NCBI GenBank assembly: GCA_028291405.1
Contig: JAQGID010000302.1
Coordinates: 1 to 38,450 of the forward strand
Direction of reading: 5' to 3'
Origin: Rhodospirillales bacterium
GTDB lineage: Bacteria > Pseudomonadota > Alphaproteobacteria > ATCC43930 > CGMCC-115725
DNA: 38,450 nt
How positions within the stretch are numbered: the stretch's first letter is position 1; each line of letters starts with the position of its first letter. The notes under the pieces are model-generated. The model saw only the letters and a list, made by a program, of their open reading frames with translations. It had not been told where the DNA came from and did no database searches. A program made the position numbers and the translations under genes. Below, piece after piece: positions 1 to 38,450 of the stretch.

Positions 1-445
1 ACGCGCTTGTACGCGCCAGCGGGATGCGCCCGTCCCAGGTCGTCCGCGCCAGCACCTGGAACCCCGCCCACCCGGCTTCGCCCTCGGCCTCGGTGTCGAG
101 CAACGCGAAGATCGCATCCGCATCGTCACCGGCGAGGCTGAGGGTGACGGCGGCGACCGCCCGCACCGCGTTGTCGCCGAACAGCGTCGCGACGGCATCC
201 GGCAGGCGCAGCAGATCGCGCCACGCCGGCCAGAAGGCGGCGTTCCGCGCGGCGGCGAGAACATGGATGCCGTAGATCAGCAGCCACTGCTGATCCGGCA
301 GCAGATAGACACCCGCCTTCAGCTTCTCGATGAGCGCGACGACGAGCGGCAACAGCTCGTCGGTGTGGGCGAGGGCGGCGCGCAGCTCCTCCTCGGGCAT
401 GCGCGAGGCGGTTTCCAGCGTGCGGCGGATCTCGTCGAAATTCAT
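1..445 (-). CDS. DUF1186-type protein, 3' end outside the window
   Basis: I translated this open frame by hand from an ATG at 443-445 on the minus strand. It stays open for 148 codons to the window edge, so the C-terminus is missing. The product starts MNFDEIRRTLETAS and is a helical, Leu/Ala-rich, HEAT-like sequence with an LRLPDAV...LFGD segment near residues 80-90 and a later TWDGRIPLAR. This pattern resembles DUF1186 proteins, which often end in a SEC-C metal-binding motif that would lie outside this window. It follows ychF by 38 bp on the same strand and is probably co-transcribed. No function can be assigned. Family assignment is from memory of the pattern and is moderately sure; that the frame is coding is likelier than the name. 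Confidence 0.6.
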   Translation of the reverse strand, partial: MNFDEIRRTLETASRMPEEELRAALAHTDELLPLVVALIEKLKAGVYLLPDQQWLLIYGIHVLAAARNAAFWPAWRDLLRLPDAVATLFGDNAVRAVAAVTLSLAGDDADAIFALLDTEAEGEAGWAGFQVLARTTWDGRIPLARTSA

Positions 446-483
446 ACTGGTCCCACGTCCGGAAAGCGTCGAGCCGTCAGCCC

Positions 484-1584
484 TCACACATTGAACCGGA
501 AATGCATGACATCGCCGTCGGCGACGACGTATTCCGAGCCTTCCAGCCGCATCTTGCCGGCATCCTTGGCGCCCTGCTCGCCGCCGCAGGCGACGAAATC
601 GTCGTAGCCGATGGTCTCGGCGCGGATGAAGCCTTTCTCGAAATCGGTGTGGATGGCGCCGGCGGCCTGCGGCGCCTTGCTGCCCTTGACGATCGTCCAG
701 GCGCGCGTCTCCTTGGGCCCGACGGTGAAGAACGTCACCAGGTCGAGAAGGTGGTAGCCGGCGCGGATGACGCGTGCCAGGCCGGTCTCGGCGAGGCCGA
801 GCGATTCGAGGAACTCGCGCTTTTCGCTCTCGTCGGTCAGCTGCGACACCTCGGCCTCGATCGCCGCCGAGATGACGACGCATTCGGCGCCCTGCGCGGC
901 GGCGTATGCGGCGACGCGTTGCGACTGCGCATTGCCGGTCGCGGCGCTCGCCTCGTCGACGTTGCAGACGTAGAGGGTCGGCTTCGCCGTTAGCAGCTGC
1001 AGCGTCTTGAGGATCTTCGCCTGCTCGGCGTCGAAGCGGACGGAGCGGGCCGGCTTGCCGGCACGCAAGGCAGTCAGGACCGGCTCCATCACCTCGAGCT
1101 GCGCCTTGGCTTCCTTGTCCTGGCCGCGGACCTTCTTTTCCGCAGCGTGGACGCGGCGCTCCAGGCTTTCGAGATCCGACAGCATCAGCTCGGTGTCGAT
1201 CGTCTCGATGTCGCGGATCGGGTCGATCGAGCCCTCGACATGCGTCACGTTGTCGTCGGCGAAGCAGCGCAGGACATGCGCGATGGCGTCGACCTCGCGG
1301 ATATTCGCAAGGAACTGGTTGCCGAGACCCTCGCCGCGCGAGGCGCCGCGGACGAGGCCGGCGATGTCGACGAACTCGAGCTGGGTCGGCAGGATCTTCG
1401 CCGATTTGCCGATCCGCGACAGGATCTCGAGCCGGGGGTCGGGCACCGCGACGCGGCCGACATTGGGCTCGATCGTGCAAAAGGGATAGTTCGCCGCCTC
1501 GGCCGCGGCGGTCGCGGTGAGCGCGTTGAACAGCGTCGATTTGCCGACGTTGGGCAGGCCGACGATGCCGCAGTTGAAACCCAT
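484..1584 (-). CDS. ychF: Redox-regulated ribosome-binding ATPase YchF
   Basis: YchF/OLA1 is a P-loop protein of the Obg class that prefers ATP and binds the ribosome in the cytoplasm. The product starts MGFNCGIVGLPNVGKSTLF, which holds the G1 P-loop; DIAGLVRGAS is the G3 region and NVDEAS stands where the G4 element lies, a place where YchF differs from true GTPases. The C-terminus (TGS domain) ends in GDVMHFRFNV, typical of the family. The frame is open 24 codons further upstream, but that extension is low-complexity and the family begins at MGF, so I place the start at 1584, giving 366 aa, the usual length. It lies 84 bp downstream of pth; pth-ychF pairing is common in Proteobacteria. No strong ribosome-binding site is visible. 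Confidence 0.97.
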   Translation of the reverse strand: MGFNCGIVGLPNVGKSTLFNALTATAAAEAANYPFCTIEPNVGRVAVPDPRLEILSRIGKSAKILPTQLEFVDIAGLVRGASRGEGLGNQFLANIREVDAIAHVLRCFADDNVTHVEGSIDPIRDIETIDTELMLSDLESLERRVHAAEKKVRGQDKEAKAQLEVMEPVLTALRAGKPARSVRFDAEQAKILKTLQLLTAKPTLYVCNVDEASAATGNAQSQRVAAYAAAQGAECVVISAAIEAEVSQLTDESEKREFLESLGLAETGLARVIRAGYHLLDLVTFFTVGPKETRAWTIVKGSKAPQAAGAIHTDFEKGFIRAETIGYDDFVACGGEQGAKDAGKMRLEGSEYVVADGDVMHFRFNV

Positions 1585-1668
1585 GGGCTTGGCTCGCTTG
1601 TCTCGAATGAAAACTGGATATGGGGACGCGGCGGGCTCAGCGGCGGGCGCCGCCACTGCGGCCCGCCG

Positions 1669-2289
1669 TCATTCCCCCGATTTGACGTCGAATTTCGGCG
1701 GCCGCGGCGGCTTCGGCGGCGGCGGGTTCGCCAGCAGCGCGACCTTGGTTGCAAAACCGGCGGTGTCGTCGGCGACGAGCAGCGGAGCCGCCTCGGCGAT
1801 CCCATCCAGTACCGCCTTCACCCAGCCCAACTCCTCGGCCATGAAATTCTGCAGCACATAGGCCAGCACCAGCTCGCGCGCGCCGGGGTGGCCGATGCCG
1901 ACGCGGACGCGCCAATAATCGTTGCCGAAGAGCGCGTCGATCGAGCGCAGACCGTTGTGCCCGGCGGCGCCGCCGCCCTGCTTGACGCGCAGCTTGCCCT
2001 CGGCGAGGTCGAGCTCGTCGTGGATCACCGCAACCTCGGCCGGTTCGAGCTTGAAGAACCGCGCCGCCGCCCCGACCGAGGCGCCGCTGTTGTTCATGAA
2101 GGTCTGCGGCTTGAGCAGCATCACCCGCTCACCGGCGATCGTGCCCTCGGTGAACTCTCCCTGGAAACGCGACCGGAACGGCTGGAAGGAATGGCGGCGG
2201 ACGATCGCGTCCACCGCCATGAACCCTACATTGTGCCGCGTCCGCGCGTATTGGGCGCCGGGATTGCCAAGCCCGACGATCAGGCGCAT
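1669..2289 (-). CDS. pth: Peptidyl-tRNA hydrolase
   Basis: Pth cleaves the ester bond of peptidyl-tRNAs released from stalled ribosomes, recycling tRNA. The product starts [20 protein letters not shown], containing the conserved active-site asparagine and the catalytic His (RHNVGF). [20 protein letters not shown] and [13 protein letters not shown] are the other family blocks. At 206 aa it is slightly longer than the E. coli enzyme because of a Pro/Lys-rich tail ([14 protein letters not shown]), a tail type often seen in alphaproteobacterial Pth. The start codon overlaps the rplY stop codon by one base (TGATG), so the two are translationally coupled. Confidence 0.97.
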
Positions 2290-2954
2290 CAGCTCTTGGC
2301 AGGCGCCGCTGCTGCCGCGCCGGCTGCCGGTGCCGCCGCCGGGGTGCCGGTCGCCGCCGTGGCGGCTGCCGCCGCCTGCTCCTCGCGCACGACCGTCGGC
2401 GGTGCGACCGAGGCGATGGTGAAGTCGCGGTCGATCGTCGACGCCGTCCCCTCGGGCAGCTGCAGCTGGCTGATGTGGATGCTGTCGCCGATGTCGAAAC
2501 CGTCCAGGTCGACGGTCAGATACTCGGGGATGTTGTCGGCGCTGACGACGAGCTCGATCTCGTGGCGGACGACGTTGAGGATGCCGCCGCGCTTGAGGCC
2601 GGGCGACTTGTCCTGGTTGATGAAATGCACCGGGATGCCGACATGGATCCGCGTCTTCGGGCCGACCCGCATGAAGTCGACGTGCAGCGGCTTGTCGTTG
2701 ACCGGGTGGAACTGGACGTCGCGCGGCAGGGTGCGGTGGCTGGTGCCGTCGAGCTTGACGTCGAGCAGCTTCGCGAAGAAGCCCTCGCGGCGTAGGACTC
2801 GGTCGAATTCGCGCGGATCGAGGCTGATCAGCACCGGCTCCTTGTGGTCGCCGTAGATGACGGCGGGAATACGGCCCTCGCGGCGCGTGGCCCGGGCGGC
2901 CCCCTTTCCAGCCCGGTCGCGCGCCGTGGCGCCGATCGTCGTGATGTCGGCCAT
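2289..2954 (-). CDS. rplY: 50S ribosomal protein L25/general stress protein Ctc
   Basis: L25 binds 5S rRNA in the large ribosomal subunit; long forms carry an extra beta-rich TL5/CTC domain. The first ~95 residues are the L25 domain ([20 protein letters not shown] and [20 protein letters not shown]). Residues ~100-185 are the CTC domain ([10 protein letters not shown], ...[22 protein letters not shown]). An Ala/Pro-rich low-complexity tail of about 35 residues follows. The 221-aa length fits the long form. The ATG is preceded by GAGGAG at a usable distance. Its stop overlaps the pth start. The prs-rplY-pth-ychF order is recurrent in Alphaproteobacteria. Confidence 0.96.
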
Positions 2955-3068
2955 CTTACTCTACTCCTCAGAAGCGGTCCGCCGCACGATCGCGCCGGAT
3001 TCACCGCGTTCGGCGGCGGCCTCCAGGGGTGCCGCTCGCCGCTTCGACCCGAACCTGGGTCGTAAAAC
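2955..3068 (-). promoter_or_regulatory. prs-rplY spacer with a small hairpin
   Basis: The 114-bp gap after the prs stop holds one inverted repeat, cgaccc (3045-3050) and gggtcg (3057-3062), with a 6-nt loop. There is no T-run, so a terminator is not supported; it may be only a weak processing or attenuation structure. The GAGGAG ribosome-binding site of rplY lies at the far end. I see no convincing promoter. Confidence 0.3.
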
Positions 3069-4001
<933 letters not shown>

Positions 4002-4086
4002 CGCTGCTCGGTTTGCCCACGCCAAAATGCTCGCCGAGCTGGCGGCGGCCAGACTGGCGCGAGCAAGGCGCGGCGGACTGTAACAA

Positions 4087-4100
4087 AGCCCCCTTGGGCT
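4087..4100 (-). terminator. Small terminator-like hairpin upstream of prs
   Basis: On the minus strand AGCCC and GGGCT form a 5-bp stem with a 4-nt loop, followed by TTTGTT. The stem is short, so this is only a candidate. It lies downstream of the stronger hairpin at 4115-4145 and could act with it to end the amidohydrolase transcript. Confidence 0.3.
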
Positions 4101-4114
4101 GTAAACCGGCGTTT

Positions 4115-4145
4115 CGCCGTCGCGGCGGCAAATGCCGCGACGGCG
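4115..4145 (-). terminator. Strong GC hairpin after the amidohydrolase
   Basis: A perfect 12-bp inverted repeat (cgccgtcgcggc at 4115-4126 and its complement at 4134-4145) with a 7-nt loop starts 10 bases past the amidohydrolase stop codon. It lacks a clear U-run on either strand, so it may be a transcript-end stabiliser or an imperfect terminator. It separates the amidohydrolase from prs. Confidence 0.55.
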
Positions 4146-4155
4146 AGGGAAAAGC

Positions 4156-5220
4156 CTAGGCTTTCAGCCGCGGCAGCAGGGCCAGGGCGTTGTCGCGATC
4201 GATGCCGCGCTGCTCGGCGGCGGCGAGCTTGATCTCGGCGATGCCCTTGATTCCCGCCTCGAAGGCGACGAACGGGTAGTCGCTGCCGAACAGGACGTGG
4301 CCGCGGTCGGCAAGCTTGAGCAGCCCGGCCATCGCCGACGGATTGGCGACGCTCGCGGTATCGAAATACAGCCGCTTGACCTCGTGCATCGTGCCCTGCG
4401 GCAGCTGTTCTTTCAGCTTGGCGTCGCGGTCGAGCTGCTCGGCGACGCGCCCCGCCAGCATCGGCAGCGTGCCGCCGCCGTGCGAGAAGATGAATTTGAT
4501 GTCCGGAAACCGTCCGAAACTGCCGTTGATCAGCAGGCTGGTGATCGTCCGCATGGTGTCGATCGGGAACTCCTCGAGCTGCGGCGCGGTGTTCGGCAGG
4601 ATCGTCATGCAGCACGGCGCGAAGGTGGGGTGGACGAAGACCACCGATTTGCGCCGGTTCAGCTCCTCGAAGACCGGCGCATAGCTCTGGTCGCCGAGGT
4701 ACTTCCCGTCATAGTTGCTGAGGAGGCCGATGCCGTCGGCCTTCAGCGTGTCGAGCACGTAGGCGGCCTCCTGGAGGCTGCCTTCTGTGTCCGGCAGCGG
4801 CAGCGGCGCGAAGAGGCCGAAGCGGCCAGGATAGTCGCGAATCGCCTGCGCCGCGTACTCGCTCCATACCCGCGACAGCCGTCGCCCGGCCGCGACGTCG
4901 CCGTACCAGACGCCGGGCGTCGAGGTCGAGGCGATACCGGTCGCGACGCCGAACTCGTCCATCAAGTCGATCGCCTTCTGCGGCGTCCACGACAGCATGG
5001 CCGAAGGCGCGACGCCGCCGTGCGAGATCGAGACGCGGTCGTGCTCCTCCTTCATGTAGCTCGGCGGCATCATGTGGAAATGCACGTCGATGCGATCGCG
5101 CTTCGCCGGGCCGGCCGGCGCCGCGAGCAGCGGGCTCATCGGCAGCAGCGTGCTCGCCCCGATGGCGCCGAGAGTCGCGAGGATGCGGCGCCGAGTGGCG
5201 CTGATTGGTTGATCGATCAT
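4156..5220 (-). CDS. Exported amidohydrolase-2 family (ACMSD-like) metal-dependent hydrolase
   Basis: The start at 5220 is set by a strong site, GGGAGGAAAC, just upstream of the ATG; the frame is open 21 codons further but without support. The 354-aa product begins with a twin-arginine-type signal (TRRRIL at residues 9-14, hydrophobic stretch, cleavage near LLAAPAG), suggesting Tat export of a folded metalloenzyme. The mature part is a TIM-barrel amidohydrolase: DVHFHMM is the HxH metal motif, [11 protein letters not shown] carries a later metal-binding His, and VLFGSDYPF has the catalytic Asp. The closest named relatives are decarboxylases or hydrolases of the ACMSD/gamma-resorcylate group; the substrate cannot be read from the sequence. 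Its position between the lipoprotein gene and prs is unusual for this block. Confidence 0.85.
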
Positions 5221-5296
5221 GCTGTTTCCTCCCTTAAGGATATCGTTGCACCAATTCGTGGCGGAACGGCTGGGGGAAAACAACTGTTTTTCCGGC

Positions 5297-6169
5297 TCAG
5301 GGGCCGGTGCGGGCGAGCTTCAGCTGGTCGAGGATCGCGGTGATGCCGGGCGTCGCGGAGCTCGCGACGACATAGGCGATATCGCCCCAGGCGCCGTCGA
5401 GCGTTCCCGCCGGGATGCGGTTCTGCTGCTTGACCTCACCGATTTGCTTGCCGTCGGGATTGCGCAGGGTCCACAGGATCGTGACGTCCTGTTGTTTCGC
5501 AGCGATGGGGCCCAGCGCGACGGAGCCGACGAGGGTCAGCGGATTGCCCTCGGTCGCGACCGGTCCCTCCGCGACTTCGATGCCGGCATGGCGGAGGGAA
5601 TTGCGCATTGCATCCGCGAGCGTCTTCGCGCCGTCGCCCGGCGCGCCGGCAATCGGCGGCACGACGAGGCGCTGCCCGGTCGCGACGCCGGTGGCACCGT
5701 CCTCCTGGAGCAGCATCGCGATCGACGGTGCCGCGGAATTGGCGAGCGCGTCGAGCACCGCGGCGTCGCCGGCGCGCCATGCCGGAAGATTCGTCGCGAC
5801 GCTCTGCTCCTGGTGGCCCGCCAGCTTGCCGTCCGGGCCGAGCAGCTGCCACTTCAGCACGACCGTGCCGCGGCCGTCCGCTGCCGGCTGCTCCTCGGCG
5901 GCGCTGCGCAGCGTGTAGGAGCCGCGGTTGCGCGTCGCCGTCGAGGCCGGTACGTCGGACTCGCGCAACGAGCCCGCGAGCGCCTCGGCGAGCTGCCCGG
6001 CGAGCGGGGCCGGCAGGCCGTCGACCGGCGCCACGACGATGCCGGCGCTGTCCTTCAGCGTCATGATCGGCGCGTCGGGCGGCGGCGCATCATCCGCCAA
6101 CGGATGCGGCAGCGGCTGGCAGGACGCGAGCGACCAGAGAAGCAGCGCGGCGATGACGATACGGGACAA
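5297..6169 (-). CDS. Lipoprotein with two tandem homologous repeats
   Basis: The 290-aa product is unrecognised beyond its architecture. I place the start at a TTG (6167-6169) because GGAGG lies six bases upstream and the pgeF stop lies two bases upstream; all ATG/GTG-type starts further upstream lie inside pgeF. The N-terminus is a lipoprotein signal with lipobox LASC (Cys17). After a Pro/Asp-rich linker, residues ~43-155 and ~167-282 look like two copies of one domain: each opens with xVVxPVxG, continues with a Leu/Ala helix, has a central W-x-L-x-x-PDGK strand (KWQLLGPDGK, LWTLRNPDGK) and ends with an Ala-rich helix (PSIAMLLQE, PGITAILDQ). It sits in the same unit as lgt, which would lipidate its cysteine. 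Probably periplasmic and membrane-anchored. Confidence 0.8.
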   Translation of the reverse strand: MSRIVIAALLLWSLASCQPLPHPLADDAPPPDAPIMTLKDSAGIVVAPVDGLPAPLAGQLAEALAGSLRESDVPASTATRNRGSYTLRSAAEEQPAADGRGTVVLKWQLLGPDGKLAGHQEQSVATNLPAWRAGDAAVLDALANSAAPSIAMLLQEDGATGVATGQRLVVPPIAGAPGDGAKTLADAMRNSLRHAGIEVAEGPVATEGNPLTLVGSVALGPIAAKQQDVTILWTLRNPDGKQIGEVKQQNRIPAGTLDGAWGDIAYVVASSATPGITAILDQLKLARTGP

Positions 6170-6170
6170 A

Positions 6171-6938
6171 TCAATCCTCCAGGACGATCGCCGACAGGCC
6201 CCGTCCGTAGTCGCTCTCGCCCGCGAGGCAGGCGCGGCGATAGCTGAAGAAACGCGTCGCCTCGGCGACGGTGTCGCAGGGTGCGCGCTGGATGATGCCG
6301 ATGCCGCGATCGCCGAGCCGGCGTTCCACATAGCCGGGCAGGTCGAAGAGGAAATGGCCGGCGCGGCGCGCCGGCGCGAAGAAATCGTCGTTGCCGGGCT
6401 GGGCGGCGAGGAACGGCGCCGGGAATTCAGGGCCGACCTCGTAGGAACGCTGCGCGATGCAGGGGCCGATCGCGGCACGGATGCGCTGCGGCACGGCGCC
6501 GAGCCGGACCATCGCGTGCAGGGTGGCGTCTATGACGCCGTTCAAGGCGCCGCGCCAGCCGGCATGCGCAGCCCCGATGACGGCGGCATCGGGATCGGCG
6601 AAGAGGACCGGCACGCAATCGGCGGTGAGGATGCCGAGGGCGAGGCCGCGTCGCCGCGTCACCATCGCGTCGGCGCGCGGACTGTCCCCGCGCGACCACG
6701 GCTGGTCGACGACGACGACCTCGGGGCTATGCACCTGAAAGCAGGTGACGAGCCGATCGGCCGGGAGATCGAGTGCGGCCATCGCCCGCGCCCGGTTCTC
6801 GGCGACCTTTTCCGGCGCGTCGCCCGAGCCGAAGCCGACGTTCAGCGAGGCGAAGACGCCGTCGCTGACGCCGCCCGCACGGGTGAAGAACCCGTGCCGG
6901 ACGCCGGGCGAATCGTTGAGCGCGGACAGCGTGATCAT
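6171..6938 (-). CDS. pgeF: Multicopper polyphenol oxidase/purine nucleosidase-type YfiH family protein
   Basis: This family (PgeF/YfiH/LACC1) has been described as laccase-like, as a purine nucleoside-active enzyme, and as an editor of peptidoglycan that removes mis-incorporated Ser from UDP-MurNAc. The 255-aa product has GVRHGFFTRAGGVSDGVFAS at the N-terminus, CFQVHSPEVVVVD, LGILTADCVPVLFAD and GAAHAGWRGALNGV, which supply the conserved His/Cys zinc ligands, and AAIGPCIAQRSYEVG. It lies 45 bp downstream of the methyltransferase gene; its stop all but abuts the next gene's start. Real substrate in this organism is not known. Confidence 0.93.
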   Translation of the reverse strand: MITLSALNDSPGVRHGFFTRAGGVSDGVFASLNVGFGSGDAPEKVAENRARAMAALDLPADRLVTCFQVHSPEVVVVDQPWSRGDSPRADAMVTRRRGLALGILTADCVPVLFADPDAAVIGAAHAGWRGALNGVIDATLHAMVRLGAVPQRIRAAIGPCIAQRSYEVGPEFPAPFLAAQPGNDDFFAPARRAGHFLFDLPGYVERRLGDRGIGIIQRAPCDTVAEATRFFSYRRACLAGESDYGRGLSAIVLED

Positions 6939-6983
6939 CGCAGCACCTTCATCTCGATCGTATCGCGACGGCCGCGGACGGCG

Positions 6984-8093
6984 TCACGGAGCGTTTCCGC
7001 GCGCCTCGGCCGCGGCCGGAAAACCGGCGGGTGCAGGGCGATCGCGAGCGGCGATCGCGAGCACCTTGAAGAGGGTGCCCATTCCGCCGGGATCGATCAA
7101 GCGGCGACCGGCCGAGACGATCTCCGCCGCCTGCTCCGGAGCGGCGTCGGCGGCGAGACGCTCGAGGCGGGACTCGATGCCGAGCGCGCGCAGGAAGTCG
7201 CCCTGCGTCACCGGCCCCCAAACCGCGGCGTCGGCGGCGACTGCCGCTTCGGCGATCGCGGCGAAATCGACATGGGTGGTGAGATCGACCTCGCCGGGGT
7301 CCTGCAGCACCGGACATGGATTGTGGTCTCGCACGGCCTGGAGGGTCTCGCCACAAGCGCGGACCGTGTGGCCGTAATCGAGGAAGAGAGCCGCACCGCC
7401 TTGCCGCGCGATGCGACGCGACAGCGCGTCGACGATGCCCAACGCCGCTGGCGCGAACTCGAAGAGGCCGCCCACCGGCGCCGCGCGTAACGCCGGTGGA
7501 ACCAGCACGTCGGCAGCCGGGTGTGGCGCCGCGAGGGTAAAGGCGAAGGCGCCAGCTGTATTCAGCCCGACCAGCCGCTCGGCCCAGCCCAGCCCGGTCC
7601 TGACGAGCTGGCGGATCGGCAGCGCGTCGAGAAACTCGTTGGCGACGAGGAGCAGCGGACCCTCCGGCAGGGTCGCGATCGAATCGTGCCAGTGCGGGTC
7701 GTACGCCGCGAGGGCGCTGCCCTGGGCGCGGCGCAGCGTCGGGCTGGTCTCGACGAGGTGGAGCTGCAGCGCTGCTAGGAAGCCCGGCATCAGCCGGGCG
7801 GCGCGCAGCGCATCCGCCATCAACGTGCCGCGGCCGGGTCCGAGCTCGGCGAGGACGAGAGGCTCCGGCCGCCCGATACGGTCCCAGAGATCGGCCGCCC
7901 ACAGGCCGATCAGCTCGCCGAAGACCTGGCTGATCTCCGGTGCGGTGATGAAATCGCCGCCCCGCCCCAACGGGTCTCGGGTCATGTAATAGCCGTGCTG
8001 CGGGTTGCCCAGCGCCTCGGCCATGAACTCGGCGACGGTCAGCGGCCCGTGCATGCGGATGCGCTGCGCCAGCCTGTCGCCGAGCGCGGTCAT
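6984..8093 (-). CDS. Class I SAM-dependent methyltransferase, MidA/NDUFAF7 family
   Basis: The mitochondrial relative NDUFAF7 dimethylates an arginine of the complex I subunit NDUFS2; bacterial members are less studied. The 369-aa product starts MTALGDRLAQRI, then GPLTVAEFMAEAL and GYYMTRDPLGRGGDFITAPE (the family signature), a SAM-binding LAELGPGRGTLMAD, and LLLVANEFLDALPIRQLV. The frame is open far upstream, but that part is antiparallel noise over lgt; the start at 8093 overlaps the lgt stop (ATGA), which fixes it. Its association with lgt and pgeF recurs in Alphaproteobacteria. Cytoplasmic; target protein unproven here. Confidence 0.92.
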   Translation of the reverse strand: MTALGDRLAQRIRMHGPLTVAEFMAEALGNPQHGYYMTRDPLGRGGDFITAPEISQVFGELIGLWAADLWDRIGRPEPLVLAELGPGRGTLMADALRAARLMPGFLAALQLHLVETSPTLRRAQGSALAAYDPHWHDSIATLPEGPLLLVANEFLDALPIRQLVRTGLGWAERLVGLNTAGAFAFTLAAPHPAADVLVPPALRAAPVGGLFEFAPAALGIVDALSRRIARQGGAALFLDYGHTVRACGETLQAVRDHNPCPVLQDPGEVDLTTHVDFAAIAEAAVAADAAVWGPVTQGDFLRALGIESRLERLAADAAPEQAAEIVSAGRRLIDPGGMGTLFKVLAIAARDRPAPAGFPAAAEARGNAP

Positions 8094-8896
8094 TTCGCCG
8101 GAAGAGGCCGTTGCGGCCATAGCAGCAGGATCAGCCCGACGACGATGAAGGGCAGCGACAACCACTGGCCCATCGTCAGACCGAGCGCGAGGAAGCCGAG
8201 GAAGGAATCCGGCTGGCGGAACAGCTCGCCAACGATCCGGGCGCAGCCATAGCCGACGAGGAAGACGCCGGCGATCCGGCCCGGGTATCGCCGCAGGCTC
8301 GTGAAATGCGCCAGCCCGTTGACGAGGAGGAAGAGCAGGACGCCCTCGAGCCCGGCCTCGTAGAGCTGGCTCGGATGGCGCGGCTCGGGGCCGCCGGTCG
8401 GGAAAACCATCGCCCAGGGAACGTCGCTGACGCGGCCCCACAGCTCGCCGTTGATGAAATTCGCCAGCCGGCCGAAGAACAGCCCGATCGGAACGGCGCA
8501 GCAGATGATGTCGGCGAAGGCGAGGAAGTTGATCTTGCGCCGCCAGCAGAACAGCCCGATCGCGAAGATCACGCCGAGCGCGCCGCCGTGGAACGACATG
8601 CCGCCGTGCCAGACCTCGAGCGCTTCCAGCGGGTTCGCCAGGTAGTAATCGGGCTTGTAGAAGAGGACGTAGCCGAGGCGGCCCCCGAGCACGACGCCGA
8701 GCGTCGCCCAGACCAGGAAATCGTCGATCTGCTCTGGGGTCGCGACGAGGGGCGGAATGCGCGCGAGGCGCAGGCAATAGCGCCAGCCGAGGACGAGCGC
8801 GGCGATATAGGCGAGGGCGTACCAGCGGATCGCAAAAGGTCCGAGCTGCAGGAGCACCGGGTCGATCGCCGGATAGGGGATGGCGAAGAGCGGCAT
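8090..8896 (-). CDS. lgt: Prolipoprotein diacylglyceryl transferase
   Basis: Lgt moves diacylglycerol from phosphatidylglycerol onto the lipobox cysteine of prolipoproteins in the inner membrane. The 268-aa product has about seven hydrophobic segments and the family blocks GGRLGYVLFYKPDYYL, WHGGMSFHGGALG (essential His region) and GRLANFINGELWGRVSD (the Lgt signature). The start gives MPLFAIPYPAIDPVLLQLGP, the usual N-terminus. Its stop overlaps the methyltransferase start. Several lipoprotein substrates are encoded nearby (5297-6169, 10157-10360). Confidence 0.97.
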   Translation of the reverse strand: MPLFAIPYPAIDPVLLQLGPFAIRWYALAYIAALVLGWRYCLRLARIPPLVATPEQIDDFLVWATLGVVLGGRLGYVLFYKPDYYLANPLEALEVWHGGMSFHGGALGVIFAIGLFCWRRKINFLAFADIICCAVPIGLFFGRLANFINGELWGRVSDVPWAMVFPTGGPEPRHPSQLYEAGLEGVLLFLLVNGLAHFTSLRRYPGRIAGVFLVGYGCARIVGELFRQPDSFLGFLALGLTMGQWLSLPFIVVGLILLLWPQRPLPAK

Positions 8897-8931
8897 GATG
8901 CTCCGCTAGCAAGAGGGGTTGGTGATCGCGA

Positions 8932-9918
8932 TCAACGATATTGGTCGGCGGCGGCGAGGTAGTTCCGCACGTAGTCGGTGACGCCGTCCTCGAGGCTGGT
9001 GAAGGCTCGGTCGTAGCCGGCCTCGCGCAGCCGCGTCATGCTCGCCTGGGTGAAGTACTGGTACTTGTCGCGGATCGCGACGGGGGTGTCGACGAAGGTG
9101 AAGGCCGGCTCGCGGCCGAGGGCGCGGAAGGTCGCGGCGGCGAGGTCGGCGAAGCTGCGCGCCGTGCCGGTGCCGAGATTGAACAGGCCGCTGACCTCGT
9201 CGTGGTCGAGCAGCCAGAGCATCGCCGCGACGCAGTCGCGGACATAGATGAAGTCGCGCAGCTGGCCGCCGTCGGGATAGGCGGGATTGTGCGAGCGGAA
9301 GAGCCGCGCGTCCTCGCCGCGCTGCGCCGCCGGGACGAGCTTGGCGACGAGGCTCATCATCTCGCCCTTGTGGCCTTCGTTCGGCCCGTAGACGTTGAAG
9401 AACTTGAGCCCGACCCAGCGCGGCGGGCAGGGCGCGCCCTCGGCGACGAGCCGGGCGATGCGGCGGTCGACGAGATGTTTCGACCAGCCGTAGGCGTTGA
9501 GCGGCCGCAGCCGCGCCAGCGCCTCGCTCGACTCGTCGTCGTCGAACCCCGCCTCGCCGCCGCCATAGGTCGCCGCCGAGGAGGCGTAGATGAACGGGAC
9601 CTGCTGCGCCGCGCACCAGTCCCACAGCTGCATCGTCAGCGTGAAATTCGTCGCGACGATCAGATCGGCGTCCGGCTCGGTCGTCGCCGATATCGCGCCC
9701 ATGTGGAAGATCACCTCGATCTCGCCGGCGTGGTCGGCGAGGAATTGGTCGAGGGCTTCCGGCGCGACGAAGGCGGCGAGCTCGCGCTTGCCGAGGTTGC
9801 GCCATTTGTCGCCGTGACCGAGCCGGTCGCAGACGACGACATCGTGGCGGCCGCGCTCCTCGAGCGCGGCGACCAGGTTGGAGCCGATGAAGCCGGCGCC
9901 GCCGGTCACGATCATCAT
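8932..9918 (-). CDS. rfaD: ADP-L-glycero-D-manno-heptose 6-epimerase
   Basis: HldD/RfaD converts ADP-D-glycero- to ADP-L-glycero-manno-heptose for the LPS inner core. The 328-aa product is an extended short-chain dehydrogenase: Rossmann MIVTGGAGFIGSNLVAALEE, FHMGAISATTEPDADLI, the serine block YASSAATYGG, the Tyr-Lys pair in NAYGWSKHLVDR, and LKFFNVYGPNEGHKGEMMS, which is characteristic of HldD. The start may be the first or second ATG of a tandem pair (9918 or 9915). No other LPS genes are nearby. The gene starts a minus-strand run that continues with lgt after 35 bp, so it may head that operon. Confidence 0.93.
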   Translation of the reverse strand: MMIVTGGAGFIGSNLVAALEERGRHDVVVCDRLGHGDKWRNLGKRELAAFVAPEALDQFLADHAGEIEVIFHMGAISATTEPDADLIVATNFTLTMQLWDWCAAQQVPFIYASSAATYGGGEAGFDDDESSEALARLRPLNAYGWSKHLVDRRIARLVAEGAPCPPRWVGLKFFNVYGPNEGHKGEMMSLVAKLVPAAQRGEDARLFRSHNPAYPDGGQLRDFIYVRDCVAAMLWLLDHDEVSGLFNLGTGTARSFADLAAATFRALGREPAFTFVDTPVAIRDKYQYFTQASMTRLREAGYDRAFTSLEDGVTDYVRNYLAAADQYR

Positions 9919-10156
9919 CGCATGGATCCTGCCGTCATCGTGGCGTTCGAGTCTGCCGTTATTCCGTTATCCGCCAGGCGTTATAGGGCTTCCGCCGCGC
10001 CCACGGAAGGGACGAAAGCGCGCCGGGGCGGCGCCCGCCCGAGCTCATGTCCCGCATCGAGCTTCGGCACCGACCCTGGGTCGAACTAATTTAGATCAAT
10101 TACACGGCCACAAGCTCGGCGTTATTGATCTCGTCCTGTCGAGAGGGAGGAACATC
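9919..10156. promoter_or_regulatory. Divergent rfaD/lipoprotein intergenic region with two inverted repeats
   Basis: This 238-bp gap must hold promoters for both rfaD (minus) and the small lipoprotein (plus). Two repeats are visible: cgaccc-t-gggtcg at 10071-10083, and gatcaattac (10094-10103) pairing with gttattgatc (10121-10130) with one mismatch and a 17-nt spacer. The second lies 27-63 bases before the lipoprotein start, so it could be an operator or a leader hairpin. No consensus -35/-10 pair could be called with confidence. Confidence 0.4.
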
Positions 10157-10360
10157 ATGCAAAAGTTTGCGATCATTGGTTTCCTCGCGGTCGTCGGCCT
10201 GACCGGTTGCGACATGATGGATTCGCGCTCGGCCGGCACGTCGGCGACGAGCGCGGCCGGGACGTCGGGCACGAGTGCGCCGAGCAGCGGCGATCTCTGG
10301 AGGCGGTGCATGGTCCAAGGCGAGATGGCGTCCTGCCAGGAGATCTGGAAGACGCTCTAG
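10157..10360 (+). CDS. Small lipoprotein of unknown function
   Basis: A 67-aa product with a good ribosome-binding site (GGGAGG) seven bases before the ATG. Residues 1-17 are a lipoprotein signal, MQKFAIIGFLAVVGLTG followed by the lipobox Cys (VGLTGC). The mature part is a Ser/Thr/Gly/Ala-rich linker (SAGTSATSAAGTSGTS) and a short C-terminal segment with two cysteines (WRRCMVQGEMASCQEIWK) that could form a disulfide. I recognise no family. It is followed by mscL after 50 bp on the same strand, so both may share a promoter and an envelope-stress context, which is inference. Confidence 0.75.
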   Translation: MQKFAIIGFLAVVGLTGCDMMDSRSAGTSATSAAGTSGTSAPSSGDLWRRCMVQGEMASCQEIWKTL

Positions 10361-10410
10361 CGACATGCCAATCCCGCTCCTTGGGCCCGACCTGATTCTC
10401 GGAGGGTATC

Positions 10411-10872
10411 ATGTGGCGTGAGTTCCGTGACTTCGCGATGCGCGGCAACGTCATCGACCTGGCCGTCGGCATCATCATCGGCGCTGCGTTCGGGAAGATC
10501 GTGACATCCTTCGTCAACGACATCCTGACGCCGCCGCTCGGCCTGCTCCTCGGCCGGGTCGATTTCTCCAGCCTGTTCGTAAACTTGTCCGGCGGCTCTT
10601 ATAGCTCTCTGGCCGAAGCGAAGGCAGCCGGCGCGGCGACGATCAACTATGGGATCTTCATCAACAGCGTGCTCGATTTCCTGATCGTCGCGTTTGCCAT
10701 CTTTCTGGTCATTCAACAGGTCAATCGATTGACCCGCAAGCCGGAGCCGCAAAAGGCGGTCACGACGAAGGAATGCCGATTCTGCGCTTCGACAATCCCG
10801 CTTCGCGCGACGCGATGCCCGAATTGCACCTCGGAGCTCGAAACGACGCCGCCCGTCGCGGTCGCAGAATAA
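10411..10872 (+). CDS. mscL: Large-conductance mechanosensitive channel with C-terminal zinc ribbon
   Basis: MscL opens in the inner membrane under hypo-osmotic tension and releases small solutes. The 153-aa product begins [20 protein letters not shown], the amphipathic N-terminal helix and pore-lining TM1 ([20 protein letters not shown]), followed by the periplasmic loop and TM2 ([20 protein letters not shown]). After the TM2 end ([10 protein letters not shown]) the usual helical bundle is replaced by a CxxC-x10-CxxC unit: C122, C125, C136, C139 in ECRFCAST and [14 protein letters not shown] before the ATG fixes the start. A similar zinc-ribbon tail occurs in a subset of MscL proteins. Confidence 0.96.
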
Positions 10873-11094
10873 ATCTCGAAGGCGGCCCGGCATTCGGTGG
10901 GGCGCTGACGCGTTGCATCCTTAAAGCCACGGAGCGGTGATGCGATTGCCGGTCTGGGAGAAAGGCCGATCGTCGAACCGCGACACGACCCTCGGCGAGA
11001 ATCCGGGTGCGCGTCCGCGGCAGGTGTGATAGGCGGACGGGGCACGCTGCCGGCATATGCAGCCGACGCCGGGCGCTGGATGAGGAGCCGGACC

Positions 11095-11418
11095 ATGCAG
11101 ACCAACAACCCGTTGCTTGACGATCTCGCCCGGCTGGCGACCGGCGCGCTGGGAACACTGACCGGCGTGCGCACGGAGGTCGAATCGCGGGTGCGCGACC
11201 AGCTCGAGCGGGTGCTCTCGCGCATGGATCTGGTGACGCGCGAGGAGTTCGATGCGGTCCAGGCGATGGCCTCGAAGGCACGCATCGAGCAGGAGGCTCT
11301 GCTCCAGCGGATCGGCGAGCTCGAAGCACGTCTCGCGGCGCTCGAGGCCGGCCCGGCGCGGCCGGGAAAGCGCGGCGCGGCGCCGGGCATCGCGCCGGCC
11401 GGCAACGAGCCGGGCTGA
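11095..11418 (+). CDS. ubiK: UbiK-type accessory factor (BMFP domain)
   Basis: UbiK is a coiled-coil factor that assists the Ubi complex in aerobic ubiquinone synthesis; Brucella BMFP is a structural relative with fusogenic activity. From the ATG at 11095 (GAGGAG upstream) the product is 107 aa: MQTNNPLLDDLARLATGAL, an amphipathic membrane-binding helix, then RDQLERVLSRMDLVTREEFD, the family signature, and a C-terminal coiled coil (EQEALLQRIGELEARLAALE) ending in a Pro/Gly-rich tail. The upstream in-frame extension has no family support. It lies before the ybjN-proC pair, a recurrent alphaproteobacterial order. Confidence 0.85.
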   Translation: MQTNNPLLDDLARLATGALGTLTGVRTEVESRVRDQLERVLSRMDLVTREEFDAVQAMASKARIEQEALLQRIGELEARLAALEAGPARPGKRGAAPGIAPAGNEPG

Positions 11419-11624
11419 AGCGTGGCACCGGCCTCGCGCCAAGGACCTTGCAAATTCGCGACACGGGGGCAATCTGGCTCCTTAACGGTTCTTCGGAAGG
11501 ATGAAATTCTTGGCTTGCGGGTGGGGCTTGTCTTTGGCAGGCTATAAATTGTGTGTCGCGTCGGTTCAGCTACTAGGTCTGGCGGAATTGAGAGCCGAAT
11601 GCGCGCGTGCGACAGGAGGGCGTC
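11419..11624 (+). promoter_or_regulatory. Intergenic region upstream of the YbjN gene
   Basis: This 206-bp gap holds a TATAAA at 11543-11548, 76 bases before the YbjN start, as a possible -10 box in an otherwise GC-rich stretch. No well-spaced -35 was found. The YbjN ribosome-binding site GGAGG lies directly before 11625. Nothing else stands out. Confidence 0.35.
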
Positions 11625-12128
11625 ATGACCTCTCTCCACACTGAGACGACTTCGCCCGCCACCAATCCGATCGACCTCGTCGAGGAGATCGTGCTCGCCA
11701 ACGAATGGGCGCACGACCGCGCGAGCGATGAGGAGATGGTGGTCGAGGTCACCGGCCGCTGGTGCGACTACCGGCTCTATTTCGTCTGGCAGGAGGAGAT
11801 CAGCGCGATGCATTTCTCCTGCGGCTTCGACATGAAGGTGCCGAAGGGACGCAAGGCGGCGGTCTACGAGCTGCTGGCGCTGGTCAACGAGAAACTCTGG
11901 CTCGGCCATTTCGACCTGGCCTCGGACGATAATGCGCCGGCCTTTCGGCATGCGATCCTGCTGCGCGGCGCGATGGGCGCCAGCGTCGAGCAGATCGAGG
12001 ATCTCGTCGACATCGCGCTGAGCGAATGCGAGCGCTTCTACCCCGCTTTCCAGCTCGTCCTATGGGGCGGCAAGACGGCGGAGGATGCGATCACGGCGGC
12101 GATGATCGATCCCGTCGGCGAGGCGTGA
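11625..12128 (+). CDS. YbjN domain-containing protein
   Basis: YbjN-fold proteins resemble type III secretion chaperones; their role in Alphaproteobacteria is unclear, and the E. coli member affects motility and stress phenotypes. The 167-aa product starts MTSLHTETTSPATNP, chosen because GGAGGG lies just upstream; an in-frame start six codons earlier is less likely. Visible segments are EEMVVEVTGRWCDYRLYFVW, MHFSCGFDMKVPKGRKAAVY and VNEKLWLGHFDLASDDN, alternating strands and helices typical of the family. The stop overlaps the proC start codon (GTGA), so the pair is translationally coupled. Confidence 0.88.
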   Translation: MTSLHTETTSPATNPIDLVEEIVLANEWAHDRASDEEMVVEVTGRWCDYRLYFVWQEEISAMHFSCGFDMKVPKGRKAAVYELLALVNEKLWLGHFDLASDDNAPAFRHAILLRGAMGASVEQIEDLVDIALSECERFYPAFQLVLWGGKTAEDAITAAMIDPVGEA

Positions 12129-12958
12129 GCATCCAGCAGGCTCCGACGGCGGACGCCGCCGAGATACTCCTCGTCGGTTGCGGCAAGATGGGCGGCGCGC
12201 TGCTGCAAGGTTGGCGTGAGCGCGGCGCAGCGAGGCATGTCACCATCGTCGAGCCGGGACCAGCGGCGGCGCTTGCCGATCCGCCGCGAGTGACCCTGCT
12301 CGCCGATGCCTCGCAATGCCCCCCCGATCTGCGTCCCGACGTCGTCGTGTTCGCCGTCAAGCCGCAGATGATGAACGACGTCGTGCCGCAGTATCGCCGC
12401 TTCGCGGCGACCGGTTGCGTCTTCCTGTCGATCGCGGCCGGCAAGACGCTGTCCTACTTCGCCCGGCTGCTCGGTGCCGATGCAGCGGTCGTCCGTGCCA
12501 TGCCGAACACGCCGGCGGCGATCGGCCGCGGCATCTCGGTCGCCTGTGCCAGCGCCGCCGTCGGCGCCGGGCAACGCGCTCTCTGCGACCGGCTGCTGGC
12601 CGCCGCCGGGGAGGTCGACTGGGTCGCCGACGAGGCGATGATCGATGCGGTGACGGCGGTCTCGGGCAGCGGCCCGGCCTATGTCTTCCTGCTGATCGAA
12701 TGCCTCGCCGCGGCCGCTGTCGAAGCCGGCCTGCCGCAGGATCTCGCGATGCGCCTGGCGCGCGCCACGGTCGCCGGCTCGGGCGAGCTCGCCTGGCGCT
12801 CCGATGCGCCGGCGGCGGTGCTGCGCGAGAACGTCACGAGCCCCGGCGGGACGACGCGCGCGGCGCTCGACGTGCTGATGGCAAGTGACGGGCTGCAGCC
12901 CTTGCTGACGAAGGCGGTGCTCGCCGCGGCGCGGCGGTCCCGCGAGCTCGCGGAATAG
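12125..12958 (+). CDS. proC: Pyrroline-5-carboxylate reductase
   Basis: ProC reduces pyrroline-5-carboxylate to proline with NAD(P)H, the last step of proline synthesis. The start is a GTG at 12125 overlapping the YbjN stop, giving 277 aa; the frame is open upstream inside ybjN but only as a shadow. The N-terminal Rossmann motif is ILLVGCGKMGGALLQGW, followed by FAVKPQMMNDV, VRAMPNTPAAIGRGIS, and the C-terminal dimer domain with SGSGPAYVFLLIECLA and the signature VTSPGGTTRAALDVL. The residues for NADP binding and substrate pocket are all present, so it should be active. Confidence 0.96.
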   Translation: MSIQQAPTADAAEILLVGCGKMGGALLQGWRERGAARHVTIVEPGPAAALADPPRVTLLADASQCPPDLRPDVVVFAVKPQMMNDVVPQYRRFAATGCVFLSIAAGKTLSYFARLLGADAAVVRAMPNTPAAIGRGISVACASAAVGAGQRALCDRLLAAAGEVDWVADEAMIDAVTAVSGSGPAYVFLLIECLAAAAVEAGLPQDLAMRLARATVAGSGELAWRSDAPAAVLRENVTSPGGTTRAALDVLMASDGLQPLLTKAVLAAARRSRELAE

Positions 12959-13011
12959 GCGGCCAGCTCGCGCGGCGCCTTTCGGGGCAACGATTAAGGT
13001 GGGAGCCGAAG

Positions 13012-13638
13012 ATGCCGCGCAAGAAAGCGACGCCGAGCGAGAGCCCCCGGGACCGCATCATCGATGCGGCGCTTCGCCTCGCGGCGACGCGCGGCTGGCG
13101 GCGCCTCAGCCTGAACGAGATCGCCGGCGAGGCGGGGCTCGGCGTCGTCGAGGTCTACCGGCTGTTCCGCTCGAAGACCGCCATCCTCGCGGCATTCCAT
13201 CGCCGGATCGACGAGGCCGTGCTGGCCGGCGCCGAGGCTGAGTCCGAGGTCGGTGAGCGACCTCGCGATCTCGTCTTTGATGCGCTGATGCGCCGGTTCG
13301 ACGCGCTTGCCCCCTACAAGGATGCGATCAAGGCGATGGCGCGCGAGGCGCCGGGCGACCCGTTGACCGTGCTGTGCATGGCGCCGGGACTGCTGAACGC
13401 GATGGCATGGACGCTCGAGAGCTGCGGCGTCCCGGCCGGTGGCCTGACGGGTCGCGTCCGAATCAAGCTGTTGTTGGCGATCTATCTTTCCGTCCTACGC
13501 GTATGGCTCGCCGACGACAGCCCGGATCTGTCGCGAACGATGTCCTTGCTCGATCAAAGGTTGCGCCTGGCGGAGCGCTGGCTCGGCCTTGCCGCAGCGC
13601 GTTCCGAGGATGCCGCGGGCGCGGCAAGCGCGGGATGA
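13012..13638 (+). CDS. TetR/AcrR family transcriptional regulator
   Basis: The 208-aa product has an N-terminal TetR helix-turn-helix: RDRIIDAALRLAATRGWRRL, LNEIAGEAGLGVVEVYRLFR, SKTAILAAFHRRID at residues ~14-66. The C-terminal ligand domain is helical and not assignable. GGTGGGAG lies before the ATG. It sits between proC and the phasin gene on the same strand, 53 bp after proC. The phasin promoter just downstream carries two palindromes, so this protein is one possible binder, although PhaR-type regulators are the established controllers of phasin genes. Shape also recalls COQ9-like proteins, which share the TetR fold; I favour a regulator. Confidence 0.85.
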   Translation: MPRKKATPSESPRDRIIDAALRLAATRGWRRLSLNEIAGEAGLGVVEVYRLFRSKTAILAAFHRRIDEAVLAGAEAESEVGERPRDLVFDALMRRFDALAPYKDAIKAMAREAPGDPLTVLCMAPGLLNAMAWTLESCGVPAGGLTGRVRIKLLLAIYLSVLRVWLADDSPDLSRTMSLLDQRLRLAERWLGLAAARSEDAAGAASAG

Positions 13639-13647
13639 ACCGCATTT

Positions 13648-13663
13648 TTGTTGCAGTGCACAA
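13648..13663. promoter_or_regulatory. Imperfect copy of the phasin operator palindrome
   Basis: The sequence ttgttgcagtgcacaa shares the core tgcagtgcacaa with the perfect palindrome at 13707-13721, with a damaged left arm. The centres of the two sites are 58 bp apart. It lies just upstream of the candidate -35 box at 13671. Confidence 0.55.
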
Positions 13664-13670
13664 AAAATCC

Positions 13671-13701
13671 TTGACTGCGACATTCCAGAGGGCGATATAA
13701 G
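13671..13701 (+). promoter_or_regulatory. Candidate sigma70-type phasin promoter
   Basis: TTGACT (13671-13676) resembles a -35 box. GATATA at 13694-13699 gives a 17-bp spacer and TATAAG at 13696-13701 gives 19 bp; either could be the -10 box. The predicted start of transcription falls at about 13707, inside the perfect palindrome, which is a typical arrangement for repression. Confidence 0.5.
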
Positions 13702-13706
13702 GCTCA

Positions 13707-13721
13707 TTGTGCAGTGCACAA
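13707..13721. promoter_or_regulatory. Perfect 15-bp palindrome, likely phasin operator
   Basis: TTGTGCA-G-TGCACAA is a perfect 7+1+7 inverted repeat overlapping the predicted transcription start of the phasin gene. TGC-rich palindromic sites are the reported targets of the PHA-responsive repressor PhaR in Alphaproteobacteria, so PhaR is the likeliest binder. The adjacent TetR-type protein is an alternative. A further half-site-like aaagtgcatt follows at 13721-13730. Confidence 0.6.
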
Positions 13722-13756
13722 AAGTGCATTCAACCTAGTCCCCGAGGGAGAAGACC

Positions 13757-14212
13757 ATGGCGAATACCAGTACGACGGCGACTGCGGCGGCCAAGAACGG
13801 TTTCTTTGACGTGACGAAGGTGATGGCCGATTTCCGCGTTCCCGGCGTCGACGTCGAGGCGGTGGTTGCGAGCCAGCGCAAGAACATCGAGGCGCTGACC
13901 CAGGCGAATCAGCTTGCGGTCGAAGGCGTGCAGGCGCTCCTCCGCCGGCAGAGCGAGATCGCGCGTTCGGCGATCGAGGAGTTCTCGTCGATGTTCAAGG
14001 ATTTCGTGCAGCCGACGAGCTCCCCCGAGGACAAGATCGCCAAGCAGGCGGAGTACTCCAAGGTCGCGCTCGAGAAGGGTCTCGCCAATGCGCGGGAGCT
14101 CACCGAGTTGGTGACCAAGGCCAATACCGAGGCGTTCAACGTGATCAACAAGCGCGTCACCGAGACCCTCGACGAAGTCCGCGACTACGCCAAGAAGCGC
14201 GTCGCTCGCTAA
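13757..14212 (+). CDS. phaP: Phasin family protein
   Basis: Phasins coat polyhydroxyalkanoate granules and control their size and number. The 151-aa product starts MANTSTTATAAAKNGFFDVT, followed by MADFRVPGVDVEAVVASQRK and NIEALTQANQLAVEGVQAL, the family signature. The rest is amphipathic helix (RRQSEIARSAIEEFSSMFKD, ARELTELVTKANTEAFNVIN) with a basic end (YAKKRVAR), as expected. GAGGGAGAAG lies before the ATG. The promoter region carries two operator-like palindromes. bdhA at the right edge is a partner in polyhydroxybutyrate turnover. The stop codon overlaps the convergent kinase gene's stop. Confidence 0.95.
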   Translation: MANTSTTATAAAKNGFFDVTKVMADFRVPGVDVEAVVASQRKNIEALTQANQLAVEGVQALLRRQSEIARSAIEEFSSMFKDFVQPTSSPEDKIAKQAEYSKVALEKGLANARELTELVTKANTEAFNVINKRVTETLDEVRDYAKKRVAR

Positions 14213-16827
14213 AGCCGCTCATTTTTCGACGCGGCGGCAAAGCCGCCCCTGACCGGGGCGGCTTTGTCATGTCCGGGGGATGCGGCGGCAGGCCGATCGT
14301 CGCTCGCGTCGAGCACCTGGCGGAACTTGCGGGCGAGCTGGTCCCGCTTGTAGGGCTTCGAGATCAGATTGACGCCCGCGTCGAGGCGCCCGTTGTGGAC
14401 GATCGCGTTCTCGGCGTAGCCCGACGTGAAGAGAATCTTGATGCCCGGCTGCAGCTCCCGCGCCAGCGCCGCCAATTCCGTGCTGGTCAGGACGCCGGGC
14501 ATGACGACGTCGCTGAACAGCAGCTCGATCCGTTCGGATCTCAGGATTCCGGCGGCCTCGTCCGGATTGGCAGCTTCGAGGGCGGTATAGCCGAGATCGG
14601 TGATCATCTCGACCGCGACGGCGCGGACCTCCAGCTCGTCCTCGACGACCAGCACCGTCTCCTCGCCGGTCGGCACGGTCTCGTCTTCCGGAACGTCGAC
14701 GGCGCCGGCCGAATCGGCGCGCGGCAGAACCAGCCGGACGGTCGTGCCCCGGCCGGCGGCGCTCTCGATCTTGACTTGCCCGCCGGATTGCTTGGCGAAG
14801 CCGAATACCTGGCTGAGGCCAAGCCCGGTCCCCTTGCCCTCGGGCTTCGTCGTGAAGAACGGCTCGAAGGCGCGCTGCAGGATTTCGGGCGCCATGCCGT
14901 GGCCGGTGTCGGAAACGCTGATCACGACATAGTTGCCGGGCGGCAGATCCGCGTCGGTGCCGCCGGCATGGGTGAAATTGCCAGCGGCGATCGTCAGCGT
15001 GCCGCCGCCGGCCATCGCGTCGCGCGCGTTGACCGCGAGGTTGACGATCGCGCTCTCGAGCTGCGCCGGATCGCAATAGGCGTCCCACAGCCGCGACGGG
15101 GCGAGCGTCTCGACCGAGATGGCCTCGCCCAGGGTCCGCTGCAGCAGCTGGGCGACGCGCGCGAGCAGCCTGCCGATCGCGACCGTCTTCGGCGTCAGCG
15201 GCTGGCGGCGGGCGAAGGCGAGAAGCTGCGCCGTCAGCGAGGCCGCGCGGTCGGCGCCGCGCCGCGCCGCGGCGATCGCCTTGCGCGCTTTCTCGCCGTC
15301 GACCCCGGCCATCTCGGCGCGTTCGAGATTGGCCATGATGACCGTCAGAAGATTGTTGAAATCATGCGCGACGCCGCCGGTCAGCTCGCCGATCGCCTCC
15401 ATCTTCTGCGCCTGCACGAGTTGCTCCTCCATCCGCTTCCATTCGGTGACCTCGAAGGAGACGGTCAGCAGGCGGAGGAACCTGCCAGCGGCATCGTGCT
15501 GCGCCTGCGAGCTGACGAGGACGTCGATGATCGACCCGTCCTTGCGGATCATCTGGCAAGGCAGCTGACGTATGTCGTGGCGGTATGGCGATTCCCGGCC
15601 GCGGACCTCGATGATGCGGCGACGCGATTCGTCGGTCATCAGCGATGAGAAGCGACGTCCGATCACCTCCTGACGGGTATAGCCGAGTTGCTCGAGCCAG
15701 AAGTCGCTGACGTTGATCAGGCGGAATTCGTGATCGGCGGAATGCAGCATGACCGGCGTCTTGAGGTAGAGGAAGGCATAGTTCTCCTCGCTTTGCCGCG
15801 CTTCTGCCTCGACGCGCTCGCGGTTCGCGATCTCGTCGCCCAGCCGGTCGGCGGTCGCCGCGAGCTCGCGTGCGCCGGCTTCCTGCAGGCGGATCTGGCG
15901 CATCGCCAGCAGGGTCATCGCGATCAGGCAGACCGAGATCGCGAAATCGAGCAGCCCGTAGCGCAGCAGCTGCGCGCGCCACGGCTGGAGCAAGGCCGCG
16001 GTGGGCACAATGTAGGAGACGTAGACGGGATAGTCGCCGAGCTTGCGGTAGGCGTAGAGCCGATCGATTCCATCGATTGCCGAGGCGCCGAAGACGACGT
16101 CGCCCTGCGGCTGCCGGGCGACCGCATTCATCGTCACGGCGGCGGCGGGCAGGCGCTCGGCGTTCGCCGTGGCCGGGTTGGTCGTCACCAGGATCACGCC
16201 GTCGTCGCGGAACATCGTGACGATGGCGGAATCGCCGTCGACGAGGCCGTGCCAGAAATCGGCGAAATATTTCGATGCGACCGAGATGAGCATGGCGCCG
16301 TCGAAGCCGGGCGCCCCGTCCTTGCGCGCCCGTCCGGTGACGAAAGCCGCCTTGTCGGAGAAACGGCCGACGATCGGGGCGCCGACATAGGTGCCGGGAT
16401 AGCCGCCGATCAGCGCCTTCGTATAGTCGCGATCGCTGACGTCGGTCGGCGGCGTCGGATACAGCCGGCTCGCCACGATCTGTCCCTGCGGGTCCATGAT
16501 GCCCAGCGCGGCGATCTGGTCGTATTTGCCTGCAAGCGACTCCATGAGCGCGTGCAGGTCGCCCTCGCGGCCGCGGATTGCCGGCCAGTCGAGGCCGCTT
16601 ATGCGGCTCTCGATGATGTCCATCGCGAGCTCGTTGGTGTCGAAGACCTTCAGCGCGTGCTCGTGCAGGATTGCGGCGATCTGCCCCGATCGGTCGACGG
16701 CGCGGCGCAGGTATTCCGAATGGTCGCTCCAGGCGAGATAGGCGAAGAGCGCCGCTGGCAGCAGCACCGCCGCAGCCAGGATCGGGCCGAAAATGCGGCG
16801 CGCACGAGGATATGGCGGTGCGGGCAA
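14209..16827 (-). CDS. Hybrid sensor histidine kinase with extracytoplasmic Cache-type domain
   Basis: The 872-aa product starts at a TTG with AGGGGAG five bases upstream. TM1 lies near residues 13-31 (LAAAVLLPAALFAYLAW). Residues ~35-280 form an extracytoplasmic sensor resembling a double Cache domain (LGIMDPQGQIVASR, DVSDRDYTKALIGG). TM2 is near LLDFAISVCLIAMTLLAM. A PAS domain follows (ENYAFLYLKTPVMLHSADHE to DGSIIDVLVSSQAQHDAAGR). The H-box is ELTGGVAHDFNNLLTVIMAN, the ATPase boxes are NLAVNARDAM, SVSDTGHGMAPE and GKGTGLGLSQVFGFA, and a C-terminal receiver has the phosphoacceptor Asp in LLFSDVVMPG and the Lys in LISKPYKRDQ. The ligand is unknown; no separate response regulator is adjacent. 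The last codons overlap the phasin stop and hold a hairpin. Confidence 0.92.
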   Translation of the reverse strand: MPAPPYPRARRIFGPILAAAVLLPAALFAYLAWSDHSEYLRRAVDRSGQIAAILHEHALKVFDTNELAMDIIESRISGLDWPAIRGREGDLHALMESLAGKYDQIAALGIMDPQGQIVASRLYPTPPTDVSDRDYTKALIGGYPGTYVGAPIVGRFSDKAAFVTGRARKDGAPGFDGAMLISVASKYFADFWHGLVDGDSAIVTMFRDDGVILVTTNPATANAERLPAAAVTMNAVARQPQGDVVFGASAIDGIDRLYAYRKLGDYPVYVSYIVPTAALLQPWRAQLLRYGLLDFAISVCLIAMTLLAMRQIRLQEAGARELAATADRLGDEIANRERVEAEARQSEENYAFLYLKTPVMLHSADHEFRLINVSDFWLEQLGYTRQEVIGRRFSSLMTDESRRRIIEVRGRESPYRHDIRQLPCQMIRKDGSIIDVLVSSQAQHDAAGRFLRLLTVSFEVTEWKRMEEQLVQAQKMEAIGELTGGVAHDFNNLLTVIMANLERAEMAGVDGEKARKAIAAARRGADRAASLTAQLLAFARRQPLTPKTVAIGRLLARVAQLLQRTLGEAISVETLAPSRLWDAYCDPAQLESAIVNLAVNARDAMAGGGTLTIAAGNFTHAGGTDADLPPGNYVVISVSDTGHGMAPEILQRAFEPFFTTKPEGKGTGLGLSQVFGFAKQSGGQVKIESAAGRGTTVRLVLPRADSAGAVDVPEDETVPTGEETVLVVEDELEVRAVAVEMITDLGYTALEAANPDEAAGILRSERIELLFSDVVMPGVLTSTELAALARELQPGIKILFTSGYAENAIVHNGRLDAGVNLISKPYKRDQLARKFRQVLDASDDRPAAASPGHDKAAPVRGGFAAASKNERL
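14239..14265 (+). terminator. Perfect 11-bp hairpin after the phasin gene, inside the kinase coding end
   Basis: aaagccgcccc (14239-14249) and ggggcggcttt (14255-14265) pair perfectly with a 5-nt loop, starting 27 bases after the phasin stop. The A-rich left edge and T-rich right edge fit a terminator usable in both directions, but the U-run is only three. It lies in codons of the convergent histidine kinase tail. Confidence 0.65.
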
Positions 16828-16930
16828 GCTGCTCCCCTGGCTTCGGCCTCGACCTGATCACCCCAGCGGTCGGTTGAACCGACAAAAGCACTGCCGGGAC
16901 GAGGAGTCCAGAGGGAGAAGGCGTTGCCGA

Positions 16931-18139
16931 TCAGCCCATCGGAACGGCCGGCGCCGCGGCATCGCCGGTGCGGCGCAGCACGCCGAGACGGCGCAGCAGG
17001 TTGCCGAGGGCCGCCGGCCGGCTCGACGGCACGAAGCGGAACGTCATGATCGGGCGCGCCAGCGCCATCGGCAGGAGCGCGACGGCGATGAACCACGCGA
17101 TGAGGAAAAGCCGCGTCGCCAGCCGGTCGCCGCTATGCCACACCGCGGCGATCGCATTCCGCAGGACGCGCGAGACCGTCTCGCCGGCGACCGGATGATC
17201 GGATGGGCGCAGGCGCAGCGAGGCGATCCGGTACTGCAGATGCAGCACGGCGTTGTCGAGCGGGTCGCCGACAACTATCATGCCGAGGCGCGCGGCATGC
17301 TCGCCCATCAGCCGGACACGGTGCTGGTCGTGGCGGATGAAGCGCGCGAATTTGTCGGCGGCAAGGCTCGCCTGCGCCCCATCGTTGGCGCCGTGGATGC
17401 GGTAGTAGCCCAGCACCTTGTCCGTGGTGACGACGTCGCCGTAGAGCGGCGCCAGCGTGTTGAGCGGACCGTCGGCGCCGGCGTCGACGCGCGGCACCGG
17501 CATCGCCGCCGCGAGGAACTCCCGGCTATAGGCGTTGCCGCTCGTCGGCGGACAGGGGTAGAGCGCGGTCCGCAGGGTCTCGGCGCGGATCGCCTGCGGC
17601 GACAGCCCGGCGGGGTAGTTGGGGAAGACGTTGCCGACGAACGCGCCGGCGGCGTCGATGGTCGCGAGACAGAACTGCAGCTTACTGACGCCCGGTGCCC
17701 AGCGCGCGACGATCTCGGTGACCGCGTCGGGATGCAACAAATCGTCGGAATCGAGAAACAGCACGATGTCGCCGCGGCAGGAAGCCCAGCCGGTGTTGAA
17801 GGCGCCGCTCTGTCCCTGGTTGGCCTGGAAGATGGCGCGCAACCGGTCGCCGTAGGCCTCGATGACCTCCCGCGAGCCGTCCGTCGAGCCGTCGTCGACG
17901 ACGATGACTTCGGTCTTGCGATAGCTCTGCGCCAGCGCGCTGTCGATCGCGGCGGCGACGAAGCGCGCATAATTGTAATTGTCGATGACGATGCTGACGA
18001 ACGGCTGCGGCACGATCGATTCCAAATCTGGCGATCCCAAGTCTCGCGATCCCACGGCGGGCGGGTGGGCGAGCGGCGCGGCGGATGCCGGGGCTCCGCC
18101 GGTACGAACGCGACGGCGGCGGAGCGGTTCCCGTTGCAC
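16931..18139 (-). CDS. Family 2 glycosyltransferase, membrane-associated
   Basis: The 402-aa frame begins at a GTG; the first ~42 residues are Arg/Pro/Ser-rich without family support, and a GTG at 18013 (VPQPFVSIVIDNYNYARFV) is an alternative start; neither has a clear ribosome-binding site. The GT-A domain is typical: FVSIVIDNYN, VIVVDDGSTDGSREVIEAYG, ANQGQSGAFNTGWASCRGDI and the metal-binding DSDD in LFLDSDDLLHPDAV. Acceptor-side residues include YYRIHGANDG. A hydrophobic segment near the C-terminus (LFLIAWFIAVALLPMAL) suggests membrane attachment. Likely role is building a surface polysaccharide or glycolipid; the sugar cannot be read. It is divergent from aatA, with only a short shared gap if the outer start is used. 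Confidence 0.85.
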   Translation of the reverse strand: MQREPLRRRRVRTGGAPASAAPLAHPPAVGSRDLGSPDLESIVPQPFVSIVIDNYNYARFVAAAIDSALAQSYRKTEVIVVDDGSTDGSREVIEAYGDRLRAIFQANQGQSGAFNTGWASCRGDIVLFLDSDDLLHPDAVTEIVARWAPGVSKLQFCLATIDAAGAFVGNVFPNYPAGLSPQAIRAETLRTALYPCPPTSGNAYSREFLAAAMPVPRVDAGADGPLNTLAPLYGDVVTTDKVLGYYRIHGANDGAQASLAADKFARFIRHDQHRVRLMGEHAARLGMIVVGDPLDNAVLHLQYRIASLRLRPSDHPVAGETVSRVLRNAIAAVWHSGDRLATRLFLIAWFIAVALLPMALARPIMTFRFVPSSRPAALGNLLRRLGVLRRTGDAAAPAVPMG

Positions 18140-18159
18140 GAGCTCGGCGCCGCCGGTAG

Positions 18160-19398
<1,239 letters not shown>

Positions 19399-19418
19399 CC
19401 GACCGTCCCGCGTTGCGT

Positions 19419-19440
19419 CCCGCTCCTATTAGGGGGCGGG
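19419..19440 (+). terminator. Candidate terminator after aatA
   Basis: CCCGCTCC (19419-19426) pairs with GGGGCGGG (19433-19440), an 8-bp stem including one T-G pair, with a 6-nt loop and TTT directly after. It starts 20 bases past the aatA stop. The rest of the 19399-19561 gap holds no other clear signal; the next gene's GAGGAGGGG site lies at its end. Confidence 0.55.
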
Positions 19441-19561
19441 TTTCAGAATCCGATTGCGTAAAACCCGGCGCGGCGCGACCATCCTTACATAAGGAATGCG
19501 CCTCCGGGCCAGTTCTTGCGGCCCTAGGCGGCGTCAATCACGCAACCGAGGAGGGGCGCCT

Positions 19562-21604
19562 ATGACCGATATCGCCGGTAGACAACCCACGGGCCCGCGC
19601 TGCGCCGCCCTGGTCGGACCTTACCTGTCCGGCAAGACGACATTGCTCGAGGCCCTGCTCTTCGCTTGCGGCGTCACCAGTCGCCGCGGCTCGGTCAAAG
19701 AGGGCAACATGGTCGGCGACCAGACGCCGGAGGCGCGCGCCCGCCAGATGTCGACCGAGATCAATGCCGCCGCCGCCACCTATCTCGGCGATTCCTGGAC
19801 CTTCCTCGATTGCCCGGGCTCGGTCGATCTCGTCTGGGAGGCGCAGAACGCGCTGCTCGCGGCTGACGTCGCGGTCGTCGTCTGCGAGCCCGAGGTCGAG
19901 CGCGCATTGACCCTCGCGCCGCTCCTGAAGTTTCTCGACGACCGCCAGATTCCGCATGTCGTCTTCATCAACAAGATGGACACCGCGAGCGCCAGGGTGC
20001 GCGACGTGCTGGCGGCATTGCAGAGCATCTCGCAGCGCCCGCTGGTGCTGCGGCAGGTGCCGCTGCGCGGCCCCGAGGCGACGATCACCGGTTACGTCGA
20101 TCTCGTCAGCGAGCGGGCCTACCAGTACAAGCCCGGCCAGGCTTCCGATCTGGTCAAGCTGCCGGACGGGTTCTGGGAGAGCGAGCGCGCAACCCGCATG
20201 GGCCTGGTCGAGAAGCTCGCCGACTACGACGACGGGCTGCTCGAGCAGCTGCTCGAGGACATCGAACCCTCGAAGGAGGAGATCTATCGCCATCTCGCGA
20301 TGGACCTCAGCCGCGACCTCATCGTCCCGGTGCTGGTCGGCGCAGCGCAGCTCGATCACGGAGTCCGGCGCCTGCTCAAGGCGCTGCGCCACGAAGCGCC
20401 CTGTGCTGACGCCACTGCGGCGCGGCTCGGCGTTCCACCGGGCGATGCCACCGTTGCCCAGGTCGTCAAGACCTATCACTCGCCGAACAGCGGCAAGCTG
20501 TCGCTCGCCCGCGTCTGGCGCGGCACGGTCGCCGAAGGCATGGTGCTCAACGGCGTCCGGGTCGCCGGGCTGCTGCGCCTTACCGGCGCCGTCCAGGAAA
20601 AGCTCGACAAGGCCGGGCCGGGCGACGTCGTCGCTCTCGGTCGGCTCGAGGGCATCGCCACCGGCGATGTGCTGACGGCTGCCGGCACGCCCCCCGAGCT
20701 GCCGATGCCGCCGCTGCCGAAGCCGGTCTACGGTCTCGCCATTTCGGCCGAGAAGCGTAACGACGACGTCAAGCTTTCCGCCGTCATGGCGAAGCTGATC
20801 GACGAGGATCCGACCCTGCACCTCGAGCATAACGCCGATACCGGTGAGATCGTGCTGTGGGGCCAGGGCGACATCCATCTGCACATCGCGCTCGACCGCA
20901 TGCGGACCAAGTACAATCTCGCGGTCATCGGCCGCCGGCCGCAGATCCCGTACAAGGAGACGATCCGCCGGCACGGCGCGCAGCATTCGCGTTTCAAGCG
21001 GCAGAGCGGCGGCCACGGCCAGTTCGCCGACATCCACATCGAGGTCAAGCCGCTGCCGCGCGGTACCGGCATCGCCTTCACCGATTCGGTGGTCGGCGGC
21101 GCCATCCCGAAGAACTACATTCCGGCCGTCGAGGAGGGAGTTCGCGAGTATCTCAGGCACGGGCCGCTCGGCTTCACCGTCGTCGACGTCGCGGCCAATC
21201 TGTCGACCGGCCAGTTCCATGCGGTCGACAGCTCCGACCAGGCCTTCAAGACGGCCGGCCGGATGGCGATGAGCGAGGTCATGCCGCAGTGCGACCCCGT
21301 GCTGCTCGAGCCGATCCACCAGGTCGAGCTGTCGGTGCCCAATGCCTTCACCTCGCGGGTCCAGCGCCTCGTTTCGGGGCGCCGCGGCCAGATTCTCGGC
21401 TTCGACGGCAAGCCGGGCTGGCCGAGCTGGGACGTCGTGACCGCTTTCATGCCGCACTCCGAGCTGCACGACCTCATCGTCGAGCTGCGCTCGATCACCC
21501 TTGGGGTCGGCAGCTTCGAGGATCGCTTCGACCACCTCCAGGAGCTCTCCGGCAAGCTGGCCGAGCGCGTCATGTCGGCGCACGGCGCGACGGCGGCGCA
21601 ATGA
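19562..21604 (+). CDS. Elongation factor G-like GTPase paralogue
   Basis: The 680-aa product (start fixed by GAGGAGGGG) follows the EF-G domain order but with altered G motifs. The P-loop is VGPYLSGKTT (residues 18-26) in place of the AHIDAGKTT type. The switch I RGITI motif is replaced by MSTEINAA. G3 is DCPGSVDL (83-90), so Ser87 stands where EF-G has the catalytic His. G4 is normal (NKMD, 137-140). Domains II-V are recognisable: GKLSLARVWRGTV, HLEHNADTGEIVLWGQGDIH, RRPQIPYKETI, KRQSGGHGQFADIHIEVKPL and LRSITLGVGSFEDRFDHL. Relatives are annotated as EF-G-like or FusA2 and are not thought to be the main translocase. Possible roles are ribosome rescue, recycling or a regulatory function; none is proven. 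Its neighbours give no hint. Confidence 0.9.
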   Translation: MTDIAGRQPTGPRCAALVGPYLSGKTTLLEALLFACGVTSRRGSVKEGNMVGDQTPEARARQMSTEINAAAATYLGDSWTFLDCPGSVDLVWEAQNALLAADVAVVVCEPEVERALTLAPLLKFLDDRQIPHVVFINKMDTASARVRDVLAALQSISQRPLVLRQVPLRGPEATITGYVDLVSERAYQYKPGQASDLVKLPDGFWESERATRMGLVEKLADYDDGLLEQLLEDIEPSKEEIYRHLAMDLSRDLIVPVLVGAAQLDHGVRRLLKALRHEAPCADATAARLGVPPGDATVAQVVKTYHSPNSGKLSLARVWRGTVAEGMVLNGVRVAGLLRLTGAVQEKLDKAGPGDVVALGRLEGIATGDVLTAAGTPPELPMPPLPKPVYGLAISAEKRNDDVKLSAVMAKLIDEDPTLHLEHNADTGEIVLWGQGDIHLHIALDRMRTKYNLAVIGRRPQIPYKETIRRHGAQHSRFKRQSGGHGQFADIHIEVKPLPRGTGIAFTDSVVGGAIPKNYIPAVEEGVREYLRHGPLGFTVVDVAANLSTGQFHAVDSSDQAFKTAGRMAMSEVMPQCDPVLLEPIHQVELSVPNAFTSRVQRLVSGRRGQILGFDGKPGWPSWDVVTAFMPHSELHDLIVELRSITLGVGSFEDRFDHLQELSGKLAERVMSAHGATAAQ

Positions 21605-21715
21605 GGAACGACCGGGCGGCGACGGCCCGGCAGACATCCCACTGATCCGGGGCGTTTCCGCCGGGCCGATCGCTGCCTTTACGCATTCTTCACAAGCCTC
21701 CGGCATCAGTTGCAG

Positions 21716-23278
21716 ATGCTGCGCATCTACGGCTGTATCGCCGACCAACATGATCTGAGGCTGGTTGCGCTGGCCGGCGCGATCTGCCTTTTGTCCTGCT
21801 ATACGGCCCTCAGCGTCTTCGCGCGCGCCTGCGTCATCGAGACGCGCCGCCGCTGGGGCTGGCTCGCGGTCACCCCGGTCGTCTTCGGTGGCGGCGTCTG
21901 GGCGACCCATTTCGTGGCGATGCTGGCCTTCCTCCCAGGGGTTGCGGTCGGTTACGATCTCACCGTCACGGGGTTCTCGATCATCGTCGCGATCGCCATT
22001 TCGGCGCTCGGCTTTGCCATCGCATTGCCGGGGCGGCGGGACTCGCCAATCGGCGGCGCGCTCGTCGGCTTGGCCATCGCAGCGATGCACTACACCGGTG
22101 TGCATGCGATGCGGCTGCCGGCCGTGGCGGTCTGGGATTCCGGCCTCGTCGTCGCCTCGCTGGCAGCGGCCGTCGTCTTTGGTGCTCTCGGGTTTTGGGT
22201 TTTTTCGCAGCGAACAGCGCTTCGCTATCGCCTGAGCGGCGCGGCGTTGCTGACGATTGCGATCTGCGGCATGCACTTCACCGGCATGGCGGCTGTGAGC
22301 TTCCGCCTGGATCCCACGATCGTCGTATCCGATGAGGTGCTGGCGCCGGAGTTTCTCGCGGTCGCAATCGCGGCGGTGACCGTCCTGATCGTTGCCCTCG
22401 GCCTTGCCGGGTCGATCTTCGATCAGCACCTCGCGCAACGCGCCGTCGACGAGACGGAGAGGCTGCACAGCCACATCGCCGAGCTGGAGCGGACGAAGGC
22501 GGATCTCGAAACGATCACGACGGATCTCCAGACGGCGCTCGACGCCGCGGCTGCGGCGAGCCAGGCGAAATCGTCCTTCCTCGCGACGATGAGCCACGAG
22601 TTGCGGACCCCGCTCAATGCCGTGATCGGCTTTTCCGAGATCATCGCGGCGCAGCCTTTCGGCCCGCTCGGCGATGAGCGCTACCGCGACTACGCGGCCA
22701 CGATCAATGAGAGCGGCATGCATCTGCTCGCGCTCATCAACGATGTCCTCGATTTCTCGAAGATCGATGTCGGCCGTCTCCAGCTCGACGAGGAGGAGAT
22801 CGACGTCGTCGCGGCGATCGCTGGCGCCGTGCGGTTGATCCGCGGCAACGCCGCGGACGGCGACATCCGCTTGCTCGAAGAGCCCGATGCATCGCTGCCA
22901 CCGCTTCGTGCCGACGCGCGCCGTTTGCGCCAGGTTCTGCTCAATCTGCTGTCGAACGCGGTGAAATTCACCCCGGCCGGCGGTCAAGTCCGGATCAGCG
23001 CCCATCGCCGCGACGGAGACCTCGTGATCTCCGTCGCCGATACCGGCATCGGAATCGCCGCGGAGGACATTCCGAAGGCGCTCGAGCGGTTCGGCCAGAT
23101 CGACAATCGGCTGAACCGCAAATTCGAAGGAACCGGCCTCGGGCTGCCGCTGTCGAAGCGGCTAATGGAGCTCCACGACGGCACGCTCGAGCTGGCCAGC
23201 GTCCTCGGTGCCGGGACCACGGTGACGATGGTGTTCCCGGCGAGCCGCTGCCAGGAGCTTGCCGAGGCCGATGCCTGA
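21716..23278 (+). CDS. MHYT-domain sensor histidine kinase
   Basis: The 520-aa product (ATG at 21716; a TTG two codons earlier is possible) has about seven TM helices in its first ~240 residues. These carry three MHYT-type motifs: THFVAML, MHYTGVHAM and MHFTGMAAV, proposed to bind a metal such as copper and to sense oxygen, CO or NO. A coiled coil follows (ETERLHSHIAELERTKADLE). The kinase core has the H-box FLATMSHELRTPLNAVIGFS, N-box QVLLNLLSNAVKFTPAGG, G1 ISVADTGIGIAAEDI and G2 EGTGLGLPLSKRLMEL. No receiver is fused and no response regulator is adjacent, so its partner is unknown. It lies 112 bp downstream of the EF-G-like gene. Confidence 0.92.
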   Translation: MLRIYGCIADQHDLRLVALAGAICLLSCYTALSVFARACVIETRRRWGWLAVTPVVFGGGVWATHFVAMLAFLPGVAVGYDLTVTGFSIIVAIAISALGFAIALPGRRDSPIGGALVGLAIAAMHYTGVHAMRLPAVAVWDSGLVVASLAAAVVFGALGFWVFSQRTALRYRLSGAALLTIAICGMHFTGMAAVSFRLDPTIVVSDEVLAPEFLAVAIAAVTVLIVALGLAGSIFDQHLAQRAVDETERLHSHIAELERTKADLETITTDLQTALDAAAAASQAKSSFLATMSHELRTPLNAVIGFSEIIAAQPFGPLGDERYRDYAATINESGMHLLALINDVLDFSKIDVGRLQLDEEEIDVVAAIAGAVRLIRGNAADGDIRLLEEPDASLPPLRADARRLRQVLLNLLSNAVKFTPAGGQVRISAHRRDGDLVISVADTGIGIAAEDIPKALERFGQIDNRLNRKFEGTGLGLPLSKRLMELHDGTLELASVLGAGTTVTMVFPASRCQELAEADA

Positions 23279-23378
23279 ACGCCGCGCGGCGGCACTCAAG
23301 CGACGGTGATTTGCCGCGCGGCAGCAAGCGACCTATGTGTTCGTCAGTGGATCGGTGTGCTGGCGGAAGAGGCGCGAG

Positions 23379-24359
23379 ATGTTCATCAAGAAAAAACGCG
23401 GCTGGGAGATCCGCGAGAGCGAGGCGACGCCGGAGGCGGTGTTTCGCGACCGCCGGCGGCTCATTCAGGCCGCCGCCGCCGGCGGCATCGCGGCAGTGGC
23501 GGCGCCGCTGCTCGGCTGGGTCGGCGCCGGCCGGGCGGCCGATGCCATGCCGGACCCGACCGCCGATCTCTACCCGGCGAAGCGCAACGAGCGCTATCAG
23601 CTCGACCGGCCGGTCACCGACGAGAAGCAGGTCGAGAGCTACAATAATTTCTACGAGTTCGGCAGCGACAAGGACATCGCCGACGCGGCGCAGGCTCTGA
23701 AGATCCGCCCCTGGACGCTGACGATCGACGGGCTGGTCGACAAGCCGACGACGATCGCCTTCGACGATCTCATCCGCAAGATGCCGGTCGAGGAGCGGCT
23801 CTACCGGCACCGCTGCGTCGAGGCCTGGTCGATGGCGGTGCCGTGGAGCGGTTTCCCGCTGAAGGCGTTGGTCGATTTCGCGCAGCCGCTCGGCACTGCC
23901 AAATACCTTCAGATGGAGACCTTCAAGGACACTTCCTTCGCGCCGGGGCAGAAGCAATTCTGGTATCCGTGGCCCTATACCGAGGGGCTGACGATGGCCG
24001 AAGCGACCAACGACTTGGCCTTCATCGTCACCGGCGCCTACGGCAAGCCGCTCGCCAAGCCGAACGGCGCGCCGCTGCGCCTCGCGACGCCGTGGAAATA
24101 CGGCTTCAAGTCGGTCAAGTCGATCGTCAAGCTCAGCTTCACCGATAAGCGCCCGGCGACCTTCTGGGAAAAGCTGGCGTCGAACGAGTACGGGTTCTGG
24201 GCGAACGTCAACCCGGCGGTGCCGCACCCGCGCTGGAGCCAGGCCTCGGAACGCGTCCTCGGCACCGGCGAGCGCCGTCCGACGCTGATCTGGAACGGCT
24301 ACGGTGAGTTCGTCGCCGCGATGTACGACGGGCTGAAGGGCGAGAAGCTCTTCGTCTGA
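23379..24359 (+). CDS. msrP: Protein-methionine-sulfoxide reductase, molybdopterin subunit MsrP
   Basis: MsrP (YedY) is a periplasmic Moco enzyme that repairs methionine sulfoxide in envelope proteins. The 326-aa product starts MFIKKKRGWEIRESEATPE, the usual N-terminus, with GAAGAGG before the ATG. A Tat signal follows (RDRRRLIQ at residues 23-30, hydrophobic run, cleavage near GRAADA). YNNFYEFGSDK, WTLTIDGLVDKP and the Mo-ligand Cys146 in YRHRCVEAWSM are all present, with FWYPWPYTEGLT and RLATPWKYGFKSVKSIVK near the C-terminus. The heme-containing partner MsrQ, normally next to it, is not in this window. Confidence 0.95.
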   Translation: MFIKKKRGWEIRESEATPEAVFRDRRRLIQAAAAGGIAAVAAPLLGWVGAGRAADAMPDPTADLYPAKRNERYQLDRPVTDEKQVESYNNFYEFGSDKDIADAAQALKIRPWTLTIDGLVDKPTTIAFDDLIRKMPVEERLYRHRCVEAWSMAVPWSGFPLKALVDFAQPLGTAKYLQMETFKDTSFAPGQKQFWYPWPYTEGLTMAEATNDLAFIVTGAYGKPLAKPNGAPLRLATPWKYGFKSVKSIVKLSFTDKRPATFWEKLASNEYGFWANVNPAVPHPRWSQASERVLGTGERRPTLIWNGYGEFVAAMYDGLKGEKLFV

Positions 24360-24365
24360 TCTCGC

Positions 24366-25610
24366 CTAAGCCGCGGCGCGCGAGCCCGCCGCGGCGCCCG
24401 CCTGCAGGAGTTCGGCGAAGGCGGCGAAGAGCTTGCGCATCGCCGGCAGCTTATAGGGATATTTCTCCGGCGGATCCATCGCGTGCACGATCATCGCGAC
24501 GTCCGCCTCGAAGAGCAGCAGTTCGCCGTCCTTGGTCTCGCCGCAGTCGATCGCGAAATAATCGAGACCGGTGCGCTCGGCGAGGGCCCGCAGCGCTGCC
24601 GCGTGACGCGCCGCGAAATCGTCGTCGAAACCGCTCATGAACCGCGCTTCCTCGGCACGCCGCTCGGCGCTGTCGTCCATGCCGGCGCTGAGGTAATGGA
24701 CGATCCAGTGCTCCGAGATGGCCATATGGACCGCAAACGGTCGGCCGGCGACGAAGGCGATACGGTATTTCCGGAAGAGCCCATCGCTTCCGCTGTAATC
24801 GACGAAGGGCGCGACGTAGAGCTCGGCATCGGCGTGGTCGTCGAGATAGGCCCGCGCCGCCGTCGCATCGTCGAGCTTGACGAGGCCTTGCCCGGCGTGC
24901 GAGGCGATCGGCCGGACGATCACTGGAAATTCTAGGCCGGCGACCGAGGATTGGTCGGCGGCGAGCGTCGCGCGCGCGATCCGGATCGTCGGCGGGACGA
25001 CCAGCCCCGGCGCCGACCGCAGCAGCGCATAGGCGCCGTCGCGCGACAGCAGGGCGATCCGCGCCGGGTCGTTGAGGACGTGGGTCGGCCAGGCGTGGAC
25101 GACCGGTCCCAGCGCCTCGAGGACCATCCGGTTGTCGTCGGATTCGCCGACCGCGACGAGGGCGACGTCGTGGTTCGGTATCCCCTCCGGGGTTGCCCCA
25201 CCGGGTGCCAGATAGAGCATGTTCAGCGCGATGCCCGACCCTTCCAGCAGGAAATCGACCGGGGTATTCGCCATGAAGTCGCCGCCGGCCATGAAGGCCA
25301 GGAGGCGCAATCCGGGTGCTTTGCCGGCCGGCGCCGGGCGGTGATAGAGCGCCTGCTGCTGCAGCGCCTGCTGCTGCAACGCCAATCCCTGGCTACGGTC
25401 GCCGGCGAGCTGGGTCAGCGTCGCGAGATCCATCAACGCCGCCGCGTCCTGCGGATTGGCGGTAAGCCGTTCGACGAGATGCCGCTGGACCGGCTGCAGA
25501 TCGGTGCCGGCGAATGCCATGCCGGCGAGCGCCGCGAGGCCGATCGTCACGGGAACGTCGATCGCCGCCTTCGGGGGGAGAGCGGTGGGCGCCGTGCTGC
25601 CGAGGGACAT
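24366..25610 (-). CDS. ATP-grasp ligase-like protein with helical N-terminal region
   Basis: The 414-aa product is unrecognised as a named enzyme. Residues ~38-90 resemble TPR helices (ANPQDAAALMDLATLTQLAG) and include a repeated ALQQQ. Residues ~100-180 form an alpha/beta domain (LRLLAFMAGG, HDVALVAVGES). Residues ~185-400 are ATP-grasp: FPVIVRPIASHAGQGLVKLD (229-247), FRKYRIAFVAGRPFAVHMAI (279-298) and metal-site LLLFEADVAMIVH (364-376), where Asp replaces the more usual Asn. This is the fold of glutathione synthase, D-Ala ligase and RimK, so an amide- or peptide-bond-forming role is inferred. AGGAG precedes the ATG; it lies 31 bp downstream of the PLP enzyme gene and is surely co-transcribed. 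It ends 6 bp from the convergent msrP. Confidence 0.8.
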   Translation of the reverse strand: MSLGSTAPTALPPKAAIDVPVTIGLAALAGMAFAGTDLQPVQRHLVERLTANPQDAAALMDLATLTQLAGDRSQGLALQQQALQQQALYHRPAPAGKAPGLRLLAFMAGGDFMANTPVDFLLEGSGIALNMLYLAPGGATPEGIPNHDVALVAVGESDDNRMVLEALGPVVHAWPTHVLNDPARIALLSRDGAYALLRSAPGLVVPPTIRIARATLAADQSSVAGLEFPVIVRPIASHAGQGLVKLDDATAARAYLDDHADAELYVAPFVDYSGSDGLFRKYRIAFVAGRPFAVHMAISEHWIVHYLSAGMDDSAERRAEEARFMSGFDDDFAARHAAALRALAERTGLDYFAIDCGETKDGELLLFEADVAMIVHAMDPPEKYPYKLPAMRKLFAAFAELLQAGAAAGSRAAA

Positions 25611-25641
25611 CGAGGCTTGCTCCTGGAGAGGATTGGTGACT

Positions 25642-27255
25642 TCAGACGGACGGGGTCGATGCCTGCGACACGGCGCGTGCGACGAGCGCGACCTTGTCGA
25701 ACGCCGTCATCGCCCGTGCGATCACCGCAGCGGTTGCCGCCGCGCCTTGCGTCGCCTCGACGATCAGCCGCGCACTGTTGCAGATGCGCAGGACACTGAC
25801 GGCGTTGCCGTCGCGCGTCCCGCAGGGGACCGGCTGGCCGAGCTCGCACGGCAATGCGGCGAGCGCGTCGTCGGCAGGGTCCTCGACGATGCCGCGCGCG
25901 TCGCGACCCAGCCAGCGATAGGTCGCGGCAACCTCCTCGCGACGAAAGATCTTAGCGGCGCACGGCCCGGCGACGTGGCGGAGGAAGAACGGAAAGATCA
26001 TCTGGATCGCATCCCAACCACCGGTCGGCGTCGTCGCGAGCCGTTCGAGCGACGGCGGGGGAAGCGGCTCGAAGGCAGGATCGCTTGCCAGCCGCTCGGT
26101 GACGGCGCGGGCGAATTTCGCCGCGAATTCGGCGACCGCTGCCTCGGGCACGGCGCGGAATGCGTGCAGCTCCTGCATCGCCGCCTCCCAGCGCAGCAGC
26201 AGCCCGTAATTCTCGACATCGGCCAGCGTCGTCGCGGCGGCCCAGCCGCGCGGCCACTCGGCCTGCGCCGAATAGCAGCGAAGCGCCGGCGGAAGGCGGC
26301 GCAGGCGGAGGCGTCGCGCGACCTCGCCCGGGATCAGCAAGGCGCCGGCGAAAGCCGGCCCGGTGAGGAATTTCGAGCCGGTCACCGCCACCATGAAGCC
26401 GCGCTCGAGATAGGCGCGGAGCGTCGCCGGCGCGAGGCGGAACTGGCAGGCGTCGACCAGGATTTCGACGGCCTGCGGCAAGCGCTGCACCAGTGCCGCG
26501 ACGTAAGCGGGACGCGGCGCGATGATGCCGGTCTTCGAGACATCGACCATCGTGAGCAGGACGCGCTGGCCGCGCCCGGCCGCCTCGGTCGCGAGATCGT
26601 CGATCTGCGCCTCGATCGAATCCGCCGCGCGCAACCCGCCGTCGCCGTCGCGGAGCGCGATCGCGGCGACGTCGGAAATCGTCGCGTCGCCGAGCGGATC
26701 GCCCTCGTGAACGGCGGAGCCGAGCGCCGCGAGCGTGCTGAAATGCCGACCGGCGAGCGCGACGGCGACGCCGCTGCCGGTCTCGCGCGGCTCGACCATG
26801 ATACTGCGCAGCGGCGCCGTCGCGGTGCCGCCGGCGAGCTGGGCGGCGAGGAGATGAAGATCGGTGCCGGAGGCGGCGAAGACGATCTCGAGGCCGGCAA
26901 GGTCGGCGATGCCGCAGAGGTCGGCGAGATCGATGCGCAGCCGGTCGAGCTCGCGCCCATAGGTGACCGCGCCTTTCTCCCAGTCGGCGGCCGCGATGAG
27001 CCGCCCGCGGAGGCGGTCCGCCGCCGCGAAACCGCGGGGAGAGATCGTCGACGCCGTCGACGAGCCGAAGGCGGCGATCGCCGGGTCGGGGTGCGGCGCG
27101 CAACCGTATTTGTTGCGGGTTTTTCCGAGATCTATGGTGATGCGGGAGTCGCCGCCCTCGGTCAGCAGCTGTCCGGTGGCCGGCAATTCGAAGGTCGCCT
27201 TGCGACGCAATGCCGGCGGGGCGGCGGCCAGCGAGATGATTGCTCGCTCGCTCAA
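25642..27255 (-). CDS. PLP-dependent class V-like (aminotransferase/desulfurase fold) enzyme
   Basis: The 537-aa product starts at a TTG (27253-27255); no ATG or GTG is plausible near it, and a 12-codon leader frame overlaps this codon. Fold-type I PLP features are visible: TRNKYGCAPHPDP (46-58), VFAASGTDLHLLAAQLAGG (125-143, phosphate-side loop), VDACQF with Asp268 to pair with the pyridine nitrogen, and Lys295 in TGSKFLTGPAF as the Schiff-base lysine. VDVSKTGIIAPR lies between. The ~120-residue C-terminal domain is not assignable. Class V-like relatives include cysteine desulfurases, kynureninases and serine aminotransferases; none fits well enough to name. It is followed by the ATP-grasp gene, suggesting that its product is the ligase's substrate. 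Confidence 0.8.
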   Translation of the reverse strand: MSERAIISLAAAPPALRRKATFELPATGQLLTEGGDSRITIDLGKTRNKYGCAPHPDPAIAAFGSSTASTISPRGFAAADRLRGRLIAAADWEKGAVTYGRELDRLRIDLADLCGIADLAGLEIVFAASGTDLHLLAAQLAGGTATAPLRSIMVEPRETGSGVAVALAGRHFSTLAALGSAVHEGDPLGDATISDVAAIALRDGDGGLRAADSIEAQIDDLATEAAGRGQRVLLTMVDVSKTGIIAPRPAYVAALVQRLPQAVEILVDACQFRLAPATLRAYLERGFMVAVTGSKFLTGPAFAGALLIPGEVARRLRLRRLPPALRCYSAQAEWPRGWAAATTLADVENYGLLLRWEAAMQELHAFRAVPEAAVAEFAAKFARAVTERLASDPAFEPLPPPSLERLATTPTGGWDAIQMIFPFFLRHVAGPCAAKIFRREEVAATYRWLGRDARGIVEDPADDALAALPCELGQPVPCGTRDGNAVSVLRICNSARLIVEATQGAAATAAVIARAMTAFDKVALVARAVSQASTPSV

Positions 27256-27290
27256 TTCAGTCTCGCTTGCCGACCGGTCACAGCGCGCAT
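27252..27290 (-). other. Possible 12-codon leader ORF before the PLP enzyme
   Basis: ATG at 27288-27290 is preceded by GGAAAGGA at proper spacing and opens a frame MRAVTGRQARLN that ends in TGA overlapping the TTG start of the PLP gene (TTGA). It may serve translational coupling to the TTG. Because short frames arise by chance, the coding call is weak. Confidence 0.3.
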
Positions 27291-27341
27291 CGATTGTCCT
27301 TCCGACTGCCGCAGCCCTGGGGAATCGGCGACGGCGTCGGT

Positions 27342-27347
27342 GTCAAC
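27342..27347 (-). promoter_or_regulatory. Candidate -35 box of the PLP/ATP-grasp unit
   Basis: A perfect TTGACA lies on the minus strand about 50 bases before the leader ORF. The sequence 15-19 bases on is GC-rich (GATTCC) and a poor -10 box, so the promoter is tentative. The surrounding gap 27291-27445 shows nothing else. Confidence 0.3.
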
Positions 27348-27445
27348 CTAGGGATGCAGTGCTTTCTAAATGCTTAAGCTGGAAACCGAGAGCGCCGGCC
27401 GGCCGCGGCGCTTGCGTGCGAAAAACCCGCGCCGCCGCGTCGTCT

Positions 27446-28060
27446 TCAATTGGCGCCGCCGGGTTTGAGGCGGCTGTTCTCGATGTCGAGGACGCGCTGG
27501 CGCTGCTCCAGCGTCAGGCTGCCCTTGAAGATCGCCGCCTGGTTCTTGCGTGCGGTCGGCGAGCCGGCGGCGGCCGCCTGGCCATAGAGCACATAAGCCT
27601 GCACCGGATCTCGCGCCCCGCCGATCCCGACGAAGGCGCACCAGGCGAGCATCTCGATGGCGCGCCGGTCGGACGCCTTCGCCCGCGTCTTGAGCGTGGC
27701 GAGATCGTCGGCCGTCGGCTTGCCGGCCTGGATGTGGGCGGCGATCAGATCCATCGGATCGACCGGCTTCGGCTCTGGCGGCGGCTCCTTGCCCTTTTTC
27801 GACTTGGGCGAAGTCGCGTTCGTGGCGGCCGGCTGGGCCGGCGCGTCGCCGGCGTTCTGCGGCGGCGGTGCGGCCGGGGGCTCGGGTGGCGTCGGCGTCA
27901 GCGTCGCGTCGTAGCAGACGGCGTCGGGATTCTCGAGGCATTGGTAACGGCCTTCGAGATCGTAGAGATCGGCCCGCGCCGGTGCCGCAGCGCCCCATGC
28001 GAGGATTGCCGCCAGCGCCAGCGTGAACCGTGTCGAAACTCGTGTAACGCGACCGATCAT
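27446..28060 (-). CDS. Exported Sel1-repeat protein
   Basis: From the ATG at 28060 the product is 204 aa; the open frame extends 55 codons upstream but those residues are basic and unlike a signal peptide. Residues 1-32 form a Sec signal (FTLALAAILAWGAA, cleavage near APARA-D). A Pro/Ala-rich linker with a basic patch (SPKSKKGKEPPPEPKP) follows. The C-terminal half has Sel1-like helices: IEMLAWCAFVGIGGARDPVQ and AYVLYGQAAAAGSPTARKNQ. Sel1 proteins are periplasmic adaptors; the partner is unknown. Two cysteines lie near the mature N-terminus (RYQCLENPDAVCYD). It is divergent from the RND operon and separated from the PLP unit by 190 bp, so it is likely a separate transcript. Confidence 0.8.
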   Translation of the reverse strand: MIGRVTRVSTRFTLALAAILAWGAAAPARADLYDLEGRYQCLENPDAVCYDATLTPTPPEPPAAPPPQNAGDAPAQPAATNATSPKSKKGKEPPPEPKPVDPMDLIAAHIQAGKPTADDLATLKTRAKASDRRAIEMLAWCAFVGIGGARDPVQAYVLYGQAAAAGSPTARKNQAAIFKGSLTLEQRQRVLDIENSRLKPGGAN

Positions 28061-28187
28061 TCCGTGGAGCCGCAGATGCCGATGCGGCCGATTATACGCA
28101 GATCGCGTGCCGACGTGTGCATTCGCAATCGCTTGGTTCAAAACTCGGTGAGCGGTCGGCCGGCGGTGCGCGCGTCGCGGGATTTTT

Positions 28188-28216
28188 CTTGGCAGACCCG
28201 CATGGCGGGTGCCAAG
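28188..28216 (+). promoter_or_regulatory. Bulged 12-bp hairpin with T-run in the RND operon leader
   Basis: CTTGGC-(AG)-ACCCGC-ATG-GCGGGT-GCCAAG forms a 12-bp stem with a 2-nt bulge and a 3-nt loop, followed by CTTTTCC. It lies 92 bases before the permease start in the 248-bp divergent region. It may be a leader terminator or attenuator on the plus strand, or a palindromic operator. No plus-strand gene lies upstream that would need a terminator. Confidence 0.5.
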
Positions 28217-28308
28217 CTTTTCCACAGCGGCGCCGTGTTGCTTTCGGGCGAAATTATCCGGGGCGTCGTAGGACGCAGCACGTCCGACCGCGGGGAGCTG
28301 GTGCCGTC

Positions 28309-31300
28309 ATGATCGGTTTGGTGCGCTTGGCGTTGCGGCGGCCCTATACGGCGGCCGTCGCGTCGATCCTCATCCTGCTGATGGGCGGCCTCGCGCTGAC
28401 GAGGATGATCGTCGACATCTTTCCGATCATCGACATTCCGGTCGTTCTCGTCGTGTGGAACTACCCCGGCCTCGCCGCCGAGGACATGGAGCGGCGTGTC
28501 GTCCTGGTCAGCGAGCGCAGCTACTCGACGACGGTCAACGGCATCGACCGCATCGAATCGCAGTCGCTGCCGGGCATCGGGCTGCTCAAGGTCTATTTCA
28601 CGCCGGGCACCGACATCGGCGGCGCCATCGCGCAGATCTCGGCGCAGAACAGCAGCATCCTGCGCATCGCGCCGCCCGGCATGACGCCGCCGAACGTCAT
28701 CCAGTTCAACGCCTCCAGCGTCCCGGTGGTGCAGCTCGACATGTCGAGCAAGACCCTGACGGAGCAACAGATCTTCGATTACAGCCTGAATTTCATCCGG
28801 CTGAAGCTCTTCACCATCCAGGGCATGTCGATCCCCGGTCCGTTCGGCGGGAGCCAGCGCCAGATCACCGTCGACCTCGACCCGGCGCGGCTCGCCGCCA
28901 AGGGCTTCTCGCCGAACGACGTCGTGACGGCGCTACAGCTGTCGAACGTCATCGTGCCGGCCGGCACGGCGCGGATCGGCACGATCAACTACAACGTCCA
29001 GCTCAACTCCAGCCCGACGGCGGTCGACCAGTTCAACCGCCTGCCGCTCGGCATCAAGAACGGCGTGCCGGTGACGCTCGGCGATGTCGCCCTGGTCAAG
29101 GACGGGTTCACGACGCAGACCAACATCGCCCACGTCAACGGCGAGCGTGCCGTCTATCTCGCGATCCTGCGCCATTCCGACGCCTCGACCCTCGCCGTCG
29201 TCGATGCGACGCGCGAGATGCTGCCGCAGATTCAGGCGGCGGCGCCCAACGGGCTCGAGCTCAAGCTCGACTTCGACCAGTCGGTCTTCGTCCGCGGCGC
29301 CGTCGAGAACGTCGTGCGCGAGGCGATCATCTCCTCGGTGCTGGTCTCGCTGATGATCCTCGTCTTCCTCGGCAGCTGGCGCAACACGGTGATCGTCTCG
29401 CTGTCAATCCCGCTGTCGATCTTCGCCGGCATCGCCGGGCTGTTCCTCGCCGGCCAGTCGATCAATCTGATGACGCTCGGCGGGCTGGCGCTGGCGATCG
29501 GACTCTTAGTTGATAATGCAACCGTGACGATCGAGAACATCCACCGCAACCAGTCGCTCGGCAAGCCGCTGACCGTCGCCATCATCGACGGCTCGGCCGA
29601 GGTCATCCAGCCGCTCACCGTCGCGACGCTGGCGATCTGCATCGTCTTCTGCCCGGTGCTGCTGCTCGAAGGGCCGGCGCGGTTCCTCTTCATCCCGCTG
29701 GCGATCACCGTCGTGCTGGCGATGGTCGCCTCCTACGTCCTGTCGTTCACCATCGTGCCGGCCTTCACCCGCTACATGCTGGCGACCGGCGGGCAGTCAT
29801 CCCATCACCAGCCGGGCCGCTTCGGAATCTTCGTCGAGCGCAGCTTCGAGCGGTTTCAGAACGCCTACAGACGCGTCCTCGAAGGCGCGCTCCACCACCG
29901 CGTCTTCATCCTGATCGTCTGCGCCGTGCTGCTGGTCGTGAGCGGCGGCCTCGCCGGAATCGCCGGCACCGATTTCTTCCCGAGCGCCGACGTCGGGCTG
30001 ATCAAGCTGCATTTCCGCGGCCCGATCGGCATGCGCCTCACCGAGACCGAGCGCGTCGTGCTGCAGGTCGAGAAGAAGATCCGCGAGATCATCCCGGCGG
30101 CCGAGCTGCGCACGATCAACGATCTCGATGGCGTGCCGCTCTCCTACAATCTGGCCTATGTGCCGAGCGACAACGTCGGCGACATGGATGCCGAGATCCT
30201 CGTCTCGCTCAACGCGCCGCACCGTCCCAGCATCGACTACATCCGCGCCATGCGCGAGCAGCTCCCGGCCGCCTTTCCGGGATGCCAGTTCTATTTCCAG
30301 ACCGCCGACATCGTCAGTCAGGTGCTGAACTTCGGCCTCTCGGCGCCGATCGACATCCAGATCCAGGACGCCAGCTTTGAGCGCTCGCGCGCCATGGGGC
30401 AGAAGCTGCTGCAGGCGCTGCAGCGCATCCCAGGCGTTGCCGATCCGCATGTCGTCCAGGTGCTCGACTACCCCGGGCTGCAGATCGACGTCGACCGGAT
30501 GCGCGCCGCGCGGCTCGGCATCACCCAGCGCGACGTCTCGAACAATCTGCTGACGTCGCTGTCGTCGAGCGCGCTGGTCGCGCCCTCGTACTTCCTCAAC
30601 CCGCAGAACGGCGTCAACTACACGGTCGCGGTGCAGACGCCGCTCGACAAGGTCGCCAGCATCGACGATCTGATGAACATGCCGGTGAGCCAGCCGAGCG
30701 CCGGCATCGCGCCGACGACCGCCGCCGGCACTCTCACCGACATGCCGGGCTCCACCGTGACGCGGCTCGCCGATATCGCGACGCTGCGGCCGCGCGTCGA
30801 TTATGAATCGGTGAACCACTATACGATCCAGCGCGTCGTCGACATCGCCGCGAACGTCGACGGCCGCGACCTCGGCGGCACGGCGCGCGACATCCAGGCG
30901 GCGATCGATGCGGTCAAGGCCGATATGCCGCCGACCATGCAGATAGACCTGCGCGGCCAGAACCAGGTGATGCAGAACGCCTTCCGCAATCTCGGGCTCG
31001 GGTTGATCCTGGCGATCGTGCTGGTCTATGCGCTGCTCGTCATCCTCTTCCAGTCGTGGATCGATCCCTTCATCATCATGATGGCCTTGCCCGCCGCGCT
31101 CTTCGGGATCATCTGGATGCTGGTCCTGACCCATACGACGATCAACGTCGAATCGCTGATGGGGACGATCATGTCGGTCGGCATCGGCGTCTCGAACTCG
31201 ATCCTCGTCGTCAGCTTCGCCAACGAGTTGCGGGCGCGCGAGGATCTGACGCCGCTGCAGGCGGCGCTCGCCGCGGGCAAGACGCGACTGCGGCCGATCC

Positions 31301-31563
31301 TGATGACGGCGCTGGCGATGATCATGGGCATGATCCCGATGGCGCTCGGCCTTGGCGAGGCGGGTGAGCAGAACGCGCCATTGGGCCGTGCCGTGATCGG
31401 CGGCCTGCTGATGGCGACGCTCGCGACGCTGTTCCTGGTGCCGATCATCTACACGTTGTTGCGCCGCAAGCCGCCGACGCTCTATGAACTCGATCGCAAC
31501 TTCGAGCTCGAGGTTTCCGGGAAGACGGCGGGACACGCAGGCGGGGTCGACACGCATGGCTAG
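28309..31563 (+). CDS. RND efflux transporter permease (HAE1/AcrB-like)
   Basis: The 1084-aa product is a full-length proton-driven RND pump of the inner membrane. The start is at MIGLVRLALRRPYTAAVASI; the frame is open upstream without support, and GGGGAG lies before the chosen ATG. TM1 is followed by FPIIDIPVVLVVWNYPGLAA and a first periplasmic loop, then the TM2-TM6 block (LVSLMILVFLGSWRNTVIVS). The TM4 proton relay reads GLLVDNATVTIENIHRN with Asp402 followed by Asn403, where AcrB has two Asp. A second half repeats the fold, with GIIWMLVLTHTTINVESLMG and TRLRPILMTALAMIMGMIPM. The adaptor gene overlaps its 3' end by 8 bp. Substrate unknown; no outer-membrane channel gene is in the window. 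Confidence 0.95.
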   Translation: MIGLVRLALRRPYTAAVASILILLMGGLALTRMIVDIFPIIDIPVVLVVWNYPGLAAEDMERRVVLVSERSYSTTVNGIDRIESQSLPGIGLLKVYFTPGTDIGGAIAQISAQNSSILRIAPPGMTPPNVIQFNASSVPVVQLDMSSKTLTEQQIFDYSLNFIRLKLFTIQGMSIPGPFGGSQRQITVDLDPARLAAKGFSPNDVVTALQLSNVIVPAGTARIGTINYNVQLNSSPTAVDQFNRLPLGIKNGVPVTLGDVALVKDGFTTQTNIAHVNGERAVYLAILRHSDASTLAVVDATREMLPQIQAAAPNGLELKLDFDQSVFVRGAVENVVREAIISSVLVSLMILVFLGSWRNTVIVSLSIPLSIFAGIAGLFLAGQSINLMTLGGLALAIGLLVDNATVTIENIHRNQSLGKPLTVAIIDGSAEVIQPLTVATLAICIVFCPVLLLEGPARFLFIPLAITVVLAMVASYVLSFTIVPAFTRYMLATGGQSSHHQPGRFGIFVERSFERFQNAYRRVLEGALHHRVFILIVCAVLLVVSGGLAGIAGTDFFPSADVGLIKLHFRGPIGMRLTETERVVLQVEKKIREIIPAAELRTINDLDGVPLSYNLAYVPSDNVGDMDAEILVSLNAPHRPSIDYIRAMREQLPAAFPGCQFYFQTADIVSQVLNFGLSAPIDIQIQDASFERSRAMGQKLLQALQRIPGVADPHVVQVLDYPGLQIDVDRMRAARLGITQRDVSNNLLTSLSSSALVAPSYFLNPQNGVNYTVAVQTPLDKVASIDDLMNMPVSQPSAGIAPTTAAGTLTDMPGSTVTRLADIATLRPRVDYESVNHYTIQRVVDIAANVDGRDLGGTARDIQAAIDAVKADMPPTMQIDLRGQNQVMQNAFRNLGLGLILAIVLVYALLVILFQSWIDPFIIMMALPAALFGIIWMLVLTHTTINVESLMGTIMSVGIGVSNSILVVSFANELRAREDLTPLQAALAAGKTRLRPILMTALAMIMGMIPMALGLGEAGEQNAPLGRAVIGGLLMATLATLFLVPIIYTLLRRKPPTLYELDRNFELEVSGKTAGHAGGVDTHG

Positions 31564-32686
31564 ACGGGCGGGCGCGGGACGGGGCATCGGGGTCTATGTC
31601 GGTGGGATCATGCTCGCCGTCGTGGCGGGCTGCGCCGTCGTCTATCTCTGGCACCGCAACGACACCGAGCTGCTGGCGGCGCGCGAGGCGCATGCCGCGA
31701 TCGTCGAGCGCGGCCCGCGCGTCGAGGTCGTCGCCGCGGCGCAGGGCCCGGCGACGCGCGACATCGTGCTGCTCGGCGACGTCAAGGCGAATGCGACGGC
31801 GACGCTCTACGGCAAGGTCAGCGGCTATCTCAAGTCGATCCCGGTCGACCGCGGCGACAAGGTCACCGCCGGCCAGACCGTCGCCGAGATCGAATCGGCC
31901 GAGACCGACAGCCAATACGTCAGCGCCGTCGCCGACCTCGAGAACAAGCGCCGCGTCGCCGCCCGGGACCGCGAGATGCTGGCGCGCGGCAACGTCGCGG
32001 TCTCGGCGAAGGAGCTGTCGGAGACCAACCTCCGCATGGCCGAGGCCAACGTTCGCCAGCTCGAGACGCTGAAATCCTACGAGATCCTCAAGGCGCCCTT
32101 CGCCGGCACGGTGACGGCGCGCTTCGCCGACCCCGGCGCGCTGATCCAGAACGCCGCGACCAACCAGGTCAGCTCGCTGCCGGTGATGACGATCTCCGAC
32201 CTCGCCCGGCTGCGGGTCGGCGCCTATGTCGAGCAGCGCGACGTACCTTTCGTGACGGTCGGCCAGGACGTCGACGTGACCGACGCCTCACGTCTCGACC
32301 GCCGCGTCTCCGCCAAGATCAGCCGCACCACCGGCGCGCTCGATCCGCGGACACGGACGCTCTACATCGAGATCGATCTCGACAACACCGGCAATTTCCT
32401 CGTCGCCGGCAGCTTCGCCAACGTCGTGCTGCACGTGCCGATCCAGAGCTATCCGCAGGTCCCGACCAATGCGCTGGTGATGCGCGGCGGCGAATCCTTC
32501 GTCGCCACCGTCACCCCCGCCGGCGAGGTCAAATTCCGCGGCGTCCGCGTCGTCGGCACCAACGGCACCGCCGTCGACATCGCCGAGGGCATCGCGGTGG
32601 GGGATCGGATCGCGGTGAATTTGCCGGGGGATGTGACGGACGGGAGCCGGATCCAGCCGATCACGGTGGCGGCAAGGGGAAATTGA
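31556..32686 (+). CDS. RND efflux periplasmic adaptor (membrane fusion protein)
   Basis: The 376-aa product links the RND permease to an outer-membrane channel. It starts at an ATG overlapping the permease stop. Residues ~10-30 are a membrane anchor (GVYVGGIMLAVVAGCAVVYL). The lipoyl/hairpin unit follows: LYGKVSGYLKSIPVDRGDKV, GQTVAEIESAETDSQY, a short alpha-hairpin (ADLENKRRVAARDREMLARG) and KAPFAGTVTARFADPGALI. The beta-barrel and membrane-proximal parts include VEQRDVPFVTVGQDVDV and DPRTRTLYIEIDLDN. The alpha-hairpin is shorter than in AcrA, as in CusB/heavy-metal or short-hairpin families, which affects the partner channel. Permease-before-adaptor order is less common than the reverse. 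Confidence 0.94.
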   Translation: MARRAGAGRGIGVYVGGIMLAVVAGCAVVYLWHRNDTELLAAREAHAAIVERGPRVEVVAAAQGPATRDIVLLGDVKANATATLYGKVSGYLKSIPVDRGDKVTAGQTVAEIESAETDSQYVSAVADLENKRRVAARDREMLARGNVAVSAKELSETNLRMAEANVRQLETLKSYEILKAPFAGTVTARFADPGALIQNAATNQVSSLPVMTISDLARLRVGAYVEQRDVPFVTVGQDVDVTDASRLDRRVSAKISRTTGALDPRTRTLYIEIDLDNTGNFLVAGSFANVVLHVPIQSYPQVPTNALVMRGGESFVATVTPAGEVKFRGVRVVGTNGTAVDIAEGIAVGDRIAVNLPGDVTDGSRIQPITVAARGN

Positions 32687-33067
32687 GGGGGACCTTGATT
32701 GGATTTAGGGCGCGGCGGGCAAATCGGTGAAGCCCTGCAAGTCGTGTCAGTAATCCGCGACGCCCCCTCGATGAGGCTCTGCGTGAAAGTGCAGGTCGCA
32801 AAATGGGGCAATGGCCTCGCCGTTCGCCTTCCCGCCGCGTTCGTCGAAGCGCTGGGACTGAAGGAAGGCGAGGATATCGAGATCGATGTTGCCGACGCCC
32901 GGGGATTCGGAAGGCCGATCGTGCCGAGCACGGCGGCGTCCTCATCCCGCTTCCAGCGACAATAAGGCAATACGGTAAGGTGCGTAATTCGGGGCCGTCG
33001 GCTCGGCGGCCGCTGCGGCACATGATTTGCAGAGTTCGGGATGCTTTTCGCAAACCGAGGGTTTGGC
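32687..33067 (+). other. Gap holding a decayed antitoxin gene
   Basis: This 381-bp stretch between the RND adaptor and the monooxygenase contains the MazE/AbrB-type remnant (32771-32965) and no other supportable gene. No terminator was seen after the RND operon. GAGGG before 33068 serves the monooxygenase. Confidence 0.5.
32771..32965 (+). pseudogene. Remnant of a MazE/AbrB-type antitoxin gene
   Basis: The 64-codon frame encodes VKVQVAKWGNGLAVRLPAAF and VEALGLKEGEDIEIDVADAR, an almost complete swapped-hairpin AbrB/MazE DNA-binding domain. Such antitoxins usually run ~75-85 aa, with a C-terminal segment that neutralises a toxin. Here the text after ADARGF becomes unrelated (RPIVPSTAASSSRF) while the neighbouring frame reads GIRKADRAEHGG, resembling the expected continuation, so a frameshift is likely. 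No PIN or MazF-type toxin follows. It may still make a short DNA-binding protein. Alternative: an intact but divergent short regulator. Confidence 0.6.
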
Positions 33068-34375
33068 ATGCCGCAGAAATTCCACTTGGGCTGGTTCACC
33101 AACTTCACCGTCGACGAGTGGAACGACCCGCTCGCCGCGGGCGGCGGCATGCCGTGGAACGGGAAATATTATGTCGAGATGGCGCAGGCGCTGGAGCGTG
33201 CCTGCTTCGATTACATGATGCTGGAAGACACGTTGATGCTCTCGGATGCCTACGGGCATAGCACCGAGATGTACATGAAAAAGGCGATCATGGTGCCGAA
33301 GCACGATCCGGCGCCGCTCGCGACGCTGATCGCCGCCTCGACGACGCGGATGGGAATCGTCTCGACGCTCTCGACCATGGCCTATCCGCCCTTCCTGCTG
33401 GCGCGGCTCTGCACCACGATCGACAACATCGCCGAGGGGCGCTTCGGCTGGAACATCGTGACCAGCGGCGAGGATACGGCGGCGCAGAATTTCGGCATGG
33501 ACCAGCTGCCGCCGCGCGAGCTGCGCTACGCCATGGCCGAGGAATACATGGAGGTCGTGAACCAGCTCTTCGCATCCTGGGACAAGGACGCGGTGGTGAT
33601 GGACCACGAGACCGACACCTATGCCGATTTTACCAAGGTGCGGCCGATTCACTTCGCAGGAAAATACTTCAAGTGCCGCGGTCCCTTGAACACCGTGCCC
33701 TCGCCGCAGGGGCGGCCGACCTATGTGCAGGCCGGCGGCTCGCCGACCGGTCGCGCCTTTGCCGCGCGCCACGCCGATTCCATCATCGCGGTGGCGAACG
33801 GGATCGCGGGCATGAAGGCCTATCGTGACGACGTCCGCGCCAAGGCCGCCGCGATCGGACGCAACCCGGACGACATCAAGGTCCTGTTCCTGGTGGCACC
33901 GATGCTGGGCGAGACCGAGGCGGAGGCGCGCGACAAGTTCGATCGGCTGGTGACCTCGACCGAGTTCATCGAGCATTCTCTCGCGAAGTACGGCTCGTTC
34001 ACGGACACCGATTTCTCGAAATACGCGCTCGACGAGCCGCTGCCCGGCAAGCTGACGACCAACGGCGAGCAGGGTTCGCTCGACAAGTTTCAGCAGTTCG
34101 GCAGCGGCAAGACGTTGCGTCAGCTCACCGCCGAGGGCGGCACCGGCTCGTCGGTCGAGTTGGTGGGAACGCCGGACTCGGTTGCCAGGACGATGGGCGA
34201 GGTCATGGAGGCGGTCGGCGGCGACGGGTTCCTGATCAAGACGCCCTATCGCAACAACACCCGCCGCTACACGACCGAGATCACCGACGGGCTGGTGCCG
34301 GCGCTGCAGCGGCGGGGCCTGGTGCGCACGGAATACACGCAGGCCCATCTGCGCGACACGCTGCGGGAATTCTAG
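33068..34375 (+). CDS. LLM-class flavin-dependent monooxygenase (NtaA/SnaA/DszA-type)
   Basis: The 435-aa product starts MPQKFHLGWFTNF, chosen because GAGGG lies six bases upstream; an ATG nine codons earlier is possible. Features of the NtaA/SnaA/DszA group are LATLIAASTTRMGIVSTLST, LLARLCTTIDNIAEGRFGWN (family signature), NIVTSGEDTAAQNFGMD and GRPTYVQAGGSPTGRAFAAR. These enzymes use FMNH2 supplied by a separate reductase to oxygenate aminopolycarboxylates, organosulfur or other compounds; the substrate cannot be told and no reductase gene is adjacent. It converges on the LysR gene with a 3-bp gap, so its regulation by that protein is not implied. Confidence 0.9.
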   Translation: MPQKFHLGWFTNFTVDEWNDPLAAGGGMPWNGKYYVEMAQALERACFDYMMLEDTLMLSDAYGHSTEMYMKKAIMVPKHDPAPLATLIAASTTRMGIVSTLSTMAYPPFLLARLCTTIDNIAEGRFGWNIVTSGEDTAAQNFGMDQLPPRELRYAMAEEYMEVVNQLFASWDKDAVVMDHETDTYADFTKVRPIHFAGKYFKCRGPLNTVPSPQGRPTYVQAGGSPTGRAFAARHADSIIAVANGIAGMKAYRDDVRAKAAAIGRNPDDIKVLFLVAPMLGETEAEARDKFDRLVTSTEFIEHSLAKYGSFTDTDFSKYALDEPLPGKLTTNGEQGSLDKFQQFGSGKTLRQLTAEGGTGSSVELVGTPDSVARTMGEVMEAVGGDGFLIKTPYRNNTRRYTTEITDGLVPALQRRGLVRTEYTQAHLRDTLREF

Positions 34376-34378
34376 GTC

Positions 34379-35410
34379 CTATCGGGCAATCGTCTCCGCG
34401 CCCCTGCCTGCAGCGATTCCTGCGGCGGAAGCGGACTTCACACGAAGCGGCCGCGACGATATCGCCCGCTTTCTCTCGCCGGGCGATTCATCCGCCGTCC
34501 TCTCCGTCCGGAGCAGGCGCGATCGAACGAAATCGATGAAGGCGCGCACTTTTGCCGCGGGCAGATGGCGGGACGGGTACAGCGCGTAGAGCGGGAAGCT
34601 TTCGCCGAGCCAGTCCGGCAGGAGTTCGACCAAGGCGCCTTGCCGAATGAGGTGCTGCACGCCGATCGCCTTCACCCTCGCAATCCCGACGCCCGCGAGG
34701 CAGGCACCGAGCATCGTTCCGAACTCGGCCACCATGAGGCGGCCTGTCGTCCTCACCTGAACGACCTCGTTCCCCCGCCGAAACTGCCACTCCTCGATCG
34801 GCTGCCCCGTCAAGGAATCCCGCACCTGGATACACGCGTGATCGGCGAGGTCGGGCGGCGCCGCCGGCCGGCCGTGCTGCTTCAGATAGGTCGGCGAAGC
34901 GACCGCGACGGTGCGTGTGTCGAGCAGCTTCCGGGCTACCAGGGAAGACACCGGAGGCGTCCCGAACCGCACGGCGATATCGAAGCCTTCGCCGACGAGA
35001 TCGCCGAGCTGGTCCCTGGCGACCAGCTCGAGCGACAAATCGGAATAAAGCGCCAGGAACTCCGCGATATGCGGCGTGAACATCAGACGCGAGAAAAAAG
35101 GGTCGACGTTCACGCGCAACCGGCCGCGCACCGCGACCGAAGCGCCGGCGGCGACCGTCACGGCGTCGTCGATCCCCGTCAACAAGGGCGCGATCTCGGA
35201 ATAGAGCGTGCGGCCCTCGTCGGTAAGGGCCACGGCCCTTGTCGTCCGGTCGAGAAGTCGGACGCCGACCCTCGCCTCAAGACGCGAGACCGCACGGCTC
35301 ACGCCCGAACGAGACAGGCCGAGCGCCTCCGCCGCGCGCGCAAAGCTGCCCCCTTCGACGATCGCGGCGAGGACGCCGATGTTCGAGATCACGCGTCCGT
35401 CGAAGGCCAT
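34379..35410 (-). CDS. LysR family transcriptional regulator
   Basis: The 343-aa product has an N-terminal winged HTH: ISNIGVLAAIVEGGSFARAA, EALGLSRSGVSRAVSRLEAR, VGVRLLDRTTRAVALTDEG. The remainder is the type 2 periplasmic-binding-like effector domain (GRLRVNVDPFFSRLMF, FDIAVRFGTPPVSSLVAR, GTMLGACLAGVGIARV). It is about 40 residues longer than usual at the C-terminus, with a basic Ser/Arg/Ala-rich tail. It is divergent from the NmrA-type gene across 161 bp that hold a perfect palindrome, the classical layout for a LysR protein controlling its neighbour. The inducer is unknown. Confidence 0.93.
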   Translation of the reverse strand: MAFDGRVISNIGVLAAIVEGGSFARAAEALGLSRSGVSRAVSRLEARVGVRLLDRTTRAVALTDEGRTLYSEIAPLLTGIDDAVTVAAGASVAVRGRLRVNVDPFFSRLMFTPHIAEFLALYSDLSLELVARDQLGDLVGEGFDIAVRFGTPPVSSLVARKLLDTRTVAVASPTYLKQHGRPAAPPDLADHACIQVRDSLTGQPIEEWQFRRGNEVVQVRTTGRLMVAEFGTMLGACLAGVGIARVKAIGVQHLIRQGALVELLPDWLGESFPLYALYPSRHLPAAKVRAFIDFVRSRLLRTERTADESPGERKRAISSRPLRVKSASAAGIAAGRGAETIAR

Positions 35411-35428
35411 CGGGCGCTCCGTTGATTA

Positions 35429-35446
35429 CAGATCACCAATGATCTG
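35429..35446. promoter_or_regulatory. Palindromic operator candidate in the LysR/NmrA divergent region
   Basis: CAGATCA-CCAA-TGATCTG is a perfect 7-bp inverted repeat with a 4-bp spacer, 19 bp upstream of the LysR start. Size and position fit a LysR recognition site that also autoregulates the regulator. Confidence 0.55.
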
Positions 35447-35571
35447 ACATAAGGGCAACACTCGCAACAATGATAATCGGCTACAGCTCACCATCTCGCG
35501 CTGGACGGAGACGCAAGACACCAAAGCGACTCTTTCGGACCGCCGGCGAATACCATCGATGGAGAGAGATC

Positions 35572-36441
35572 ATGTATGCGATCACGGGCATCACGGGCAA
35601 AGTCGGCGGCGAGGTCGCGCGTGCTTTGCTCGCCGCGGGCCAGGCTGTCCGCGCCGTCGTGCGCGACGTGCGAAAAGGCGAGGAATGGACCGTGCTCGGC
35701 TGCGAGGTCGCGGTCGCCGAGATGGAAGACGCTTCGGCGCTGACGGAGGCCTTCACGGGTGCGACGGGTGTGTTCATCCTGCCGCCGCCGGTCTTCGACC
35801 CGGAACCTGGCTATCCCGAGGCGCAGGCGGTGATCGACAGCGTCGTGACCGCCCTGAAAGCCGCCAGGCCCGCGAAAGCCCTGTGCCTGTCGACCGTCGG
35901 AGCGGACGCGGTTCACGACAATCTGCTGTCGCAGCGAACGATGATGGAAGCGGCTCTGCGCGCGCTTCCGCTGCCGCTCACGTTCCTGCGCCCCGCCTGG
36001 TTCATCGACAACGCTGCGTGGGACGTGGCTTCGGCAAGCGAGACGGGTCTCATCCACAGTTTACTGCTGCCCACCGACAGGGCGATTCCGATGGTCGCCG
36101 CGAAGGACGTCGGCCGCGCGGCGGCGGAGCTCATTCAGCAGGACTGGACCGGCGTTCGCATCGTCGAGCTGGAAGGGCCCGCCCGCGTATCGCCGAACGA
36201 CCTCACCGGCGCCTTCGCGAACATCATTGGAAAGCCGGTCCGTGCGGTGCCGGTGCCACGCGACTCCTGGGAGGAGATTTTCCGTTCGCAGGGCATGCGG
36301 AACCCTCGACCCCGCGTGCGGATGCTCGACGGCTTCAATGAAGGCTGGATCGACTTCCAGGATGGCGGAAACAAGGCGATCAAGGGCTCGACCACCGCCG
36401 CCGCCGTCATCGCGGCGCTCGTCGCCGTCACGGACGCCTAG
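35572..36441 (+). CDS. NmrA-type NAD(P)-binding protein
   Basis: The 289-aa product starts MYAITGITGKVGGEVARALL, an atypical-SDR Rossmann motif, with GGAGAGAG before the ATG. RAVVRDVRKGEEW follows the second strand, GATGVFILPPP and KALCLSTVGADAVHDNLLSQ are typical of NmrA/QOR2-like proteins, and LPLTFLRPAWFIDNAAWDV lies in the substrate-side region. No catalytic Tyr-x3-Lys is evident, so it could be a quinone/azo-type reductase or a redox sensor. Divergent from the LysR gene and its likely target. Confidence 0.85.
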   Translation: MYAITGITGKVGGEVARALLAAGQAVRAVVRDVRKGEEWTVLGCEVAVAEMEDASALTEAFTGATGVFILPPPVFDPEPGYPEAQAVIDSVVTALKAARPAKALCLSTVGADAVHDNLLSQRTMMEAALRALPLPLTFLRPAWFIDNAAWDVASASETGLIHSLLLPTDRAIPMVAAKDVGRAAAELIQQDWTGVRIVELEGPARVSPNDLTGAFANIIGKPVRAVPVPRDSWEEIFRSQGMRNPRPRVRMLDGFNEGWIDFQDGGNKAIKGSTTAAAVIAALVAVTDA

Positions 36442-36554
36442 GCCATACCGGTCAGCGATCGGACTTCTCGCGACGAGTCCTTTCGATCTCGAACCGCGAT
36501 CGATCCCGGTGTATGACCGTGCTCAACAAAAGCATCGCATCCTTGGGAGGAATC

Positions 36555-37747
36555 ATGACCCGTATTGCGACCGCCGTCTGCGCGGCAGTGTTGTTCACCG
36601 CCGGTGCCGCAAGGGCCCAGATCTCGGACGACAAGATCAAGATCGGGGTCCTCACCGACATGTCGGGACCGTTCTCCGACAATACCGGCCAGGGCTCGGT
36701 CGAGGCGGCGCGGATGGCGATCGAGGAGTTCGGCGCCAAGGTAGCCGGCGCGCCGGTCGAGCTCGTCGTCGGCGATCATCAGAACAAGCCGGACGTCGGC
36801 GTCTCGATCGCCCGCGAATGGCTCGACCGCAGGGGCGTCGCGATCTGCCGAACTCGTCGGTTGCGCTGGCGGTGCAGGAGATCGCGCGGGCCCAGGGCAA
36901 GGTGACGCTGTTCAGCGGCGGCGGCACCGCCGATCTCACCGGCAAAGCCTGCTCGCCGACCGGTATCCAATGGACCTACGATACTTACGAGACCGGCAAG
37001 GCGATCGCCGAGGCGCTGCCCGAGCTCGGCAAGAGCTGGTTCTTCATCACCGCCGATTACACCTTCGGCCAGGCGCTCGAGGCCGGCGCGACGCTGTTCC
37101 TCAAGAAGGCCGGCGGCGAGGTCGTCGGCGGCGTCCGGGCGCCGCTCAACTCGAGCGATTTCTCGTCCTTCCTGCTGCAGGCGCAGGCCTCGAAGGCGCA
37201 GGTCGTCGCCCTCGCCAACGCCGCCAACGACACCGTCACCTCGCTGAAGCAGGCGAAGGAGTTCGGCATTCTCGGCGGTAGCCAGAAGATGGTGGCGCTC
37301 GGTGGCGACGTCGGGGACATCCGCGCGATCGGGCTCGAGACGGCGCAGGGCCTCTTCTTCGTCGAGCCGTTCTACGCCGGCCGCGACGCCGACAGCGAGG
37401 AATTCGCCAAGCGCTTTCTCGCCCGCGCCGGCAAGATGCCGTCCTTCGTCCACGCCGGTCTCTACTCGGCGGTGCGGCACTATCTCGCGGCGATTGCGGC
37501 GGCGAAGACCGACGAGCCCAAGGCGGTGATCGCCAAGATGCGCGAGATGCCGGTCAACGACGGCTTCGCCAAGAACGGCCGGGTGCGTGCCGACGGTCGC
37601 ATGGTGCACGACGTCTATCTCGTGCAGGCCAAATCGCCAGCCGAATCGAAGGGCTCGTGGGACGTCATCAAGCTGATCGCGACGATCCCCGGCGACAAGG
37701 CCTTCCGCCCGCTCGAGGACGGCGGCTGCCCCTATCTCAAGGGCTGA
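36555..37747 (+). pseudogene. Branched-chain-amino-acid-type ABC substrate-binding protein, frameshifted
   Basis: The first part (start at 36555 with GGGAGG upstream) encodes a Sec signal (IATAVCAAVLFTAGAARA) and the start of a periplasmic binding protein: DDKIKIGVLTDMSGPFSDNT, VELVVGDHQNKPDVGVSIAR. After REWLDR at about 36830 the frame turns to Arg-rich nonsense ending at 36905. The family continues in another frame from 36842 as DLPNSSVALAVQEIA, then WTYDTYETGKAIAEAL, VGGVRAPLNSSDFSSFLLQA, to a stop at 37747. Compared with the family's usual spacing, about 10 bases seem missing at the junction. No permease or ATPase genes are adjacent. Either a pseudogene or a sequencing/assembly error. Confidence 0.85.
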
Positions 37748-37754
37748 GCCGCCC

Positions 37755-38450
37755 CTACTGCATGAACCAGCCGTGGCTGACGACGAGCGACTGGCCGGTC
37801 AGCGCGTTGGTCTCGAAATCGGCGAAGAACAGGGCGCAGGCGGCGACGTCGTCGACGGTCGTGAACTCGCCGTCGACGGTGTCCTTCAGCATGACGTTCT
37901 TGATGACTTCGGCCTCGGAGATGCCGAGCTCCTTCGCCTGCTCGGGGATCTGCTTGTCGACCAGCGGAGTGCGCACGAAGCCGGGGCAGATGACGTTGGC
38001 GCGGACCTTGTGCGCCGCCCCCTCCTTGGCGACGACCTTGGCGAGGCCGATCAGCCCGTGCTTGGCGGTGACGTAGGGCGCCTTCAGCACCGAGGCCTCC
38101 TTCGAGTGGACCGACCCCATGTAGATGATGCTGCCGCCGGTGCCTTGCTTGTACATGTACCGCAGCGCGGCGCGCGTCGTCAGGAAGGCGCCGTCGAGGT
38201 GGATCGCCAGCAGCAGCTTCCATTTCGCGAAGTCGAACTGGTCGAGCGGCGCGACGATCTGGATGCCGGCATTGCTGACCAGGATGTCGATCTTGCCGAA
38301 GGCCGCGACGGCTTTTTCCATGCCGGCGTCGACCTCCGCCTCGCTGGTGACGTCCATCGCGACGCCGACCGCGCAACGCTCGCCGCCGGCATTCAGCTCG
38401 GCCGCGGCGGCATCGGCGCCGGCCTGGTTGAGGTCGGCGATCACGACCTT
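37755..38450 (-). CDS. bdhA: 3-hydroxybutyrate dehydrogenase, 5' end outside the window
   Basis: BdhA interconverts 3-hydroxybutyrate and acetoacetate with NAD, the step after PHB depolymerisation. The window holds 231 codons plus stop; the N-terminal TGxxxGIG motif lies beyond the right edge, so the first visible residues are [29 protein letters not shown], the catalytic Ser in [13 protein letters not shown], the Tyr/Lys in [20 protein letters not shown] and [20 protein letters not shown] are as in known BdhA, and the C-terminus [15 protein letters not shown] matches the family. It converges on the broken binding-protein gene with a 7-bp gap. It fits with the phasin gene at 13757 as part of PHB turnover. 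Confidence 0.93.

Follow-up and report, generated by a model that had tools for sequence, protein, structure and literature searches.

The window analyzed here, a stretch of 38,450 nucleotides from a Rhodospirillales bacterium, carries two adjacent open reading frames on the minus strand, at positions 25,642–27,255 and 24,366–25,610, separated by a spacer of 31 bp (25,611–25,641). The first encodes a class-V-like, fold-type-I PLP enzyme of 537 residues with a TTG start, and the second encodes a protein of 414 residues with an ATG start, in which a TPR part is followed by a RimK-like ATP-grasp ligase. Both genes of the original prediction are real, and the codon-usage gene call prefers each frame over the frames that overlap it. 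The upper end of the pair had been set at 27,290, but the ATG at this position lies in another frame, which meets a stop after 12 codons; the PLP frame starts at the TTG at 27,255 or slightly downstream. Relatives of the PLP enzyme were found in 7 of 41 genomes and are encoded by 291 stretches of the genome collection, of which 80 were kept as related loci, and the open frame is therefore not a product of chance.

Neither protein passes a Pfam or NCBIfam cut-off, in keeping with the earlier view that they fit no named family. For the PLP enzyme, no Pfam or NCBIfam match, PF00266 included, was found at E values up to 1, and its profile matched no solved structure up to the same value; a PF00266 match was also absent for loci L043, L104 and L105 at E values up to 0.1. 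The enzyme classes that had been assigned to the two proteins were nevertheless borne out by structure comparison. The predicted model of the PLP enzyme (pLDDT 91.3 overall, with low confidence in residues 1–20) resembles class-V enzymes such as AGT, NifS and PhnW (Z 21–23, rmsd 3.5–4.5), supporting a fold of the class V/NifS/AGT type, although assignment to class V within fold type I is less certain because the Foldseek ranking mixes in other fold-type-I groups (such as BioF, SphA and Egt2).

Lys295 and Asp268, the two residues that had been singled out at the outset, do not vary among 7 aligned relatives or in a larger alignment of 46, where Gln271 is likewise invariant. Lys295 (codon at 26,371–26,373, minus strand), within the motif TGSK, is the proposed PLP lysine, and Asp268 (codon at 26,452–26,454, minus strand), which forms the motif DACQ with Gln271, is the residue that we take to be the partner of the pyridine nitrogen. 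A weak alignment with SufS (E 0.007, probability 5%) places Lys295 on the lysine of SGHK and Asp268 on DGAQ. The enzyme shares with the class-V aminotransferases and cysteine desulfurases (AGT, PhnW, NifS and SufS) the fold, and with SufS the D-x-x-Q and the lysine, whereas it is about 120 residues longer than its structural matches. In SufS, a His stacks on the PLP ring; at this position the weak alignment puts an invariant Glu158 of the PLP family, in the stretch ETGSG. No usable result came from aligning profiles of the PLP enzyme and the ligase with E. coli IscS and RimK.

The helical N-terminal region suspected in the ATP-grasp protein does exist, and corresponds to a TPR hairpin at residues 31–84 (25,359–25,520, minus strand). 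In a profile search of solved structures, it matched consensus TPR proteins, OGT and SPINDLY, and the ligase profile also gave a weak match to LysX (E 0.0057); the model (pLDDT 92.4) has helices at residues 39–51, 56–68 and 72–85. Residues 101–410 (24,381–25,310, minus strand) are predicted to form the ATP-grasp fold, with structural matches over residues 99–414. The best matches in the VIA-align comparison, which leaves room for families absent from it, were RimK (5zct; Z 19.0, rmsd 3.6, 267 aligned residues) and LysX (3vpd; Z 18.7), and the model thus supports a RimK-type ATP-grasp fold (RimK/LysX). RimK, LysX and ArgX link amino acids to protein termini. The ligase model shares their fold (Z 18–19), but its sequence is under every cut-off, those of RimK included (PF08443, 10.9 of 21 bits; TIGR00768, 15.1 of 143.4 bits), it adds the TPR hairpin, and it has EAD where their end motif is E-x-N. 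R233, K281, R283, D355 and E368 are invariant in alignments of its relatives. Locus L067 has a long TPR array.

The original prediction described a two-gene unit. Our analysis of the related loci revealed instead that the PLP gene and the ligase gene are two thirds of a recurrent three-enzyme cassette, the remaining member being a PF00282 decarboxylase. The three genes occur together in 59 of the 80 related loci, and in 57 of these 59 they follow the order decarboxylase–ligase–PLP enzyme on one strand. Fused open reading frames join ligase and PLP enzyme (L045, L063), decarboxylase and ligase (L053, L085) or decarboxylase and PLP enzyme (L067). In the window's family, each of the seven genomes with the PLP gene encodes a decarboxylase of high score as well (576–927 bits), while the top decarboxylase score in G001, which lacks the PLP gene, is 228 bits. 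On the basis of the neighbor counts and these family genomes, a unit of two genes was rejected. The simple caller with which genes were called misses genes in AT-rich loci, and six-frame searches were therefore used for the counts. No fixed extra partner gene was found, as the outer neighbors fall into more than 200 clusters, none of which recurs across most loci.

In the window's own genome, the decarboxylase sits on a separate contig (C428, locus L164), where the copy is cut off and scores 153.7 bits against PF00282; with a cut-off of 27 bits, the decarboxylases of L033, L044 and L175 score 202.6, 227.9 and 190 bits. No NCBIfam equivalog level was reached: the best model, diaminobutyrate decarboxylase RhbB, gave 176 and 191.5 of 900 bits, and PanP, MfnA and other NCBIfam models stayed under their cut-offs. 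The loop tyrosine of decarboxylases is conserved here as Y337; this argues only for a true decarboxylase, and not for a particular substrate. In the methanofuran pathway, the PLP decarboxylase MfnA makes an amine, which the ATP-grasp enzyme MfnD joins to glutamate, a logic resembling that of the decarboxylase and the ATP-grasp ligase of the trio. A methanofuran-like pathway was rejected, however, given decarboxylase scores of 70.6 and 85.8 bits against an MfnA cut-off of 299.4.

The proposed co-occurrence of the PLP enzyme and the ligase was confirmed by genome neighborhoods, in which the two genes are neighbors in relatives rather than unlinked in nearly all of them. Among 398 Pseudomonadota, the PLP enzyme was found in 25 genomes, the ligase in 32, the decarboxylase in 39 and all three in 19 (E limits of 1e-20, 1e-20 and 1e-100, respectively); 19 of the 25 genomes bearing the PLP enzyme thus also have the ligase. 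Across 49 loci, the distances of each of the three proteins correlate with those of the others (r 0.59 to 0.82, permutation p 0.001, uncorrected for the species tree), a set that leaves out loci with a PLP match in several pieces or with a missing or short member. Partial sets consist of ligase and decarboxylase located at flagellin, with the PLP match absent (G326, G404), or of decarboxylase and PLP enzyme with the ligase absent (G073, G136). In a quick version of the tree, with 16 named loci on the drop list, the PLP enzyme of the window clusters among betaproteobacterial proteins, apart from those of its own family (split support 98), indicating that the cassette moves. Its hosts are soil, freshwater and root-associated bacteria.

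Flagellar genes were detected at 31 of the 91 loci with the ligase and a partner, the window being one of the 91, versus 1 of 20 control windows drawn from four alphaproteobacterial genomes. Among the other loci the count was 1 of 45 (PLP enzyme without ligase, 1/25; decarboxylase only, 0/8; ligase only, 0/8; others, 0/4). At 27 of the 91 loci, the flagellar genes lie within 2 kb. Six of the flagellar reference proteins come from loci that are themselves counted (L031, L150, L101), and L031, L071, L093 and L101 count as flagellar only through these six; with E. coli references alone, 27 of the 91 loci have flagellar genes. Under stricter settings, a previous run had found flagellar genes at 24 of 85 loci, at none of 8 family relatives and in none of 20 controls. 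The contexts vary by taxon and comprise flhB/fliS/fliD/fliC, flgA-I, fliE-I, fliL-O, flgK/flgL, flaG and motAB/fliA, with flagellin/flbT/flgK/flgE in genus g32. In G010, from the window's family, the order is PLP enzyme–flagellin–flbT–flaF–ligase–decarboxylase, and in G123 fliC-flaG-fliD-fliS is followed by decarboxylase–ligase–PLP enzyme, all on one strand. Of three named carriers, Methylobacter tundripaludum SV96 (L065) and Sulfuricella sp. T08 (L043) have flagellar neighbors and Variovorax sp. YR216 (L086) does not; the genome of the window has no flagellar gene in the window or around the decarboxylase on C428. Of 33 genomes that have parts of the system, 32 contain a flagellin gene, versus 330 of the 398 Pseudomonadota (83%), a phylum in which flagellin is thus widespread. 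Together, these observations support a link between the cassette and flagellar filament genes in many bacteria. Some ligase loci adjoin giant ALTTAQ-repeat proteins. In one g32 genome, a gene of 277 aa beside the PLP gene, without a Pfam match, may by eye encode a glycosyltransferase.

Such an association could be incidental if a mobile cassette had merely landed in the flagellar regions of some lineages. The apparent mobility of the cassette would fit this explanation, as would the repeat counts inside g32, which supplies 7 of the 31 flagellar loci, inflating their number and making the counts phylogenetically non-independent. We nevertheless consider it highly improbable, given the excess of 31/91 over 2/65 (Fisher p 8e-7, with no phylogenetic correction) and the several distinct flagellar contexts across unrelated groups.

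A small-molecule or a protein-modification system had originally been proposed. The flagellar neighborhoods favor the latter without proving it; a neighborhood does not show chemistry. If the trio made a diffusible amide from an amine and an amino acid, its proximity to flagellar genes would reflect shared regulation or an insertion hot spot. A decarboxylase, an ATP-grasp enzyme and a PLP enzyme are indeed a common combination in small-molecule pathways, 60 of the 91 loci have no detected flagellar neighbor (25 of these 60 being under 15 kb), and an MFS-like transporter gene, identified by eye, lies beside the trio in G016 and G007. Moreover, PLP relatives without the ligase directly follow an NRPS gene on plasmids (L105, L134, L135), or occur in Rhizobium chromosomes, where the loci viewed adjoin thiamine-type, GST and regulator genes (by eye except for GST); the PLP reaction therefore need not concern flagella. 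However, a TPR part would be unusual in a ligase joining two small molecules, and the varied sites within flagellar clusters of unrelated taxa, together with the arrangement in G010, are more specific than shared regulation requires. On balance, we regard a diffusible product as somewhat unlikely. NRPS tailoring as the main role was rejected, because the trio loci are not beside NRPS genes and the Rhizobium PLP loci have other neighbors.

Our preferred reading, in which we place about even confidence, is that the trio forms a flagellum-linked pathway producing an amine, which is then coupled through an amide bond, probably to flagellin. As to substrate, product and acceptor, we infer the following steps. 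Judging from its family, the PF00282 decarboxylase would convert an amino acid to an amine. The class-V-like PLP enzyme might make or transform a second building block with an amino group, or finish the product. The ATP-grasp ligase, from its fold, would activate a carboxylate with ATP and form the amide bond, the acceptor most likely being flagellin, or else a donor intended for flagellin. The TPR part of the ligase would hold flagellin by analogy with FlmG of Caulobacter, whose TPR part binds flagellin and is likewise N-terminal to a modifying enzyme, although FlmG is a glycosyltransferase with a TPR part of about 313 residues, compared with a hairpin of about 54 residues on an ATP-grasp enzyme (PMC7591256).

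ATP-grasp enzymes have been connected with flagellin modification before. Shewanella sfmABCDE likewise encodes one with flagellin-modification genes: SfmE is required for full flagellin modification, and its deletion alters flagellin mass. Its partners are NeuB-like, TPP-dependent, reductase and methyltransferase proteins, and the text names neither a decarboxylase nor a pyridoxal enzyme (PMC3765264). Like the gene of SfmE, the ATP-grasp gene CDR20291_0245 of Clostridioides difficile is reported to belong to a flagellin modification cluster of the glycan type (PMC5207246). These precedents, and the possible glycosyltransferase gene in g32, would be consistent with a trio that builds an amide substituent carried by a flagellin glycan instead of modifying the protein directly. 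We find this improbable, since genes for nonulosonic acids or other glycans are not a recurring feature next to the trio, whose outer neighbors are scattered over so many clusters.

Direct modification may also be framed more widely, as a non-glycan amide modification of flagellin, or of surface fibers in general, in which a TPR-guided ATP-grasp ligase joins the amine from the decarboxylase to the filament protein; it would be undescribed so far and laterally spread through Proteobacteria and beyond, and the ALTTAQ-repeat loci would represent the same enzyme type acting on another fibrous protein. We put this forward tentatively, as a rather unlikely proposal. No description of the trio was found in open-licence PMC papers on flagellar and enzyme-class themes; ATP-grasp amidoligases were surveyed in 2009 by Iyer et al., and these genes may be covered there.

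Flagellin modification is known mainly as glycosylation and methylation, and phages as well as the immune systems of plants and animals recognize flagellin. If our preferred reading is true, the trio would add an enzyme logic to flagellin modification in which amine production and PLP chemistry are combined with amide ligation by an ATP-grasp enzyme and with TPR docking. Two protein families that lack a Pfam or NCBIfam name would thereby gain a testable role, for instance in the Methylobacter, Sulfuricella and Variovorax carriers named above.

The PLP enzyme gene (537 aa; ORF at 25642–27255, minus strand, TTG start) is followed 31 bp downstream by the ATP-grasp gene (414 aa; ORF at 24366–25610, minus strand, ATG start), in a genome of 6.5 Mb and 461 contigs. 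The end at 27290 given in the original prediction is an ATG of another frame with an early stop. The claim that neither protein belongs to a named family held: the PLP protein has no match in Pfam at E up to 1, nor in NCBIfam, and the sole Pfam match of the ATP-grasp protein is RimK, below threshold, with NCBIfam likewise giving none above it. The adjoining gene at 23337–24359 encodes MsrP, the protein-methionine-sulfoxide reductase catalytic subunit (422 of 207 bits), with no evident link to the pair.

AlphaFold2 models, built from alignments of 46 (PLP enzyme) and 38 (ligase) relatives, had mean pLDDT values of 91.3 and 92.4, respectively. Class-V enzymes (AGT, NifS, PhnW) gave the best agreement with the PLP model in a second-look comparison (Z 21–23, rmsd 3.5–4.5), although Foldseek's own ranking mixes in other fold-type-I groups (BioF, SphA, Egt2, PvdN). 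Lys295, Asp268 and Gln271 are invariant among the 46 relatives and correspond, in a weak alignment, to the K and D-x-x-Q of E. coli SufS. The ligase model resembles RimK, LysX and ArgX (Z 18–19) more than D-Ala ligases (Z about 15–16.4). Its residues 31–84 match TPR proteins, including OGT and SPINDLY, and its paralogs have longer TPR parts.

Reading of the neighbourhoods revealed a third gene, a PF00282 decarboxylase. Of 41 genomes, 12 carry the ligase and 7 the PLP gene, and each of these 7 also encodes a decarboxylase that scores high (576–927 bits), whereas G001, a genome devoid of the PLP gene, reaches only 228 bits. In the genome containing the window, the decarboxylase lies on contig C428 (L164), truncated by the contig end. 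One scan of a named genome collection found 291 PLP enzyme relatives, and the 80 loci kept comprise 59 with all three genes, 7 with ligase and PLP genes, and 14 with the PLP gene alone. The ligase and PLP genes are neighbours in related loci, as predicted, but a unit of two genes is not supported, since a decarboxylase belongs with them. The order decarboxylase–ligase–PLP on a single strand is kept in 57 of the three-gene loci (exceptions L067 and L074), and five loci contain fused ORFs, with all three pairings represented. In L055 and L057, the PLP gene is accompanied by two divergently placed copies of the ligase gene, and neither stretch showed a decarboxylase. Carriers include Gallionellaceae, Sulfuricellaceae, Methylococcaceae, Comamonadaceae, Oxalobacteraceae and Geobacteraceae, and one carrier contig is labelled Riflebacteria.

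A survey of 398 Pseudomonadota genomes, which are not independent, gave 25 with the PLP enzyme, 32 with the ligase, 39 with the decarboxylase and 19 with the full trio; every pair is far commoner than expected (p below 1e-18). The PLP enzyme stands alone in G170, G340 and G388; the ligase is missing in G226, G073 and G136; and no PLP match accompanies the ligase and decarboxylase of G186, G199, G326 and G404. The inter-protein distances correlate over 49 complete loci (r 0.59, 0.60, 0.82).

Read by eye, the trio is surrounded by flagellins, FlbT and hook genes in genus g32, and lies near FlgA, FliF, FlaG, YcgR and others in other taxa. Searches with E. coli flagellar proteins, a stricter two-pass run and a wider run agreed. 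The stricter run was flagellar-positive for 24 of 85 trio loci versus 0/20 control windows and 0/8 family relatives, with 0/12 for ligase paralogs or others, 0/8 for decarboxylase-only, and 0/9 and 1/14 for PLP-only loci. The wider run was positive for 31 of 91 loci with ligase and partner (window included) versus 1/20 control windows, with 1/25 for PLP without ligase, 0/8 each for decarboxylase-only and ligase-only, and 0/4 for others (Fisher's test, 31/91 versus 2/65, p 8e-7, kinship uncorrected). The positive control window has motA/motB-like matches, and L108, the PLP-only locus that scored positive, is a contig of 3.5 kb that leaves the other genes out of view. The nearest flagellar gene is at most 2 kb away in 27 of the 31 positives, 27 are recovered with E. 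coli references alone, and 25 of the 60 loci of at least 15 kb are positive. Two arrangements lend telling support to the flagellar link: in G010, a member of the window's family, the PLP gene is separated from the ligase–decarboxylase pair by flagellin, flbT and flaF (Pfam-verified), and in G123, fliC, flaG and fliS (Pfam-verified) and fliD precede decarboxylase–ligase–PLP on the same strand. Flagellin_N occurs in 32 of 33 genomes with parts of the system (the single miss is 68% complete) and in 330 of the 398 phylum-sample genomes, which is consistent with the link, though weak by itself.

Against a role of the trio at the flagellum, the window's own PLP and ligase copies have no flagellar gene nearby, the decarboxylase is elsewhere in the genome, and no flagellar neighbour was detected in 60 of the 91 loci (although 25 of the 60 are under 15 kb). 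A small-molecule role of the trio is a less likely but real alternative. Given the flagellar placement, the amine and amide enzymes and the TPR part, for which protein binding is usual, the simplest reading is that the trio modifies flagellin, directly or via a donor. The decarboxylase would produce an amine, and the RimK-like ATP-grasp enzyme would form an amide. This reading has precedents in an ATP-grasp protein, SfmE, required for full flagellin modification in Shewanella (PMC3765264), an ATP-grasp gene in a C. difficile flagellin glycosylation region (PMC5207246) and flagellin binding by the TPR part of FlmG (PMC7591256). Least clear is what the PLP enzyme contributes. In plasmid-borne loci from Cupriavidus necator, Sinorhizobium medicae and Rhizobium jaguaris (L105 7938–9509, L134 11971–13506, L135 11971–13467), relatives without other trio genes sit directly 3' of NRPS genes, with a PPTase-like gene close by; the PLP enzyme can therefore act on amino-acid-derived products outside flagella.

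Several related loci have other neighbours. The other TPR/ATP-grasp protein of the window's genome (L037, G000:C245, 8987–10453, minus) adjoins a giant ALTTAQ-repeat protein (PF20080; 10820–19001, plus), the only such locus found in this genome; ALTTAQ proteins, possibly a second kind of substrate, are also near the trio in L049, L056 and L120. A TPR/ATP-grasp paralog in genomes G007 and G016 (L040 8798–10159, L041 8463–9824) adjoins, in both, a cyclase-like gene and a large hydantoinase/oxoprolinase-like gene, named by eye. In a Hyphomicrobiales MAG (L107, 9528–11682), the ligase and PLP genes are directly followed by EutB (PF06751, ethanolamine ammonia-lyase large subunit) and an EutC-like gene. 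At L167 (7700–10062; G361), a ligase relative overlaps by 4 bp a class-V aminotransferase gene, SerC-like by eye, in a genome with neither the PLP enzyme nor the decarboxylase of the trio.

The window's PLP enzyme is most similar to proteins from Betaproteobacteria (56% to L045), and in a quick tree a branch supported at 98 sets it apart from its counterparts in its own family and in g32, which suggests its lateral transfer. A description of the trio was not found in a partial coverage of the literature linking flagella with ATP-grasp, pyridoxal or decarboxylase. The cassette would bring two protein families without a Pfam or NCBIfam name to a known wider kind of system, flagellin or protein modification.
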